Of a stretch of DNA of 64,000 nt, positions 1-64,000 are shown in pieces. The DNA lies in assembly GCF_003054225.1 (NCBI RefSeq), contig NZ_QBKQ01000003.1, positions 186,001 to 250,000 on the forward strand, read 5' to 3'. This DNA comes from Christiangramia gaetbulicola (lineage in GTDB: Bacteria; Bacteroidota; Bacteroidia; Flavobacteriales; Flavobacteriaceae). Every line of letters begins with the position of its first letter. Positions within the stretch are counted from its first letter, which is position 1. The notes below the pieces were generated by a model. The model saw only the letters and a program-made list of their open reading frames with translations, made no database searches and was not told the origin of the DNA. The translations under genes were made by a program, and so were the position numbers.

Positions 1-84
1 GTTAGAATAGCGGTAGGCATCTCGAAGATCCTGGGCCTGTATAGAAAGGGTGGTTATAAAAAGTAAGAATAGAATTCTTTTCAT
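1..84 (-). CDS. Outer-membrane porin, FadL/OmpP1-like (N-terminal fragment)
   Basis: Only the first 28 codons are inside the window; the gene runs off the left edge. The fragment begins MKRILFLLFITTLSIQAQ, a typical short Bacteroidetes Sec signal peptide ending in QAQ, followed by DLRDAYRYSN. A mature N-terminus of the form QD..DALRYS is common in FadL/OmpP1/TodX-type hydrophobic-compound porins of Flavobacteriia, so that family is the best guess. It follows the lipoprotein gene on the same strand but is separated from it by a strong terminator, so it probably has its own promoter. The family call rests on about ten residues and is tentative; export is well supported. Confidence 0.5.
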   Translation of the reverse strand, partial: MKRILFLLFITTLSIQAQDLRDAYRYSN

Positions 85-103
85 TGCTTGAAAACTTTGT
101 GTT

Positions 104-141
104 TATAAAAAAACCTCACAGGATGGATTCCCGTAAGGTTT
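104..141 (-). terminator. Intrinsic terminator of the upstream lipoprotein gene
   Basis: On the minus strand a 13-bp hairpin (AAACCTTACGGGA pairing with TCCTGTGAGGTTT, one or two G-U pairs, 5-nt loop) is followed by a run of T. It lies 20 bp past the stop of the Gly/Ser-rich lipoprotein gene. Confidence 0.8.
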
Positions 142-161
142 GATCTAAAATATCATTTTAA

Positions 162-1244
162 TTATCGGTTACCGCCTCTGCCGCCACCTCTGGATGATCC
201 TCCAGAACTTCTGCCGCCACCGCCGGAACCTCTACTTGAACTTCCTGAGCTTCTCATTGAGCCGGAACTTGACCTGGTCGAGCTGCTGCTTCTGGTTGAA
301 GGTGAAGACCTGTAAGTTCTGCTGCTACTCTGGCTTGAGCGTGAATAAACAGGAGAACTACTGCTTCTACTGGTTCTGTAACTTCCTGAACCTTCAGCTC
401 TCCTTGTACTTCTGGTATAGGTTCTGGAATTATCTGTAACTCCTCTTTGTACTCTAGAAGCACGAGAAGATGATTCTGAACTTCTTATGTTTCTAATACT
501 TCTGGAGTAAGAACTTCTTCTGTCACTTACATCTCTGTAACTGGATTGTGAATTTCTTCTTCCTCGGTTATAAGCTATATTATCGTTATAATAGTGGTAA
601 TGGTTGTAGCGCCATGGGGAGTAAAATCCTCCGTAACCCCATCCGTATCCGTAAGGGTATCCAAAGCCAATGCCAAATCCAAAACCTCCATAGCCCCATC
701 CGGCAGCCCATCCTGGTCCCCATCCGGCGCCCCAAGGGCCCCATCCAGGAAAGAAAGGATCCCAGAACGGATCATAAAATCCGCCCCAGCCTGGTCCCCA
801 GCCATATCCATATCCCCATCTCCATGGAGAATAGAATCCGCCGAAGCCAGTATTGATTATATTAATTGAGTAGGTGTCCGGATCTTCTCCCCAGGGAGCG
901 TTACCGCCTACATAAGCGACATCACCACCAACTTCAGAATAATTTTCATATCCATCATTAGAACTATAACTGTCTACGTCTGTAAAAACTTCATTATCCA
1001 GTACCTCTCCAACCATTTGAGATTGTTGGGCAAATAGGTTTTTATAATAGGTGCTATTATTGTTTGGCTTTACTTCATTCGCTTCTGGATCTTCCTGTTC
1101 CCAGATACCCGGTCTTGACTCTCCGTAAATGCCATCGGCCTCATATCCCGAATATTGGTAAGAACCACAGGATGCCAATGCGAAAAGAACCACCGGTACG
1201 AACAAGAGGTTCAGTTTATTTCGTAAGGTGTAGTAAAGTTTCAT
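162..1244 (-). CDS. Low-complexity lipoprotein, Gly/Trp/Tyr-rich then Ser/Arg-rich
   Basis: A 360-residue exported lipoprotein of unknown function. Residues 1-25 form a signal peptide with lipobox LASC and Cys26 as the lipidation site. Residues about 135-215 are very rich in Gly, Trp, Tyr, Phe and Pro (repeats of the GWGPGWGG type). Residues about 230-350 are dominated by Ser and Arg (RSS/SRSS units), and the protein ends in Gly-rich RGGGRGG. No catalytic motif is visible. The composition suggests an intrinsically disordered, possibly adhesive or condensing, surface protein. It is divergent from proS with a 106-bp gap. The lipoprotein assignment is firm; any role is inference. Confidence 0.8.
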   Translation of the reverse strand: MKLYYTLRNKLNLLFVPVVLFALASCGSYQYSGYEADGIYGESRPGIWEQEDPEANEVKPNNNSTYYKNLFAQQSQMVGEVLDNEVFTDVDSYSSNDGYENYSEVGGDVAYVGGNAPWGEDPDTYSINIINTGFGGFYSPWRWGYGYGWGPGWGGFYDPFWDPFFPGWGPWGAGWGPGWAAGWGYGGFGFGIGFGYPYGYGWGYGGFYSPWRYNHYHYYNDNIAYNRGRRNSQSSYRDVSDRRSSYSRSIRNIRSSESSSRASRVQRGVTDNSRTYTRSTRRAEGSGSYRTSRSSSSPVYSRSSQSSSRTYRSSPSTRSSSSTRSSSGSMRSSGSSSRGSGGGGRSSGGSSRGGGRGGNR

Positions 1245-1350
1245 TGGTAATTGTTTTTATTGTTGGGCATCCTAAAAATGCCTAGTTTTGCCCGAACGGT
1301 TAGTATACACTAATGGTAAAAGTTACAAGTTTTATGCCAAATAACAAGAA

Positions 1351-2829
1351 ATGGGTAAGAATTTAACGAAGCGAAGCGAAGACTATTCAAAATGGTATAA
1401 TGAATTGGTTGTCAAGGCCGATTTAGCCGAAAATTCAGCAGTAAGAGGCTGTATGGTCATAAAGCCTTATGGTTATGCAATATGGGAAAAGATGCAGGCT
1501 GAATTGGATAGGATGTTTAAAGAGACAGGGCATCAAAATGCCTACTTTCCACTTTTTGTTCCGAAGCATTTATTTGAAGCTGAAGAGAAGAATGCCGAAG
1601 GCTTTGCCAAAGAATGTGCTGTGGTAACCCATTACAGATTAAAGAACGACCCAGATAAACCGGGAAAATTGATGGTAGACCCAGATGCTAAGCTGGAAGA
1701 AGAACTGGTGGTAAGACCAACTTCTGAAGCGATCATCTGGAATACTTATAAGAATTGGATACAGTCTTATAGAGACCTTCCTATAAAAGTAAACCAGTGG
1801 GCCAATGTGGTTCGTTGGGAGATGAGAACAAGATTATTCCTTAGAACTGCTGAATTTCTTTGGCAGGAAGGGCATACTGCTCATGCCACTAAAGAAGAAG
1901 CACTTCAGGAAACTGAATTGATGAATGATATCTATGCGGAATTTGCCGAGAACTTTATGGCAATTCCCGTGGTTAAAGGATCAAAGACCGAAAATGAGCG
2001 TTTTGCTGGCGCCCTTGAGACTTACTGTATTGAGGCTCTTATGCAGGATGGTAAAGCCTTACAGGCTGGAACCTCACATTTCCTTGGTCAGAACTTTGCC
2101 AAGGCGTTCGATGTGAAATTTGCCACTAAAGAAGGTGGGCTTGAATACGTTTGGGCTACTTCCTGGGGAGTTTCTACCAGGTTAATGGGAGCACTTATTA
2201 TGACGCATAGTGACGATAATGGATTGGTATTGCCTCCAAACCTTGCGCCTATCCAGGTAGTGATCGTGCCTATCTATAGAAGTGAAGAGCAATTGGAGCA
2301 GATTTCTGAAGCAGCTAATAAGCTGGTAAAGGATCTTAGGGCTGTAGGAGTTTCGGTAAAGTTTGATGATAATGATAATCAGAAACCGGGATGGAAATTC
2401 GCGCAATATGAATTGCAGGGAGTGCCGGTAAGATTGGCGATAGGACCAAAAGATATTGAAAAAGGAACGGTTGAGCTTGCCAGAAGAGATACTCTTACTA
2501 AAGAATTTGTGAAAAATGAGGAAGTTGTAGAGAAGGTGAAAGCCTTAATGACCGAGATCCAGGAGAGCCTTTATACGAAGGCAAAAGATTACCGCGATTC
2601 GCATATTACTGAAGTTGACAACTTTGAGGATTTCAAAAAAGTTCTGAAAGAAAAAAGAGGCTTTATTTCTGCGCACTGGGATGGTACTCCAGAGACAGAA
2701 AATAAGATCAAGGACCTTACAAAAGCTACCATAAGGTGTATTCCTTTTGATAGAAAAGAAGAGGCGGGAGCGTGCGTTCTTACAGGAAAACCGTCAGAAG
2801 GAAGAGTGCTTTTCGCGAAGGCCTATTAA
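1351..2829 (+). CDS. proS: Prolyl-tRNA synthetase (type 3, archaeal/eukaryote-like)
   Basis: Charges tRNA-Pro with proline in the cytoplasm. At 492 residues it has the length of the short type-3 ProRS, which lacks the editing insertion of the E. coli enzyme. The class II catalytic core is recognisable: a motif-2-like [13 protein letters not shown] segment, a motif-3 region around WGVSTRLMG, and an anticodon-binding domain from about residue 285. The C-terminus ends in ...FAKAY, and a terminal Tyr is characteristic of this type. The ATG at 1351 fits the conserved N-terminus. It stands alone, followed by the promoter of the tRNA-Glu/rpsT unit only 25 bp after its stop codon. Confidence 0.96.
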
Positions 2830-2854
2830 AAATTTTAAAAAAAATTGGAGAACA

Positions 2855-2885
2855 TTTGCGGCATTCCAAAAAAGTTGTATTTTTG
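2855..2885 (+). promoter_or_regulatory. Bacteroidetes-type promoter for tRNA-Glu/rpsT
   Basis: A perfect match to the Bacteroidetes housekeeping-sigma consensus: TTTG (2855-2858), a 19-bp spacer, then TATTTTTG (2878-2885, TAnnTTTG). It lies 21 bp before the first tRNA-Glu, directly after proS. Confidence 0.8.
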
Positions 2886-2906
2886 CATCCGCATTTGAAA
2901 CAAAAC

Positions 2907-2978
2907 GGTCCGTTCGTCTAGGGGTTAGGACGCCAGGTTTTCATCCTGGTAACAGGGGTTCGATTCCCCTACGGACTA
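2907..2978 (+). tRNA. tRNA-Glu (anticodon TTC)
   Basis: A 72-nt tRNA with acceptor stem GGTCCGT/ACGGACT (first pair G-U), discriminator A, anticodon stem CCAGG/CCTGG around loop TTTTCAT giving anticodon TTC, and T-arm CAGGGGTTCGATTCCCCT. CCA is not encoded. It is the first of two identical copies. Confidence 0.97.
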
Positions 2979-3048
2979 CGAAAAGAAACACTGAAAGAAT
3001 TGTGTTTGTTTTTAGCAACAAATTGAGTTGCACTTTGAAATAATTTTT

Positions 3049-3120
3049 GGTCCGTTCGTCTAGGGGTTAGGACGCCAGGTTTTCATCCTGGTAACAGGGG
3101 TTCGATTCCCCTACGGACTA
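3049..3120 (+). tRNA. tRNA-Glu (anticodon TTC), second identical copy
   Basis: Identical over all 72 nt to the copy at 2907-2978, with the same cloverleaf and TTC anticodon. The 70-bp spacer between the copies is unrelated to the tRNA, so this is a gene duplication rather than a longer repeat. CCA is not encoded. It lies 30 bp upstream of rpsT and is probably co-transcribed from the promoter before the first copy. Confidence 0.97.
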
Positions 3121-3150
3121 CTTTTAAAAAACATTTAAATACTAATTGTA

Positions 3151-3399
3151 ATGGCAAATCATAAGTCAGCGTTGAAGAGGATTCGTAGCAATGAGACTAA
3201 GCGTCTTAGAAATCGCTACCAGCATAAAACTACAAGAAACGCGATCAAGAAATTGCGTGAAGCCGATAAGAAAGAGGCTGAGGCTATGTTGCCTGCAGTG
3301 ATTTCTATGGTAGATAAATTGGCTAAGAAAAATATCATTCACGATAATAAAGCTGCTAACCTAAAGTCAAATTTGACTAAGCACGTCGCAGCACTTTAA
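3151..3399 (+). CDS. rpsT: 30S ribosomal protein S20
   Basis: An 82-residue highly basic primary 16S rRNA-binding protein of the small subunit. The N-terminus [20 protein letters not shown] is the hallmark of bS20, and the protein consists of long amphipathic helices with many Lys/Arg. Length is normal for the family. It sits directly after the two tRNA-Glu genes and is followed by a strong terminator, so the three genes probably form one stable-RNA/ribosomal unit. Confidence 0.97.
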
Positions 3400-3426
3400 T
3401 TTTAGCAGTGTTCAATTTATAAAGGA

Positions 3427-3457
3427 ATGCTTTTCGATTTTCGGAAGGCATTTTTTT
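3427..3457 (+). terminator. Terminator of rpsT
   Basis: A 10-bp stem (ATGCTTTTCG with CGGAAGGCAT, including G-U pairs) is followed by a run of T at 3451-3457, 28 bp after the rpsT stop codon. Confidence 0.75.
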
Positions 3458-3468
3458 GTGCCCTAAAA

Positions 3469-4383
3469 TTAAAATACGGAAACTCCGGTAAGAGTAGTGA
3501 AGCGCTCCAGCGCTTTCATGCCCAGTTCTGAATTTCCTTTTTCATTTAAAATAGGACTCCATACAGCTACCGAATAATTATCTGGATGTATGGCAACTAT
3601 TCCTCCGCCCACACCACTTTTTCCCGGCAATCCTACCTGGAAACTAAATTCCCCCGCTTCATCGTAGAATCCGCAAGTCTGCATCAATGCATTGATCCTT
3701 TTTACAGTTTTCGGTTTTAGAATCTTTTCGTTGGTTTCTAACATCCTTCCTTTGTTCGCAAAGATCATAAAGGCTTTCGCGATGTCTTTACAGGACATGG
3801 ATAAAGAACACTGGTAGAAGTAAAAATCAACGATAGGTTCCACATCGCATTTAATGTTTCCCAGGGCCTTGATATAATTTACGAGGGCAATATTTCTATA
3901 TCCAGTTGCTTTTTCAGAAGCAGCTACTTTTTCATCATATTGGATATCTGGATCACCGGTAATTTTCCTTACGAAATCTAGTAACTCCTGTTTTGGGTCT
4001 TCTAATTGATCCACGAGTATATCTGATAGCACCAAAGCACCTGCATTGATGAAAGGATTCCTGGGAATACCACTTTCATATTCTAACTGGGTTAGACTAT
4101 TGAAAGGATCTCCCGAAGGTTCTACATTTAAACGATCCCAAAGATCCTCACCCATTAATCGCATGGCCATGGCCAGCGTAAAAACCTTCGAGATACTTTG
4201 TATGGAAAAATTCTCTTCGCTATCCCCGAATGAAAAATGCTTTTGATCTCCGCAATAGACGTGCATACCGAATTTTCTTCGGTCTACCTTTGCGAGTTCA
4301 GGAATATAAGAGGCTACTTTGCCCGTTACATCCCTGTAGCTCATTTCATCATTAATAGTATCGAGGATACGCTGATAATCCAT
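3469..4383 (-). CDS. glsA: Glutaminase
   Basis: Hydrolyses L-glutamine to glutamate and ammonia. The protein is 304 residues, the usual length for the bacterial serine-dependent glutaminase family (beta-lactamase-like fold). The catalytic SxxK motif is visible as S63-I-S-K66 within SIQSISKVF, followed by the conserved EPSGDPFNS, NPFINAGA and PGKSGVGGG segments. The start codon lies 1 bp beyond the stop codon of pepE, so the two are almost certainly one transcript and perhaps translationally coupled. Confidence 0.95.
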   Translation of the reverse strand: MDYQRILDTINDEMSYRDVTGKVASYIPELAKVDRRKFGMHVYCGDQKHFSFGDSEENFSIQSISKVFTLAMAMRLMGEDLWDRLNVEPSGDPFNSLTQLEYESGIPRNPFINAGALVLSDILVDQLEDPKQELLDFVRKITGDPDIQYDEKVAASEKATGYRNIALVNYIKALGNIKCDVEPIVDFYFYQCSLSMSCKDIAKAFMIFANKGRMLETNEKILKPKTVKRINALMQTCGFYDEAGEFSFQVGLPGKSGVGGGIVAIHPDNYSVAVWSPILNEKGNSELGMKALERFTTLTGVSVF

Positions 4384-4384
4384 A

Positions 4385-5092
4385 TTAGTTCAAATCTGTT
4401 AAATCTGTTTCTGTGTCTATTTCGAAAGGTAATTTATCCTTTTTGAAAACCCTTGCCTGCAGCTTTCCTTTTAACGTAACTTTATTATCCTTTAATTCCA
4501 GCCAGCTTCCTTCTCTAAGGCCAATCACTGGTTGAGAATTCAATCCATGAAATTCTTTGATCCTGGTTTCCCTGGTTTCCCCTTTATGTTCTGAATTTGG
4601 ATCTGGATCCAGGTAGTGAGGATTAATATTAAATGGTACCAATCCTAGCGTTTGGAAGGAGGGTGGATAAATGATAGGCATATCGTTGGTGGTTTGCATA
4701 CTCAGGCCACCAATATTGGTCCCGGCGCTGGTGCCCATATATGGAGTTCCATTTTTAACCACTTCCTTAATAGCGTTCATCACCTTGTTGCGGTATAATT
4801 CTGAAACGAGCAGAAAGGTGTTTCCGCCTCCCGTAAAAATTCCCTGGGCTTGTTTTACCGCGTCAACCGGATCCTTAAATTCATTGATGCCTTTTACCTT
4901 TATTCCAGCTTTTGAAAATGCTTCGGCCGCTTTTGCGGTGTATTCTTCGTGAGAGATTCCGCCTGGCCTGGCGTATGGAATGAATAATACTTCTTCCACA
5001 TTTTTATATAATTCCGGAAGCTGAGGGATCAGGTATTCCAGGTATTCCTGATTGTGTAAAGTTGAAGTGCTGGCAAGTATCGCGTTGATCAT
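4385..5092 (-). CDS. pepE: Dipeptidase E (peptidase family S51)
   Basis: Cleaves Asp-X dipeptides; a cytoplasmic serine peptidase of 235 residues. The nucleophile lies in GTSAGTN (Ser122), and Asp137 and His159 (in INPHYLDP) complete the triad at the spacing known for Salmonella PepE. It is the first gene of a pepE-glsA unit, which releases and then deamidates amino acids. A promoter-like TTTG-N18-TAAATTTA sits 12 bp upstream of the start. Confidence 0.93.
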   Translation of the reverse strand: MINAILASTSTLHNQEYLEYLIPQLPELYKNVEEVLFIPYARPGGISHEEYTAKAAEAFSKAGIKVKGINEFKDPVDAVKQAQGIFTGGGNTFLLVSELYRNKVMNAIKEVVKNGTPYMGTSAGTNIGGLSMQTTNDMPIIYPPSFQTLGLVPFNINPHYLDPDPNSEHKGETRETRIKEFHGLNSQPVIGLREGSWLELKDNKVTLKGKLQARVFKKDKLPFEIDTETDLTDLN

Positions 5093-5103
5093 GTTTTTTA
5101 GTG

Positions 5104-5133
5104 TAAATTTAGAGAATCACTGGCATTAACAAA
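5104..5133 (-). promoter_or_regulatory. Candidate promoter of pepE-glsA
   Basis: On the minus strand TTTG (5133-5130), an 18-bp spacer and TAAATTTA (5111-5104) form a near-consensus Bacteroidetes promoter, with the -7 element 11 bp before the pepE ATG. Confidence 0.5.
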
Positions 5134-5205
5134 AGTTTACAGGCTTCTAAAGGCGAAATTGAAATTTCCTGCGTTATAAGTTAATCGAATACTAACCAAT
5201 TCGTC

Positions 5206-6033
5206 TTGATCTTAAAAAACTATTCAGGCCTCTGGCCTTTTTTTCTGCTGCTTTTTTTTGCGGAATATGATATGTACTCCCAGCAAACAACCTTGCTGGA
5301 GGGACAAATTGTATCTGACAGTATCTCAACATCAAATATTCACGTTGTTAATCTAAATCTCGAAAAAGGTACTACCAGCGATACTTCGGGGAAGTTCAGG
5401 ATCTATTCCAGGTCTGGCGATACCTTGCTGTTTTCTTCGGTGCAGTTTGAGAAAAGAAAGGTGGTTGTTACCCAGGCCGATATTGATGCCCGTAGCTTAA
5501 GCGTAAAACTTTTTCCTTCGAGAAATGAACTGGACGAGGTAAGGATCTCAGATTTAAAACTTAGCGGTTACCTGGATTCAGACCTTCCCAGGATAAAATA
5601 TTTCGACCGGCAGCAATACGGGATTCCATATCCTGAGAAAAGACCTAGTCAAACCGAAAGGAGGTTGTATACTGCGAATTCCAATATAACAAGTAGATGG
5701 CAATATATTGGGGTCTTACTGGGCGGAGTTCCTTTAGATGTAATAATGAACGACATTAATGGCAGAACTAAATACCTGAAAGCATTAGATAAACAGGATA
5801 AATTGCAGCTTAGGGTGCAGAATGAGATAGATGTGTTGGGTAAAGAATTCTTTAAAAATGAACTCGGTCTTCCCGAAAACGAAATTGAAAACTTCGTTTA
5901 TTATTGCGCTGAATTTCCCGGTTTCGAGAAGCTTCTAAAAACCGCAAACAGGCTGGGTATTATTGAACATTATAAATCCCGGAGACAGGATTTTATCGAT
6001 CTAAGACAAATAAATGATATCATTGAGAAATAG
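5206..6033 (+). CDS. Secreted protein with carboxypeptidase-regulatory-like domain (paralogue 1 of 3)
   Basis: A 275-residue exported protein of unknown function. A TTG start is chosen because it alone includes the signal peptide (hydrophobic WPFFLLLFFAEY, cut near MYSQQ); the first in-frame ATG would begin after it. Residues about 30-110 resemble the CarboxypepD_reg-like beta-sandwich found at the N-terminus of TonB receptors (IHVVNLNLEKGTTSDTSGKF, then SSVQF), but no receptor barrel follows. The C-terminal half is a separate conserved region ending in NEIENFVYYC and a helical tail. It overlaps the next paralogue by 20 bp, so the genes are translationally coupled. Confidence 0.8.
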   Translation: MILKNYSGLWPFFLLLFFAEYDMYSQQTTLLEGQIVSDSISTSNIHVVNLNLEKGTTSDTSGKFRIYSRSGDTLLFSSVQFEKRKVVVTQADIDARSLSVKLFPSRNELDEVRISDLKLSGYLDSDLPRIKYFDRQQYGIPYPEKRPSQTERRLYTANSNITSRWQYIGVLLGGVPLDVIMNDINGRTKYLKALDKQDKLQLRVQNEIDVLGKEFFKNELGLPENEIENFVYYCAEFPGFEKLLKTANRLGIIEHYKSRRQDFIDLRQINDIIEK

Positions 6034-6790
6034 CATCAGTATTTATTTAGTGGCAATATTGATCTTCTTTTTATGTATTGATCAGGCAACAGCACAGCAG
6101 AGAGAAATTATTACCGGTAAAGTGATGGTAGACAGTACCCGGAATATTTCTGGGATACACGTGGTTAATTTAACCGGTGAAACAGGCACGACCACTAACG
6201 AGAAAGGAATTTTTAAAATGCTGGCGCAAGCAGGGGATACACTTTACTTTTCTTCTCTTCAGTTCGAGCATAAAAAAGTAGTGGTGGAAAATTCCAATTT
6301 AGAGGAGATGCTAATTGTTCCTTTAAGAGAGAAATATAATGAGCTGGATGAGGTGCAGATAGACGATATTAAGCTTTCCGGAGTGCTTATGAAAGACCTG
6401 GACAAGGTGCCTAAATCTATTTACGAGAAACTTGGGATCCCTTTTCCTAAGCCAAGACGAACTAGCCTTGAACTCGCAGTGCAATCTGCCAATAATGGAG
6501 GTCCTTTGTTAACGATTATAAATACCCTGAACGGAAAGATCAAACAGCTGGAAAAAGCAGAAGAAAATAATGAAAGATCTATTATGGTCAATAAAGGTCT
6601 TAACCTTGTAGGAAAATTTTTCTTTGTCTCACAGCTGAATATTGAAGAATCTGAAGTAATTAATTTTCTTTTCTATTGTGTGGATGATGATGAATACAAC
6701 AGCCTGGTGAATGAAAAGAGAGTTTTACAGTTAATAGAATATTTTGAACTTAAAGTAGATTCTTTCAAAGCATGGCGTGAAATAGATTAA
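6014..6790 (+). CDS. Secreted protein with carboxypeptidase-regulatory-like domain (paralogue 2 of 3)
   Basis: A 258-residue paralogue of its two neighbours. It has a signal peptide (SIYLVAILIFFLCIDQATAQQ), then the regulatory-like fold with IHVVNLTGETGTTTNEKG and SSLQFEHKKVVVE, the linker NELDEVQIDDIKLSGVL, and a C-terminal region ending EVINFLFYC. Its ATG lies inside the 3' end of the previous gene. Function is unknown. Shared order and motifs show that it arose by tandem duplication. Two Cys, in the signal peptide and the late FYC motif, are visible; no catalytic residues can be named. Confidence 0.8.
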   Translation: MISLRNSISIYLVAILIFFLCIDQATAQQREIITGKVMVDSTRNISGIHVVNLTGETGTTTNEKGIFKMLAQAGDTLYFSSLQFEHKKVVVENSNLEEMLIVPLREKYNELDEVQIDDIKLSGVLMKDLDKVPKSIYEKLGIPFPKPRRTSLELAVQSANNGGPLLTIINTLNGKIKQLEKAEENNERSIMVNKGLNLVGKFFFVSQLNIEESEVINFLFYCVDDDEYNSLVNEKRVLQLIEYFELKVDSFKAWREID

Positions 6791-6811
6791 ATTCCTTTTT
6801 TTTGTGAAATC

Positions 6812-7663
6812 ATGAATAGCAGCAATAACAATATTTATAATTTGAAATATAAGTTCAATAAAAATAAAGGTCTACTGGGTTTGATCTTTTTCTTTTGCCT
6901 CGTGGGACTTTCAGCTCAGGCGCAGGAATCAGTTTTACTAAAAGGAAAGGTAGAGGCCAGTAATCCCGATATTGAGAAGATCCACATTATCAACCTGAAT
7001 CTTGAAAAGGGAGCGGTTACGAATACAGAAGGTGAATTTGAGATCTTTGCTAATGAAAATGACAGTTTATATGTTTCTTCAGTGCAATTCTATAATACAA
7101 CTGTTGTCGTCACCCGGGAAATGATAGAGAATAAAAGCCTGCTTATCCAACTTCAGGATAAGATGAACGAATTGGCAGAAGTAGTGATAGACGACATTAA
7201 GTTATCTGGTCATCTCGCTAATGATCTTTCCAAGATCTCGATCACCGATGTGGAAAAAAAGTATGAGCTTCAGAATAATCTGAATGATTTCATAAGGAAA
7301 GACAGGGAGATGAATCCATATGAGAAGACAATGGCTAATGGAGGAATAAGATTAGATAAGATCGCGGGTGCGGTCATCGATAAATTATCTGGCGATAAAC
7401 AAAAACCTAAAACCTATACTCCCCGTGAACTGGCGAATAAAAGTATAGCGATCGTAGGTCACGAATTCTTTCGCGAAGACCTGGACCTGAATGAAAATGA
7501 GATCTGTAATTTTGTTTATTACTGCACCGAGGATGTTCGGTTTAAAAGGCTTGTAATAAATAATAATGCCTTCGTGCTTATAGAATATTTCCAGACCAGG
7601 ATAGACGATTTCAGGGAACTAAGAGGAGCCGGATTAAATACCCCATTACAAATTCCAGGATAA
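6812..7663 (+). CDS. Secreted protein with carboxypeptidase-regulatory-like domain (paralogue 3 of 3)
   Basis: A 283-residue member of the tandem trio. A longer N-terminus precedes the signal peptide (LLGLIFFFCLVGLSAQAQ). The same domain follows (IHIINLNLEKGAVTNTEGEF, VSSVQF), with the linker NELAEVVIDDIKLSGHLANDL, an inserted stretch of about 40 residues, and NENEICNFVYYCTED near the end. It starts 21 bp after paralogue 2. The trio precedes a DUF6702-like protein and an M1 peptidase, suggesting a shared envelope function, which is inference only. Confidence 0.8.
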   Translation: MNSSNNNIYNLKYKFNKNKGLLGLIFFFCLVGLSAQAQESVLLKGKVEASNPDIEKIHIINLNLEKGAVTNTEGEFEIFANENDSLYVSSVQFYNTTVVVTREMIENKSLLIQLQDKMNELAEVVIDDIKLSGHLANDLSKISITDVEKKYELQNNLNDFIRKDREMNPYEKTMANGGIRLDKIAGAVIDKLSGDKQKPKTYTPRELANKSIAIVGHEFFREDLDLNENEICNFVYYCTEDVRFKRLVINNNAFVLIEYFQTRIDDFRELRGAGLNTPLQIPG

Positions 7664-7762
7664 TTTTGAACTGATTTTAAACCTTTTAGTTTTTTAAAGG
7701 TCTAACTACTGCAGCCGAAAATGATCGGTTTTGGTTCAATATTTGCTCCAATAGTACCAAAA

Positions 7763-8269
7763 ATGACTATGAAGAAGACTTTTGCTCTTTTGCTTATTCT
7801 TGTTTTAGCTAGTTCCTTTGCTAAAAAAGACCATGAAACTTATCTAAGTGTTACCGAAATAGAGTACAAGGAAGATAAGAATAGCCTTCAAATAATATCC
7901 AGAGTTTTTATAGATGATCTTGAGGATGTGCTTTCTAAAAGGTACCAGCAAGAGATCAGTCTTTCCTATAAAGAAGACCTTGAAAAGAATAAGGCCGTAA
8001 TGGAGAGATACATCAATAAAAAACTCCACATCACTATCGATGGTAAAAAACAACCTCTCAAATTACTGGGAAGCAAATTTGATGCAGATCAAATAGTGAT
8101 GTTCATCGAAGGAACCAATATTCAAAAATTTGATAAGATCACGGTTGAGAATCTAATTCTTACAGATCTATTTGATTCACAGAAGAATATCGTTCACGTA
8201 AAAAAGGGAGAAGAGATAGAAAGTATGTTGCTGGTTAAAGGCAACGGTAGTAAAACAATAAATTTTTAA
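7763..8269 (+). CDS. Exported DUF6702-like protein
   Basis: About 168 residues, with a signal peptide (MKKTFALLLILVLASSFA) and a small beta-rich domain beginning HETYLSVTEIEYKEDKNSLQI. That pattern is typical of the DUF6702 family, which in flavobacteria usually lies just upstream of an M1 peptidase gene, as here. The ATG at 7763 (or 7769, MKK) is preferred over 7721 because the longer form would put 14 unusual residues before the signal peptide. Function is unknown. Family assignment is from memory of the pattern, not a search. Confidence 0.7.
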   Translation: MTMKKTFALLLILVLASSFAKKDHETYLSVTEIEYKEDKNSLQIISRVFIDDLEDVLSKRYQQEISLSYKEDLEKNKAVMERYINKKLHITIDGKKQPLKLLGSKFDADQIVMFIEGTNIQKFDKITVENLILTDLFDSQKNIVHVKKGEEIESMLLVKGNGSKTINF

Positions 8270-8277
8270 AAAGTTCT

Positions 8278-8307
8278 CTTGGAGAGAATATTAAATAATT
8301 ATTTTTA
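8278..8307 (+). promoter_or_regulatory. Candidate promoter of the M1 peptidase gene
   Basis: CTTG (8278-8281), an 18-bp spacer and TATTTTTA (8300-8307) approximate the TTTG/TAnnTTTG consensus, 26 bp before the ATG. Confidence 0.4.
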
Positions 8308-8332
8308 GCAACCTTAAATTAAAACAAAGTAA

Positions 8333-10630
8333 ATGAAGAAATTAAACATGCTATGCTCCGTGTTTTTGATGTTCGTTTTCGCAGGTGTATCTGCACAGGA
8401 AACAGGACAGAAAGAAGCGCGGCAGGAAGGCCACACAAACCAAAACAAATTCAGGCAAATGTATCAGGAGATGGCCACTCCTAACCAATATAGAACAGCT
8501 TCTGGTGCACCAGGACCTGCATATTACCAGAACGAAGCCGATTATAAGATGGATATCGTTCTTGATGATAAAAATTCAGTGATCACCGGTGATGAGACGA
8601 TCACTTATCATAATAATTCTCCACAGGACCTTGAATACCTTTGGGTTCAGTTAGATCAGAATATCCGTAAAAAGGACGCTCCTCAAAAAGATGGTGAAGG
8701 AATGGCTCCTGTAGCTACTCCCGGAAGATTTACCAGTACTTATATGGAAGAAGCTTTTGATGGCGGTTTCAATATCAAAGAAGTTTCTAAAGATGGTACT
8801 CCATTAAAATATACTATTAACCAGACCATGATGCGTATAGATATGCCGAAGGCTTTAAAAGCCGGAGAGAGCTATACTTTTAACATCAAATGGTCTTATA
8901 ATGTGAATAACCACGTGACCAACCGTGCACGTTCTGGTTATGAATACTTCGAAAAAGATGGTAATAAAGCCTATGTGATCGCTCAGTTCTTTCCGAGAAT
9001 GGCGGTATATAATGACGTAGAAGGATGGCAGAACTACCAGTTCTGGGGTAATGGTGAATTCGCTCTTCCGTTCGGAGATTACGAAGTGAATATCACTGTT
9101 CCTGCAGATTACGTTATGGAAGCAACAGGAGAACTTCAGAATAGAAAAGAGGTTTACTCTAAAGAAATGATGAAGCGTTACGAGCAGGCTAAAAAGAGTT
9201 ACGATAAGCCTGTTATGATCGTTACCCAGGAAGAAGCTGAAAAAGCTGAAAAAGGTTTTTCAGATAAGACCAAGACCTGGACTTATAAGGCAGATATGGT
9301 TCGTGATTTCGCATTCTCTACTTCCAGAAAATTCATCCTGGATATGATGGCTGTAGATGTGATGGGGAAAGATGTAATGGCCGTTTCTGTTTATCCAAAA
9401 GAAGGTAATCCTCTTTGGGAACAGTGGTCTACAAGAGCTGTTGCTAGCACATTGAAGAGCTATTCAGATCATACTTTCCAGTATCCTTATCACAAGGCAG
9501 TTTCTGTACATGCTAAAAACCAGGGGATGGAATATCCTATGATCTGCTGGAACTATGGACGTCCAGATGAAGAAGGAAATTATAGCGACCGTACTAAATT
9601 CGGGATGATAAGTGTAATTATCCACGAAGTAGGTCACAACTTCTTCCCGATGATCGTTAACTCAGATGAGCGCCAGTGGGGATGGATGGACGAAGGTATC
9701 AATACTTTTGTTCAGTATATGGCAGAGCAGGAATTCGCAGCAGAGTATCCTGAAGCTATCGCGCCATTAGAAAAATATCCTTCAAGAAGAGGAGAGCCAA
9801 GTAAGATCGTTAGTTACATGAAAGGTAACCAGAACTATATTTCACCTATCATGTCTAACCCAGAGCAGGTTCACCAATTAGGTAACAATGCTTATGGAAA
9901 ACCGGCAACTGCGTTAAATATTCTTCGTGAGACCATTATGGGACGTGAGCTTTTTGACTATGCTTTCAAAACTTATTCTCACAGATGGATGTTCAAACAC
10001 CCAACACCAGAAGATTTCTTCAGAACTATGGAAGATGCTTCAAGTGTAGATCTTGACTGGTTCTGGAGAGGATGGTTCTATACTACAGATAATGTAGATA
10101 TAGGGATCAAAGAAGTGAACAAATATTATGTTACAGATACTCCTACCAAAGCTGGAAAGGAAATGTTGCAGAGATATGGAACCACACCAGAAGAGACTAA
10201 AGCTCTATATGTGGTAACTGAAGAAGATGAAGAGTTTAATGAAGATATGAAGAACAAGTCTCTTTTAGAGAATTCTGAAACTCTTCAGGCTTACTTAATG
10301 GATAACTTCAGCGAGGAAGAGAGAAAAAATCTTAGAGCTCCTAAGTATTTCTACCAGGTGGTTTTTGAAAAGCCGGGTGGATTGGTAATGCCAATTATTG
10401 CCGAGCTTACCTATGCCGATGGTACTTCAGAAAAAGTTACTTATCCAGTACAGATCTGGAGAAAAAATGATGAAGTAGTAAGCAAAGTGATCCCAACAAA
10501 TAAGGAGATCACCAAGATTACTCTGGATCCAGATCTTGAGACAGCAGATGTTGATGTGAACAATAATAACTGGCCAAAAGCTGAGACCAAGAACGAATTT
10601 GAAGAGTTCAAAGACGCTTCTCAGGAATAG
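8333..10630 (+). CDS. M1-family zinc metallopeptidase, secreted
   Basis: A 765-residue exported peptidase with signal peptide MKKLNMLCSVFLMFVFAGVSAQ. The gluzincin signature is complete: H431-E-V-G-H435 supplies two zinc ligands and the general base, and E454 in WMDEG lies 18 residues further, as in M1 enzymes. Upstream, the exopeptidase motif GAMEN is replaced by GMEYPM. The N-terminal half is the M1 beta-saddle domain. It probably digests peptides in the periplasm or outside the cell. It is followed by a strong terminator, so it is the last gene transcribed here. Confidence 0.9.
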   Translation: MKKLNMLCSVFLMFVFAGVSAQETGQKEARQEGHTNQNKFRQMYQEMATPNQYRTASGAPGPAYYQNEADYKMDIVLDDKNSVITGDETITYHNNSPQDLEYLWVQLDQNIRKKDAPQKDGEGMAPVATPGRFTSTYMEEAFDGGFNIKEVSKDGTPLKYTINQTMMRIDMPKALKAGESYTFNIKWSYNVNNHVTNRARSGYEYFEKDGNKAYVIAQFFPRMAVYNDVEGWQNYQFWGNGEFALPFGDYEVNITVPADYVMEATGELQNRKEVYSKEMMKRYEQAKKSYDKPVMIVTQEEAEKAEKGFSDKTKTWTYKADMVRDFAFSTSRKFILDMMAVDVMGKDVMAVSVYPKEGNPLWEQWSTRAVASTLKSYSDHTFQYPYHKAVSVHAKNQGMEYPMICWNYGRPDEEGNYSDRTKFGMISVIIHEVGHNFFPMIVNSDERQWGWMDEGINTFVQYMAEQEFAAEYPEAIAPLEKYPSRRGEPSKIVSYMKGNQNYISPIMSNPEQVHQLGNNAYGKPATALNILRETIMGRELFDYAFKTYSHRWMFKHPTPEDFFRTMEDASSVDLDWFWRGWFYTTDNVDIGIKEVNKYYVTDTPTKAGKEMLQRYGTTPEETKALYVVTEEDEEFNEDMKNKSLLENSETLQAYLMDNFSEEERKNLRAPKYFYQVVFEKPGGLVMPIIAELTYADGTSEKVTYPVQIWRKNDEVVSKVIPTNKEITKITLDPDLETADVDVNNNNWPKAETKNEFEEFKDASQE

Positions 10631-10651
10631 AAATATTCCGAAATAATATTT

Positions 10652-10680
10652 AAGCCGACTTTAACGAGTCGGCTTTTTTT
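10652..10680 (+). terminator. Terminator of the M1 peptidase gene
   Basis: A perfect 9-bp stem AAGCCGACT/AGTCGGCTT with a 6-nt loop and a run of T, 22 bp after the stop codon. Confidence 0.9.
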
Positions 10681-10697
10681 ATGCTTAGATTTGTAAT

Positions 10698-10705
10698 TAT
10701 ATTTG
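10698..10705 (+). promoter_or_regulatory. -7 element of the tatA promoter
   Basis: TATATTTG is an exact TAnnTTTG match 8 bp before the tatA ATG. The -33 position 19 bp upstream reads TTTT and falls in the T-run of the preceding terminator. The short distance implies a very short or absent 5' leader. Confidence 0.5.
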
Positions 10706-10712
10706 TCCTGCT

Positions 10713-10994
10713 ATGCATACGTTACCTTTATTTATTAGTGGAGCTGAAATAGCCTTTATCATGTTCATTCTGGTAATGGTTTTTGGAGCCGATAAGATCC
10801 CTGATATTGCCAGGGGGATGGGAAAAGGCATGAAAGCAATTAGAAATGCCTCGAATGATATTAAAAGTGAGATCCAGAAAAGCGCTGAAAAACAGGGTAT
10901 AGATACAGATTTCACTAAGGATGTAAGAGGAGAAATAGATAAGGTAAAAGAAGATATTGAAGAAATTACAGGTTCTGTAAGACGCAAACACTAA
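10713..10994 (+). CDS. tatA: Sec-independent translocase protein TatA/TatE-like
   Basis: A 93-residue component of the twin-arginine translocation pore, which exports folded proteins across the inner membrane. A single N-terminal membrane helix (about residues 8-24) is followed by the hinge FGADKIPDIARGMGKGMKAIRNA, the conserved FG..K.P...R.LG motif in modified form, and a charged amphipathic, probably disordered tail. No tatC is adjacent. It is 11 bp upstream of the PAP2 phosphatase gene and probably co-transcribed with it. Confidence 0.9.
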   Translation: MHTLPLFISGAEIAFIMFILVMVFGADKIPDIARGMGKGMKAIRNASNDIKSEIQKSAEKQGIDTDFTKDVRGEIDKVKEDIEEITGSVRRKH

Positions 10995-11005
10995 TTGTTT
11001 GAATT

Positions 11006-11566
11006 ATGTGGGAGCAGATTCAGCAATGGGACAGGGACTTGTTTATATACCTCAATAGCCTTGGTATTGAAAGATATGACGCCTTCTGGATCTTTGTGAC
11101 CAACCCCCGGCACTGGATACCTCTTTACCTTTTATTCTTCCTGTTTTTTTTCCTGGCGTTCCATTGGAGAAAAGCATCTTTTTCTTCCCTATTTCTACTT
11201 GCTACCGTTTTTACTACCTGGGGTCTTACCAACCTGGTGAAGGGTATAGCTTTAAGGCTCAGGCCGAATAATACTCCGGAACTTTCAGATGTTATAAGGA
11301 TCCTGCAGGAACCTACCAATTATAGTTTTTTCTCAGGACATTCTTCAACCTCTTTTGCCGCCACCACGTTTATTGTTCTGGTGATATCTCAAAAAACGCG
11401 ATGGATCTACCTGGCCTATATCTGGCCAATAATTTTCGTGATGAGCCGTATTTATGTTGGAGTGCATTACCCGGGAGATATCATCGTAGGGATGATCGTG
11501 GGCATCATCATGGCCATAATATTCTATAAGCTTTATGACAAATCGGGCAGGCGCCTCTATTTCTAG
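11006..11566 (+). CDS. PAP2-family membrane phosphatase
   Basis: A 186-residue integral membrane phosphatase of the lipid phosphate/undecaprenyl-pyrophosphate phosphatase superfamily. All three active-site motifs are present: KGIALRLRP, FFSGHSS and SRIYVGVHYPGD, the latter two with the catalytic histidines. Five or so membrane helices surround them. Likely substrates are undecaprenyl pyrophosphate or phosphatidylglycerol phosphate; the sequence alone does not decide. Its TAG stop is part of a CTAG palindrome that also forms the stop of the converging methyltransferase gene. Confidence 0.9.
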   Translation: MWEQIQQWDRDLFIYLNSLGIERYDAFWIFVTNPRHWIPLYLLFFLFFFLAFHWRKASFSSLFLLATVFTTWGLTNLVKGIALRLRPNNTPELSDVIRILQEPTNYSFFSGHSSTSFAATTFIVLVISQKTRWIYLAYIWPIIFVMSRIYVGVHYPGDIIVGMIVGIIMAIIFYKLYDKSGRRLYF

Positions 11567-12204
11567 ATCACCCTGGTTAAAGTTAGCCCGTCTCTTATGG
11601 GTAAAATAACGGTTTCTACACGTGGATCTTCATTCAGCATTTTATTGTATTCTAATAGCGCCAAAGTAGATTCATCATCTTTTTTTACCTTCTGAACCAC
11701 TTTTCCAGACCATAAAACATTATCAGATAAAATAATCCCGCCTGGCTTCATTTTATCGATGATTATTTCGAAATATTTAGGATAGTTCGGCTTATCTGCA
11801 TCAATAAATACCAGGTCGAATTTGGCATCAATTTCAGGAATGATCTCGGTAGCATCTCCGAGATATTGTTTAATTTGATCTTTGTATTCGGACCTGTCGA
11901 AGTACTTTTTCTGAAAATCGAATAACTCTTCATTTACATCGATGGTATGCAACATTCCATTTTTAGCCAGGCCTTCAGCAAGGCATAGCGCCGAATAACC
12001 GGTATAAGTACCAATTTCCAGAATGCTTTCAGGCATTTTCATTTTCGACAGAAGACTCAGCACCCGTCCCTGATAATGACCGCTTAGCATTCTTGGCTGC
12101 ATCACTTTTTGGTTGGTTTCACGGTTGAGGTCTGCAAGCAGCTTAGGTTCAGATTGTGAGTGCGCTACTATATAATCGTCTATGTCTTCAGGTAAAAAAT
12201 GCAT
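11563..12204 (-). CDS. O-methyltransferase (class I SAM-dependent, COMT-like)
   Basis: A 213-residue soluble methyltransferase. The SAM-binding motif I is LEIGTYTGYSALCLAEGL, followed by HTIDVNEE, DLVFIDADKPNYPKYF (metal- and SAM-contacting region) and DNVLWSGKV, the pattern of the catechol/caffeoyl-CoA O-methyltransferase family 3. A divalent metal ion is expected. The physiological substrate is unknown. It is divergent from kynU with a 94-bp gap; an exact TAATTTTG element at 12228-12221 could serve as its -7 box. Confidence 0.9.
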   Translation of the reverse strand: MHFLPEDIDDYIVAHSQSEPKLLADLNRETNQKVMQPRMLSGHYQGRVLSLLSKMKMPESILEIGTYTGYSALCLAEGLAKNGMLHTIDVNEELFDFQKKYFDRSEYKDQIKQYLGDATEIIPEIDAKFDLVFIDADKPNYPKYFEIIIDKMKPGGIILSDNVLWSGKVVQKVKKDDESTLALLEYNKMLNEDPRVETVILPIRDGLTLTRVI

Positions 12205-12220
12205 TTCTCGAATTTTGAGG

Positions 12221-12228
12221 CAAAATTA
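12221..12228 (-). promoter_or_regulatory. Candidate -7 element of the O-methyltransferase gene
   Basis: TAATTTTG on the minus strand matches TAnnTTTG, 16 bp before the ATG. No good TTTG is found at the -33 position, so confidence is moderate. Confidence 0.35.
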
Positions 12229-12298
12229 AAGATTTTATGCGGTGTTTCGGCCCTATGTCTTTTAAAACGAAATCGTATTTTTACCAAAAATTGAAAAT

Positions 12299-13588
12299 AT
12301 GCAGTTCGAGAATACCAGGGAATTTGCCAGACAACTAGATAAAGACGATAAACTTTCGAAATACAGGGAAGAATTCATCTTTCCGAAGGTGAATGGAAAA
12401 GAAGTGATCTATTTCGTGGGTAATTCTTTGGGGCTGCAACCAAAAAGCGCTCAGAAGTATGTTGATGAGGTGATGAAGGACTGGGCAGAACTGGCGGTGG
12501 AAGGTCATTTCTATGCAGATAAATCCTGGTGGGATTATCATGAACGATTTTCTGGAAAACTTGCTAAAGTAGTCGGTGCAAAACCTACCGAGGTTACCGT
12601 GATGAATACGCTTACCGTGAATCTTCACTTACTGATGGTTTCATTTTACAGGCCATCTGGAAAACGCTTTAAAATCATATGCGAGGAAAAGGCTTTTCCT
12701 AGTGATCAATATATGATCTCAAGCCAGGTAAGGTTCCACGGGTATGATCCTGAAGATGCGATCGTGGAGATCAAAAAGCGTGAAGGAGAGAATAATTTCA
12801 GGACAGAGGATGTGCTGGAAAAGATCAGGGAAGTAGGAGAGGAGTGTGCTCTAGTGCTTATTGGAGGCGTGAATTATTATACCGGACAGGTTTTCGACAT
12901 GGAAACCATCACCAAAGCCGGCCATGAGGTTGGTGCTTTTGTAGGCTGGGATCTGGCGCATGCTGCCGGGAATATCGAACTGAAGTTAAGTGAATGGAAT
13001 GTTGACTTTGCGGCCTGGTGTAGCTATAAATATATGAATTCTGGCCCTGGAAATGCTTCCGGATGCTTCATTAATGAGAAATACCATAATAAAAAAGATA
13101 TACCGAGGTTTGAAGGCTGGTGGGGTCATAATAAAGAAAGAAGATTTTTGATGGAACCTGAGTTCCAGCCGGAACCTACGGCAGATGCCTGGCAAATTAG
13201 TAATGCCCCGATCCTGGCTATGGCGCCTTATTTAGCCTCACTGGAAATGTTTGATGAGGTGGGAATGCCTGCTCTTATTGAAAAAAGGAATAAGATCGTA
13301 GCTTACCTGGAATTCGTTCTGCACGAAATAGATAAGGAAGTAGACAGTACTTTCGAGATCATTACCCCGGCAGACCAGGAGCATAGAGGGACTCAGCTAT
13401 CTGTATTTTTACACGGGGAAGGGAAGGAGCTGTTCCGATATCTGATGGATAAGGGAGTGATCACCGATTGGCGTGAACCAAATGTGATAAGACTCGCACC
13501 GGCACCATTTTACTGTTCCTACGAGGATATGTATGAATTCGGACAGATCCTTAAAAAAGGCATACTAAGCAAACAAAAAGTAAATTAA
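12299..13588 (+). CDS. kynU: Kynureninase
   Basis: A PLP enzyme splitting L-kynurenine or 3-hydroxykynurenine into (hydroxy)anthranilate and alanine. At 429 residues it has the family length. Visible motifs are FVGNSLGLQPKSA near the N-terminus, the cofactor-contacting GWDLAHAAGN, the PLP lysine in WCSYKYMNSGPG, and GWWGHN. It works with kmo about 7 kb downstream on the same strand in oxidative tryptophan breakdown, which can feed NAD synthesis through quinolinate. A bidirectional terminator follows. Confidence 0.96.
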   Translation: MQFENTREFARQLDKDDKLSKYREEFIFPKVNGKEVIYFVGNSLGLQPKSAQKYVDEVMKDWAELAVEGHFYADKSWWDYHERFSGKLAKVVGAKPTEVTVMNTLTVNLHLLMVSFYRPSGKRFKIICEEKAFPSDQYMISSQVRFHGYDPEDAIVEIKKREGENNFRTEDVLEKIREVGEECALVLIGGVNYYTGQVFDMETITKAGHEVGAFVGWDLAHAAGNIELKLSEWNVDFAAWCSYKYMNSGPGNASGCFINEKYHNKKDIPRFEGWWGHNKERRFLMEPEFQPEPTADAWQISNAPILAMAPYLASLEMFDEVGMPALIEKRNKIVAYLEFVLHEIDKEVDSTFEIITPADQEHRGTQLSVFLHGEGKELFRYLMDKGVITDWREPNVIRLAPAPFYCSYEDMYEFGQILKKGILSKQKVN

Positions 13589-13612
13589 AAAAGGAGGCGA
13601 AAGCCTCCTTTT
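13587..13612 (+). terminator. Bidirectional terminator between kynU and a lipoprotein gene
   Basis: A perfect 10-bp stem AAAAGGAGGC/GCCTCCTTTT closed by a GAAA tetraloop, with T-runs on both strands. It lies directly between two convergent genes. Confidence 0.85.
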
Positions 13613-13635
13613 AAGTTTAATGATCTGTTGTTCTA

Positions 13636-14310
13636 TTATTCTTTTACCGAAATATCGGTGAAATATAATTCGAAGGAACCATCGGCAGATTTATGCATCT
13701 TGGCGATCTTAACGCCTTCATAGTCTTCATAGTCTTCCCAAGTAGTTGCCATTTCTCTTCCTCCTCCTGAAGCTTTATAGACCCACTCCTGTATCATATA
13801 ATCATCGTTGAAATAAATATCGTAACTGTCTCCCGGGGTATATCCACCTTCTGAAGGATAGCTCACGGTTAACATTTGCATTTCCTTGCCACTAATTGGA
13901 GCTTTTGCAGTTTTAGCTTCGCTAATATCGGCATCAGACCATTTTAACTGGTAAGGGAATAATAACCAGTAAGAATCGTTCACGAATCTCTGGTCTATAT
14001 ATTCTTTCTCTTTGGCCAGGCTATCTTTCTTGGTATAGCTCATGGTAGAATCTTTTTCGGTAAGGCTTATTTTGTCGCTTTCCAGATTCCATACCCATTG
14101 CCGCTCAGATCTAAGAGTATCGTTTACTTTGACATTAAAAGTAAATTTGATCTCGCTAATACTGTCAAACTCTTTAAGACCATTGGCCATGGCGATCTTT
14201 TCATGGATTTCCAGGTTAGGATTCTCTGTAGCAGACTCTTCTTCTTTCTTTTTGTCATTACAGGACATTACAAAAAAGCCAAGCGCAAGTAGAAATAGTA
14301 ATTTTTTCAT
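13636..14310 (-). CDS. Lipoprotein of unknown function (DUF6503-like)
   Basis: A 224-residue lipoprotein with signal peptide MKKLLFLLALGFFVMSC and Cys17 as lipid anchor. The mature part has an acidic linker, then a beta-rich domain containing ISEIKFTFNVKVN, RQWVWNLESDKISL and YDIYFNDDYMIQEWVYKASGG. This resembles the LolA/LppX-like half-barrel architecture of flavobacterial lipoproteins sometimes labelled DUF6503. No catalytic motif is seen. It is probably attached to the outer or inner membrane facing the periplasm. Family assignment is tentative. Confidence 0.7.
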   Translation of the reverse strand: MKKLLFLLALGFFVMSCNDKKKEEESATENPNLEIHEKIAMANGLKEFDSISEIKFTFNVKVNDTLRSERQWVWNLESDKISLTEKDSTMSYTKKDSLAKEKEYIDQRFVNDSYWLLFPYQLKWSDADISEAKTAKAPISGKEMQMLTVSYPSEGGYTPGDSYDIYFNDDYMIQEWVYKASGGGREMATTWEDYEDYEGVKIAKMHKSADGSFELYFTDISVKE

Positions 14311-14347
14311 TTAGTTAGTTTTTTCTAAAGGTACTAAATATCTTAGT

Positions 14348-15106
14348 TTACAACGCATTAATGCTCATTCCGCCATCAGCAATAATATTCTGCCCGGTAA
14401 TAAAGGATGATTTGTCCATTGCTAAAAATGAAATGATCGAAGATATTTCTTCAGCTTCGGCGACCCGGTTTAGGGGAGTTCGGCTTAAAATAGCATTCAT
14501 TTTTTCCTCGTTATGAAGGAAGCCTTCGGTTAAAGGAGTTTTGGTGAACCAGGGCGATACAGAGTTGACCCTGATGCCTTCCTGCGCCCATTCCACAGCC
14601 AGACTTCTGGATTGCTGCAATAAACCAGATTTTGACATGGCATAAGGAGTTCCGGTTCCAACATCCTGTATGGCTGCCGAAGATGCAACATTAATGATAG
14701 AGGCATTTCCAGACTTCTTAAGATTGGAATAAAGCAACCTGCTTATTTCAAAAGGAGCGATAAGGTTGATCTCAAGTACTTTTCTGAATTCTTCTTCAGA
14801 ATAATCATTGGCTTTTTTACGAATATTGATACCGGCATTATTCACCAGTACATCCAGTTTTCCCCAATGCTTATCGATCCAGTTCTTAATCTTTTCACGA
14901 TCCTCTTTTTTGGCAGAATCGGCCTCGATACCATGGGCTTTAAATCCTTTTTCACTCAATTCCTTTTCAAAAGCCCTGATATCTTCCTCGCTTCTCGAGG
15001 TAAAAAGTACATCAGCTCCAAGCTGTAAAAATTCAACTACACTGGCGCGACCAATACCTTTTGTACCGCCGGTGATTAAAGCCTTCTTATTGTCAAGTTT
15101 CCACAT
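14348..15106 (-). CDS. Short-chain dehydrogenase/reductase (tropinone-reductase-like)
   Basis: A 252-residue NAD(P)-dependent oxidoreductase of the classical SDR type. The cofactor glycine motif is T12GGTKGIG19, with NNAG at 89-92 and catalytic Asn114, Ser142/143, Tyr155 and Lys159 (YAMSK). The C-terminus ends IIADGGMSINAL, as in SDRs related to tropinone and 3-oxoacyl-ACP reductases. An Arg at position 38 (TSRSEE) suggests NADPH preference, which is inference. The substrate is unknown. It is separated from the upstream small membrane protein gene by a terminator. Confidence 0.92.
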   Translation of the reverse strand: MWKLDNKKALITGGTKGIGRASVVEFLQLGADVLFTSRSEEDIRAFEKELSEKGFKAHGIEADSAKKEDREKIKNWIDKHWGKLDVLVNNAGINIRKKANDYSEEEFRKVLEINLIAPFEISRLLYSNLKKSGNASIINVASSAAIQDVGTGTPYAMSKSGLLQQSRSLAVEWAQEGIRVNSVSPWFTKTPLTEGFLHNEEKMNAILSRTPLNRVAEAEEISSIISFLAMDKSSFITGQNIIADGGMSINAL

Positions 15107-15133
15107 AAAATGATTTTTCCGAATAAATTATAA

Positions 15134-15164
15134 ATAAAAAACCCTCTGATCGCTCAAAGGGTTT
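15134..15164 (-). terminator. Terminator of the small membrane protein gene
   Basis: AAACCCT/AGGGTTT stem (7 bp, 12-nt loop) followed on the minus strand by TTTATTT, just past the stop of the 51-residue membrane protein gene. Confidence 0.65.
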
Positions 15165-15180
15165 GAAAAATTTCAAGTTT

Positions 15181-15336
15181 TTATAGTCGCCTTCCGGTAA
15201 GTAACTTATATAGAATAAGTATAACGGCTAGTACTATTAGAATGTGGATAATGCTTCCAAGGTCTGGGAAAGCAAAATATCCTACAAGCCATCCAATTAC
15301 CAGTAAAACGATAATAAGCCAAATTAAATCTCTCAT
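15181..15336 (-). CDS. Small membrane protein, Lmo0937 family
   Basis: A 51-residue protein that is almost entirely membrane-embedded: helix 1 is LIWLIIVLLVIGWLVGYFAF and helix 2 is IIHILIVLAVILILYKLL, ending in basic GRRL. Two helices joined by a short FPDLGS turn, with a WLVGY/FG motif, are the Lmo0937/YqaE-like pattern of very small stress-associated inner-membrane proteins. Start MRDL and an in-frame TAA define it cleanly, and a terminator follows. Function is unknown; in other bacteria relatives are often induced by envelope stress. Confidence 0.8.
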   Translation of the reverse strand: MRDLIWLIIVLLVIGWLVGYFAFPDLGSIIHILIVLAVILILYKLLTGRRL

Positions 15337-15482
15337 GTCAGGTTGATTTTAAGGCAGACTTAAAGTACATGCCTATGGTTAATATTAAAATTAGTTAGTT
15401 AAAATTTTGATTAATTCTGATACTAATTTAGATAATAGAGCAAGCTGCTCCTTTTCATTTAACCTTGATTTAACTTTGATTA

Positions 15483-17030
15483 TTAAAAATCTGACGGGCT
15501 GCTAATGATCTTTTTAGCACGCTCCCTGATCTTTTTCATTTCTTCGGGATCCTTCTTATCTAGAAGGCTTATCATCATATTCATCCGCTGATTGTCTTTG
15601 AATTCATCACGTTTTGCGTCTAAAAAATTCCAGTAAAGACTGTTAAATGGACAGGCGTCTTCTTCGGTTTTTTTGCTCACTTTATAATGGCAATCCTTGC
15701 AATAATTGCTCATTCTGTTAATATAACTGCCACTGGAAACATAGGGTTTGGTAGCTACAATGCCGCCATCTGCAAACTGGCTCATTCCTCTGGTATTGGT
15801 GATCTCTACCCATTGTATGGCATCTATATATATTCCCAGGTACCACTGGTCTACCTCGTCTGGATGAGTTTGGGTTAGAAGAGCATAATTACCAGTGACC
15901 ATTAACCTTTGAATATGGTGAGCATAGGCATTTTCGAGACTATTCTTAATAGAGTGGTGGAGGCAATTCATCTTTGTGTCTGCATTCCAGTAGAAACCGG
16001 GTAATTCGTTTTGATTTCGAAGTTTATTCGTCCTGCGGTAACCCGGCATTTCTTTCCAATAGATGCCACGCATGTATTCTCTCCATCCCAGGATCTGCCT
16101 TACAAATCCTTCTACTTGTGAAATATCTATGGCATCCTTGTTTTGGTAATAATGATCTATTACACTTTCAATCACCTCTTTTGGGTGCAACATTTTGGTG
16201 TTCATGCTGAAAGAAAGGCGGGAATGGAATAAATATTCCTGTTCTGTATGCAGGGCATCCTGGTAATCCCCGAAATGTACCAATAAGTTTTTGCAGAAAT
16301 AATTAAGGACTGAAAGGGAATCTTCCCTCGAAGTAGGCCAGTTGAAGTTTGATTCCTGTACCTCTCCAATCGTCTTTATTCCTGCTTTTTCTATCTCGGC
16401 CAGGATATCTGAAACATCTTTTCTAAAGCCTCTTTCGTGAGGAATTTTCGGTTCACCTTTCCATTTCTTGCGGTTGGACTTATCAAAATTCCATTTTCCT
16501 CCCTCGGGATCCTTGTCTGTCGCCATCAGGATATTGTGCTTCTTCCGCATATACCGGTAGAAGTATTCCATGGTAAGCTGCTTTTTGCCCTCATAGAATT
16601 TTTCCAGTTCAGTTCTATTGGTAAAAAAATGCTCAGAGTCGAAACTTTCAGTATCAATATCCAGGTTATTGCATAACTCCTTCAGCTGTTCGTCTAACCT
16701 GTATTCATCGGGTAGCTGGTATTCAAATTTTTCAAAATCGTTTTCCGAAATCAGTTTCTGTATATTCTTATCCAGGGCTTGCTGGTTGTCTTCATCATTT
16801 ATCCTGAGGTATATAAGCTTATGATCTCTTTCTCTGAGGTATTCTGAGAAATTCCTCATCGCACTGAAAAACCCTATTACTTTCTGGATATGGTGGGTTA
16901 CATAATCTGTTTCCTGTCTCATTTCCATCATTACATAAGTAATGTGGTCTTCGCTGCTGTTATACCAGCTATGTTTATGGTTTAACTGGTCGCCCAGGAT
17001 TAGTCTTAAGGTTTTTAATTGTTCAGCCAT
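15483..17030 (-). CDS. FeS-type bacterial cryptochrome/photolyase (PhrB-like)
   Basis: A 515-residue flavoprotein of the FeS-BCP class, whose characterised members repair (6-4) photoproducts with light. The N-terminus LRLILGDQLNHKHSWY is diagnostic of this class. The four cluster cysteines are recognisable: one in MNCLHH and three in NYCKDCHYKVSKK...ACPFN near the C-terminus, ligating a [4Fe-4S] cluster. FAD is bound by the helical C-terminal half. It overlaps the cryptochrome-DASH gene by 16 bp and is the last gene of a four-gene operon. Confidence 0.92.
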   Translation of the reverse strand: MAEQLKTLRLILGDQLNHKHSWYNSSEDHITYVMMEMRQETDYVTHHIQKVIGFFSAMRNFSEYLRERDHKLIYLRINDEDNQQALDKNIQKLISENDFEKFEYQLPDEYRLDEQLKELCNNLDIDTESFDSEHFFTNRTELEKFYEGKKQLTMEYFYRYMRKKHNILMATDKDPEGGKWNFDKSNRKKWKGEPKIPHERGFRKDVSDILAEIEKAGIKTIGEVQESNFNWPTSREDSLSVLNYFCKNLLVHFGDYQDALHTEQEYLFHSRLSFSMNTKMLHPKEVIESVIDHYYQNKDAIDISQVEGFVRQILGWREYMRGIYWKEMPGYRRTNKLRNQNELPGFYWNADTKMNCLHHSIKNSLENAYAHHIQRLMVTGNYALLTQTHPDEVDQWYLGIYIDAIQWVEITNTRGMSQFADGGIVATKPYVSSGSYINRMSNYCKDCHYKVSKKTEEDACPFNSLYWNFLDAKRDEFKDNQRMNMMISLLDKKDPEEMKKIRERAKKIISSPSDF

Positions 17031-18301
17031 AAATTCTGATATTCCTGATCTGGATCATAGCGATCTGCCTGACCCTCGATATTAAATTTTCTATCCCTGG
17101 GATCATTTCCAACCCCGCTGTTATACATCCAGTTTCCCCAATTGCTGTGAACGTCGTAATCTATGAGCAGACTTTCAAAATAGGCCGCGCCTATGCGCCA
17201 ATCCTGCTTAAGTTCTTTTGCCCAGAAACTATTCACATTCTGCCTGCCACGATTGCTCATAAAACCGGTGGCGGCGATCTCTTTCATATTGGCGTTCACA
17301 AAATCATATTTGGTATTTCCTTCGATCCATTGGTTAAGTGTATGTTCATTCTTACTCCATTCCAGATCCTTCTCTAGGATGCCACCAATTTTGAAGATCT
17401 TATTACCATGTTTAAGTGAGACATATTTAAAAAAGTCCCGCCATATTAGTTCGAATATAAGCCAGTAGGTGCTTTGGTTACTCTTAACCTCTTTTTCGAA
17501 TCTTTTTACCTCGTGGTAGACCTGTTTGGGAGAAATACTGCCATTGGCTAGCCAGGCTGATAGTTTTGAACTATAATCGGTGCCTACAAGGCCGTTTCTT
17601 GTTTCTTTATATTCTGCCAGGTTTTCGGTTTCCCAGAAATACTTTTTGATCCTTTTCATGGCCTGGTCTTCACCACCTTTGAATGGGAATGCCGATCTAG
17701 GATCTTCTTCAAAATCATCCAGACCCAGATCCTGCAGTGTCGGAATGCTGGTATTATTGGAAATATCTGATTGTGCAAATACTTCCGAAGTTTCTATAAG
17801 ATACCTAACCTTGGATTTTTTCTCACAGGCTTTTCTAAAGGCAGTATACACTTTTGGAATGTCTTGAAATGAGTCGAAAGGGATGTCTTCTGGATGAAAA
17901 AGAAATTGCTGGTAATAGGATACGAGATCAACATCTTCTGAGGTTTTTATCACAGCATTTTCAACGTTTTTTTCTTCCTGTGTCCATTCCTTCTGAAAAT
18001 ATACTGTCTCAATATGGTTTTCCTTTATCAAATCAGGAATGATGTTCTCAGGTTTTTCCTGGTAGACAAGAAGCGGAATATTTAAGGAGGTGAGATTCTT
18101 CTGAAGTTCTGTTATGGTTTCGATCAAAAACCTGGCTCTGAATTTCCCGGTTTTAATAAATCCAAACCTGTCTTTTTCGTAATGTCTTGGATCGAAGCAA
18201 TAAATTCCAATTACTCTATCGTGCTTTTGAGAAGCTGTATTCAGTGCTTCGTGATCTTTAGTTCTAAGATCGTTTCTATACCATACAAGGCCAGTGCTCA
18301 T
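17015..18301 (-). CDS. Cryptochrome DASH / deoxyribodipyrimidine photolyase-like
   Basis: A 428-residue FAD photoprotein. The N-terminal alpha/beta domain starts [18 protein letters not shown] (antenna site), and the helical FAD domain contains [19 protein letters not shown] and [17 protein letters not shown]. The stretch [22 protein letters not shown] is characteristic of DASH cryptochromes, which repair cyclobutane dimers in single-stranded DNA and may signal. Start and the preceding DUF2256 stop overlap (ATGA), and its 3' end overlaps the FeS photolyase gene, showing an operon. Confidence 0.93.
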
Positions 18302-18429
18302 TTTTTATTTCTTCGACATCTTTCACTGCAATATTTTACATTATCCCAGTCTTTCTGCCATTTTTTTCTCCATTTAAAAGGTCTGCCACATACAGGACAG
18401 ATCTTTTCCGGAAGGTTTTCTTTCTTCAT
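18298..18429 (-). CDS. DUF2256 small zinc-finger-like protein
   Basis: A 43-residue protein, [17 protein letters not shown]... ending ERCRRNKK. Four cysteines in CPVC...YCSERC form a probable treble-clef-like zinc site, and conserved [18 protein letters not shown] identifies the DUF2256 family. These proteins are typically encoded beside photolyase/cryptochrome genes, as here. Its ATG shares a base with the stop of the flavin reductase gene, and its TGA overlaps the cryptochrome ATG, so it is tightly translationally coupled. Molecular function is unknown. Confidence 0.88.
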
Positions 18430-19079
18430 TAATTTTTTTCCTTGCTAAAAAAGGATTTTACTTCCTGGTTTGGCCTGGCGTAATGGAACCTATCCAAAAG
18501 GCTGGGAAGAGAATATCCGTCCAGACCATTTATGGCTACCGTGCCGGCATCATCCAGGCGTAACCAGCCATCTGGCATTTGAATGCCTTCATCAAAATAA
18601 ATATGTTCAATAGCAGCCACTACCAGTAGCGTGTCATTTTCTTTAATGTGATATTCATTCAGGTATTTACAGCCTAATTTTACTTCAGACTGTTTTACAT
18701 ATGGGGCATGGAAATCATCCAGGTATTCCTCATTGAGTCCTGTTTTATAAAATTCAGAAATATCCTCATCATATTTTGCGGCAGTATGATGGGCCTGTTC
18801 GATCATTTTTTCATGGATATGATTCACGGTGAAATAGGAAGTTTCCCTGATATTTTTATAGGTATTGCGGGATACATTTAGTGGCCTGGTAACAAATCCC
18901 AGCATGGCAGGATCACTGCCCATATGAGTGATAGAACTGAAAACGGCCACATTAGGGTTGCCGCTTTTGGATTTTGTGGCGATAAGGTTAGCAGATTTAT
19001 ACCCGGTGCAGCTGTTTATTAAATTTAAACGGAAGATCTTTTCCATCTTCTCGATCTCACTTGCTTCAATATGTTTCAT
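18429..19079 (-). CDS. Flavin reductase-like (FMN-binding split barrel)
   Basis: A 216-residue protein of the flavin-reductase-like domain family. Visible elements are [49 protein letters not shown], and YFTVNHIH, the FMN-contacting core of the split barrel. It is the first gene of the operon with DUF2256, cryptochrome-DASH and the FeS photolyase. One plausible role is supplying reduced flavin or electrons to these FAD enzymes, but this is inference from gene order. A terminator-like hairpin immediately abuts its start codon. Confidence 0.85.
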
Positions 19080-19105
19080 AAAAAAAGGCCAGTTTTTATA
19101 CTGAC
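19080..19105 (-). terminator. Hairpin with U-tract directly before the flavin reductase start
   Basis: On the minus strand GGTCAGT/ACTGGCC (7 bp with one G-U, loop ATAAAA) is followed by seven T that run straight into the ATG of the flavin reductase gene. It most simply terminates the upstream 81-residue gene, but could also attenuate the photolyase operon. Confidence 0.6.
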
Positions 19106-19152
19106 CTCAATTTATAGAATGCTTTTTTAAAAGCTGTTAATGTATTTTTAAA

Positions 19153-19398
19153 TTAAGCCTGATTCTCCATTTTATTGATGGCCATTTCGTACTCTTCCAT
19201 TGCTTCCCTAATCGCATCAATATTATCTGAAGCTTTCTGGTGGGCATCTTCCATGACCTTTTCCAGATTTTTATCGGGATGTTGAAATAAGTCGGTGATC
19301 ACATGATTGATTTTATCAATGATACTGCTTTGAGTATTCTTAATATCTTCCAGTCTGTTCAAAGTAGACCTCATGTGGTCGAGTTTCTCCTGATCCAT
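19153..19398 (-). CDS. Small helical protein of unknown function
   Basis: An 81-residue soluble protein, predicted all-helical and probably coiled-coil (MDQEKLDHMRSTLNRLEDIKN, later DNIDAIREAMEEYEMAINKME). It has no Cys, no signal peptide and no membrane segment. I do not recognise a family. It is a single gene between the Old Yellow Enzyme and flavin reductase genes, with a terminator following it. A 16-bp sequence TTTTAAAAGCTGTTAA lies just after the stop and, inverted, upstream of the start. Confidence 0.65.
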   Translation of the reverse strand: MDQEKLDHMRSTLNRLEDIKNTQSSIIDKINHVITDLFQHPDKNLEKVMEDAHQKASDNIDAIREAMEEYEMAINKMENQA

Positions 19399-19488
19399 AA
19401 TTTATATGTTTTTGTTCTTACTAATTTACTTTAACATTTAGAGGGTCCAAAAACTCTTAACAGCTTTTAAAACAGCTTTATAATAATA

Positions 19489-20601
19489 TTATGAAACTTT
19501 TTCTTCCTCATAAGCCGGATAGTCGGTATACCCTTCCTTCCCGGTGGTATAGAACGTATCTTCATCATATTCAGCTATAGGCCATTTATTCTTGAATCGC
19601 TCCGGAAGGTCTGGATTAGAAATAAATAATTTCGCGTAAGCAACCAGGTCTGCATCTCCATCCTCGATCACCTTATTTCCAGATTCGCGGTCGAAGCCAT
19701 TATTGATCATTAAAGTGCCTTTATAGATCTTGCGGTAGTGCTTGGCTATATCTGTTACCAGGTAGGGTACATCGCTCACATCTGTGAATGGTTCTGAAAG
19801 GTGGACATAAGCCAGATCATACGCATTCAGTTTTTCGATTATATGGTCGAAGGTTTCAATGCTTTCTTCGGTAGCTACTATTCCGAAGGATTTATGAAGG
19901 GAAGGATTGAACCTGCAACCTATCTGGTTTTCCGGCCATACTTCGGTGATCGCATCTAACACGTCAAAGAAGAAGCGGGCTCTGTTCTGTATGCTTCCGC
20001 CATAATCATCGGTTCTTTGATTTGCATTTTTATTGAAGAACTGGTGGAATAGGTAACCATTAGAAGAATGTATCTCTACTCCATCAAATCCCGCACCTTT
20101 AGCCATTTGAGCGGCATGCTTGAATTCCTGGATGGTTTCATGGATCTCCTGGATACTCATTTCCTTTGGTTCTGTAGTTTGTTCAAAACATTCCGGGGTG
20201 TATACTTTTGAATTAGGATTTACCGCACTTGGAGCTAAGGGTTTGTTCCCATTATGAAATTTTGGATGTGAAATTCTACCTACATGCCATAACTGGATAA
20301 AGATCTTTCCATCTTTTTCATGAACGGCATCTACAACTTTCTTCCAGCCTTCAACCTGTTCCTGGGTGTGAATTCCCGGGGTATTTACATAACCAACAGC
20401 TCTTTCTGAAACCTGTGCGCCTTCGGTGATTATTAATCCCGCTCCGGCACGCTGCGTGTAATATTCTACATGCATGTCTGTAGGTTTGTTCTCATCATTA
20501 TCGGCTCTACTTCTCGTCATTGGAGCCATGATAACTCTATTTTTAAGGGTGATATTCCCAAGTTTATAGGGTTCTAACAGGGCTTGCTTTTCTGTACTCA
20601 T
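19489..20601 (-). CDS. Old Yellow Enzyme-family alkene reductase (NADH:flavin oxidoreductase)
   Basis: A 370-residue FMN TIM-barrel enzyme that reduces activated C=C bonds of electrophiles with NAD(P)H. Characteristic segments are YKLGNITLKNRVIMAPMTRSRAD, QLWHVGRISHPKFH, and VEIHSSNGYLFHQFFN, the latter holding the substrate-anchoring His/Asn pair of classical OYEs, followed by RTDDYGGSIQNRARFF. It resembles the NemA/XenA-type detoxification enzymes. It is transcribed alone, upstream of the small helical protein gene on the same strand. Confidence 0.94.
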   Translation of the reverse strand: MSTEKQALLEPYKLGNITLKNRVIMAPMTRSRADNDENKPTDMHVEYYTQRAGAGLIITEGAQVSERAVGYVNTPGIHTQEQVEGWKKVVDAVHEKDGKIFIQLWHVGRISHPKFHNGNKPLAPSAVNPNSKVYTPECFEQTTEPKEMSIQEIHETIQEFKHAAQMAKGAGFDGVEIHSSNGYLFHQFFNKNANQRTDDYGGSIQNRARFFFDVLDAITEVWPENQIGCRFNPSLHKSFGIVATEESIETFDHIIEKLNAYDLAYVHLSEPFTDVSDVPYLVTDIAKHYRKIYKGTLMINNGFDRESGNKVIEDGDADLVAYAKLFISNPDLPERFKNKWPIAEYDEDTFYTTGKEGYTDYPAYEEEKVS

Positions 20602-20803
20602 ATATTATTTTTCTTTAAAATTACCGGATAACATTAAGCTTTGCTGTTAATTAAATTATAAATGAAGTTTTGCTGCAGGAGCTGTCTTTATGCGCTTAAG
20701 GAAGTCAGTTTCATAATAATTAAGTAATTTCGCAATTAGAAATAACCGCAATCTTCAGGCAATTTTCAAACCTCTGCCGGGGATTTATTTTTCAAATCGA
20801 TAC

Positions 20804-22147
20804 ATGCAAAAAGAAAAAGATGTAGCAATAGTAGGATCGGGACTTGTAGGATCTTTACTGGCTATTTTCCTTCGGAAACAGGGACATAAAGTAACTGTAT
20901 TTGATCGCAGACCAGATGTGCGAAAAGTTCAGTTCTCGGGCAGGTCCATTAACCTGGCGATGTCTAATCGTGGATGGAAGGCTTTGCGTGAAGCAGGGGT
21001 AGAGGAAGAGATAAGGGGGCTTGCGCTTCCCCTCGATAAAAGAGCGATGCACGTTGAAGGCCAGCCGGTTTATTTTCAAAAATATGGTGAAGAAGGTGAA
21101 GCGATCTATTCTATTTCCAGGGGTGTCCTGAATAGAAAAATGATAGACCTCGCTGAAAATGCCGGGGCGAAATTCAAATTCGAAGAGAAGATCTGGGATG
21201 TAGATATGAAGGAAGCCAGGCTTTATACCGGTGAATCTGAAAAAAGCGTCTGGAAAGAATATAAATTCGATCTTATTTTTGGAGCAGATGGAGCCTTTTC
21301 CAGAGTGCGTCATAAAATGCAGCGACAGAGCAGGTTCAATTATTCCCAGCATTTCATAGATGTTGGTTATAAGGAGCTTACAATTTTAGCAAACGAGGAC
21401 GGCAGCCATAGACTGGATAATTCTTCTTTCCATATCTGGCCCAGGGGCAACTTTATGCTTATCGCCATGCCTAACCTAGATGGGACTTTTACCTGTACCT
21501 TGTTCATGCCTTTTGAAGGTGAAGTGTCTTTTGAAAGTATAAAGACAGAGCAGGATGCAGACGCGTTTTTTGAGAACTACTTTCCAGATATCAAAGACGA
21601 GATCTCTAATTTGAAGAAGGACTTCTTCAAAAACCCAACCAGTGCCATGGTGACCATAAAATGTTTTCCTTGGTCTTATTACGATAAGATAACGCTGGTA
21701 GGCGATTCTGCCCATGCTATTGTACCATTTTACGGGCAGGGAATGAATGCCGGTTTTGAAGATATTTCTGTGTTGAATGATAAGATGAACAAATACGGTG
21801 ATGACTGGGAACAGATCTTTGAAGAATATCAGACTGAAAGAAAACCGAATGCGGATGCCATAGCCGAACTCAGTTATCGCAATTTCGTTGAAATGAGCTC
21901 TAAAACGGCAGATCCCATGTTCCTTTTAAGGAAGAAGATCGAAAAGAAATTTGCGCAGGAACATCCCGAACTATGGACTCCTTTATACTCCCGGGTAACT
22001 TTTTCAGATAAAGCCTATGCCGATGCTTTAAAAATTGGAGATTATCAACGGGGCATCATGGATCAGGTGATGGAAATTCCGCACATAGAAGAAAAATGGG
22101 ATAGTGAAGAGGTGGAGAAGGAGATTATAAAACTCATCAAAAAATAA
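20804..22147 (+). CDS. kmo: Kynurenine 3-monooxygenase
   Basis: A 447-residue FAD hydroxylase converting L-kynurenine to 3-hydroxykynurenine. The GxGxxG FAD motif is at VGSGLVGSLLA near the N-terminus, followed by RSINLAMSNRGWKAL, typical of Kmo. The second FAD motif is LVGDSAHAIVPFYGQGMNAGFED, and a hydrophobic C-terminal region follows. With kynU upstream it forms two steps of the kynurenine route. No kynurenine formamidase or tryptophan dioxygenase gene is inside the window. The gene is preceded by about 200 bp without a clear gene. Confidence 0.95.
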   Translation: MQKEKDVAIVGSGLVGSLLAIFLRKQGHKVTVFDRRPDVRKVQFSGRSINLAMSNRGWKALREAGVEEEIRGLALPLDKRAMHVEGQPVYFQKYGEEGEAIYSISRGVLNRKMIDLAENAGAKFKFEEKIWDVDMKEARLYTGESEKSVWKEYKFDLIFGADGAFSRVRHKMQRQSRFNYSQHFIDVGYKELTILANEDGSHRLDNSSFHIWPRGNFMLIAMPNLDGTFTCTLFMPFEGEVSFESIKTEQDADAFFENYFPDIKDEISNLKKDFFKNPTSAMVTIKCFPWSYYDKITLVGDSAHAIVPFYGQGMNAGFEDISVLNDKMNKYGDDWEQIFEEYQTERKPNADAIAELSYRNFVEMSSKTADPMFLLRKKIEKKFAQEHPELWTPLYSRVTFSDKAYADALKIGDYQRGIMDQVMEIPHIEEKWDSEEVEKEIIKLIKK

Positions 22148-22168
22148 AGCCCGCTCAAGAGCAGGCTT
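22147..22168 (+). terminator. Terminator of kmo
   Basis: AAGCC[C]GCTC/GAGC[A]GGCTT stem with one mismatch overlaps the kmo stop codon and is followed by a weak T-rich stretch. Confidence 0.55.
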
Positions 22169-22219
22169 ATACTTTTATTCCTTCTATAGGACAATATCCT
22201 TTTTCTAATTAGTCATTTT

Positions 22220-22897
22220 TTATTCGCTCGAATTAGAATGTTGATTCTCTTTCAATAGCTCAGGAAACTTCGATTTGAACCTGTTAAGTCTTGGGATTGA
22301 AACATTCCTGATATAAGGATTGTTAGGATTGTTTTTTTCATAATTCTGATGGTAGTCCTCTGCTTTCCAGAATTTTTGAAATGGTAAGATTTCAGCGGCG
22401 ATAGGCTCATCGTAATTTTTGGCAACCTCGGCCTTTACTTCCTCAATTATATTTTTCTGTTCTTTGTTCTGATAAAAGATGATCGATCTGTATTGCGAAC
22501 CTCGGTCTGGTCCCTGTCCATTTACCTGGGTTGGATCCTGAGAGCCAAAATATACCTCGACCAGGGTCTTAAAACTCACCACCTCTGGATCATAAATCAC
22601 TTCAACCGCTTCGGCATGACCAGTTCTACCGGTGTTGCTTTGCTCGTAAGTCGGATTCTTGGTATGACCACCAGAATATCCTGAAATGGCCTCCTCGACG
22701 CCCTGAACGCTTTCATATACGGCTTCGACGCACCAGAAACAGCCACTGGCGAAATAGGCCTTTTTCATTCCATCCTGTACGGGTACTTCTACAGGTTCGG
22801 CGTTGGCGATCTCTGTTTTGGTAGCATTGCTTTTTTCAGCCTGATTACCACAGGCTAAAAGTAGCAGACTAATAAAGTTTAAAATCAAAAATTTCAT
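22220..22897 (-). CDS. msrA: Peptide methionine sulfoxide reductase A, lipoprotein form
   Basis: A 225-residue enzyme reducing methionine-S-sulfoxide in damaged proteins. The catalytic motif G52-C-F-W-C56 holds nucleophile Cys53, followed by the conserved YSGGHTKNPTYEQ and the YRSIIFY region. Unlike the cytosolic form it carries a signal peptide with lipobox LLAC (Cys16), so it should be anchored in the envelope and repair periplasmic or surface proteins. Its start is 2 bp after the stop of an upstream lipoprotein gene, so they are one operon. Confidence 0.94.
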   Translation of the reverse strand: MKFLILNFISLLLLACGNQAEKSNATKTEIANAEPVEVPVQDGMKKAYFASGCFWCVEAVYESVQGVEEAISGYSGGHTKNPTYEQSNTGRTGHAEAVEVIYDPEVVSFKTLVEVYFGSQDPTQVNGQGPDRGSQYRSIIFYQNKEQKNIIEEVKAEVAKNYDEPIAAEILPFQKFWKAEDYHQNYEKNNPNNPYIRNVSIPRLNRFKSKFPELLKENQHSNSSE

Positions 22898-22899
22898 AG

Positions 22900-23496
22900 T
22901 TATTTCTTTTTATAGGTTCCTTCAAGGGTTTTCTTTCCAAGTAATGCGTAGTCTATAGCGATCTCACCATCTATTCTGAATCCTTTCCAGTCAAGCTTTA
23001 GATCACCATTAGGCTCCGGGCTTAAGACTGCAATTGGCATACCAGTCTCAAATTTATCCCACGGAATTTTTTCAGCAGTTGTTTTTGCAGATCTGCCATT
23101 ATAAAAAATATTGATGTTATTCCCATCTTGCTGAAATCGCGCATTGATATACATTTCATTTTCTTTCAGGCATAATTCTGAAGAACCACCGGTGGCAACA
23201 TCAAGACAATAACATTTACAGGAAGTATCTTCCTGGTGTTCTGTGTTTAAATAAGTACCGGAAATTGTTGTAGCAGAATTAGCATTCTCAGTTCGATCTA
23301 CTTCAGTTTTTTTCTCTTCCTTCGGAGTTCCTTCCTCTGCATTTATGGGTTGATCCTGGGCAGAAGAGCCTAGGTCATTCTTATATTCTAAAGAATCATT
23401 CTCCGCAGAAAGATCATCTTTCTCTTTGCTGGAATTGTTGCAGGAAATAAGGCATGCGCTGAAGCAAAATAGGATAATTAAAGTTCTCATATTCAT
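22900..23496 (-). CDS. Cys-containing lipoprotein, unknown function
   Basis: A 198-residue lipoprotein: signal peptide with lipobox LISC (Cys19), then a long acidic Ser/Glu/Lys linker to about residue 75. A compact C-terminal domain begins ISGTYLNTEHQEDTSCKCYCLD, with a CKCYC cluster and a later Cys. It precedes msrA by 2 bp, suggesting a role in envelope redox repair or a substrate of it, which is inference. No family is recognised with confidence. Confidence 0.72.
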   Translation of the reverse strand: MNMRTLIILFCFSACLISCNNSSKEKDDLSAENDSLEYKNDLGSSAQDQPINAEEGTPKEEKKTEVDRTENANSATTISGTYLNTEHQEDTSCKCYCLDVATGGSSELCLKENEMYINARFQQDGNNINIFYNGRSAKTTAEKIPWDKFETGMPIAVLSPEPNGDLKLDWKGFRIDGEIAIDYALLGKKTLEGTYKKK

Positions 23497-23584
23497 CGAA
23501 ATTGGGTTCTCTAAAGATAGCCCATAATTGATCGATTAATGTGAAATACTTGTTAATCCGGTGGGAGTTTGAATTTTAGGGCAT

Positions 23585-23649
23585 AAAAAAACTGCCTGAA
23601 AAACTTTTGCTTCAGATCCTGAGATCTTACTGTTATTTTCCAGGCAGTT
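23585..23649 (-). terminator. Long terminator-like hairpin after the Cys-free zinc-ribbon homologue
   Basis: AACTGCCTG/CAGGCAGTT arms about 40 nt apart enclose a second hairpin AGATC-CTGA-GATCT. On the minus strand the outer stem is followed by a run of seven T, downstream of the gene ending at 23676. Confidence 0.65.
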
Positions 23650-23675
23650 AAAAGATTAAGGTGTTCTAAAAAGGC

Positions 23676-24455
23676 TTAGAACCTTTTGAACATACCTTCC
23701 ATTTTTTCTTGTTCTTCTTTAGCCAGTTCTTCGTCTACCAATATTCTACCACTGTGCTCATCTGTGATGATCTTCTTACGACCAGCGATTTCCATGATCA
23801 CCTGTGGTGGAATAGTAAAGAATGAACCACCAGAAGCTCCACGCTCTACAGGTACAACTGCAAGACCGTTCTTTACATTGCTTCTTATTCTTTTATAAGC
23901 GGTAACAAGTCTTTCTTCAATATTTTTCTCATATTCTTTAGACTTGTCGATAAGAGCCTGCTCTTCTTTTTCAGTTTCTTTCAGGATCTCATCAAGCTCA
24001 CCTTTCTTGTGCTTAAGGTGTGCCTCACGCTCAGCAAGTTTTTCTTTAGTCTGAGCAATAATTTCTTTCTTCTGCTCGATCTTTACCTTATATTCCTTGA
24101 TGTGCTTCTCAGAAAGTTCGATCTCAAGCTCCTGGAATTCTACCTCTTTGCTTAAAGCGTTGAATTCTCTGTTGTTACGAACATTCTTTTGTTGCTCAGA
24201 ATATTTCTTGATCGTAGTTTTAGACTCCTCGATCTGGTTCTTCTTGTTCTTGATGTCATTTTCAATGACTTCTATGTCCGCATCCAGTTTCTCCAGGCGT
24301 CTGTTTAAACCTGCTACTTCATCTTCCAGATCTTCAACTTCTAGAGGTAATTCACCACGTACGTTTCTAATTTCATCAATTCGCGAATCCACCAACTGAA
24401 GATCGTACAGTGATCTTAACTTCTCTTCTACAGTAACATCGTTTTTTTTCGCCAT
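23676..24455 (-). CDS. C4-zinc-ribbon-family protein lacking all cysteines
   Basis: A 259-residue protein: residues about 10-195 are a long heptad-repeat coiled coil (many E/K/L), followed by a C-terminal domain of the widespread coiled-coil/C4 zinc-ribbon family (YG domain with GGSFFTIPPQ and SGRILVDE). In ordinary members the ribbon has four cysteines in CGGC...C..CGR positions; here these positions read ASGGS and DEHSGR, and the whole protein contains no cysteine. Zinc binding is therefore not expected. It is directly downstream of a Nif3-like gene (1 bp gap), the usual partner. Function in the family is unclear. Confidence 0.85.
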   Translation of the reverse strand: MAKKNDVTVEEKLRSLYDLQLVDSRIDEIRNVRGELPLEVEDLEDEVAGLNRRLEKLDADIEVIENDIKNKKNQIEESKTTIKKYSEQQKNVRNNREFNALSKEVEFQELEIELSEKHIKEYKVKIEQKKEIIAQTKEKLAEREAHLKHKKGELDEILKETEKEEQALIDKSKEYEKNIEERLVTAYKRIRSNVKNGLAVVPVERGASGGSFFTIPPQVIMEIAGRKKIITDEHSGRILVDEELAKEEQEKMEGMFKRF

Positions 24456-24456
24456 A

Positions 24457-25551
24457 TTATAAATAATGTATTGGATTGGTATTTGTATCTGCTAAAATAA
24501 GTGCAAAACTACTAATTTTTTTGCTAAGAAAAGAATATAGTAAATTTTTTGTAAACTGTTCACTTTCATAGTGTCCAATATCTGCCAATACCAGCTTTTC
24601 CTCGGCTTTATAGAAGTCATGGTATTTTAGATCTGCCGTAATAAAAATATCAGCTCCGGCAGCTCTGGCATTATTGATCGCAAAGGCGCCACTTCCACCA
24701 AGTACTGCGACCTTTTTAATAGGCTTATGCAATAATTTTGAATGTCTTATACAACCGCTGTGAAATGTAGATTTAACCTGGTTAAGGAATTCCTTTTCAT
24801 TTATTTCAGATTCTAGCTCCCCGATCATTCCCATTCCAAGGTGCTGATTTTTATTTTCCAGGCTATGGATCTCGTAAGCGACCTCTTCATATGGATGGGA
24901 GCTAAAAAGGTTTTTCAGGATCTGGGATTCCAGGTGGGCGGAGTAGGTCACCCCAATTTGTGATTCCTCTTCAAAATGAACCGAGCCTTTTTCGCCAACC
25001 ACTGGATTCGATTCTTCATTGCCTTTAAAACTTCCCTTACCGGTAATATTAAAACTGCAATTATCATAATTTCCAATGCTTCCCGCTCCGGCAGAAAACA
25101 GGGCTTCTCTTACTTTATCGGCATCTTTTACCGGAACAAAAGTAGTAAGCTTTTTAATGGAATCTTTTCTAGGGATCAGGACCTGCCTGTTTTTAAGTCC
25201 TAATTTCTCGCAGATCATATCGTTCACACCTTTGTGCTGATTGTCCAGGGCAGTATGAATGGCATAAATCGCGATGTCATTCTTTATCGCCTTTAGAACT
25301 GTTCTTTGAACATAGTCTTTCCCGGTTAATTTTTTTAATCCTGAAAAGATGATAGGATGAAAACTGATAATAAGATTGCAATTTTTTGCAATTGCCTCTT
25401 CCACGGTAGCTTCTAGAGTATCGAGGGTAATTAACGCGCCTGAGACTTCAGTTTTAGAATCGCCTACCAGCAGCCCAACATTATCAAAGTCTTCAGCATA
25501 ATTTAATGGAGCAAAATCTTCTATCAGGTCGATTACTTCCTGTATGATCAT
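24457..25551 (-). CDS. Nif3-like dinuclear metal-centre protein
   Basis: A 364-residue member of the NIF3/GTP cyclohydrolase I type 2-like family, which forms hexamers with two metal ions per subunit. Metal ligands are seen in LIISFHPIIFSG, AIHTALDN, and the later TADLKYHDFYKAE and DIGHYESE motifs. A middle insertion (about residues 130-240) resembles the CutA/PII-like domain of long family members. The biochemical role is uncertain. It is immediately upstream of the coiled-coil/ribbon gene, a conserved pairing in Bacteroidetes. Confidence 0.92.
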   Translation of the reverse strand: MIIQEVIDLIEDFAPLNYAEDFDNVGLLVGDSKTEVSGALITLDTLEATVEEAIAKNCNLIISFHPIIFSGLKKLTGKDYVQRTVLKAIKNDIAIYAIHTALDNQHKGVNDMICEKLGLKNRQVLIPRKDSIKKLTTFVPVKDADKVREALFSAGAGSIGNYDNCSFNITGKGSFKGNEESNPVVGEKGSVHFEEESQIGVTYSAHLESQILKNLFSSHPYEEVAYEIHSLENKNQHLGMGMIGELESEINEKEFLNQVKSTFHSGCIRHSKLLHKPIKKVAVLGGSGAFAINNARAAGADIFITADLKYHDFYKAEEKLVLADIGHYESEQFTKNLLYSFLSKKISSFALILADTNTNPIHYL

Positions 25552-25670
25552 AATTTAATATTTTAGCTATCAATTTAGAACGCATAGGAGCTGAGAATTG
25601 TGGAATTAATGTCCATTTTCAAAGTATTTCTCAACAGCTATTCAAATATAAATATTATACAAAGCCTTTC

Positions 25671-26684
25671 ATGCCGAATCCAAGAAAATTACTTTTTCCC
25701 TTTTCCCTCATTTACCATGGCGTGACAAAGGTTCGGAATAAACTTTATGATGCAGATCTTCTAAAATCTGAATCTTACGATTTCCCGGTGATCGCTGTGG
25801 GAAATCTCAACATGGGTGGAACAGGTAAATCTCCAATGATTGAATATTTGCTGAAAATATTAAGCGAAAATAATAAGGTTGCTACCCTTAGTCGTGGTTA
25901 TAAGAGGGATAGCAAGGGTTTTCAACTGGTAAAAGCTGAGGATTCCGTAAATAAGTCAGGAGACGAACCTTTACAGTTCAAAAATAAATATCCTGAGGCT
26001 ATCGTGGCTGTTGATGCGAACAGGAGGGAAGGAATTTCTGAGCTTATGCAATTTTCTCCAGATGTTATTCTGCTTGATGATGCTTTCCAACATAGAAAAG
26101 TCGAGGCAGGTTTCTATATACTTCTAACTGCTTATGGAGATCTTTATGTAGATGACCTGATACTGCCTGCCGGTAATCTAAGGGAGTCTTCTGCAGGAGC
26201 AGAGAGGGCAAACATCATCGTGGTGACCAAATGCCCCGGGAATCTTGGGATTGCTGAAATGGAGAAGATCAGAAAGAGATTAAAGCCAAATTCAGAGCAG
26301 TCTGTTTTTTTTAGTACGATCAAATATTCTGAAAAAATAATTTCTTCAGAAAAGAGTATTAGGATAGAAGATATAAGGGAATCAGAATTTGCGCTCGTGA
26401 CCGGTATTGCCAATCCCAAACCATTGCTGGAGTTCCTAAATGCAAAAGATATTGAGCTGAAGCATTTCAAATTTCCAGACCACCATAATTTCTCTGAAAA
26501 AGAGATCGAGCAATTATCAAAGCAATCCAGGATACTGACTACTGAAAAGGACTATATGAGGCTGAAGGATAAATTGCCTCTGAATAAACTGTATTATCTG
26601 CCTATAGAAGTAGAATTTTTAGGCGGAGGGAAAGCTGATTTTGATAATCAGATCCAAAATTTCATCAATAAAAAAGAGGTGTAA
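25671..26684 (+). CDS. lpxK: Tetraacyldisaccharide 4'-kinase
   Basis: Phosphorylates the 4' position of the lipid A disaccharide precursor at the inner membrane, the sixth step of the Raetz pathway. The protein is 337 residues, with an N-terminal membrane-associating stretch and a P-loop VGNLNMGGTGKSP near residue 45. Further motifs are TLSRGYKRDSKG and LDDAFQHRKVEAG, typical of LpxK. It is a single gene with its terminator overlapping the stop codon. It is divergent from the Nif3-like gene. Confidence 0.94.
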   Translation: MPNPRKLLFPFSLIYHGVTKVRNKLYDADLLKSESYDFPVIAVGNLNMGGTGKSPMIEYLLKILSENNKVATLSRGYKRDSKGFQLVKAEDSVNKSGDEPLQFKNKYPEAIVAVDANRREGISELMQFSPDVILLDDAFQHRKVEAGFYILLTAYGDLYVDDLILPAGNLRESSAGAERANIIVVTKCPGNLGIAEMEKIRKRLKPNSEQSVFFSTIKYSEKIISSEKSIRIEDIRESEFALVTGIANPKPLLEFLNAKDIELKHFKFPDHHNFSEKEIEQLSKQSRILTTEKDYMRLKDKLPLNKLYYLPIEVEFLGGGKADFDNQIQNFINKKEV

Positions 26685-26698
26685 AAACACCTCTTTTT
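26671..26698 (+). terminator. Bidirectional terminator after lpxK
   Basis: AAAGAGGTGT/ACACCTCTTT stem with AAAA loop and T-runs on both strands. It includes the lpxK TAA stop and also faces the converging histidine kinase gene. Confidence 0.85.
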
Positions 26699-26781
26699 CT
26701 TTTTGGCTAATTCAAACTATATAAAAATCTTTTCTATATAATTCAATTTGCCCTATTCTTTACAAAGCGTATGCCAAAAGT

Positions 26782-29013
26782 TTAAACTGCGGTTTCCCTA
26801 GCAGCAAGATATTTATTGATCTTATGGAAGAACTCTTCCGTTTTATATGGTTTAGGAATAATATCGTTAAAACCATTCAGATAGAATTCATCAAGATTAT
26901 CATCCAGGGTCACTGCCGTAAGCGCAATGATCGGAATAGACTCATCAAATTTTCTGATCTCGATGGTGGCTTCAATTCCGCTTATTCCAGGCATATGAAT
27001 ATCCATTAAAATAAGATCGAAATCATTATTCTGTACCTTTTCGATAGCAACGGTTCCGTTATCGGCTACATCACAAATAACCTTATTCTTTTCAAGGATC
27101 TTACGGGTGATCATCTGGTTGATCTTGTTATCCTCTACTACAAGGATACGCTTGTCTTCCATGATGTCGTTGGTAAGTTTGGTTTCATCGATCGCTGGAG
27201 TGGCCGCGGCGACTTTTCTAAGTTCAGCTTCCGGGATCTCAAAATCCAGTTCGAAAGTGAATTTTGAACCTTTTCCAAGATCACTCTCAAGGTCGATCTC
27301 ACTCCCAAGAAGACTTAGTAGGTTCTTAACAATAGATAGCCCCAGTCCGGTTCCTCCAAATTTTCTGTTGATCTGGGTAGAGCCCTGGGTGAAATTGTCG
27401 AAAATCGCTTTCTGCTTTTCTTTTCCAATACCTTCACCGTTATCCTTGATCTCAAATAAAAGAGTGATATTCTTATCTAACTGTTTGGTCTTCTTAACCT
27501 CGATCCAGATATCTCCGTCTTCAGTGAATTTTATGGAATTTCCAATAAGGTTTATAAGTATTTGAGAGATTTTAAGTGGATCTCCGCTCAACTTATTCGG
27601 GATCTCTTCGTCGAAATCGAAGTGTATTTTTGTGTTCCTTTCGTCGGCAGAATTCTTTAAAGCGATAAGAACATCAGACATTCTCTTTTTAAGATCGAAA
27701 TTGGAATTTACAATTTCAACCTTGTTAGCCTCAAGTTTGTTGAGGTCAAGAATGTTATTGATAAGTGATAATAAATATTCACCTGAGAATTTCAGGGAAT
27801 TAAGATGTTCCTTCTGGCTTTCGGTAGGGCTTTCTTCAAGCAAAAGATGGGTGAGCCCCGTTACCGCGTACAATGGTGTTCGTAATTCATGAGTGATCGT
27901 AGTTAGGAATTGAGCTTTTGCCAGTGACGCTTTTTCAGCATTTTCTTTGGCCAGAACCAGTTCAGAATTCTTTTTCTGAAGCAGTTCATTCGCTCTCGCC
28001 CTAAGATTGTTGTTCTTATAAAGAGAAAGGGTTAAAAGAGATAGTATTGTTATTAAAGCAACACTTAAAATCGTGGTGAGTTTATTTACTTTCAGGGTTC
28101 TTTCCTGCTCCGCATTTTGAATAGTTAATTCATCCAGAGTATTTTTTAAAGCATCGACCCCGTATCTGGCATCTGCTTCTTTTGCTAAAGCCTCTTTATT
28201 TGCATTAAATACCTCGTCCCTTTCCTTGTTCATTTTTTGAAGGTAGGCTAGGGCAGCGGCAGGGTTATTTCTTTCTTCTTCGATTTCACTCAGGATACCA
28301 TAAGTATACATGGTCATGCCAGTGAAATTCCCTTTTTCAGCAATTTCTAAGGCTCCTTTTGCGGCTTGTTCGGCCTTCTCAAAATTTCCTTCCATGCTAT
28401 AGGCTCTGGCTAGAAAATAATGCAGGCGGGTAATTTCATATTTATTGGTGCTTCCTTCCAGGTAGATCTCTGCATTATTCAATTCAGACATTGCCCGAGC
28501 ATGGTCTTTTTTACTGAAAAGAAATATGATTGCCTTATTAAGGGCAATTACACCCATTTGCTCTGAATTCTCCTGTTCCTGGTAATACTCCATAGCAAGA
28601 TCCAGATATTTCAACGCACGGTCATTTTCGTCTTTGGAATTCAGTAATTTTCCATACATGATGTAGGAATAATTCAAACCTGCTTTATCTCCAATTTCCC
28701 TTTGGATGGAAATCGCTCTTTCAAGTTGAGTTATACCCTTATCATATTCATGCCGAACACTATACATCCTGGCAAGAATACTACTGGTGAGCGCAATATA
28801 CCGTTTATGGTCTATGCGTTTTGCTAATTCCAGGGACTTATTGAGCTGATTCTGAGCTTTGTCAAAAAGCATCATATCAATAGATTTCTCTGCCTGGCTA
28901 AGTAATTGTTTTATTTGCTCGGGTTCCGGCTGGTTTTCACTAACCTGTGAATCCTGAAATCCAAAGAGCACAAAACAACATGCTAATAAAAAGATAAGCT
29001 TTAAGTTCTTCAT
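26782..29013 (-). CDS. Hybrid histidine kinase with TPR sensor and receiver domain
   Basis: A 743-residue sensor: signal-like N-terminus (1-20), periplasmic TPR-like helical repeats (about 30-300), one membrane helix (311-332), a linker coiled coil, then the dimerisation domain with phospho-acceptor H375 (ITHELRTP). The ATPase domain has N-box NLIGNSIKF, G1 DNGEGIG and G2 GGTGLGLS. A C-terminal receiver carries phospho-acceptor D671 (LILMDIHMPG). No DNA-binding output is fused and no response regulator gene is adjacent, so it is an orphan hybrid kinase. The signal is unknown; the TPR architecture is common in Bacteroidetes sensors. Confidence 0.9.
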   Translation of the reverse strand: MKNLKLIFLLACCFVLFGFQDSQVSENQPEPEQIKQLLSQAEKSIDMMLFDKAQNQLNKSLELAKRIDHKRYIALTSSILARMYSVRHEYDKGITQLERAISIQREIGDKAGLNYSYIMYGKLLNSKDENDRALKYLDLAMEYYQEQENSEQMGVIALNKAIIFLFSKKDHARAMSELNNAEIYLEGSTNKYEITRLHYFLARAYSMEGNFEKAEQAAKGALEIAEKGNFTGMTMYTYGILSEIEEERNNPAAALAYLQKMNKERDEVFNANKEALAKEADARYGVDALKNTLDELTIQNAEQERTLKVNKLTTILSVALITILSLLTLSLYKNNNLRARANELLQKKNSELVLAKENAEKASLAKAQFLTTITHELRTPLYAVTGLTHLLLEESPTESQKEHLNSLKFSGEYLLSLINNILDLNKLEANKVEIVNSNFDLKKRMSDVLIALKNSADERNTKIHFDFDEEIPNKLSGDPLKISQILINLIGNSIKFTEDGDIWIEVKKTKQLDKNITLLFEIKDNGEGIGKEKQKAIFDNFTQGSTQINRKFGGTGLGLSIVKNLLSLLGSEIDLESDLGKGSKFTFELDFEIPEAELRKVAAATPAIDETKLTNDIMEDKRILVVEDNKINQMITRKILEKNKVICDVADNGTVAIEKVQNNDFDLILMDIHMPGISGIEATIEIRKFDESIPIIALTAVTLDDNLDEFYLNGFNDIIPKPYKTEEFFHKINKYLAARETAV

Positions 29014-29055
29014 TCGGGAAAAATAGCAAGAAGCTGTTAATGTCGTTAAATATAG

Positions 29056-30063
29056 CTATTTATCGTTAATGAGTGAAATTAAATCGATAAGACGATTTGA
29101 GTAGCCAATTTCGTTGTCATACCAGCCGATCAATTTTACCAGTTTTCCACCTATTACTGAGGTCATTTGAGCATCAAAAATGCAACTATGACTGTTGTCT
29201 AGAATATCTATGGAAACTATTGGATCTTCAGTATATTCAATAATACCCTTCATATAGCTCTCAGAAGCCTTTTTAAAGAGGGCGTTAACTTCTTCGATAC
29301 TGGTATCTTTATTTACATTAAGGGTCATATCGGTTAGGGATCCATTAGGAACAGGAACCCTAATACCGCAACCTCCAATCACCTCACTAAGCTTTGGGAA
29401 AATACTTGTTAAAGCTTTTGCAGCCCCAGTAGTAGTAGGAATAATAGACTGAGCGGCAGCACGACTTCTCCTAAGGTCTCTATGTGGTTTGTCGTGCAGG
29501 CTTTGGTCTGATGTGTATGAGTGAACTGTAGTGATGTAAGCCTGCGTTACTTCCAGGTGATCATTGATCACTTTAAGCATTGGAGCGGCATTATTAGTGG
29601 TACAGGAGGCATTAGATATGATCATTTCTGAGCCATCGAGAATATCATCGTTGACTCCCAGAACAACCATTTTAATATTATCATCCTGCGGCGGAACCGA
29701 AAGAATTACCTTTCTAACTCCGTCTTTTAAATGGCCTTTTAAAGTTTCTTCAGTTTTGAACTTTCCGGAAGCTTCAACAACGCATTCTACCCCATACTCA
29801 TTCCAGGGAATACCAGCCGGATCTTTATGATTTAGAAGAGGAATTTTTCTTCCATTCACAACGATCTCAGAATCGGTCGAAGACACTTCAGCCTTCAGGG
29901 TTCTGTGAATACTGTCGTATTTTAAGAGATGCGCCAGGCTTTTAGCGTCATGAATATCATTAATGGCAACGACCTTGATCACGGGATGATCAAGAAGAAT
30001 TCTGAAAAGATTTCGCCCTATCCTGCCAAAACCATTAATGGCAATATTAATTGTTTTAGCCAT
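29056..30063 (-). CDS. gap: Glyceraldehyde-3-phosphate dehydrogenase, type I
   Basis: Catalyses the NAD-dependent phosphorylation of glyceraldehyde-3-phosphate in glycolysis. Of 335 residues, the N-terminal Rossmann motif is INGFGRIGRN, Asp36 (AINDIHD) fits NAD preference, catalytic Cys154 lies in SNASCTTNNAAP and the paired His in TVHSYTSDQ. The start is 10 bp after the stop of lipA, so they are co-transcribed. Other gap copies elsewhere in the genome cannot be excluded. Confidence 0.96.
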   Translation of the reverse strand: MAKTINIAINGFGRIGRNLFRILLDHPVIKVVAINDIHDAKSLAHLLKYDSIHRTLKAEVSSTDSEIVVNGRKIPLLNHKDPAGIPWNEYGVECVVEASGKFKTEETLKGHLKDGVRKVILSVPPQDDNIKMVVLGVNDDILDGSEMIISNASCTTNNAAPMLKVINDHLEVTQAYITTVHSYTSDQSLHDKPHRDLRRSRAAAQSIIPTTTGAAKALTSIFPKLSEVIGGCGIRVPVPNGSLTDMTLNVNKDTSIEEVNALFKKASESYMKGIIEYTEDPIVSIDILDNSHSCIFDAQMTSVIGGKLVKLIGWYDNEIGYSNRLIDLISLINDK

Positions 30064-30073
30064 TATTCAGTGA

Positions 30074-30955
30074 CTAATTAATATGTTTCTGTGCTTTGTA
30101 TGAAGATCTAACCAGGGCGCTGCTTTCAACATGTCTGAATCCTAGATCCAGCCCTATTTCTTCATATTTTTTGAATTGGTCTGGAGTGATAAATTGCTTA
30201 ACCGGTAAGTGTTTTTTACTAGGCTGTAAATACTGGCCAATAGTAACTACGTCTACTCCGGCTTCTCTTAGATCTTTAAGGGTTTGGATCACTTCTTCTT
30301 CCTGTTCTCCAAGGCCTAGCATGATCCCAGATTTGGTTCTTCTAATACCATTATCCTTAAGATATTTTAAAACAGCAAGGCTTCGATCGTATTTTGCCTG
30401 AATTCTAACTTCTCTGGTAAGTCTTTTTACAGTCTCCATATTGTGAGAAACCACCTCTGGCATCACTTCAATGATCCTGTCTATATTTCTTTCGTTCCCC
30501 TGGAAATCTGGAATAAGTGTTTCCAGTGTAGTTTCCGGGTTCATTCTTCTAATTGCCTTTACAGTTTCAGCCCAGATAATAGATCCCATATCTTTAAGGT
30601 CGTCACGGTCTACGCTTGTTACCACGGCATGCTTGATCTGCATTAATTTAATGGATCTCGCAACTTTTTCTGGTTCATCCCAATCTACAGTTTCCGGTCT
30701 TCCGGTCTTAACGCCGCAAAAACCACATGACCTGGTACAAACATTACCAAGGATCATAAAGGTAGCCGTACCTTCACTCCAGCATTCACCCATATTAGGG
30801 CAACTACCAGAGGTGCAGATAGTATGAAGATCATACTTATCTACCAGGCTCCTTAATTCGGTATATTTCTTACCGGTAGGAAGTTTAACTCTAAGCCATT
30901 TTGGTTTTGGCTTTCTTTCTGTTTTGGATTTTACGGGCGCAACGTCTGTATTCAT
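30074..30955 (-). CDS. lipA: Lipoyl synthase
   Basis: A radical-SAM enzyme that inserts two sulfurs into octanoyl chains on lipoyl-dependent proteins. Of 293 residues, the auxiliary cluster cysteines are C47, C52 and C58 ([12 protein letters not shown]), the radical-SAM cluster is C73xxxC77xxC80 (CTRSCGFC), and the C-terminal RSSY motif supplies the Ser ligand. It is the first gene of a lipA-gap pair, with an exact TATCTTTG -7 element 18 bp upstream. Confidence 0.97.
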
Positions 30956-30972
30956 AGCAAAAATCTGAGTTT

Positions 30973-30980
30973 CAAAGATA
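30973..30980 (-). promoter_or_regulatory. -7 element of the lipA-gap promoter
   Basis: TATCTTTG on the minus strand matches TAnnTTTG exactly, 17 bp before the lipA ATG. The -33 position is TTAT, a weak match. Confidence 0.5.
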
Positions 30981-31032
30981 CAATAATATCATGAACTGCA
31001 TAAATTAGACTCGGTAGGATTTAAATCCTTAC

Positions 31033-31602
31033 TTAGCTCTTTCTAAGTTCGATAATTTCTGCCAGAAGCTTCTTCGCTCTTAGCAGTTTAACCTTGATAT
31101 TATTCATAGGCTCATCGAGGATAGCAGCAATTTCTTTATAAGATTTCTCCTGAAAAAACCTAAGATTGATCACTTGTTGATAATGCGGTTTCAATTGCTT
31201 GATATCTGCAAGAAGTTGCTCTAGGTTCTGTTCCTTGATCAATTTATCTTCTATGCCGGGGGTTTCATCAGCGATCTCATAAACCCTTTCTTCATCCTGC
31301 ATGGAGGTACGCGACCTGATGGAAGCATTTTTCTTTCTAACCTGGTCTATGTGAATGTTTTTGGAAATGGCAATAAGCCAGGTGGTAAACGAGTAATTTT
31401 CATCAAAACTCTCTATTTTGTTGAAAGCTTTAGAAAATGTCTGAATGGTGATATCTTCAGACTCATATTCGTTTTTGGTCTTCTTAAGCTGAAAACCGTA
31501 GACATCGTTCCAGTATTTATCCAGAAGATAGTTGAAAGCCGATTGACTCCCGTTTTTTGCCTCCCTGATCTTATCAAGAAGATGGTCAGGATTTATTTCC
31601 AA
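31033..31602 (-). CDS. RNA polymerase sigma factor, ECF type
   Basis: A 189-residue sigma-70-family factor with region 2 (YNYLLDKYWNDVYGFQLKK... DITIQTFSKAFNKIESF) and region 4 (YQQVINLRFFQEKSYKEIAAILDEPMNNIKVKLLRAKKLL). There is no region 1 or 3, which defines the extracytoplasmic-function class. The start lies inside the 3' end of the upstream glycosyltransferase gene (10-bp overlap). No anti-sigma gene or TonB transducer is adjacent, unlike many Bacteroidetes ECF systems. Confidence 0.92.
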   Translation of the reverse strand: MEINPDHLLDKIREAKNGSQSAFNYLLDKYWNDVYGFQLKKTKNEYESEDITIQTFSKAFNKIESFDENYSFTTWLIAISKNIHIDQVRKKNASIRSRTSMQDEERVYEIADETPGIEDKLIKEQNLEQLLADIKQLKPHYQQVINLRFFQEKSYKEIAAILDEPMNNIKVKLLRAKKLLAEIIELRKS

Positions 31603-32696
31603 TGCTTAGGTTTTGAGATGAGGTTAGCTATAAAGATAGCTAATTGCATGAAAATCAAAAAAAGATCAAAAAATGGAAATAACCAAACCACGTCACTTTC
31701 ATTTAATTTCTTTCCTGCTTTAATGTATACAAAGGCTTCGGTGATAAGTTTTAGGGCCAGAATACCAAGAGCAATCTGTGGATAAACCTGCAAGATCATC
31801 ATAGCCGTAAATAGCACCCAGAAGATTACTCTGAAAGTGAAAAAAGTTCCAAGTAATACTTTGTGTTTAGTCTTATAATGTCCGGCTACTGAAACATGCC
31901 TGCGTTTTTGGTGAAACCACTCGCCAAAACTGCTTTTAGGAACACTTCTCGTAATGGCATCTGGATGAAAACAAATAGCCGTATTGTCTGGGGTAGAAGC
32001 TTCGTTCACAAAAAGATCATCGTCGCCAGACCTTAAATGAAGATGATTCGCAAAGCCTTTCATTTCATAGAATTTCGTAGAAGTATAGGCAAGATTTCTC
32101 CCTACACCCATATAAGGGGAACCTAATTTAGCGTAAGAAAAATATTGAATCGCAGTTAGTAAGGTCTCGAAGCGTATAAGTTTGTTCAGTAAGCTTCCCG
32201 AATGCTGAAAATATCCCCCATAACCTAGCACGATAGAGCTACCAGGTTGAAAATTTGCCGACATTTCCCTGATCCAGTTCTTGGTCTGGGGCGCACAATC
32301 GGCATCGGTAAATAAAAGATGAGTGTTTTTCGCCTTTTTGATGCCTAGGGTTAAGGCATATTTTTTATTTGCCCAGAACGCTTCGTTGTTCTGAACATTT
32401 ACAATTTTAATTCTCGGGTCTGTTTTCTGAAAGTCTTCAATTATTTCCAGAGTTCCATCTGTAGAAGCGTCGTTTATAACGATCACCTCAAACTCCGGGT
32501 AATCCTGTTCCAGAATGGCCGGCAAGAAATTCTTTAGATTTTCCTCCTCATTCTTTGCGCAGATGATCACTGAAACCGGGACTTCAGGATGTATCTTGGA
32601 TTTTATGCCAGAAGTGGCAAATGAGAAAAATGAAAAAAAGTAGAGTAGATTAACTAAGCTTACAACAATAAACAGCCCCAATAAAATTGCTCCCAT
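31593..32696 (-). CDS. Membrane glycosyltransferase, GT2 family
   Basis: A 367-residue processive-type family 2 glycosyltransferase. An N-terminal membrane helix precedes the GT-A domain, with VSVIICAKNEEENL, INDASTDGT, DADCAPQTK (metal-binding DxD) and QKRRH (a QxxRW-like acceptor motif). At least two membrane helices close the C-terminus. It probably builds an envelope glycan or glycolipid. Donor and product are unknown. It lies between a small membrane protein gene (5 bp upstream) and the sigma factor gene. Confidence 0.9.
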   Translation of the reverse strand: MGAILLGLFIVVSLVNLLYFFSFFSFATSGIKSKIHPEVPVSVIICAKNEEENLKNFLPAILEQDYPEFEVIVINDASTDGTLEIIEDFQKTDPRIKIVNVQNNEAFWANKKYALTLGIKKAKNTHLLFTDADCAPQTKNWIREMSANFQPGSSIVLGYGGYFQHSGSLLNKLIRFETLLTAIQYFSYAKLGSPYMGVGRNLAYTSTKFYEMKGFANHLHLRSGDDDLFVNEASTPDNTAICFHPDAITRSVPKSSFGEWFHQKRRHVSVAGHYKTKHKVLLGTFFTFRVIFWVLFTAMMILQVYPQIALGILALKLITEAFVYIKAGKKLNESDVVWLFPFFDLFLIFMQLAIFIANLISKPKHWK

Positions 32697-32701
32697 TCAG
32701 C

Positions 32702-32908
32702 TTAAACAGTCTTTGGTTTATCTGAACAGTTTTCAATTTCATCTGGTAATTTACCACAGAAGCTGCAGGGTTCTCCAGATTTGTTTAGGTAAGGATTCTG
32801 GCTGGCGCAGGTTCCGGCAAACTTTCCGTCCTTTTTTCCCCAGATTTTAATAGCGATCCCCGCGAAAGCGAGACCTAGTAATATTATGCTTATTATTAAA
32901 AGTTTCAT
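32702..32908 (-). CDS. Small membrane-anchored protein with four Cys
   Basis: 68 residues: an N-terminal membrane helix (LLIISIILLGLAFAGIAIKIW) followed by a short Cys-rich tail, CASQNPYLNKSGEPCSFCGKLP, ending with another Cys. The spacing CSFC suggests a metal or disulfide site. Start MKLL is preferred to an upstream TTG-like extension (to 32971), since the conserved hydrophobic part follows it directly and the promoter lies in between. It is the first gene of an operon with the glycosyltransferase and sigma factor genes. Members of this kind are usually called membrane or secreted protein; function is unknown. Confidence 0.75.
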   Translation of the reverse strand: MKLLIISIILLGLAFAGIAIKIWGKKDGKFAGTCASQNPYLNKSGEPCSFCGKLPDEIENCSDKPKTV

Positions 32909-32926
32909 GTCCTTAAGATTCTGATG

Positions 32927-32957
32927 CAAAAATAACAATAAAAAAAAGCAACTAAAA
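32927..32957 (-). promoter_or_regulatory. Candidate promoter of the small membrane protein-GT-sigma operon
   Basis: TATTTTTG (32934-32927 on the minus strand) is an exact -7 match with TTTT at the -33 position 19 bp upstream. Its location excludes the longer reading frame start at 32971. Confidence 0.5.
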
Positions 32958-33076
32958 ATAGGACGTGTCATTAATATAGTCTTTACACTATTTAACTAAA
33001 CTTTAATCAAAAAAGAAGCTATAAAAGGCTTTTGCACAATATCTTGCACCGTTAACACTAAAAAAAGACTATAATT

Positions 33077-33694
33077 ATGAAAATTAAAATGTTATTTACG
33101 GTTCTTGCTCTTTCTGCAATCGTTTTCACTTCATGTGAAGATAATAAGAAAAAGGAACAGGCAGAGAAAGAACGCATGGAACAAATGGAAGCTGAGAAAG
33201 AAGCTGAAATGCAGGCCGAAAAAGAAAAAATGGAAATGGAATCCAACAGTATTGCTGCAAAAGCAATGGAGACCGATACCTTAAGTACTTTGGTAACTGC
33301 ATTGAAAGCTGCTGAACTGGCTGAAATGTTTAAAACTGAAGAAGGACCATTTACAGTATTCGCTCCACATAACGCTGCTTTTAATAAAGTAGATAAAGCG
33401 ACTTTAGAATCACTTCTTAAACCAGAGAATAAAGAAAAACTTGCCGACGTCTTAAAATATCATGTTGTTTCTGGAGAGGTAACTTCTCAACAACTGGTGC
33501 AGGCGATCCAGGATAACGATGGTAAATATGAAATTTCTACTGTAGGTGGAGGAAAATTAGTAGCTTCTATCGAAGGTGAAAATGTGATCCTTACAGATGA
33601 AAATGGAAATAAAGCAACAGTGGTTATGACAGATGTAGATGCTTCAAACGGAGTTGTACATGTAATTGACGCTGTAGTAATGAAAAAAGCTTAA
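33077..33694 (+). CDS. Fasciclin-domain lipoprotein
   Basis: A 205-residue lipoprotein: signal peptide with lipobox FTSC (Cys20), an extremely charged Glu/Lys/Met helical stalk (about 22-75), then one FAS1 domain (80-205) with the H1 motif TVFAPHNAAFNKV and H2-like VVHVIDAVVM. FAS1 domains mediate adhesion in secreted proteins. It is anchored outside the cytoplasm. It is transcribed alone and ends in a strong terminator facing murB. Confidence 0.9.
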   Translation: MKIKMLFTVLALSAIVFTSCEDNKKKEQAEKERMEQMEAEKEAEMQAEKEKMEMESNSIAAKAMETDTLSTLVTALKAAELAEMFKTEEGPFTVFAPHNAAFNKVDKATLESLLKPENKEKLADVLKYHVVSGEVTSQQLVQAIQDNDGKYEISTVGGGKLVASIEGENVILTDENGNKATVVMTDVDASNGVVHVIDAVVMKKA

Positions 33695-33720
33695 GAAATT
33701 TACTTTCTTAAATAAGAAAT

Positions 33721-33758
33721 AACCGGGAAACGCGATGATCGTATTTCCCGGTTTTTTT
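33721..33758 (+). terminator. Terminator of the fasciclin gene
   Basis: AACCGGGAAA/TTTCCCGGTT perfect 10-bp stem and a T-run that reaches the last codons of the converging murB. Confidence 0.85.
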
Positions 33759-34770
33759 ATATGATATTCACTTCAGCTTCCAGGTCTATACCAAATTTAT
33801 TTTTGATAGTTTGCTGGATGTTTTTTGAAAGTGACAGTATTTCCTGTCCGGTCGCAGCGCCATAATTTACCAATACCAATGCCTGGTCTTTATGAACTCC
33901 TGCGTCTCCGCTTCTGTAACCTTTAAATCCTGCCTGGTCTATAAGCCAGCCCGCCGGTACCTTTATTTCGTTATCTGAAACATGGTAGGAGGGAACTCCA
34001 GGATGTTCAGTTTCTAATTTCTCGAACTGCTCTTTACTAATTATTGGATTCTTAAAAAAACTACCGCTGTTCCCTATCTTCTTGGGATCTGGCAATTTTG
34101 AGTTCCTTATAGCGATGACCGCCTTAGATATATCCTGAATTGTTGGTGAAGCAATTTCTTGTTTTTCCAATTCAGACCTGATTGCCCCATATTCTGTATG
34201 AAGCTTATGATCCTTTTTGGTTAACCTGAATTTTACCGAGGTAATGATGTATTGACCTTTTAGTCTATTTTTAAAAACAGAATTTCGATAATCAAAATCA
34301 CAATCCTCGAGGCTGAATTCCTTTTCCTCCAGGGTTTGCACATTCATGGCCTTGCAGCTTAAAAAACTGTCTTTAAGCTCCACTCCATAAGCTCCTATAT
34401 TCTGAATAGGGGCGGTGCCCACGTTTCCAGGAATAAGTGATAGATTTTCAAGTCCGCCAAAATCCTGTTCCAGAGTCCATAAAACAAACTTATGCCAGTT
34501 TTCACCCGCAGCTGCCTGAACGATCACTTCGTTCTCGTCTTCAGAAATGATCTCTTTACCTTTAAGAGCAATGTGAATAACAGTTTTGCTGATATCCTGC
34601 GTTAAAAGCATATTGCTGCCGCCACCAAGAACAAATAATTCTGATGCGTAATTTTTTCTAAGAACGGTTCTAAGGTCATCAAGGTTTTTAATGGAAACGA
34701 ATTTCCCGGCCTTGACGTCTATGCCGAAACTATTGTAATCTTTCAGAGAAAAATTGCGCAGAACCTGCAT
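33757..34770 (-). CDS. murB: UDP-N-acetylenolpyruvoylglucosamine reductase
   Basis: Reduces the enolpyruvyl group to form UDP-MurNAc in peptidoglycan synthesis, using FAD and NADPH. At 337 residues it is of the longer (type I, E. coli-like) class. The FAD-binding region is LFVLGGGSNMLLTQD, the substrate loop IPGNVGTAPIQNIGAYG, and the catalytic Ser lies in GNSGSFFKNP. Its start overlaps the stop of the aminotransferase gene by 1 bp, indicating one operon. Confidence 0.96.
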   Translation of the reverse strand: MQVLRNFSLKDYNSFGIDVKAGKFVSIKNLDDLRTVLRKNYASELFVLGGGSNMLLTQDISKTVIHIALKGKEIISEDENEVIVQAAAGENWHKFVLWTLEQDFGGLENLSLIPGNVGTAPIQNIGAYGVELKDSFLSCKAMNVQTLEEKEFSLEDCDFDYRNSVFKNRLKGQYIITSVKFRLTKKDHKLHTEYGAIRSELEKQEIASPTIQDISKAVIAIRNSKLPDPKKIGNSGSFFKNPIISKEQFEKLETEHPGVPSYHVSDNEIKVPAGWLIDQAGFKGYRSGDAGVHKDQALVLVNYGAATGQEILSLSKNIQQTIKNKFGIDLEAEVNII

Positions 34771-35966
34771 TAATTTTGCTGATTATATTGCTTTAAAGCT
34801 TTCTCTAATATTACGATGGCTCTTTCCAGGTCTTCTTTCTTCAATACATATGCGATTCTCACCTGGTTCATCCCAGTGTTCGGGGTAGAATAGAAACCTG
34901 CCGCCGGAGCAACCATGATAGTTTCGTTATCATCTTCAAAACTCTCCAGTAACCACTTAGCGAAATCATCGGCATTCTCTACCGGTAATTCGGCAATGCA
35001 ATAAAAAGCTCCTTTTGGCTTTGCAACCTTAACACCTTCAATTTTCTCAAGACCATCTACCAGAAGATTTCTTCTGAAAGTATACTGCTCGATAACATCA
35101 TCGAAATATGACTGCGGAGTGTCTAAAGCTGCTTCGCTGGCTATTTGAGCGAAGGTAGGAGGGCTTAGTCTCGCCTGAGCAAATTTCATGGCAGTAGCCA
35201 TAACCTCTTTATTCTTCGATACCAGGCAACCAATACGAGCTCCACACATACTGTAACGCTTGGAAACTGAATCTACCATGATCGCATTTTCTGACAATTC
35301 TGGAATGCTCATAATAGAATGGTGCACGGCACCTTCGTATGCAAATTCTCTGTAAACTTCATCTGAAACTATGAATAGGTCATGTTTCAAAGCAAGATCT
35401 GCCAGTTGCTTTACTTCTTCCTTGGTATAAAGATATCCAGTTGGATTTCCTGGATTACAAAGGATGATCGCTTTTGTCTTTTCTGAAATTAATTTTTCGA
35501 ATTCTGAAATTGGAGGTAAGGCGAAATTATTTTCTATACTTGACTGAATAGGTTTGATCTTAACTCCCGAAGCTGTCGCGAATCCATTATAATTAGCATA
35601 AAATGGTTCAGGAATGATCACCTCGTCACCTGGGTCTGTAATGCTTCCCATGGCAAATAACAGAGCTTCAGAGCCACCAGTAGTAATGATGATATCATCT
35701 TTTTCTACCGGAAGAGAAGACTTCTGGTAATATCCCGCAAGTTTCTCTCTGTATTCTTCAAAACCAGCTGAATGACTGTAAGACAGTACCTCGATGTCAT
35801 GATTTCTTACCGCATCTAAAGCTCCTTGTGGAGTCTTAATATCTGGTTGGCCAATATTAAGTTGGTATATTTTACGGCCCTTTTTGGTAGCTGCTTCAGC
35901 GAAAGGAACCAGTTTTCTTATAGGAGATTCGGGCATTTCCAGCCCTTTATTTGAAATTTTAGGCAT
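34770..35966 (-). CDS. Class I/II pyridoxal-phosphate aminotransferase (aspartate-type)
   Basis: A 398-residue PLP enzyme of fold type I. Cofactor-contacting motifs are TTGGSEALLFAMG, the Asn/Pro loop CNPGNPTGYLYT, SDEVYREFAY, and PLP Lys in VDSVSKRYSMCGARIG; the C-terminal Arg motif is MNQVRIAYVL. Closest by pattern to aspartate/prephenate aminotransferases, it could make aspartate, glutamate or arogenate. It is the first gene of the pair with murB. Confidence 0.93.
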   Translation of the reverse strand: MPKISNKGLEMPESPIRKLVPFAEAATKKGRKIYQLNIGQPDIKTPQGALDAVRNHDIEVLSYSHSAGFEEYREKLAGYYQKSSLPVEKDDIIITTGGSEALLFAMGSITDPGDEVIIPEPFYANYNGFATASGVKIKPIQSSIENNFALPPISEFEKLISEKTKAIILCNPGNPTGYLYTKEEVKQLADLALKHDLFIVSDEVYREFAYEGAVHHSIMSIPELSENAIMVDSVSKRYSMCGARIGCLVSKNKEVMATAMKFAQARLSPPTFAQIASEAALDTPQSYFDDVIEQYTFRRNLLVDGLEKIEGVKVAKPKGAFYCIAELPVENADDFAKWLLESFEDDNETIMVAPAAGFYSTPNTGMNQVRIAYVLKKEDLERAIVILEKALKQYNQQN

Positions 35967-36108
35967 AGCTATTTATTTGTGGATTGCAAAATTGCAAAAT
36001 TAAACTATGAATCTATAATTATAGCTGGTAATAATCCGGTATTTTTTGTTTTTAAGCAGGTTAGATTAATAAATTCATATTATTCCAGTTGTAATATGAT
36101 AATAGGCA

Positions 36109-36136
36109 TAAAAAAAGCCTTCCAATATGGAAGGCT
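36109..36136 (-). terminator. Terminator of the DUF1573 gene
   Basis: AGCCTTCC/GGAAGGCT 8-bp stem with 5-nt loop, followed on the minus strand by seven T, about 25 bp after the stop codon. Confidence 0.85.
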
Positions 36137-36159
36137 CTAATATTTAAGGTCATTAAAAA

Positions 36160-36558
36160 TTAACTTTCGGTTTTCTCACTGTCAGTATCAATGACAGCAC
36201 CTTTAATTTTCAATGCTTTTACTGGTTCGTCTGAATTTGAATAAACAGTTACGGTCTTTCTTATTGGTCCAACTCTTTTAGTGTCATACTTCACCTGGAT
36301 CTCACCAGTTTCGCCCGGCATAATTGGAGCATCTGGTTTTTTAGGTACGGTACAACCGCAGCTGGATTTTACATCTTCGATAACTAAAGGAGCATCTCCA
36401 ATGTTTTTTACTTCAAAGACTCTAAGGCCATCACTGCCTTTTTTAATTTCACCATAATCAATAGTTTCTGATTTAAATTCCATCTTAGCGACTTTCTGAG
36501 CCTGAGCCACAGATACGGCTGCAAAGATAAAAATGGCTATTGCGATTAGTTTTTTCAT
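36160..36558 (-). CDS. DUF1573 exported protein
   Basis: 132 residues with signal peptide (IAIFIFAAVSVAQAQ) and one Ig-like DUF1573 domain. Typical features are the sequence IDYGEIKKGSDGLRVFEVKN and the conserved SSCGCTVP motif, then PIMPGETGEIQVKYDTKR. Members are exported in Bacteroidetes; their function is unknown. The gene is divergent from valS with overlapping promoter regions. Confidence 0.93.
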   Translation of the reverse strand: MKKLIAIAIFIFAAVSVAQAQKVAKMEFKSETIDYGEIKKGSDGLRVFEVKNIGDAPLVIEDVKSSCGCTVPKKPDAPIMPGETGEIQVKYDTKRVGPIRKTVTVYSNSDEPVKALKIKGAVIDTDSEKTES

Positions 36559-36581
36559 ATTTTAAAAATTTAGCGGAATAG

Positions 36582-36613
36582 TAAAGATAAGCTGAATTAA
36601 TTCAATTCTCAAA
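36582..36613 (-). promoter_or_regulatory. Candidate promoter of the DUF1573 gene
   Basis: TTTG (36613-36610), a 20-bp spacer and TATCTTTA (36589-36582) on the minus strand, 23 bp before the ATG. Confidence 0.45.
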
Positions 36614-36633
36614 ATTTATATCAATTCAGCAGC

Positions 36634-36664
36634 TTTCATAATCCTTCATTAATAATTACTTTTG
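36634..36664 (+). promoter_or_regulatory. Promoter of valS
   Basis: TTTC (36634-36637), exactly 19 bp, then TACTTTTG (36657-36664). The element lies in the region that a TTG-started valS would translate, so it supports the ATG at 36692 as the true start. Confidence 0.65.
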
Positions 36665-36691
36665 CCATTATTTCAAAAATCAGACCAAGAA

Positions 36692-39322
36692 ATGGCAATT
36701 GCTTCACAATACAATGCGAAAAAAGTAGAGGATAAGTGGTATGACTACTGGATGAAAAACAACTATTTTCATTCTGAAGTTGATGAGAGAGAGCCTTATA
36801 CCATTGTGATCCCTCCACCAAACGTGACCGGTGTTCTGCATATGGGACATATGCTTAATAATACCATTCAGGATGTTCTGGTTAGACGTGCGCGTTTAAA
36901 AGGATACAATGCCTGTTGGGTACCTGGAACAGACCATGCTTCTATTGCTACAGAGGCAAAGGTGGTTGCCAAACTTAAGGCAGAAGGAATTGAAAAGAAC
37001 GACCTAAGTCGTGACGAATTTCTACAGCATGCGTGGGACTGGACCCATAAACATGGAGGTATCATCCTGCAGCAATTAAAGAAACTTGGAGCTTCCTGTG
37101 ATTGGGAACGTACTAAGTTCACCATGGATAAGGAAATGTCTGAATCTGTGATCAAGGTATTCGTAGACCTTTACGAAAAAGGACTGGTATATCGTGGTTA
37201 CCGGATGGTAAACTGGGATCCCCAGGCCAAGACCACGCTTTCAGACGAAGAAGTGAATTATGAAGAAAGAAATGGTAAGCTTTACTATTTAAAATATAAA
37301 ATAGACGGCAGTGATGAATATCTAACTATTGCCACTACCAGGCCGGAGACGATTTTAGGGGATACTGCTATTTGTATAAATCCTAACGACGAAAGATTCG
37401 AGCATCTGAAGGGTAAGAAGGCTATTGTGCCAATTTGCAACCGAACCATTCCTATTATTGAAGATGAGTATGTAGATATGGAATTCGGGACGGGATGTTT
37501 AAAGGTAACTCCGGCTCACGATGAGAACGATAAGAATCTTGGAGATAAACATAATCTGGATGTGATCGATATCTTTAATGATGATGCGACCTTGAACGAA
37601 TATGGTTTGCATTATGAAGGTAAAGATCGCTTTGTAGTTAGAGCTGAAATCGTTGAAGAACTGGAGTTATCTGGTTTCCTTGATAAAGTTGAAGATCATG
37701 TAAATAAAGTTGGAACCAGCGAGCGTACTGGTGCGGTAATAGAGCCAAAGCTAAGTGACCAGTGGTTCCTAAAGATGAAAGAAATGGCTCAGCCAGCTTT
37801 GGATGCAGTGGTTGGAGATGAGATAAATCTTGTGCCTGATAAATTCCTGAATACTTACCGTCACTGGATGGAGAATGTTCGTGACTGGAATATTTCCCGT
37901 CAATTGTGGTGGGGACACCAGATTCCGGCCTATTATTATGGCTCAGGCAAAAATGACTTTGTAGTAGCTGAAACTGCCGAAGCAGCCCTGGAAAAGGCCA
38001 GGAAAGCAACCGGTAATAATGATTTGAGAGCTGCGAACCTTACTCAGGATAAGGATGCTTTAGATACCTGGTTCTCTTCTTGGTTATGGCCAATGAGCGT
38101 ATTTAATGGAATCCTTGAGCCTGAAAATAAGGAAATACAATACTATTATCCTACCAACGATCTTGTAACGGCACCAGAGATCTTATTCTTCTGGGTTGCA
38201 AGGATGATCATGGCAGGTTATGAATATAGAGGAGAAAGACCATTTAAAAATGTTTATCTAACCGGGATTGTAAGGGATAAGCAAAGACGAAAAATGTCGA
38301 AATCTCTTGGTAATTCACCAGACCCGCTTGGTTTGATCGAGCAATACGGTGCAGATGGAGTAAGAGTAGGGATGCTTTTAAGTTCACCTGCCGGAAACGA
38401 CCTTATGTTCGATGAGGATCTCTGTAAGCAGGGTAGTGCCTTTACCAATAAGATTTGGAATGCCTTCCGTTTAGTAAAAGGATGGGAGATTTCAGAAGAG
38501 ATCGACCAACCCGAAACTGCCAGAATGGCTATCGACTGGTATAGATCCAAATTTCAGAAAACAATAGAGGAGATCGAAGATCATTATTCAAAATACAGAA
38601 TTAGTGATGCATTGATGTCTACTTATAAACTTGTTTGGGATGATTACTGTAGCTGGTTCCTGGAAATGGTGAAGCCGGCTTATGGTGAGCCTATGGACGC
38701 AAAGACATTTAAAGAAATTATTGCGATCCTTGAGGATAACCTGAAAATCCTTCATCCTTTTCTGCCATTTGTGACCGAAGAGATCTGGCAGGAAATTACC
38801 GAGCGTTCTCCGGAAGAAGCATTGATCGTTGCAAAATGGCCTGAACAGAAGAATTTCGATGAAAAGATAATTAGGGAATTTGCCCATGCAGCAGAAGTGA
38901 TTGCCGGGGTTAGAAAGATCAGAAAGGATAAGAATATTTCCTTTAAGAACGAAATAGATCTGAGTATTCTGAATAATGAGAATACATCTAAGACCTTTGA
39001 TTCGGTGATCGCCAAAATGGGTAATATTGGCAATATGGAATATGTAGATAGCTCTGTAGACGGTGCTCTTTCTTTTAGAGTTAGGTCTAACGAATACTTT
39101 ATTCCTATTGTTGGTGCAATAGATGTTGAAGCTGAGAAAGCAAAGATCCAGGAAGAACTTACTTATACTGAAGGTTTCCTGAAATCTGTAGACAAGAAGC
39201 TTTCTAACGAAAGATTTGTGAACAATGCCCCAGAGAAAGTGGTGGAAATAGAAAAAACAAAGAAGGCCGATGCTGAAGCCAGAATAGAAGCTTTAAAGGC
39301 TAGTCTGAAAAGCCTGGGCTAG
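36692..39322 (+). CDS. valS: Valyl-tRNA synthetase
   Basis: Class I aminoacyl-tRNA synthetase charging tRNA-Val and editing mischarged threonine. From the ATG at 36692 it has 876 residues, starting [20 protein letters not shown], a normal ValRS N-terminus. Signature motifs are [14 protein letters not shown] (HIGH-type), an editing domain around residues 190-370 with [10 protein letters not shown], and [14 protein letters not shown] (KMSKS). A C-terminal coiled coil (from about 810) matches the ValRS tRNA-binding arm. It is followed by a bidirectional terminator. Confidence 0.97.
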
Positions 39323-39344
39323 GATCTTAGATCTTTTAGAAACA

Positions 39345-39373
39345 AAAAAGAGGACTAAATGTCCTCTTTTTTT
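39345..39373 (+). terminator. Bidirectional terminator between valS and the ACBP gene
   Basis: AAAAGAGGAC/GTCCTCTTTT perfect stem with loop TAAAT and T-runs on both strands, between convergent genes. Confidence 0.88.
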
Positions 39374-39388
39374 ATTTGAAATATTTTT

Positions 39389-39664
39389 TTAATCCTTTAT
39401 TTCCCCAATATGCTCTTCAACCAGGTCTATGTAGCGCTTTTGGGCTTCTTTCTTGCTTAAATCCTTAACCTGAACCAGTGCATTGATCTTGAAAGCATTT
39501 CGAAGATCTCCCTGGTCTGTTGGCGGGATATAAAATCCGTTCTTCTCGGTAGCTCTCTTGTAAAGAGCGTAAAAGTGTAAAAGCACATCTGGCGGGAACT
39601 GCTTACTGGTGCTGCTCGCCATATCATAGGCTTTTAGAAATTTTGAATTTTCTTGTGCCATCAT
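39389..39664 (-). CDS. Acyl-CoA-binding protein
   Basis: A 91-residue four-helix protein that carries long-chain acyl-CoA. The core motif is FPPDVLLHFYALYKRATEKN, with the conserved YxxYKxAT pattern, then WxxY-like residues replaced by AQKRYIDLVEE. It is the last gene of a lipid cluster (cdsA-psd-ACBP); 6 bp separate it from psd. Eukaryote-like ACBPs occur sporadically in bacteria, commonly in Bacteroidetes. Start could be the first or second Met. Confidence 0.88.
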   Translation of the reverse strand: MMAQENSKFLKAYDMASSTSKQFPPDVLLHFYALYKRATEKNGFYIPPTDQGDLRNAFKINALVQVKDLSKKEAQKRYIDLVEEHIGEIKD

Positions 39665-39670
39665 AAATAA

Positions 39671-40327
39671 TTATGAGGCGACATCAGCGATCACACTAAC
39701 GCCTCCTTTTACTTTTTGGTTAATCTCAACATTCACTTTTGTTCCCAGGGGAACAAATACATCTACACGGCTACCAAATTTTATAAATCCACTGTCACTT
39801 CCCTGAACTACCTCAGTATCAACTTCAGCGTAATTTACGATTCTTTTGGCCAAGGCGCCAGCTATCTGGCGATACATGATCTCTCCTGCGACTTCATTCT
39901 TAACCACCACCGTAGTTCTTTCATTTTCTTCGCTGGACTTTGGATGCCATGCGACCAGGAATTTCCCGGGGTGATATTTGCTAAATGTCACCTTACCACC
40001 CACAGGATGGCGTGTTACATGCACATTTATTGGTGACATAAAGATTGAAATTTGCAGTCTCTTATCTTTAAAATATTCTTTTTCGTAAACCTCTTCGATC
40101 ACTACTACTTTTCCATCTACAGGAGCGACGATATGATTATTGTTATGCTTCGTTTCTCTTTTTGGATTTCTGAAAAACTGAATGATCAAAAGAAAAAATA
40201 CGATAGATACAGCAAAAATAGCAAACTTTACCCAGTAAGTATTTATCAGACTGTAGGTTACGATGTTTATTGCGATCAAAATGAGCGCAGTGATCGTCAT
40301 TATTTTGTATCCTTCTTTATGAAACAT
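39671..40327 (-). CDS. psd: Phosphatidylserine decarboxylase proenzyme
   Basis: Makes phosphatidylethanolamine at the inner membrane. The 218-residue short-form enzyme has two N-terminal membrane helices (about 10-50), the APVDGKVV strand, SPINVHVTRHPVGG, and the self-cleavage site G185-S186 in IKFGSRVDV, where the Ser becomes the pyruvoyl group. It overlaps the 3' end of cdsA by 11 bp. With cdsA it gives the two ends of the PE pathway; pssA is not in the window. Confidence 0.94.
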   Translation of the reverse strand: MFHKEGYKIMTITALILIAINIVTYSLINTYWVKFAIFAVSIVFFLLIIQFFRNPKRETKHNNNHIVAPVDGKVVVIEEVYEKEYFKDKRLQISIFMSPINVHVTRHPVGGKVTFSKYHPGKFLVAWHPKSSEENERTTVVVKNEVAGEIMYRQIAGALAKRIVNYAEVDTEVVQGSDSGFIKFGSRVDVFVPLGTKVNVEINQKVKGGVSVIADVAS

Positions 40328-41120
40328 AATTTAATATATATAAATAGGCATAAACAAACGGGCTTGCAAAGATAATACTATCTAACCTATCAAACAATCC
40401 GCCGTGTCCCGGCATCAGTTTCCCGCTGTCTTTAACTCCTGCCTGTCGTTTGAATTTAGATTGAATAAGGTCCCCAAGTGTTCCGAAAATACTTAGAATA
40501 ATAGCCATTCCCAGCCAGGACCACATGGTTAAGAAGTTGGTGTAATACCATATCCCATAACTCATTAGAACGCTAAATACCAGTCCGCCAACAAAACCTT
40601 CAATAGTTTTGTTCGGGGATATTTTTTCATAGAGCTTGGTTTTTCCAAAATTCTTGCCAATTAGATAAGCAAAAGTATCATTAGTCCAGATCAGGAAAAA
40701 TATTCCAATTACCAGTTTCGGGATAAAAACGCCTTCTATGGTTGGTATGAGCGTTAGAAAAATGGTTGAGGATATTAAATAGAATATGATTATGATATAC
40801 TTTTTCTTCTCGAAGACGGGGATCTTTTTTATCACAATAAGATCCTTGACTAGAAAAAGGTTTACAAAGATCGTAATGAATAATAATAGTATTGTGGCAT
40901 CCTGATTAAACTTCAGGAAGCTGAAAAGATAGAAAAGAAGAGCTTGCAAAAGATAAAGCGCGTAGCTTTTTAATCTTAGCAGTTTCTGCATCTCAACAAG
41001 ACAAACAAGGCTTAGAAGATAGAATAGTACAATAAAAATAACTTCGGAAGACAGAATTGAAGCGACCAATATGGATATATACAACAATCCTGAAATAGCA
41101 CGAATAATGGTTTCCCTCAT
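40317..41120 (-). CDS. cdsA: Phosphatidate cytidylyltransferase
   Basis: Makes CDP-diacylglycerol from phosphatidate and CTP. The 267-residue protein has about seven or eight membrane helices. Family signatures are ISPNKTIEGFVGGL and the C-terminal SKFKRQAGVKDSGKLMPGHGGLFDRLDS with metal-coordinating Asp residues. It is preceded by the LUD-domain gene (3-bp gap) and overlaps psd, forming a phospholipid operon. Confidence 0.95.
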   Translation of the reverse strand: MRETIIRAISGLLYISILVASILSSEVIFIVLFYLLSLVCLVEMQKLLRLKSYALYLLQALLFYLFSFLKFNQDATILLLFITIFVNLFLVKDLIVIKKIPVFEKKKYIIIIFYLISSTIFLTLIPTIEGVFIPKLVIGIFFLIWTNDTFAYLIGKNFGKTKLYEKISPNKTIEGFVGGLVFSVLMSYGIWYYTNFLTMWSWLGMAIILSIFGTLGDLIQSKFKRQAGVKDSGKLMPGHGGLFDRLDSIIFASPFVYAYLYILNYVS

Positions 41121-41123
41121 AAA

Positions 41124-41735
41124 TTACAGATCTTCCAGCAGAAGCAAATATAGGTTTTTTGTACTACTTCCATAACTCATGAAATCACCCTCTTTTTGAG
41201 TTTCAAAATTTTTGATCGTGGTGATATTGGAAGGAATTTGCTGTCTGTTCTTGAATTTAATTCCTCTTAGGCCTTCGCCAATATTGTCTATCAGCTGGCT
41301 TGTAGAGGATAAAATAATGAAGTTCGAAGGAAGTTCGTGAAGTTTTCTTTCTTTGATCTGGTTTGAGGAAATTAAAATAGAGCCATCATTGGCTACGAGA
41401 AATTCACAGGTAGATAAATAAAATTCAGCGTCTGCCGATTTATTAAAATCCAGGTTGAAACCTTTAAATTTACTTTTTAATTTTTCATCGAAACAACAAC
41501 ATTGTTTCTCATACCAGTCATTTTCCAACAAGATATTGTCGAAAGCTTCCTGAATTTCAGCTTCATCTACACAGTATAAGAATTTACCGCCGTTATTTTT
41601 AAAATTGAGCATAAAACGCTCGTCGGTAGGTAGTTTAACCTCCGGCATATATTTCCCCCGGTCAGCTTTCTCAGGGACATCCTGATCCTGATCTGCTTTC
41701 GCCTTGGGATTAAGAAACCTTTTGAATAGATTCAT
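41124..41735 (-). CDS. LUD-domain protein (LutC-like)
   Basis: 203 residues, with a charged 35-residue N-terminus and the LUD alpha/beta domain typified by TCEFLVANDGSILISSNQ, NFIILSSTSQLIDN and the STKNLYLLLLEDL end. Other LUD proteins belong to lactate-oxidation systems with LutA and LutB, but those partners are absent here. It is the first gene of the unit leading to cdsA-psd-ACBP and is separated from ftsH by a strong terminator. Function is unknown. Confidence 0.85.
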   Translation of the reverse strand: MNLFKRFLNPKAKADQDQDVPEKADRGKYMPEVKLPTDERFMLNFKNNGGKFLYCVDEAEIQEAFDNILLENDWYEKQCCCFDEKLKSKFKGFNLDFNKSADAEFYLSTCEFLVANDGSILISSNQIKERKLHELPSNFIILSSTSQLIDNIGEGLRGIKFKNRQQIPSNITTIKNFETQKEGDFMSYGSSTKNLYLLLLEDL

Positions 41736-41776
41736 AGGGTTTTGGGTGTGATTCTAACTGTCATTTTATCAAAGTT

Positions 41777-41820
41777 AAAAAATCTGAAATTAACTAATGT
41801 TCAATTTCAGATTTTTTACT
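41777..41820 (-). terminator. Terminator of ftsH
   Basis: AAAAAATCTGAAAT/ATTTCAGATTTTTT perfect 14-bp stem with 13-nt loop. On the minus strand its T-run follows; it separates ftsH from the LUD gene. Confidence 0.85.
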
Positions 41821-41832
41821 TCAACTTCTACA

Positions 41833-43893
41833 CTACTTATTAACCGAATCGTTTTCGGTTAATTCTCCTTCTTCGTCAGTATCTTTTCCTTTAGATGCCT
41901 TGGATTCCTGGCCGTTTTCGTCCTCTTTGTGGAGTTTGTTCTTCTCCTTAACAGGTCTTCCTTCAGCTTTTTCTTTTTCGAAAGGTCTTTTTCCGAAGAT
42001 CTTTTCAAGGTCATCTTTGAATATTACCTCCTTGTCCAGAAGAATTTCAGCCAGCTGGGTAAGTTTATCTTTGTTATGCTCTAATAGATCGAGAGCTCTT
42101 CTATATTGTTCTTCAATAAGATTAGAGATCTCTTTGTCGATCAATTCTGAAGTTTTTTCACTGTATGGTTTGGTGAAATTATATTCACTTTGTCCCGAAG
42201 AATCGTAATAAGTAAGGTTTCCTACCGCATCGTTAAGACCATAAATGGTAACCATAGCTCTGGCTTGCTTTGTAACCTTTTCAAGGTCACTAAGGGCTCC
42301 TGTAGAGATCTTATTGAATATTACTTTCTCTGCAGCACGACCACCAAGCGCAGCACACATTTCGTCCAGCATCTGCTCTGGTCTAACGATCAATCTTTCT
42401 TCTGGAAGATACCATGCAGCTCCAAGAGACTGTCCACGTGGTACGATAGTAACTTTTACCAGCGGTGCGGCATGCTCCAGCATCCAGCTTACGGTTGCGT
42501 GACCTGCCTCGTGAAATGCGATGGCTTTCTTTTCAGAAGGAGTAATGATCTTGTTCTTTTTTTCAAGTCCACCAACAATTCTATCAACGGCATCAAGGAA
42601 ATCCTGTTTTCCAACCGCTTTATTTCCTTTTCTTGCAGCGATAAGCGCGGCTTCGTTACAAACATTGGCAATATCTGCTCCAGAGAATCCTGGTGTTTGT
42701 TTAGCAAGGAATTCAGTATCTAACTCATCTGCTACCTTCTTTAAAGGAGCCAAATGAACTTCAAATATTTCTTTTCTTTCGTTAAGATCTGGAAGATCTA
42801 CATAGATCTGCCTGTCAAAACGTCCAGCTCTCATCAAGGCTTTATCCAGTACGTCTGCACGGTTAGTTGCAGCGATCACAATTACATTTGTGTTCGTTCC
42901 AAAACCATCCATTTCTGTTAATAACTGGTTTAGCGTATTTTCACGTTCATCATTAGAACCTGAGAAATTGCTTTTACCTCTAGCTCTACCAATAGCATCG
43001 ATCTCATCGATGAAAATGATGGAAGGGGATTTTTCTTTTGCCTGTTTAAATAGGTCACGTACTCTGGAAGCACCAACTCCAACAAACATTTCCACGAAAT
43101 CTGATCCTGATAATGAGAAGAAAGGAACTTTGGCTTCTCCAGCAACGGCTTTCGCTAATAAGGTTTTACCTGTTCCAGGAGGTCCTACTAAAAGGGCTCC
43201 TTTAGGGATCTTACCACCAAGGGCGGTATATTTTTCAGGTTGTTTCAGGAAGTCTACGATCTCCTGTACCTCTTCTTTGGCTCCTTCCAGGCCGGCAACA
43301 TCTTTAAAAGATGTTTTAACATCGGTATTCTGGTCAAATAGTTTCGCTTTGGATTTACCTATATTGAAGATCTGTCCTCCTGCGCCACCTCCGGCACCAG
43401 AGCTCATTTTTCTCATGATAAAGATCCAAACTCCAATGATAAGAATGAAGGGAAGTAAAGCCCAGAAAAGATCGCCTAAAACATCACTCGAAGTGTCATA
43501 GGATACTTCAGTAGTAAGGTTATTCTCTTCTTTGATTTCCTGGATGTCATCTTCAAAATTCTGAAGATCACCAAACTGGAAGCTATAAGTAGGAGTTTCA
43601 CCGGTTGGTAGAAATTCCTGGTCTATATTTTTCCTATGTATATCTTTCTGCTTGGCTTCTTCGGTAAGAAAAACCCTGGCAACATTACGGTTGATGATCT
43701 CAACTTTCTTCACATCACCATTACGAAGATATTCCTTGAATTCAGCAGGATTTGTTTTGGCAGGTTCAGAAAAACCTCCATCACCAAACAAATTCAGGCC
43801 TAAAAATATTATAATGATCGCAGCATAAATCCAGTAGGCACTAAATTTGGGCTTTTTGGGATCTAATTTTTTCTTTGGTTTTTGATTCGCCAT
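41833..43893 (-). CDS. ftsH: ATP-dependent zinc metalloprotease FtsH
   Basis: A membrane AAA+ protease that degrades misfolded membrane and regulatory proteins. Of 686 residues, membrane helices are at about 20-36 and 141-160 with a periplasmic domain between. The AAA domain has Walker A GPPGTGKT (237-244), Walker B FIDEIDA and the pore motif FVGVGA (270-275). The M41 zinc site is H461EAGH465. The C-terminal 45 residues are a charged, probably disordered tail. It follows rsfS by 23 bp as one operon. Confidence 0.97.
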
Positions 43894-43916
43894 TCTGTCT
43901 TTCTAATGATTTGGAT

Positions 43917-44288
43917 TTAATAACTTGTTTCTATGGAAGTGATCTTTGCATCACCCCATAGGCTCTCAATATCGTAAAATTCCCTGATATGCTTCTGGAA
44001 TACGTGAACAACAACGTTTACGTAGTCCATAAGCACCCATTCTGCATTTTCACTACCCTCGATATGCCAGGGTTTGTCTTTCAGGCTTTTACTAACTGTT
44101 TTTTGTATGGAATTGACTATGGCGTTAACCTGTGTATTGGAAGTACCATTGCAGATTATAAAATAATCGCAAACTGTGTTTTCTATTTCTCTAAGGTCCA
44201 GGATATCAATATCATTACCTTTAACTTCCTCTATCCCTTTTATAATTTGTGCAATAAGTTGATCGCTGTTTTTTTCCTTTTTCGACAT
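43917..44288 (-). CDS. rsfS: Ribosomal silencing factor RsfS
   Basis: 123 residues of the RsfS/Iojap family, which binds ribosomal protein uL14 and blocks subunit joining under starvation. Family pattern includes DILDLREIENTVCDYFIICNGTSNTQVNAIV and GSENAEWVLMDYVNVVVHVFQKHIREFYDIESLWGDA. The rsfS-ftsH order is usual in Bacteroidetes. A TAAATTTG element 18 bp upstream is the probable -7 box. Confidence 0.95.
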   Translation of the reverse strand: MSKKEKNSDQLIAQIIKGIEEVKGNDIDILDLREIENTVCDYFIICNGTSNTQVNAIVNSIQKTVSKSLKDKPWHIEGSENAEWVLMDYVNVVVHVFQKHIREFYDIESLWGDAKITSIETSY

Positions 44289-44306
44289 TAAATTAATTTA
44301 TTTACG

Positions 44307-44314
44307 CAAATTTA
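44307..44314 (-). promoter_or_regulatory. -7 element of the rsfS-ftsH promoter
   Basis: TAAATTTG on the minus strand matches TAnnTTTG exactly, 18 bp before the rsfS ATG. No clear TTTG is found at -33. Confidence 0.45.
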
Positions 44315-44380
44315 TCATTTTTTGCTCTTTTAAAGAGATTGTTTGCAGAAGATTTAACGCCTTATCTCTTATACTTTTAT

Positions 44381-45112
44381 ATGCGTATAATCAAAGTTAA
44401 TGCCATTGATAGTACTAATTCCTTTGTTCGTAAATTTTACGAGGGAGGTAAAGATTTTGAACCTGTTTGCGTAAGAGCGGTTACCCAGACCGCCGGTAGA
44501 GGTCAGCGCGGGTCTGATTGGCTCAGCAAAGCAGGGGAGAACCTAACTTTCAGCATACTGTATCCTCAGAAAAAATTAAATATTTCCAGACATTTCCTGT
44601 TAAGTGCTACCGTTGCTCTGGCTGTTTTGGAAGGATTACAAGGGCTGAATATATCAGACCTGAAGGTGAAATGGCCTAACGACATTCTGTCAGCAAAAAA
44701 GAAGATCGGTGGCATCCTGATCGAAAATATCGTAAAAACCGAAGGGATAGTAGCCAGCGTGATCGGGATTGGGCTCAATGTAAATCAAACAGATTTTGAA
44801 GGATTACCCCAAGCGGGTTCCCTGAAAAGTATAACCGGCCAGAATTATAATATTGATGACATTCTGGAAAATCTCATCTTGAAAATTGAAACAAAACTGA
44901 AGGAGTTACCTTACAGGAATAGCACTGAGATCCTGGAAGAATATGCTAAGAACATGTTCCGTCTTAATGTTGTTTCCGCATTTCTATCTAAAGAGGGAGA
45001 TAAATTTAATGGGATTATTAGGGGAGTTACTACTGAAGGTAAATTGAACCTGGAAATAGAGGACGCCGTATTTAAAACTTATGACCTTAAGGAGATTCAG
45101 TTACTTTATTAA
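44381..45112 (+). CDS. birA: Biotin-acetyl-CoA-carboxylase ligase (BirA, group I)
   Basis: Attaches biotin to carboxylase carrier domains using ATP. From the ATG at 44381 (MRIIKVNAIDSTNS) it has 243 residues; a TTG start 42 bp earlier would only add a non-conserved extension. Motifs: biotin-binding GRGQRGSDW, the KWPNDI and KIGGILIE segments with catalytic Lys. There is no N-terminal DNA-binding domain, so it is a pure ligase and not a repressor. It is divergent from rsfS and ends at a bidirectional terminator. Confidence 0.95.
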   Translation: MRIIKVNAIDSTNSFVRKFYEGGKDFEPVCVRAVTQTAGRGQRGSDWLSKAGENLTFSILYPQKKLNISRHFLLSATVALAVLEGLQGLNISDLKVKWPNDILSAKKKIGGILIENIVKTEGIVASVIGIGLNVNQTDFEGLPQAGSLKSITGQNYNIDDILENLILKIETKLKELPYRNSTEILEEYAKNMFRLNVVSAFLSKEGDKFNGIIRGVTTEGKLNLEIEDAVFKTYDLKEIQLLY

Positions 45113-45116
45113 ATAA

Positions 45117-45140
45117 AAAAGCCGGGAATTTCCGGCTTTG
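45117..45140 (+). terminator. Bidirectional terminator between birA and a SRPBCC gene
   Basis: AAAGCCGG/CCGGCTTT 8-bp stem, 5-6 nt loop; T-runs appear on the minus strand and the stem lies between two converging genes. Confidence 0.75.
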
Positions 45141-45157
45141 AACTAAATGGTAAAAAA

Positions 45158-45550
45158 TTAAAGTTTACCAATATTTTCGGTAAGGGCAGTGATGAATTTC
45201 TTCAATGGTCCTTTGATCATCATGCTCATCATGGGGTTAAAGTTTCCTTCAAAATCCATGTCCACTTCGCTTTTGCCTGCTCCGGCGTCAGCGATATGAG
45301 TGTTCAGTTTAAAAGGGAATTTATCTGAAGTTGATCCAAGAACTACTAATTCCGGCTCTTTGGTCTCAACAATTTTCAATCTAATTTCAGGCATTCCTTT
45401 AAGTTGAAAAAGAAAAGAGTCTTCAGAAATGACTTCGAACTTTTCTTTACTGCTAGGCATTATCTGCTCATAGTTTTCAACATTGGTCAAAAACGTATAT
45501 AATTCCTGCTGGTCCTTTTCGGCGGTTACCTTTGGGCTTTCTAATTTCAT
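45158..45550 (-). CDS. SRPBCC/START-like small protein
   Basis: 130 residues from the ATG at 45550 (MKLESPKVTAEK). It has the pattern of a polyketide-cyclase/START helix-grip fold: LYTFLTNVENYEQIMPSSKEKFEV, an inner beta-sheet, then MMIKGPLKKFITALTENIGKL as C-terminal helix. A longer frame to 45586 overlaps pyrE and is not used. It lies downstream of pyrE with a 2-bp gap, so it is probably co-transcribed. Ligand unknown. Confidence 0.82.
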   Translation of the reverse strand: MKLESPKVTAEKDQQELYTFLTNVENYEQIMPSSKEKFEVISEDSFLFQLKGMPEIRLKIVETKEPELVVLGSTSDKFPFKLNTHIADAGAGKSEVDMDFEGNFNPMMSMMIKGPLKKFITALTENIGKL

Positions 45551-45552
45551 AT

Positions 45553-46194
45553 TTACGGTTTCCAGTTGGCAGGATCTTCTCTCCATTTGCGGAGTATCGC
45601 TGCTTCTTCTGTATTGATATAATTTGTGTTCTGTGCTGTCTCGATCAGGTTTTCGTAGTCGCTAAGAGTATGAAGTTCTACCTCAAGATCTTTGAAGTTT
45701 TCTACCGAGGTATCAAAACCATAGGTAAAGATGGCGAACATGCCTTTAACATTGGCGCCGGCCTCTTTTAAAGCTTTCACCGCATTAAGGCTGCTGTTTC
45801 CGGTACTAATAAGATCTTCGATGACCACTACGGTCTGACCTTCTTCCAGATTACCTTCGATCTGGTTTTGTCTGCCATGACCTTTTGGCTCAGGTCTAAC
45901 ATAGGCAAATGGAAGGCTTAAATATTCGGCTACGAGCATACCAATTCCTATGGCACCCGTTGCCACTGCTGCGATCACATCTGGTTTCCCATATTTTTCC
46001 TCGATCTGTCTGGCGAAATTCTCCCTCACGTAATTTCTTATCACAGGATATGACAGAATGATCCTGTTATCACAGTATATCGGAGACTTCCAACCGCTGG
46101 CCCAGGTAAAAGGTTGTTGTGGTTCTAATTTTATTGCTTTAATTTGCAACAAAAGCTCAGCAGTCTTTTTTGCTGTTTCTTTATTCAAAATCAT
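45553..46194 (-). CDS. pyrE: Orotate phosphoribosyltransferase
   Basis: Makes OMP from orotate and PRPP in pyrimidine synthesis. From MILNKETAKK (ATG 46194) it has 213 residues; a longer frame to 46275 is rejected because the promoter lies in it. The PRPP motif is VVVIEDLISTGNSS and the catalytic loop EPKGHGRQNQIEG. An exact -7 element TACATTTG lies 5 bp before the ATG, so the mRNA would be nearly leaderless. It is divergent from the NUDIX gene with an 8-bp gap between start codons. Confidence 0.95.
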   Translation of the reverse strand: MILNKETAKKTAELLLQIKAIKLEPQQPFTWASGWKSPIYCDNRIILSYPVIRNYVRENFARQIEEKYGKPDVIAAVATGAIGIGMLVAEYLSLPFAYVRPEPKGHGRQNQIEGNLEEGQTVVVIEDLISTGNSSLNAVKALKEAGANVKGMFAIFTYGFDTSVENFKDLEVELHTLSDYENLIETAQNTNYINTEEAAILRKWREDPANWKP

Positions 46195-46199
46195 AGCTG

Positions 46200-46207
46200 C
46201 AAATGTA
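46200..46207 (-). promoter_or_regulatory. -7 element of pyrE overlapping the NUDIX start codon
   Basis: TACATTTG on the minus strand covers the ATG (46203-46205) of the divergent NUDIX gene. The -33 position 19 bp upstream reads GAAT, a poor match. Confidence 0.55.
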
Positions 46208-46826
46208 TAAAGTTTTTGTGAATGATATTCCCATAATCGTTTCCACGCAGAAAGAAATTGGGGAAAAATATACATCTTTCCCGTTAAAGACAGTTCGTCT
46301 TAAAAAAGTTATCAAGAAGATCCTTAATGGAGAATTAATGTACGTAAATCTCTACCATGCAGATGAGACTAAACTTTTAAAGCTCCTGCTGAAAAAGATG
46401 AAAGTGGTAACTGCAGCTGGTGGAATGGTGGTAAATGATAAGGAAGAGATCTTATTTATCTACAGGAACCACCGCTGGGACCTGCCAAAAGGGAAGACCG
46501 AGAAGAACGAAAGTATCGAGGATTCAGCTATAAGAGAGGTAGAAGAGGAGACAGGAGTTCAGGATCTTGAGATCAAACGTTTTATCACCAGGACCTACCA
46601 TGTTTTCAAAAGAAAAGGAAAATTAAAGCTTAAAGAGACCTACTGGTATGAAATGTACACCGAATATGATGGTGATCTCGTTCCAGAATTGAGTGAAGGT
46701 ATCAAAAAGGCAAAATGGAAGAATTTTGAGAAAAGCCAGAAAGCTCTCAAAAAGTCCTATGCTAATATTAAAATGCTATTTCCAGAAAAATACTTAGCGG
46801 GGAAGTCTGAAGACCGGGTAGCGTAG
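46203..46826 (+). CDS. NUDIX hydrolase
   Basis: A 207-residue Nudix enzyme, cleaving a nucleoside-diphosphate-linked compound. The Nudix box is G97KTEKNESIEDSAIREVEEETGV119, with catalytic REVEEE. An additional N-terminal domain of about 65 residues (MYKVFVNDIPIIVS...) is found in flavobacterial members. Substrate is unknown; position next to pyrE hints at nucleotide housekeeping. Its 3' end overlaps the converging M14 peptidase gene by 33 bp. Confidence 0.9.
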   Translation: MYKVFVNDIPIIVSTQKEIGEKYTSFPLKTVRLKKVIKKILNGELMYVNLYHADETKLLKLLLKKMKVVTAAGGMVVNDKEEILFIYRNHRWDLPKGKTEKNESIEDSAIREVEEETGVQDLEIKRFITRTYHVFKRKGKLKLKETYWYEMYTEYDGDLVPELSEGIKKAKWKNFEKSQKALKKSYANIKMLFPEKYLAGKSEDRVA

Positions 46827-48545
46827 ATGCGCCTCCTCGTAGTTCTCAGATCTTTTATGCAACCAATCTAATTGTGCATACCAGCTATTTCTGAAATCGG
46901 AATCCTGGCGTTTCTTTTCGTCGAATTCTTTCTTTAATTCCGGGTTGTTTTCAAGCATTTCTTTAGCTTCATCTTCAAATACGTAAGGAGAAAATCCTTC
47001 TTTTTGCTGAAGTACGGTGTCAAAGAAATTCCAGTTAAAGAAGGAATCTACTGCAGATGGCTCCAGGGTTTCAATTAAATATCTTGCTCCATCCTGAAAA
47101 GTGGTAATTAAATGATCTCCTTTTCTGAATTTTACTTTTTCAGAGGTTTTGGTAACCTGGGTGTTCTTATGCACATAATGCCCTTCGTACGCCGTTTCTG
47201 AAGTTTCATATTCCTCAATCTTATAGACTTCAACTTCAATAAGAGTATCTCTTTCCAGAGGTTCCATTTTAATGTTGTTCATTTTCAGACGGTTCACCAC
47301 CTGCCACCAACCCTGCGGGATGATATAGGCACGTGGAATCTCTATCTCCTGAGAAACTTTATAATTGTCGAAATAGTCTATTTCTTCAGTAAAAGGTTTG
47401 TCGCGTTTGTATTTTAATCGTTGCTGCCCGGTAACCTCACTGGTAATATTTTCGTTCTCATAACCTTTGAATTCTCTCTTTGTTGGATTCTCTTCATCCA
47501 CCTCGAATTTCAGGTTATAGCTTCTATCTGTAAGATATTTTCGCCTGGCCTGGTTTCTAAGGTCTTTGATAACCGAGCTTTCGGCATCGGTAATTTTTAT
47601 CATGGATTTCATTAGCTCATAGGTTCCCATAACGCGTTTATCATAAGGCTTTAGCATATGGGTTTCCACCATCATGCCCAGCGTGTTCCAAAGGGTAGTA
47701 TAACCTGTAGAGTACCTTGGAGTATCCATAAATTGGGAGAAGCCATCTTCTGGCACTTCATTAAAGACATTTACATATGGCGTGATATCCCAATCCTTAG
47801 CTTTAAGCGAATCTTCGAGGGCGGGCATCATTTTCTTCTGAACATAAGCTCCCAGGTTGCCACCTAGTTTATCGTGCTGTGTAAATAAATGGGTCAGGGT
47901 ATATTGATAATCTGCTCCATTACTTACGTGATTGTCAATAAAAACATCGGGATTCAGATAATGAAAAATTTCGTAGAACGTCTGTGCATTTTTGGTATCA
48001 GCCTTTATAAAGTCACGATTGAGATCATAGTTACGGGCATTCCCACGGAAGCCGTATTCTTTAGGTCCATTCTGGTTTGTTCTGCTGGTGGAATTTCTAT
48101 TAAGTGCCCCTCCAGCATTATAAATAGGGATGGTAGCGATAATGGTGTTTTTTGGAGAAGAGATCGAGTCGCCGGCAATATCCCTGAAAAGCATCATCGT
48201 TGCATCTATACCATCGCTCTCACCAGGATGAATACCGTTATTGATAAGCATTACGCTGTGGGATTTGCGCAGTTTTTCCAGGTCCTGTTCACCGCTTTTA
48301 TTCAGGATCACCAGGTGCAGAGGAAGACCGCTATCGGTTTCTCCGAATTCCTGAATAGTGACACTCGGGTAGGCATCTGACAATTGCTGATAAAAACCAA
48401 TGACCTCTGCATAAGTGCCTGTTTCGGTTCCGCCAGATTTTTCAAAACGGGTTTCGAAATCGTAATCCTTAACAAGCCTGTATTTTGAGAAATCACATGA
48501 GGAAAGGCTGATCATGATCCCCAATACCAACCACAGTTTTTTCAT
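46794..48545 (-). CDS. M14-family zinc carboxypeptidase, lipoprotein
   Basis: A 583-residue envelope peptidase with signal peptide and lipobox LSSC (Cys17). The zinc site is H-P-G-E in NNGIHPGESDGIDATM, with the later His in IDNHVSNGADYQYTLTH; AGGALNRNSTSRTNQNGP and RNYDLNRDFIKAD surround the substrate-binding Arg. This matches the M14 carboxypeptidase family. A long C-terminal extension of roughly 250 residues of unknown fold follows. It probably trims C-terminal residues of peptides outside the cytoplasm. Confidence 0.9.
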   Translation of the reverse strand: MKKLWLVLGIMISLSSCDFSKYRLVKDYDFETRFEKSGGTETGTYAEVIGFYQQLSDAYPSVTIQEFGETDSGLPLHLVILNKSGEQDLEKLRKSHSVMLINNGIHPGESDGIDATMMLFRDIAGDSISSPKNTIIATIPIYNAGGALNRNSTSRTNQNGPKEYGFRGNARNYDLNRDFIKADTKNAQTFYEIFHYLNPDVFIDNHVSNGADYQYTLTHLFTQHDKLGGNLGAYVQKKMMPALEDSLKAKDWDITPYVNVFNEVPEDGFSQFMDTPRYSTGYTTLWNTLGMMVETHMLKPYDKRVMGTYELMKSMIKITDAESSVIKDLRNQARRKYLTDRSYNLKFEVDEENPTKREFKGYENENITSEVTGQQRLKYKRDKPFTEEIDYFDNYKVSQEIEIPRAYIIPQGWWQVVNRLKMNNIKMEPLERDTLIEVEVYKIEEYETSETAYEGHYVHKNTQVTKTSEKVKFRKGDHLITTFQDGARYLIETLEPSAVDSFFNWNFFDTVLQQKEGFSPYVFEDEAKEMLENNPELKKEFDEKKRQDSDFRNSWYAQLDWLHKRSENYEEAHLRYPVFRLPR

Positions 48546-48722
48546 AAATTTTTCTAAAAATCTAGCCGTAAACTTAACTAAAAAGTCTGAAAGCAGCCAA
48601 AAACGATTGGCTTATCTCTGGACTCAACGATAGTTAAACCGGGCTAAGTCGCTTTATTAATACCTAAATAGTCATTCAATCCCCTATTTTTTGGTTAAAA
48701 TTGCGGCATAAATGCTCAGATT

Positions 48723-51014
48723 TTGAAAAGATCACTAATTCTACTTCTTATTATAAATATTGTTGGAACCTTCTCTTATGCCCAGGAATTCGAAGGGAAC
48801 GTCTTAGATGAAAAATCGGGAAAACCGCTTGAGAATGTTAAAGTAACAGACCTGAATTCAGGAAAAACCAGTTTCACCAATGAAGATGGAAAGTTTGAAT
48901 TCGGTGAGGTGAAATTTCCGCTTGAACTTGAATTTAAAAGAATAGGTTACCTGTTTTTAATTAAGAGCTTTCAGGAAAATGAACAACCAAGCGATATTTT
49001 TCTTCAGAGGGAAATTTCCCAGCTTTCTGAAGTAATAGTAAGAAGTTCTAATATTCCCCAGGAAATCAGAAAAATTCCTGCATCTGTAAGTCTTATTTCA
49101 GAAAATGACCTGAAACGGACAGATAATTTCAACCTGGTTCAAAACTTTAATTATGTTCCCGGAGTTTTTGTAAGCCAGGGAGCACTGAATACCAACAAGA
49201 TCAATATTCGAGGGATAGGTTCCCGGGCTCAATATAGCACCAATCGTATTAAAGCATATATAAACGGAATTCCGTTGACTACTGCCGAGGGAGAACTTAC
49301 TCTGGATGATTTTGATCCAGAATATTTAGACAGGATAGAGATCATTAAGGGTCCTGTTTCCTCAGCCTTTGGTGCCGGTCTTGGTGGAGCCATAAACCTT
49401 TACACAAAAAATCGAACCAGGGATCAAAGATCGGTCGTAGCAGATTTCAGTTATGGCAGTTTTAATACCCGGAAGACCAGGGCTAATATTAATTATGTGA
49501 AAGACAGCCTTGATCTTTCCTTTAATTATAACCAGGTGAAAAGCGATGGATATAGGGAAAATGGAGAATATGACAGGATTTCGATGCTGGGTTCTGCAAA
49601 TCTGCTGAATAAAAAAGGTAACTCCTGGTCATTCTTCTTCTCTTATACGAATTTGAAGGCCTATATCCCAAGCTCCTTAAATGAAGATGATTTTCTGAAT
49701 GATTCTGAAAAAGCGGCATTTACCTGGTATCAGGCTGCGGGTTATGAATCTTACACCAAGAATATTCTGGGTATTTCTTATGAGCATAATTTTTCTGAAA
49801 GTTTTAAAAATCAAACTTCCTTATTCTATAATTCCAGAGATGGTTATGAGCCAAGGCCTTTTGATATTCTGGATGATGATAGAAAGTCTTTCGGAGCCAG
49901 GACCAGGTTCAATTATAAAACGGCGATTTTCAGCCGTGCCTCTGAAATAAGTTTTGGAGCTGAAACCATGTTCGAAAATTATGAAACTGGAACCTATGAA
50001 AATCTCTATGAAGAAGCAGAGGAGAGAAGAAGCATATTGGGTGATCGCTTGAGTCTAAATGAACAGGATAGAAATTACCTCAATTTGTTCGCGCAATTAA
50101 ATATTGAGATCACGTCAAAATTATCTGCCGAGGCTGGGCTTAATTTTAATACCACTGCTTATAATCTGAATGATAAATTCAATTCTGTAGAAACTAACCA
50201 ATCCGGGGATTATAGATTTGAACCGGTTCTTTCCCCCAGATTAGGGTTAAGCTATGAAGCTTTTGAAGGGAAAAACTTCTACGCTTCGGCCAGTCATGGA
50301 TTTTCCACACCAACCGTTGCCGAGACTTTAACTCCGGAAGGACTAATTAATACCGATCTTAAAACCGAAACTGGATGGAATTACGAAATTGGTTTTAAAG
50401 GGAACTGGCTAAATAATAGGCTTTATACAGAACTGAACTTTTATTCTATCCAGATAAGGAATTTACTGGTGGCAAGAAGGGTAGGACAGGATCAATATGT
50501 AGGTGTAAATGCAGGAAAGGCAGATCATAACGGAATAGAATTTACCAGTGCCTATGAAACAATTTTATCTGGTAATCTTGTAATGAGGTTTTTTCTGAAT
50601 AGCAGTTTCAACTTTTTCGAGTTTGACAGGTTTGTGGACCTGGGTGAGAATTATTCCGGAAATACGATTCCCGGGGTGCCTGAATATATGATCTCTCCTG
50701 GAACCGAGTTCAGCTATAAAAATCTTAGTGCAAATATCAATTTCCAGGCTTTCGGGGAAATGGCTCTGAATGATGCGAATTCGGGATACACAGATCCTTA
50801 CCAACTATTAAATCTGAAACTTGATTATTACTGGAATTTAAGTCGGAAACTTGATCTCAATTTTAATTTCGGGATCAATAATATTCTGGATGAGAAGTAT
50901 GCTTCCAGTATCGTGACCAACGCTATTGGTTTTGGAGGTTCGGCCCCACGATATTATTATCCGGGAAATCCAAGAAATTTCTTTGGAGGTTTAAGGCTGA
51001 ATTTTAATTTGTAA
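48723..51014 (+). CDS. TonB-dependent receptor with N-terminal regulatory-like domain
   Basis: A 763-residue outer-membrane receptor. TTG start gives signal peptide KRSLILLLIINIVGTFSYAQ; no in-frame ATG precedes it. Then come a CarboxypepD_reg-like domain (about 22-100), the plug (IRKIPASVSLISENDLKRT... IEIIKGPVSSAFGAGLGGAINLYTK) and a 22-strand beta barrel ending FFGGLRLNFNL. Its pattern resembles iron-chelate receptors, but the substrate is not determined. No SusD homologue is adjacent, so it is not a classical SusCD pair. A palindromic repeat begins 1 bp after the stop. Confidence 0.9.
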   Translation: MKRSLILLLIINIVGTFSYAQEFEGNVLDEKSGKPLENVKVTDLNSGKTSFTNEDGKFEFGEVKFPLELEFKRIGYLFLIKSFQENEQPSDIFLQREISQLSEVIVRSSNIPQEIRKIPASVSLISENDLKRTDNFNLVQNFNYVPGVFVSQGALNTNKINIRGIGSRAQYSTNRIKAYINGIPLTTAEGELTLDDFDPEYLDRIEIIKGPVSSAFGAGLGGAINLYTKNRTRDQRSVVADFSYGSFNTRKTRANINYVKDSLDLSFNYNQVKSDGYRENGEYDRISMLGSANLLNKKGNSWSFFFSYTNLKAYIPSSLNEDDFLNDSEKAAFTWYQAAGYESYTKNILGISYEHNFSESFKNQTSLFYNSRDGYEPRPFDILDDDRKSFGARTRFNYKTAIFSRASEISFGAETMFENYETGTYENLYEEAEERRSILGDRLSLNEQDRNYLNLFAQLNIEITSKLSAEAGLNFNTTAYNLNDKFNSVETNQSGDYRFEPVLSPRLGLSYEAFEGKNFYASASHGFSTPTVAETLTPEGLINTDLKTETGWNYEIGFKGNWLNNRLYTELNFYSIQIRNLLVARRVGQDQYVGVNAGKADHNGIEFTSAYETILSGNLVMRFFLNSSFNFFEFDRFVDLGENYSGNTIPGVPEYMISPGTEFSYKNLSANINFQAFGEMALNDANSGYTDPYQLLNLKLDYYWNLSRKLDLNFNFGINNILDEKYASSIVTNAIGFGGSAPRYYYPGNPRNFFGGLRLNFNL

Positions 51015-51100
51015 TGTCATCCAGAGCGTAACGCAGTAGAGCGAAGGATCTTTAATATGTTGAAGTCAAGATGAGATTCCTCACTACGTTCGGAATGACA
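51015..51100. repeat. Dispersed palindromic repeat, GTCAT...ATGAC family (copy 1)
   Basis: Starts TGTCATCC and ends GGAATGACA, so the ends are inverted repeats. The internal sequence contains TTCGGAATGAC-like and GCGTAACGCAG palindromic segments characteristic of the REP-like elements of flavobacterial genomes. It fills the entire space between the TonB receptor and coaD. Confidence 0.7.
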
Positions 51101-51106
51101 GTTAGA

Positions 51107-51562
51107 TTATTTTTTCCTTACCACATCTGGCACCATGAACTCATAATTTCCGCCGTGATGCATTACATCTCTAACCACCGTAGAGGAAATATGCGCCTTT
51201 CCCGAACTTGAGATCAGAAATACGCTCTCGATACCAGACATTTTATAATTGGTTTGGCCAATGGCCTTTTCAAATTCCAGATCCTGTCCGTTTCTTAAAC
51301 CGCGAAGAATAAATCCTGCATCCTGAGATTTACAAAAATCCACCGTAAGTCCTTTATAGGTCTCAACTTTCACTTTAGGTTCATTCTTATAGGTTTCTTT
51401 CAAAAAATGAAGCCGGTCTTCCAGGGTAAACATATACTTCTTGCTGGAATTTGTACCAATAGCCAGAATGATCTCGTCGAATAAAGGAAGGGCACGGTCT
51501 ATAATATCTGTATGTCCCAAAGTAAGTGGATCGAAAGATCCGGGAAAAACTGCTTTTTTCAT
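51107..51562 (-). CDS. coaD: Phosphopantetheine adenylyltransferase
   Basis: A 151-residue enzyme for the penultimate step of coenzyme A synthesis. The nucleotidyltransferase motif is TLGHTDII (an HxGH variant TxGH is typical of this family), with FPGSFDPLTLGHTD at the N-terminus and ISSTVVRDVM near the end. Length is normal. It is transcribed downstream of ddl on the same strand. Confidence 0.96.
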   Translation of the reverse strand: MKKAVFPGSFDPLTLGHTDIIDRALPLFDEIILAIGTNSSKKYMFTLEDRLHFLKETYKNEPKVKVETYKGLTVDFCKSQDAGFILRGLRNGQDLEFEKAIGQTNYKMSGIESVFLISSSGKAHISSTVVRDVMHHGGNYEFMVPDVVRKK

Positions 51563-51613
51563 CAGGCGGTTTTTGATCGGTTATGAATTTAAAAGATAAT
51601 CAGAAAATATTAT

Positions 51614-52591
51614 TTATCGCTTAAGAGCTGCTTCGATGGTACTTCCAAATAAGTCCTTCAGGCTTATTCCGGCTTTTTCTGCCTGCTGAGGTAAGATACT
51701 CGCTGCGCTGATTCCGGGATTCGTATTCATTTCAATGAAATGAGGTTCTCCTTCGTGGAAGATGAACTCAGACCTGGATAATCCTTTCATTTTAAGTTTC
51801 TGATAGATCATAACTGCGATATCCTGAACTTTTTTGGTATCCTCTTCAGAAATTCGAGCCGGGGTGATCTCCTGTGATTTTCCGAGGTATTTAGCTTCGT
51901 AATCGAAGAATTCACCGTCAGGAATAATCTCGGTTACCGGAAGAGCGATGACTTCTCCCTTATAGGTAATTACACCAACAGAGACTTCAGTTCCGTCCAG
52001 GAAAGATTCAATGATCGCTTCATCATCTTCAGAAAAGGCGGTTTTTGCCGCGGGAATAATTTCCTCTTCGGTCTTTACCTTAGTGACTCCAAAACTGCTG
52101 CCAGCTCGATTCGCTTTGATAAAGCAAGGAAGACCAACTTTATTCACGATCTCTTTGGTATCGATTTCCTCCCCTTTATTCAGAAAATAATTTGTGGCAG
52201 CCTTTATTCCGTAGGGTCTTAGCACGCTAATAAGATCCCTTTTGTTGAAAGTAAGGGCAGACTGATAATAATCACAGCTGGTCTGCGGAATCCCTATCAA
52301 TTCTAAATATGCCTGTAAAAGGCCATTTTCTCCGGGAGTCCCATGAATCGTATTAAAAACACAATCAAACTGAATTACTTTATCATGGATCTTAACCGTA
52401 AAATTGCTTTTATTGATCGGGTAAGGAGTGTCGTCATCTGCCACTACGAACCATTCGCCTTTAAGAATATGAACGCGATATGGCTCATATTTTTCGCGGT
52501 CAAGGTGTTTATAAACAATATTTCCGCTGTTGATGGAAATGTGATATTCACTGGAATATCCGCCCATGGCGATGGCAATTTTTTTCTTCAT
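51614..52591 (-). CDS. ddl: D-alanine--D-alanine ligase
   Basis: Joins two D-Ala residues for peptidoglycan cross-linking. From the ATG at 52591 it has 325 residues; TTG two codons earlier is unlikely. The ATP-grasp fold shows MGGYSSEYHISINSG, GTPGENGLLQAYLELIGIP, the phosphate loop NRAGSSFGVTKV and the substrate triad SRSEFIFHEGEPHFIEMNTNPG. A near-perfect promoter TTTG-N20-TATTTTTG lies 31 bp upstream. Confidence 0.96.
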   Translation of the reverse strand: MKKKIAIAMGGYSSEYHISINSGNIVYKHLDREKYEPYRVHILKGEWFVVADDDTPYPINKSNFTVKIHDKVIQFDCVFNTIHGTPGENGLLQAYLELIGIPQTSCDYYQSALTFNKRDLISVLRPYGIKAATNYFLNKGEEIDTKEIVNKVGLPCFIKANRAGSSFGVTKVKTEEEIIPAAKTAFSEDDEAIIESFLDGTEVSVGVITYKGEVIALPVTEIIPDGEFFDYEAKYLGKSQEITPARISEEDTKKVQDIAVMIYQKLKMKGLSRSEFIFHEGEPHFIEMNTNPGISAASILPQQAEKAGISLKDLFGSTIEAALKR

Positions 52592-52621
52592 ATTCAATAT
52601 ATCCGGTTAGAAGTCGTTAAA

Positions 52622-52653
52622 CAAAAATATCACTTAAAAGGGCAGTCACCAAA
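52622..52653 (-). promoter_or_regulatory. Promoter of ddl
   Basis: TTTG (52653-52650), 20-bp spacer and TATTTTTG (52629-52622) on the minus strand, an excellent match. Confidence 0.65.
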
Positions 52654-52667
52654 ACCAAAGGGTTTTA

Positions 52668-52675
52668 TATCTTTG
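52668..52675 (+). promoter_or_regulatory. -7 element of the PASTA-rluD promoter
   Basis: TATCTTTG matches TAnnTTTG exactly, 17 bp before the ATG at 52693. The -33 position is weak. Confidence 0.5.
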
Positions 52676-52692
52676 CGCATTATCTAAAAACT

Positions 52693-53319
52693 ATGGGATT
52701 ATTTCGATTTATATTTAGCAAGACCTTTTTAATTCAATTGGTATTGGCAGGAATCATATTGGTAATTATAGGATTCTTCACCATGCAATGGCTGGATTAT
52801 TCTACCAACCAGGACCAAAGAATAGAGGTTCCAGACCTTGCTAAAATGAATCTTGATGTCGTTGAAGACAGGCTGGAAGAACTGGACCTTGCTTATGAGA
52901 TACTGGATTCGGCTAATTTTAATCCTGATTTTCCTAGATATTCTGTAATAGACCAGGTACCTGCTCCAGGTAAATTTGTGAAGGAAGACCGAAAGATCTA
53001 CCTAACCTTGAACCCTTCAGGATATAGAAAAATTGAAGTTCCTAATAACCTTATTAGAAAGACCAGGAGACAGGTAGAACCAACTTTAAGATCTCTTGGA
53101 TTTGAAATTGGTGAGATCACCTATAAGCCAGATATCGCTGAGGATGCCGTTTTAGAACTAAGACATAAAGGAAGCCTGGTAAAACCGGGAGATAAATTGA
53201 TGAAAACTTCTAAGATTGACCTGGTTCTGGGAGACGGCAGTACAGGAAGATATAGAAATAGTGATGCAGATACTCTGGAAACAGAGACCGAAACCGAAAG
53301 CGAAGTAGATGAATTCTAA
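52693..53319 (+). CDS. PASTA-domain membrane protein
   Basis: A 208-residue single-pass protein: membrane helix about 13-31, then PASTA domains (about 42-112 and 113-175; IEVPDLAKMNLDVVEDRLEEL, IDQVPAPGKFVKEDRKIYLTL) and an acidic tail. PASTA domains bind peptidoglycan fragments; the kinase domain of Stk-type proteins is missing. The setting between ddl and rluD is typical in Bacteroidetes. It overlaps rluD by 11 bp. Role in cell-wall sensing or synthesis is inference. Confidence 0.9.
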   Translation: MGLFRFIFSKTFLIQLVLAGIILVIIGFFTMQWLDYSTNQDQRIEVPDLAKMNLDVVEDRLEELDLAYEILDSANFNPDFPRYSVIDQVPAPGKFVKEDRKIYLTLNPSGYRKIEVPNNLIRKTRRQVEPTLRSLGFEIGEITYKPDIAEDAVLELRHKGSLVKPGDKLMKTSKIDLVLGDGSTGRYRNSDADTLETETETESEVDEF

Positions 53320-54367
53320 TAAAGACCAGAGGGAAGAGATCGAGGATCAGGATGAGGATGAAAGTCTTTATGAGCATCATAAATTTGTAGCTGAAGTAGG
53401 GCAGAAGCCTTTAAGAGTGGATAAGTATTTGATGAATTTCATCGAAAATGCCACGCGTAATAAAATTCAGAAAGCTGCTAAAAGCGGAAATATCTATGTA
53501 AATGGAGAGATCGTTAAGCAGAATTATAAAGTGAAGGGTGGTGACACCGTTCAGGTGATGTTCGAGCATCCTCCTTATGAATATTTACTGGTTCCCGAAG
53601 ATATTCCGTTAGACATAGTTTATGAAGATGATACTTTGCTAGTGGTAAATAAGCCTGCCGGCATGGTGGTACATCCCGGTCATGGTAACTATAGCGGAAC
53701 CCTTATCAACGCCTTGGTGCATCATTTTGATAACCTGCCGAATAATAGCAGTGACCGTCCCGGACTTGTTCATAGGATCGATAAAGATACCAGCGGACTT
53801 CTTGTGGTTGCTAAGACAGAAGAGGCCATGGCGCATCTTTCCAAGCAATTTTTCGATAAGACCAGTGAGCGTGAATATGTAGCGATCGCCTGGGGAAATA
53901 TTGCGGAAGAAGAAGGAACCATTGAAGGTAATATTGGTAGAAATCCTAAGAACAGGCTTCAGAACATAGTTTATTATGGTGACGATGCCGATAATGGAAA
54001 GCCGGCGGTTACCCATTATAAAGTGATCGAACGTCTGGGTTATGTAACCCTTGTTTCCTGTAAACTGGAAACAGGTAGAACTCACCAGATTCGTGTGCAT
54101 ATGAAGCATATCGGGCACACCCTTTTTAATGATGAGCGTTATGGCGGTGACAAGATCCTGAAGGGGACAACTTTCACCAAGTACAAACAGTTCGTAGACA
54201 ATTGCTTTAAGATACTTCCAAGACAGGCGCTGCATGCCAAAACTCTGGGCTTTGAGCATCCAAAAACAGGGGAGTGGATGAGCTTTGATACAGATCTGCC
54301 TCAAGATATGGTAGATTGTATTGAAAAATGGCGGGGATATGCCAAAAATCAGCTGGAAGACCTTTAG
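53309..54367 (+). CDS. rluD: Ribosomal large subunit pseudouridine synthase (RluA/RluD family)
   Basis: A 352-residue enzyme with an N-terminal S4 RNA-binding domain (LRVDKYLMNFIENATRNKIQKA) and the catalytic RluA domain, active-site Asp in VHRIDKDTSGLLVVAKT. Later motifs: CKLETGRTHQIRVHMKHIGHT. The target is most likely helix 69 of 23S rRNA, as for RluD, but other RluA-family sites are possible. It is co-transcribed and overlapping with the PASTA gene. Confidence 0.94.
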   Translation: MNSNKDQREEIEDQDEDESLYEHHKFVAEVGQKPLRVDKYLMNFIENATRNKIQKAAKSGNIYVNGEIVKQNYKVKGGDTVQVMFEHPPYEYLLVPEDIPLDIVYEDDTLLVVNKPAGMVVHPGHGNYSGTLINALVHHFDNLPNNSSDRPGLVHRIDKDTSGLLVVAKTEEAMAHLSKQFFDKTSEREYVAIAWGNIAEEEGTIEGNIGRNPKNRLQNIVYYGDDADNGKPAVTHYKVIERLGYVTLVSCKLETGRTHQIRVHMKHIGHTLFNDERYGGDKILKGTTFTKYKQFVDNCFKILPRQALHAKTLGFEHPKTGEWMSFDTDLPQDMVDCIEKWRGYAKNQLEDL

Positions 54368-54465
54368 CATAAAAGGCTTCTATAGATTCATAAGAAACAA
54401 ATTTCAGGTATTTTTCAGTTTTTCGACTGATAGGTTATCTTTGGTAGAAAATTAACCGAAAAGAA

Positions 54466-55227
54466 ATGAAAATTGTTGTTTCGCCAGCGAAAACGCTGGA
54501 TTATGAATCAAAATTACCAACTACACGAGGAACTCAACCCGAATTTCTGGAAACAGCTGCCAAGCTGAATCGTAAACTTGCCAGACAAAGCAAGAAGGAG
54601 ATTTCAGAATTAATGAGCATCAGTGATAAGCTGGCAGATCTTAATTATTCCCGTTATCAGGAATTTGAGGAAGATCATGATAAAAAGAATTCCCGTCCTG
54701 CCATGTATGCTTTCAATGGAGATGTATACACTGGTCTGGATGCTTATACCATACCAACAGATAAGATAGATAAAGTGCAGGATACCCTAAGGATCCTCTC
54801 CGGTATGTATGGTATTTTGAGGCCTTTGGATCTTATTCAGCCTTATCGCCTGGAGATGGGAACATCTATTGGGATCGAAAGAAAGGATAACCTCTACGAA
54901 GTCTGGAAAAAGAAGGTGACAGAATATCTGAATAATGAATTAGCAGATGATGAGTTATTTCTGAACCTGGCTAGTAACGAATACTTCAAAGCTGTAGATA
55001 CTAAAAAACTTAAGGTTCCGGTAATTGCTCCTGTCTTCAAGGATTTCAAGAATGGTAAATTAAAGATCATTAGTTTCTTCGCTAAGAAAGCACGTGGATC
55101 CATGGTTCGCTATATCATCGATAAAGATTGTAAAACTTTAGATGATGTAAAAGGCTTTGATTATGATGGTTATCGTTTTAGTCAGGAGCATACTGAGAAA
55201 GAAAATGAACCGACTTTTATCCGTTAG
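54466..55227 (+). CDS. yaaA: Peroxide stress protein YaaA
   Basis: A 253-residue member of the YaaA/DUF328 family, linked in E. coli to lowering free intracellular iron during peroxide stress. Family features are the N-terminal [27 protein letters not shown], and the C-terminal [16 protein letters not shown] with conserved Arg/Lys DNA-binding-like groove. It is a single gene after rluD, with a repeat element shortly downstream. Confidence 0.95.
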
Positions 55228-55232
55228 AATCT

Positions 55233-55300
55233 CGTCATCCTGTCCCGAAGCCTCGGGAGTTTCAGGATCTCTGAGATGCTGAAATAAATTCAGCATGACG
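55233..55300. repeat. Dispersed palindromic repeat, GTCAT...ATGAC family (copy 2)
   Basis: Bounded by CGTCAT and ATGACG. Inside, TCCCGA-AGCC-TCGGGA and GCTGAA-TAAA-TTCAGC hairpins follow each other. It sits between yaaA and the UDG-like gene, 6 bp after the yaaA stop. Confidence 0.7.
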
Positions 55301-55325
55301 TGAAAACCCAAAATTTACATCTGCT

Positions 55326-55991
55326 TTGGTCCTCTTCCATCATAAACATCCATATCCACCATTTATACCAGAAACGGCGACCAAATTAGTCGTGGGTACG
55401 CTGCCACCACCTCGATTCACCAAAAGGGAATTCAAGGAAGATGACGTTGATTTTTGCTATGGCAGCCGCGATGGGCAATTATGGATCATCCTGGACAGAA
55501 TTTTCGATCTTGAACTAAAATTTGAAAATACCCAGGAAGCTATTCAGCAGCGAAAGGATTTTTTAATTGAAAGAGGGATTGGGATTTGTGATGTGGTAGA
55601 AAGCAGCAGGAGAGAAAAGATAGATGCTTCAGATATTGGAATGCAGAAGGTAGAACTACGGGATATGATCTCTATTTTGAGAAATCATCCTAAAGTTGAT
55701 ATTTTGCTTTTTACCGGTGGAAACTCAAAGAATGGTCCGGAATATTTTTTCAGGAAATACCTTAAAGAGTCTGAACACGATATCAGGCTAAAAGTTGTTT
55801 CGAATAAAGCTCCCAGAATTCACCAGTTCTTATTAGATGGAAGATTGATCAAAACAGTTTCGCTAATCGCGCCATCTGGAGCAGCTAATATTGCAGTTGG
55901 AAGTTCACTTCTGTATAAAGAATTAAAAAAGAAAAACCCTGAATTCAATACTATTGATTTCAGGGTTCTTCAGTATAGAGAATTTTTCTAG
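55326..55991 (+). CDS. Uracil-DNA-glycosylase-superfamily-like protein
   Basis: A 221-residue protein resembling flavobacterial proteins annotated as uracil-DNA glycosylase family. Characteristic segments: HPYPPFIPETATKLVVGTLPPPRF, DVDFCYGSRDGQLWIILDRIF, RGIGICDVVESSRREKIDASD, VDILLFTGGNSKNGPEYFF, and LIAPSGAAN. The start is a TTG, since no in-frame ATG exists before the conserved region; it is 25 bp from the repeat element. Base specificity is not known. The first gene of its strand after yaaA. Confidence 0.75.
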   Translation: MVLFHHKHPYPPFIPETATKLVVGTLPPPRFTKREFKEDDVDFCYGSRDGQLWIILDRIFDLELKFENTQEAIQQRKDFLIERGIGICDVVESSRREKIDASDIGMQKVELRDMISILRNHPKVDILLFTGGNSKNGPEYFFRKYLKESEHDIRLKVVSNKAPRIHQFLLDGRLIKTVSLIAPSGAANIAVGSSLLYKELKKKNPEFNTIDFRVLQYREFF

Positions 55992-55992
55992 A

Positions 55993-56127
55993 TCATTGCA
56001 ATTCTTTCTTGTCCTGGTCTGCCAGGGTAGTCGGTTTTATTTTAAACTTTTTACGTTTAGGTCTTAACTTACCACTGGTGCCAATTGCAATTTTTCCTCT
56101 TTTGGTTTTTTTATCACCTTTTCCCAT
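55993..56127 (-). CDS. 30S ribosomal protein bTHX
   Basis: 44 residues, strongly basic: starts MGKGDKKTKRGKIAIGTSG, then KLRPKRKKFKIKP and a polar tail. The N-terminal MGKGDKKTKRGKI is diagnostic of the Thx protein of the small ribosomal subunit, present in Bacteroidetes and Thermus. It lies downstream of a 51-residue protein gene with a 3-bp gap, so the two are probably co-transcribed. It is easily missed because of its size. Confidence 0.93.
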   Translation of the reverse strand: MGKGDKKTKRGKIAIGTSGKLRPKRKKFKIKPTTLADQDKKELQ

Positions 56128-56130
56128 TAA

Positions 56131-56286
56131 CTATTTTTTGTTCTGTTGATCCTTAATGGTTTTCTCGTCAAAATCCACTTCGTTGGTTTGTTTCTTTCTA
56201 TCACCGAGATCACCTGTTAATGGATCGTTTTCGCTTTTTCTTCGGTCTGTTTTTCCTTTGTGCTTATCTTCAATTGGTCCTCCCAT
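56131..56286 (-). CDS. Small highly charged protein upstream of bTHX
   Basis: 51 residues, MGGPIEDKHKGKTDRRKSEN followed by DPLTGDLGDRKKQTNEVDFD and a Lys/Gln-rich end. It has no hydrophobic segment or Cys and looks disordered. The gene ends 3 bp before the bTHX start codon, suggesting co-expression with a ribosomal protein gene. I do not recognise a family. Reality is supported by a clean frame, close coupling, and codon use like the neighbours. Confidence 0.7.
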   Translation of the reverse strand: MGGPIEDKHKGKTDRRKSENDPLTGDLGDRKKQTNEVDFDEKTIKDQQNKK

Positions 56287-56357
56287 AATTATAGTTTTTA
56301 AGATTTACTCTAATATAGGCAGAAGTAGTCTTAAAAGCTGCTAAGAGCCTGTTACAA

Positions 56358-57128
56358 TTAGGTTAAAGCTTTAACATTCTCGATGAATCCGGGAATATTT
56401 GAGACTCCATTCTTCTCAACATACTTAATAAAAGCACTACCAATGATCGCTCCCTTGGCAAATTCAGTTGCCTGATCAAAAGTTTCGCTGTCTTTTATTC
56501 CGAAGCCTACTATTTGTGGGTTTTTAAGCTGAAGATCATTTATCCTTTTAAAATAGGCCCTGGTCTCTTCTCCAAATCCGCTGGTAGAGCCTGTAACGCT
56601 CGCACTGCTCACCATATAGATAAAGCCATTGGAAATTGAATCGATGAATCTAATGCGCTTATCTGAAGTTTGAGGAGTTATAAGAAATACATTGATAAGC
56701 CCATATTTCTCGAATAATTTCTGGTACTTTTCATGATAAACATCTACAGGGAGATCGGGGATGATGAGTCCGTCGATTCCAACCGACTGGCATTTTTTAC
56801 AGAAATCTTCTACGCCATATTGCAGGATTGGATTGAAATAACCCATAATGATAAGCGGAATTTCCACTTTATCTCGTATCCCGTCTAATTGCTGAAACAA
56901 TTTTGTAGTAGTCATTCCATTTTTCAGGGCCTTAGTTGAACTCTCCTGAATGGTTGGTCCATCAGCCAGCGGGTCACTGAAAGGTAGTCCTATTTCAATG
57001 AAATCCACACCGCTCTTTTCAAGGTCTACGATCACCTTTTCGGTATCATTAATATTCGGAAATCCGGCTGTGAAATATATGGATAGCAGTTTATGATCTT
57101 CCTGCAGTTTTTGATTTATTCTGTTCAT
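56358..57128 (-). CDS. trpA: Tryptophan synthase alpha chain
   Basis: A 256-residue TIM-barrel subunit cleaving indole-3-glycerol phosphate to indole. FIEIGLPFSDPLADGP holds catalytic Glu and Asp; YMVSSASVTGSTSGFGE and VGFGIKD are phosphate-site loops. It is the last gene of the trp operon, separated from trpB by 84 bp that contain a strong palindromic repeat. Confidence 0.96.
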   Translation of the reverse strand: MNRINQKLQEDHKLLSIYFTAGFPNINDTEKVIVDLEKSGVDFIEIGLPFSDPLADGPTIQESSTKALKNGMTTTKLFQQLDGIRDKVEIPLIIMGYFNPILQYGVEDFCKKCQSVGIDGLIIPDLPVDVYHEKYQKLFEKYGLINVFLITPQTSDKRIRFIDSISNGFIYMVSSASVTGSTSGFGEETRAYFKRINDLQLKNPQIVGFGIKDSETFDQATEFAKGAIIGSAFIKYVEKNGVSNIPGFIENVKALT

Positions 57129-57150
57129 TTTCTCTGCTTACTTAAAAATC

Positions 57151-57208
57151 CGTCATTCTGAACTCGTTTCAGAATCTTTAGAGACGCTGAAACGAGTTCA
57201 GCGTGACG
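57151..57208. repeat. Dispersed palindromic repeat, GTCAT...GTGACG family (copy 3), between trpB and trpA
   Basis: Near-perfect 22-bp inverted repeat (20 of 22 positions pair) around a 14-nt loop: CGTCATTCTGAACTCGTTTCAG and CTGAAACGAGTTCAGCGTGACG shortened here by its arms CGTCA...TGACG. It occupies most of the 84-bp gap between trpB and trpA. Confidence 0.8.
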
Positions 57209-57212
57209 TCTA

Positions 57213-58394
57213 TTATAAATTAAAATATTCAATATATGTATTAAGGTCTTTGTCCCCGCGACCAGAAAGGTTAATCACGACCACATCATCTTCTTTGAAC
57301 TTTCGATCCTTAAAGATCGCCAAAGCATGAGAGGTTTCAATAGCGGGAATAATTCCTTCCAGTTTTGCCAGTTCCAGTCCGGCTTCCATGGCGGCTTCAT
57401 CGGTAATACTGATGAACTCTCCTCTTCCGCTGGTAAATAGGTTCGCATGCATAGGTCCAACTCCAGGGTAATCCAATCCGGCAGAAATAGAGTAAGGCTC
57501 AGTGATCTGGCCATCTCCCGTCTGCATCAGTAAGGTTTTACTTCCGTGGATGATTCCCATTTTTCCAAGTGCTGAGGTTGCCGCGCTTTCGCCAGAATCT
57601 ATTCCTTTTCCGGCAGCTTCCACCGCGATAATTCCAACTTCAGGATTATCCAGGTAATGATAATAAGCTCCAGCAGCATTAGATCCACCACCCACACAAG
57701 CAACAACGTAATCCGGGTCTTCTTTACCTTCTTTTTCTTTAAGCTGAACTTTTATTTCTTCAGAGATCACCGCCTGAAATCTGGCAACCATATCTGGATA
57801 AGGGTGCGGTCCAACTACAGAACCAATGATGTAATGGGTATCCACCGGGTTATTGATCCAGTCGCGGATAGCTTCGTTGGTGGCGTCCTTTAAGGTTCGG
57901 CTGCCAGATTTGGCCGGAACCACTTTAGCACCCAACATTTTCATTCGGGCAACGTTAGGCGCCTGCCTGTCTATATCGATCTCGCCCATATAAACGATGC
58001 ATTCCATCCCCATTAGTGCGCAAACAGTGGCTGTAGCAACACCATGCTGTCCGGCTCCGGTTTCAGCAATGATTCGTTTTTTACCCAGTTTCTGCGCCAT
58101 AAGGATCTGCCCGATAGTGTTGTTCACTTTATGCGCGCCCGTATGGCAAAGATCTTCACGTTTTAAATAAACCTTTGTTTCATATTTCTCACTGAATCTT
58201 TTCGCATAATAAAGAGGAGTGGGGCGACCCACATATTCTCTTAAAAGCTCTTTGAATTCTTTCTGAAAAGACTCTTCTTTCATAATGTCCAGGTAGCGCG
58301 AACGCAATTCCAGAACATTCGGATACAACATTTCGGGAATGTAGGCACCGCCAAATTCTCCATAATATCCTTTTTCATCAACCTGATAGCTCAT
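57213..58394 (-). CDS. trpB: Tryptophan synthase beta chain
   Basis: A 393-residue PLP enzyme condensing indole with serine. PLP lysine lies in [13 protein letters not shown], phosphate site in GGGSNAAG, and the N-terminus [16 protein letters not shown] is typical. Length is normal. It starts 1 bp after the stop of trpF, so the two are tightly coupled, and it is followed by the trpB/trpA intergenic repeat. Confidence 0.97.
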
Positions 58395-58395
58395 C

Positions 58396-59109
58396 TTATG
58401 AATTTATCTGTTTTTTGAAATCTTTCAATTCCTTTAATTTTTTTAATCCGGGTTTCAACTCAAATTTACTGTTCACATCAACAGCGTAGAGCAGATCCGG
58501 CTTACCTTTCTGGTAAAAATAACTCTTTAGTTCGGCAATGGCCTTGCCATGTTCCGGTCCAATTCCTCCACTTAGAAAAAATGGAGTACTGGACGGGTAT
58601 TCTTTTAATATCTGCCAGTTAAATTCGGTTCCATTTCCTCCCCGGAAAATACCTTTGGTATCGAAAAGAAAATAATCCACGATGCCCTCATATGGCTTAA
58701 TTTCCTGAAAATTGAATTCGTCCCCAACTGAAAATACCTTGATCATTTCTGGTACATTTTCTTTACGCTGAAGCTCAGCCTTAAGATCCTTACAAAAAGC
58801 AGCAGTTTCCTCACCGTGAAGCTGTACCGCTTTTAAATTATATTTTGAAACTTTAGCGGTGATCTCTTCGATAGTAGCATTCACAAAAACTCCCGTTTTC
58901 TTTATTTCTGAAGGAATTTCAGGAAGTTCATCATTAAAATAGCGAGGGGATTTATCATAAAAAATGAAACCCATATAGTCTGGCTTAAGCTCGGCAACCT
59001 GAATCATGTTCCCGGCCTGCTGCATTCCACAAACTTTGAGACTCAGTCCCAGGCTTTGACCCGAAGCTGAAATGAAAAGACTATTCTCTTTCATACTTTT
59101 CTCTTCCAT
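58396..59109 (-). CDS. trpF: Phosphoribosylanthranilate isomerase
   Basis: A 237-residue TIM-barrel isomerase in tryptophan synthesis. Motifs [52 protein letters not shown] and [16 protein letters not shown] are family-typical, including the catalytic Cys and Asp positions. An N-terminal extension of about 22 residues precedes the conserved core. The ATG directly follows the trpC stop (TAAATG). Confidence 0.95.
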
Positions 59110-59898
59110 TTATACGATAGATTTTAAGGTTCTAATAAATTCTTTGGCCGATGCACCGGGATCATCAGTTTTCATGAAGTTTTCTCCTATCAAAAAGCCT
59201 TCATAACCATAGTTCTTAAGATCTGCTATGGCTTCGGTATTGCTGATTCCGCTTTCTGAAACTTTTACAAATGCGTCCGGAATTAACTTAGCCAGTTTTT
59301 TAGAATTATCAATACTAACTTCAAAGGTCTTTAAGTTTCTATTGTTCACCCCAATCATATCGGCATTCACGTTTAAAGATTTCTTCAATTCTTCTTCGTT
59401 ATGAACTTCCAGCAAAACATCCATACCAATAGATTTTGCTGAATTCGCCAAATGAATCAGTTGTTCTTCAGTCAGAACCGCGGCAATTAAAAGTATGACA
59501 TCGGCACCATAAGCTTTTGCTTCAAGTATCTGATATTCATCTATCATAAAATCTTTCCTTAAAATGGGAAGGTCGACCGATGCCCGGGCATATAAAAGGT
59601 CATCAAGTGAACCGCCAAAATACTTCCCGTCGGTAAGCACAGAAATTCCAGAAACATCGGCATCTTCATAGCCTTTAGCCACATCTTGAACATTCAGGCT
59701 CTGATTAATAACAGATTTAGAAGGTGACCTTCTTTTATGTTCTGCAATAATTCCGCTGCCGGTTTTTAAATTTTCAGCCAGAGAAATACATTTCCTGTCG
59801 AATAAAACCGAACTCTTCAGTTGTGAAACCGGGATAAGTGTTTTTTTTAATTCAACTTCCTTGAATTTGTCTGCAATGATCTTAACGAGAATGTTCAT
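59110..59898 (-). CDS. trpC: Indole-3-glycerol-phosphate synthase
   Basis: A 262-residue TIM barrel that closes the indole ring. Motifs: IIAEHKRRSPSKSVI, SVLTDGKYFGGSLDDLL, LPILRKDFMIDEYQI, VNNRNLKTFEVSI and VSESGISNTE, containing catalytic Glu and Lys residues. It stands as an unfused gene, unlike the enterobacterial TrpCF fusion. Spaced 5 bp after the trpD stop. Confidence 0.96.
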   Translation of the reverse strand: MNILVKIIADKFKEVELKKTLIPVSQLKSSVLFDRKCISLAENLKTGSGIIAEHKRRSPSKSVINQSLNVQDVAKGYEDADVSGISVLTDGKYFGGSLDDLLYARASVDLPILRKDFMIDEYQILEAKAYGADVILLIAAVLTEEQLIHLANSAKSIGMDVLLEVHNEEELKKSLNVNADMIGVNNRNLKTFEVSIDNSKKLAKLIPDAFVKVSESGISNTEAIADLKNYGYEGFLIGENFMKTDDPGASAKEFIRTLKSIV

Positions 59899-59903
59899 TT
59901 AAT

Positions 59904-60899
59904 TCAATTTTGACTTAATTCCTGCAATTTTTTAAAACTTTCCAGTGCCTTACCAGATTCCAGTGATTCTTTAGCTGCTGCAAAACCATCCTGCGGACTC
60001 AGATTCCTGGAAGTAGCAATTGCCATTCCGGCATTGGCACATACTACGTTATTTTGGGCCTGATTTCCTTTTCCTTTTAGAATATTCATCAGAATTCCTG
60101 CAGAACTTTCTATAGATCCGCCACCGGCAATTTCAGATTGTTTCAATTCTGAAACACCAAAATCTGATGCTTTCAGGATCCTTTCAGAATTGTTGCTTAT
60201 GCTTTTGGTTTCTCCGGTAAGCGAGATCTCGTCATATCCATCCAGCGCATGTAAAATAGTATAGTTCTTATCTGTATTCTGATAAAGATAAGCATACATC
60301 CTGGCTAGTTCAAGGCTAAAAACTCCTACTAGCTGGTTCTTAGGAAAAGCAGGATTTACCATAGGTCCCAACATATTGAAAAATGTCTTTACTGCGAGGC
60401 TTTTCCTAACAGGACCTACATTCTTCATAGCTGGGTGAAATAAAGGCGCGTGCAGAATACAAATATTAGATTCAGCAATACACTTTTCAAGAAATCCGGC
60501 ATCATTACTGAATTTGATACCAAGAGATTCCATCACGTTAGAACTACCGCTAACTGAGGAAACACCATAGTTTCCGTGTTTGGCAACTTTAACGCCTGAT
60601 CCAGCTGTTACAAATGATGAGGTGGTGGAGATATTGAAAGTATCCTTTCCGTCGCCACCGGTTCCGCATAGATCCACTGCTTCATAACCAGAAAGGTCTA
60701 CTTTTATACACAACTCCAGTAAAGCATCCCTGAATCCTTCCAGCTCTTCGATCGTGATGCTCCGCATCATATAAACTGTTAGAAAAGCCGCGATCTGGGT
60801 GTCATTGTATTTATCTTCAGAAATATTAAAGATCACCTGTTTGGCCTCTTCGGTGCTTATGGTTTCATGGCTAATGAGCCTGTTTAGTAGTTCTTTCAT
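59904..60899 (-). CDS. trpD: Anthranilate phosphoribosyltransferase
   Basis: 331 residues; transfers anthranilate to PRPP. The PRPP-binding glycine loop is DLCGTGGDGKDTFNISTTSS, with the conserved KHGNYGVSSVSGSSNVMESLG and HALDGYDEISL motifs. It is a stand-alone enzyme, not fused to trpG. 3 bp from the trpG stop. Confidence 0.96.
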   Translation of the reverse strand: MKELLNRLISHETISTEEAKQVIFNISEDKYNDTQIAAFLTVYMMRSITIEELEGFRDALLELCIKVDLSGYEAVDLCGTGGDGKDTFNISTTSSFVTAGSGVKVAKHGNYGVSSVSGSSNVMESLGIKFSNDAGFLEKCIAESNICILHAPLFHPAMKNVGPVRKSLAVKTFFNMLGPMVNPAFPKNQLVGVFSLELARMYAYLYQNTDKNYTILHALDGYDEISLTGETKSISNNSERILKASDFGVSELKQSEIAGGGSIESSAGILMNILKGKGNQAQNNVVCANAGMAIATSRNLSPQDGFAAAKESLESGKALESFKKLQELSQN

Positions 60900-60902
60900 T
60901 CT

Positions 60903-61529
60903 TTATATTTCGTGCTCAGGTTTTACTTCGGATTTTGCTGTTTTCTGGTTTGGTTCATATTCTACCCAATTCTGGATCATTTTTTTTCCTTCCGGGGTAA
61001 GAACAGATTCAGGATGAAACTGTACTCCACGAACATCATATTCTTTATGCCTTAAGGACATAACCTCTCCCTTTTCATCATAACTTGTCGCCTGTAAGGC
61101 AGGTGGTAAATTCTTTTCCACCACCCAGGAATGATACCGTCCTACCTGCAATTCTTTATTAAGGCCTTTGAAAATATATTCGTCATCTACAAAAAGATCT
61201 ATTCTGGTGGCCACTCCGTGATAAACATCATCCAGATTTCGTAAAGTTCCTCCAAATACCTCACCAATCGCCTGCATCCCCAAACAAACCCCAAGAATAC
61301 TTTTGGTGGCACTATATTTTTCGATAATAGGTTTTAGTAGACCAGCTTCGTCAGGAATCCCTGGTCCGGGTGACAATAAGACCTTATCATAATCTTCAAC
61401 ATCATCTATATGCAGCTGGTCATTACGCCTAACCACAACTTTACAATCCAGTTCTTCCAGGTAGTGAACCAGGTTATATACGAACGAATCGTAATTATCT
61501 ATCACTAATATCTTTTTCATCTCTTTCAT
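60903..61529 (-). CDS. trpG: Anthranilate synthase component II (glutamine amidotransferase)
   Basis: A 208-residue class I amidotransferase providing ammonia for TrpE. The catalytic Cys82 lies in GVCLGMQ, with the His/Glu pair in VQFHPES. N-terminus is VIDNYDSFVYNLVHYLEEL; the ATG at 61529 or three codons later would both work. It starts 1 bp after trpE and could also serve PabB. Confidence 0.96.
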   Translation of the reverse strand: MKEMKKILVIDNYDSFVYNLVHYLEELDCKVVVRRNDQLHIDDVEDYDKVLLSPGPGIPDEAGLLKPIIEKYSATKSILGVCLGMQAIGEVFGGTLRNLDDVYHGVATRIDLFVDDEYIFKGLNKELQVGRYHSWVVEKNLPPALQATSYDEKGEVMSLRHKEYDVRGVQFHPESVLTPEGKKMIQNWVEYEPNQKTAKSEVKPEHEI

Positions 61530-61530
61530 T

Positions 61531-62925
61531 CTAAATTTCTTCAGCGATTTCCAGGGCTTTAGTCAATGCCCCTAATTTATTATAGACTTCCTGTAATTCA
61601 TTTTCAGGTTTTGATTCTGAAACAATTCCAGCCCCGGCCTGATAATGTAACTCATGATTCTTGCTTACAAAAGACCTGATGATAATGGCGTGGTTAAAGT
61701 TTCCTTCAAAATCCATAAAACCAATTGCTCCACCATAAGCACTCCGGTTCACGTTCTCAAATTTTTCGATCAGTTTCAGGGCCATAGGTTTTGGCGCACC
61801 ACTTAAAGTTCCCGCGGGGAAAGTGTCTGCAACGATCTGAGGGGTGGGGACATTAGGATCTTTCTTTCCGGTAACCTTGCTCACCAGGTGGATCACATGG
61901 GAAAAGAATTGGATTTCCCTATAATTCTCCACTTTTACATCGCTGCCATTCCGGCTAAGATCATTCCTGGCAAGATCTACCAGCATTACATGTTCTGAAT
62001 TTTCTTTTTCGTCTGCAGCCAGTTCTTTCGCAATTTCCGCATCTTTTTCGTCATTTCCAGTTCTTTTGAAGGTGCCTGCGATAGGATGAATTTCGGCTCT
62101 TCCTTTATCAACTACCAGTTGAGCTTCCGGCGAACTTCCAAAAATTTTGAAGTTTCCGTAGTCGAAATAGAACAGGTAGGGGGATGGGTTTACATTTCTC
62201 AGGGCACGATAAACATTGAATTCATCACCCTTAAATTTCTGAGAGAATCTCCTGGAAAGTACCAACTGAAAAACATCTCCTCTATGACAATGTTCTTTTG
62301 CTGCTTTTACAACAGACCTGTATTCATCATCGGTTAAATTAGAAACCGCATCTTCGTGTCTGCTGAAATTATAAGAAGCAAAATTCTTTACTTTCAATAA
62401 TTGCTCGATCTCATCGATCTTACTTTCTGAAGCATAAGAGTGATCAAAAATATAAGCTTCATTTTTAAAGTGATTGATGGCGATGATATTCTGATAAACT
62501 GCGTAATAAATATCCGGGATCTTAAGATCTTTTTCCTTCCTGGTCACCTCGACATTTTCAAAATATCTTACAGAGTCATAGGCTATGTACCCAAAAAGTC
62601 CATTATTTATGAATTTAAAATCAGAAGAATCTGCCTTGAATTGTTGGGAGAATTTCTGAATTTCCTGAGGAACGGAAACCGAAGGATCAACATTCATGGT
62701 TTCTGTTTTCCCATCTGGGAATGTTGAGGTAATTACCTCATTTTCCAATTTGAAGGATGCAATGGGATTGCAGCAGATATATGAAAAACTGTTATCGCTA
62801 GCGTGATAATCACTACTTTCCAGCAATAAGCTGTTTGGATATTTATCTCTTAACTTCAGGTAGATACTAACCGGGGTAATGGTATCGGCAAGAATTTTTT
62901 TATATTTTGTATTTAATTCAAACAT
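61531..62925 (-). CDS. trpE: Anthranilate synthase component I
   Basis: 464 residues; makes anthranilate from chorismate, first committed step of tryptophan synthesis. The tryptophan-feedback motif LLES is present at residues 34-37 (LLESSD), so the enzyme should be inhibited by its end product. Catalytic segments HPIAGTFKRTGNDEKD, EHVMLVDLARNDL and GTLSGAPKPMALKLIE are intact. It is the first structural gene of the operon and is preceded by the leader peptide and terminator. Confidence 0.97.
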   Translation of the reverse strand: MFELNTKYKKILADTITPVSIYLKLRDKYPNSLLLESSDYHASDNSFSYICCNPIASFKLENEVITSTFPDGKTETMNVDPSVSVPQEIQKFSQQFKADSSDFKFINNGLFGYIAYDSVRYFENVEVTRKEKDLKIPDIYYAVYQNIIAINHFKNEAYIFDHSYASESKIDEIEQLLKVKNFASYNFSRHEDAVSNLTDDEYRSVVKAAKEHCHRGDVFQLVLSRRFSQKFKGDEFNVYRALRNVNPSPYLFYFDYGNFKIFGSSPEAQLVVDKGRAEIHPIAGTFKRTGNDEKDAEIAKELAADEKENSEHVMLVDLARNDLSRNGSDVKVENYREIQFFSHVIHLVSKVTGKKDPNVPTPQIVADTFPAGTLSGAPKPMALKLIEKFENVNRSAYGGAIGFMDFEGNFNHAIIIRSFVSKNHELHYQAGAGIVSESKPENELQEVYNKLGALTKALEIAEEI

Positions 62926-62943
62926 TGAATGTTGATTTTAAGC

Positions 62944-62976
62944 AATAAAAAAAGGCTTGTCGTGAGACAAGCCTTT
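62944..62976 (-). terminator. trp attenuator terminator
   Basis: An 11-bp perfect stem AAAGGCTTGTC/GACAAGCCTTT around a 4-nt TCAC loop, then TTTTATT on the minus strand, 18 bp before the trpE start. The loop and 3' arm contain CTCACGA, complementary to TCGTGAG at the end of the leader peptide gene, so an antiterminator is possible. Confidence 0.85.
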
Positions 62977-63007
62977 GTAATTTCTATAATGGAAATAGCA
63001 GTTTAGC

Positions 63008-63055
63008 TCACGAAGTTTGACGTAAGTTATTCCACCACCAGTTATTTTTTTTCAT
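63008..63055 (-). CDS. trpL: trp operon leader peptide
   Basis: A 15-residue reading frame, MKKNNWWWNNLRQTS, with three consecutive Trp codons (63037-63029). An in-frame ATG three codons earlier (63064) would give MFT-MKKNNWWW. It lies between a consensus promoter and the attenuator terminator, 82 bp before trpE. The stop codon overlaps the TCGTGAG segment that can pair with the terminator. Stalling at the Trp codons would leave this segment free; reading to the stop would cover it. This is the textbook layout of transcription attenuation. Confidence 0.85.
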   Translation of the reverse strand: MKKNNWWWNNLRQTS

Positions 63056-63069
63056 TGTAAACATGACTT

Positions 63070-63100
63070 CAAATATAGAGATGAATTTTTTCAAAACAAA
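63070..63100 (-). promoter_or_regulatory. trp operon promoter
   Basis: TTTG (63100-63097), exactly 19 bp, then TATATTTG (63077-63070) on the minus strand: a perfect TTTG/TAnnTTTG promoter. The transcript would start only a few bases before the first leader-peptide ATG. Confidence 0.8.
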
Positions 63101-63111
63101 TCTTTTTCCAA

Positions 63112-63140
63112 AATAAAATCCCGGAGCCGAAACTCCGGGG
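63112..63140 (-). terminator. Terminator of the YceI gene
   Basis: CCCGGAG/CTCCGGG stem, 6-nt loop, followed on the minus strand by ATTTTATTTT, between the YceI stop and the trp promoter. Confidence 0.75.
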
Positions 63141-63148
63141 AATAATTA

Positions 63149-63727
63149 TTAGAACTTAAGATTTACTGCAAGGTCAAAATTGTCATAAATAGTCTTATCT
63201 CCAAGATTATCGAAGAAACTTCCTGACCCGTATCTTACGTTATACTTTGATCTGTCTATGGTAAGATTTGTTTTTGCTGAATTACCATTCATAACAAGGT
63301 CAAAAGTGATAGGATGTGTTTCGTTTTTGATTGTTAAATCTCCTACGATACCATATTTTCCATCACCTTTGGCAGCTGCACTAGTGATTACCAATTTAGC
63401 TGTTGGATGTTTCTCAACTCCGAAGAAATCCTCAGATTTCAAGTGACCTTCCAGCTTTCCTTTGTTCTCACCGGTAAGATCTGTCACAGTGATCGTGCTC
63501 ATATCCATCACGAATTCACCTCCTACGATCTTATCGTCTTCCATCATTAAATGACCGCTTTCAAGCTGGATAGTACCGTTGTGAGAACCGGTTACTTTTT
63601 CTCCAGTCCATTCCACGGTGCTGGCTTTAACGTCTACTTCCTTTTTTGTGTTTGTAAATGCAAGCGTTGTTAAAACGATTACTGCGGCTATTCCGCCTTT
63701 TAAAATTGTGTTTTTCATAATTTTCAA
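63149..63727 (-). CDS. YceI-family exported protein
   Basis: A 192-residue protein with signal peptide (KGGIAAVIVLTTLAFTN) and an extended lipocalin-like barrel. Typical features: VKASTVEWTGEKVTGSHNGTIQL, FVMDMSTITVTDL, HLKSEDFFGVEKHPTAKLVI and GDLTIKNETHPITFDL. Relatives bind polyisoprenoid lipids in the periplasm. It is transcribed with its own terminator and lies 10 bp after the nitroreductase gene, so the two may be one operon. Confidence 0.93.
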   Translation of the reverse strand: MKIMKNTILKGGIAAVIVLTTLAFTNTKKEVDVKASTVEWTGEKVTGSHNGTIQLESGHLMMEDDKIVGGEFVMDMSTITVTDLTGENKGKLEGHLKSEDFFGVEKHPTAKLVITSAAAKGDGKYGIVGDLTIKNETHPITFDLVMNGNSAKTNLTIDRSKYNVRYGSGSFFDNLGDKTIYDNFDLAVNLKF

Positions 63728-63737
63728 ATTTTAGTGT

Positions 63738-64000
63738 TTAGATTATTTCTATTAGATCTGATTTTGATTTTCTTACTTTAGCTAAGTGCTGATAATGATC
63801 TTCTTCGCTTCTGTATCCAATTGGAGCAATCACAGCAGTGGTCAGGTTTTTTTCTCCCAGACCAAGGATCTCATCAAATTTTGCAGCGTCGAATCCTTCC
63901 ATTGGGCAGGTATCGATTTTTAAACTGGCCGCGGCCGATAAAAGATTACCTAAAGCTATATAAGCTTGCTTAGCCGCCCAGGTATTCTGCAATTCAGCAG
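63738..64000 (-). CDS. Nitroreductase family protein (C-terminal part)
   Basis: About 87 codons of the 3' end; the start lies beyond the right edge and the frame stays open to it. The segment TWAAKQAYIALGNLLSAAASLKIDTCPMEGFDAAKF is the classic end of NfsB-like FMN-dependent nitroreductases, followed by VIAPIGYRSEED. These enzymes reduce nitro compounds and quinones using NAD(P)H. The gene probably leads an operon with yceI. Confidence 0.88.
   Translation of the reverse strand, partial: AELQNTWAAKQAYIALGNLLSAAASLKIDTCPMEGFDAAKFDEILGLGEKNLTTAVIAPIGYRSEEDHYQHLAKVRKSKSDLIEII

Follow-up and report, generated by a model that had tools for sequence, protein, structure and literature searches.

Organization of the trp Locus and Its Leader

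The window analyzed here, a 64,000-nucleotide stretch of the Christiangramia gaetbulicola genome, carries on its minus strand the genes trpE (62925–61531), trpG (61529–60903), trpD (60899–59904), trpC (59898–59110), trpF (59109–58396), trpB (58394–57213), and trpA (57128–56358). The expected Pfam domains were detected in all seven (including PF00425 and PF04715 in trpE, PF00117 in trpG, and PF00697 in trpF), in agreement with the order trpE-G-D-C-F-B-A given in a preliminary description of this DNA. NCBIfam cut-offs were passed by trpG (TIGR00566), trpD (TIGR01245), trpC (NF001377), trpB (TIGR00263), and trpA (TIGR00262); no NCBIfam match over cut-off was obtained for trpE and trpF, the best match of the former (trpE_most) lying below it. 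A 221-residue open reading frame (ORF) at 55326–55991 adjoins the operon, for which no Pfam match was found at an E-value of 0.001.

Ahead of trpE, a promoter of the form TTTG-N19-TATATTTG was located at 63100–63070 on the minus strand, as had been proposed from its resemblance to the consensus. Its TTTG (63100–63097), which we take to be the upstream element of the Bacteroidota-type promoter consensus, stands 19 nt ahead of the −7 box TATATTTG (TAnnTTTG) at 63077–63070. The position of this box would place the transcription start near 63065 (~+1, ±2 nt; minus strand), 0–3 nt from the ATG of a leader ORF. This ORF (63064–63008, minus strand) encodes MFTMKKNNWWWNNLRQTS in 18 codons, contains three Trp codons, TGGTGGTGG, at 63040–63032, and is closed by the TGA at 63010–63008. 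Of the two lengths suggested beforehand for this Trp-containing leader, 15 and 18 codons, the longer one is preferred because all 24 same-genus loci retain the ATG at 63064, 24 nt ahead of the first Trp codon, whereas only 15 of 24 retain the inner ATG at −15. The gap between box and ATG is 5 nt in the window, and since the box position implies a start codon at approximately +2, the leader mRNA is probably leaderless. According to the accessible portions of a report on F. psychrophilum (PMC9723704), the −7 box of that species lies at −12 to −5, and leaderless transcripts make up only 5.5% of its mapped mRNAs. A TAnnTTTG box is present in 133 of the 144 loci with sufficient upstream DNA. In this 144-locus set, the gap to the ATG has two peaks, at 4–5 nt (47 loci) and at 15–19 nt (59 loci), as seen in L003, L007, L039, and others, a pattern suggesting that, within one family, the same attenuator occurs in both leaderless and led forms.

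Between the leader and trpE, 21 nt ahead of the latter, lies an intrinsic terminator, an 11-bp hairpin at 62976–62951 on the minus strand (−15.6 kcal/mol), whose arms (62976–62966 and 62961–62951) enclose the loop UCAC at 62965–62962; seven T at 62953–62947 (minus strand) constitute its U tract. The 127-nt leader folds with a z-score of −4.63 relative to 200 shuffled sequences. On the same strand, UCGUGAG at 63013–63007 (segment 2), which contains the leader stop codon, is complementary to CUCACGA at 62966–62960, a target composed of the final base of the 5′ arm, the four loop bases, and the initial two bases of the 3′ arm. Both the terminator with its U tract and this complementarity overlapping the stop codon were thus located as previously described. 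The CGUGAG portion also has a potential protector-hairpin partner in CUUACG at 63026–63021 (segment 1, minus strand), with a p-value of 0.02 in the window and a weak signal class-wide. When the post-Trp segment of the window locus alone was shuffled, the 7-bp pairing gave p = 0.017 and 0.023, which is only suggestive for this single genome. The pairing becomes solid at the sequence level because of the comparative data across loci presented below, and TCGTGAG/CTCACGA is likely to act as an antiterminator directed at the apical loop of the terminator.

Positions 63084–62966 match the Rfam family RF01692 (Bacteroid-trp) over the full model (1–131) with 69.1 bits against a gathering cut-off of 49, and sit upstream of trpEGDCFBA, which is the family location in Bacteroidota. 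By this match, the window element is an ordinary further member of RF01692, alike in sequence and structure over the whole model as well as in its location before the trp genes. The consensus structure of the family is one hairpin that extends across the leader ORF and ends within the 5′ arm of the terminator; the model includes neither the full terminator nor an antiterminator, both of which are supplied by the analysis of the window. No match to the Trp_leader family RF00513 was found in the window at E-values up to 5. A plus-strand match to the sRNA BTnc231 at 62893–62979 (31.1 bits against a cut-off of 80.4) was rejected, being the trp terminator read on the opposite strand. In the accessible parts of the respective reports, Bacteroid-trp was catalogued in 2010 by Weinberg et al. 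(PMC2864571) and placed ahead of the trp operon of F. psychrophilum (PMC6414381), and "strong clues" of leader-peptide attenuation were noted ahead of amino-acid operons of this species (PMC9723704). The earlier remark that such control is little documented in Bacteroidetes is to be corrected in that the element itself has been documented.

Conservation of the Leader among Relatives

A TGG run and a terminator precede trpE in 75 of 80 loci chosen by TrpE alone. The other five comprise two without upstream DNA, two that are cut or chimeric with the terminator bases kept, and one (L090) that shows neither. Loss of the Trp codons or of the hairpin in close relatives, which had been named beforehand as evidence against an attenuator, was looked for, and both features proved to be kept. 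The pairing was followed in 136 distinct loci, which are not independent because they are all related and many were picked via the Rfam model; L001 (the window twice), spurious second rows of L067, L098, and L145, and identical sequences were removed before the counts. TCGTGA is kept at the place of the antiterminator in 122 of the 136 loci, 116 of which carry TCACGA at the terminator apex; the motif is absent in 14, and the apex match is broken in 6 more. Its TGA serves as the leader stop in 99 of the 122 loci, and the stop occurs earlier in 11 and later in 12, which argues that the motif is kept not merely as a stop codon. RNAduplex p-values were ≤ 0.05 in 116 of the 136 distinct loci, a count to which no independence is ascribed because the sequences are related.

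Within the family, the arms of the terminator vary unusually little, and none of the 30 genomes searched contains the arm pattern more than once. Such constancy could point to the terminated leader RNA or the peptide as the main product, acting in trans with the switch being secondary, as described in the accessible text on rnTrpL/peTrpL of S. meliloti (PMC7298713), and the probably leaderless short mRNA resembles that case. However, short extra pairs join the 5′ arm of the terminator to the leader, providing a cis reason for the constancy, and a main product acting in trans is considered highly unlikely here.

Two individual loci showed further peculiarities. At L031 (75–360), from a genome belonging to the same order, trpE follows two tandem WWW leaders that each have a separate terminator; in the second leader, TGCGGGA pairs with the loop TTCCGCA. 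The trpE gene of L060 (1391–2776) contains one in-frame TAA, which may reflect either sequencing error or decay.

Spacing and Covariation across the Class

A discovery set of trpE upstream regions, chosen by TrpE alone and represented by one locus per genus, covered 24 genera. In 22 of them, the post-Trp segment and the terminator form their best contiguous helix at a centre 14–25 nt past the last Trp codon, while 5.0 were expected from shuffles (P = 1e-13); this range was chosen after part of the discovery data had been seen, and L155 and L178 fell outside it. The mean energy of the discovery helices was −9.05, compared with −5.36 ± 0.46 in shuffles. With the criterion fixed beforehand, a held-out set of new genera was evaluated, which consisted of 40 loci drawn from 108 genomes in which TrpE was matched. 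A set rule identified leaders in 31 of the 40 loci, representing 28 genera, three of which were seen twice or more. Of these 31 loci, 24 had the helix centre within the 14–25 nt range (6.6 expected, P = 2e-11), and the mean energy was −8.80 against −5.15 ± 0.34. Seven of the 31 missed the range; L203, for which an incorrect upstream TGG pair had been taken, was scored as a miss and omitted from the 54-locus and protector-hairpin tests described below. Nine of the 40 loci failed the leader rule, although L199, L206, and L211 are still leader-like by eye; in L214, which also failed, trpB precedes trpE in the operon as judged by eye. Inspection of L196 and L219 revealed, before trpE, a terminator and short ORFs containing just one Trp codon, which are possibly reduced attenuators. 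The shared spacing fits the predicted front edge of a ribosome stalled at the Trp codons.

When terminators were swapped among 54 loci, segments with their own terminator gave −8.88 kcal/mol, compared with −4.67 ± 0.34 for permuted pairs (5000 permutations, none below −5.8; z = −12.5). The own terminator was the best of the 54 for 12 segments and among the top five for 36, and the helix strands were distinct in 53 of the 54 class loci. Both sides of the helix change together in other genera, giving GCGAG/CTCGC, TCGCGA/TCGCGA, GATTCAG/CTGAATC, and GTGAACAGC-type pairs. This joint change speaks against UCGUGA and UCACGA being protein-binding sites instead of helix partners, a reading that draws on their near constancy around Flavobacteriaceae (122 and 116 of 136 loci) and that we regard as extremely unlikely. 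The class-wide hairpin between segments 1 and 2 was weak, with a mean of −3.25 against −2.40 ± 0.22 and p ≤ 0.05 in 9 of 46 loci.

The same architecture extends far beyond detection by Rfam cut-offs. Among 60 class-level loci, 50 of which had a leader by script, none reached the cut-off of RF01692 or RF00513; the best RF01692 score was 48.2 (L192), and eight RF00513 matches remained below cut-off. Fifteen kin genomes without an RF01692 match yielded 12 TrpE-like matches, of which 11 were clear loci (L173–L183) with a TGG run and a terminator; these features were looked for at the weak TrpE-like match L184, and none were found.

Several loci also departed from the usual layout. Genome G460 possesses two trpE genes (L225 and L226), each located after a Trp leader and a terminator, with differing antiterminator sequences. 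L160 and L161 contain W-L-W instead of adjacent Trp codons, and L161 additionally shows a below-cut-off Flavo-1 match further upstream. A search of the window genome for His-codon runs gave 45 places.

Folding of Ribosome States and the Proposed Switch

Ribosome states of the window leader were examined by constrained folding. When the transcript was exposed through the whole terminator loop, the antiterminator probability was 0.7–1.0 per pair for a ribosome on any Trp codon, approximately 0.4–0.6 without a ribosome, and 0 for a ribosome at the stop codon. When five more bases were exposed, it was 0, 0.08, and 0.5 for a ribosome on the first, second, and third Trp codon, respectively, and on the first codon the hairpin between segments 1 and 2 was favored over the antiterminator. 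Once the terminator was complete, the antiterminator fell to 0, and the inner terminator pairs were near 1 in every ribosome state, including the stalled ones. The full-length fold likewise gave a terminator probability above 0.5 in 51 of the 54 class loci. Antitermination must hence be kinetic, because at equilibrium the complete terminator prevails whatever the ribosome state; in this model, the switch must act in the interval between emergence of the loop and emergence of the 3′ arm. In the folding check suggested for this region, with the RNA out to the loop, the pairing was near 1 with a ribosome on a Trp codon and 0 at the stop. The idea that stalling frees the first strand and that arrival at the stop masks TCGTGAG agrees with folds of partly transcribed RNA, but its corollary, that the pairing would break the terminator, is too strong, as the finished terminator wins at equilibrium.

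Three measures were set aside. Whole-leader equilibrium folding always gives the terminator and so cannot decide on a switch; the "P(AT base)" measure was near 1 in all 54 loci, counts any terminator-segment pairing, and is therefore uninformative; and the E. coli P(term) of 0.1, in which the bulged arm was read in the wrong register, was not used.

The dominance of the terminator at equilibrium in every state tested would also be expected if it were fixed or weakly regulated, with the leader ORF and the 7-bp match having no switching role, and a p-value of only ~0.02 for the match in the window genome alone is compatible with this. Such an arrangement is nevertheless very unlikely, given that position and complementarity are kept across genera while the letters change and that TGG runs are kept ahead of the terminator. 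The element is most probably a ribosome-dependent transcription attenuator of trpEGDCFBA, to which we assign a probability of roughly 0.88 on sequence grounds and which would respond to Trp. This reading is supported because the Trp codons, the terminator, and the competing pairing persist with compensating changes at a spacing consistent with a stalled ribosome, and the E. coli trpL control described below agrees with it; the Trp attenuator of the preliminary description is thereby supported.

The attenuator may operate as follows. The transcript made by the polymerase would carry its first codon at or beside the 5′ end, where a ribosome would start and then follow the polymerase. When charged tRNA-Trp is ample, the ribosome would reach the UGA at 63010 and cover UCGUGAG, allowing the terminator to form. 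When it is scarce, the ribosome would wait on UGGUGGUGG, its front edge stopping short of UCGUGAG and blocking part of segment 1. The free UCGUGAG could then catch CUCACGA as the terminator loop emerges, delaying closure of the hairpin so that the polymerase enters trpE. We infer antitermination and not the reverse because the strand would be free under starvation, the very condition that calls for the operon.

A broader proposal, which we hold tentatively and at somewhat less than even odds, is that nearly all trp operons in the GTDB class around this genome are controlled by Trp attenuation, run as a purely kinetic capture of the apical loop, on its exit from the polymerase, by a strand ~18 nt past the Trp codons and just beyond the stalled ribosome. 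The outcome would be decided no more than a few nucleotides from the U tract, with many genera reading an mRNA that begins at the leader AUG. If true, tight transcription-translation coupling would be required in a phylum without Shine-Dalgarno initiation. The leader would offer a natural assay for such coupling and for leaderless initiation in Bacteroidota. The element type was already known; what is added here is the anatomy and range of a testable antiterminator for RF01692, for which the accessible text of earlier reports gives only a predicted hairpin. No description of an antiterminator for Bacteroid-trp was found in the open-licence literature, a scope outside which most subscription papers lie.

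Comparison with Known Attenuators

In the discovery set, 15 of the 22 helices within the spacing range included at least two loop bases, and in the held-out set 20 of 24 did so, compared with 6.0 and 7.3 expected; this preference had not been named in advance. In L065, L069, L159, L164, and L166, the helix uses the 5′ arm of the terminator. The same method applied to E. coli attenuators gave 0–1 loop bases for trp, thr, leu, phe, and ilvL, three for his, and four for ivbL. Loop targeting is thus a tendency of the present group and not unique to it, because two of the seven E. coli attenuators (his and ivbL) also enter the loop. A stricter reading, in which only the terminator loop is targeted, was softened in view of these two, the extra 5′-arm pairs, and the 5′-arm lineages.

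The E. coli trp leader has a Shine-Dalgarno-type start, unlike the window leader, whose start codon probably lies near +2. As in the window, E. coli trpL (RF00513) carries Trp codons and a terminator before trpE, and its CGGGC/GCCCG helix starts 14 nt after the last Trp codon, which is the same spacing. The proposed likeness to the enterobacterial trp operon accordingly holds for the Trp codons, spacing, and terminator. It does not extend to the target, which is mainly the terminator loop in the window (1/4/2 bases in 5′ arm, loop, and 3′ arm) and the 5′ arm only in E. coli trpL (5/0/0). The best helices of E. coli ivbL (3/4/0) and his (5/3/0) enter the loop as in the window, though these attenuators concern other amino acids and show no sequence likeness to the window element. 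Sinorhizobium meliloti trpL, from another phylum, is according to the accessible text a trp attenuator with an RNA that starts at the ATG of the leader, and trans-acting products are reported for it (PMC7298713), and the window transcript would resemble it in starting at or near the leader ATG.
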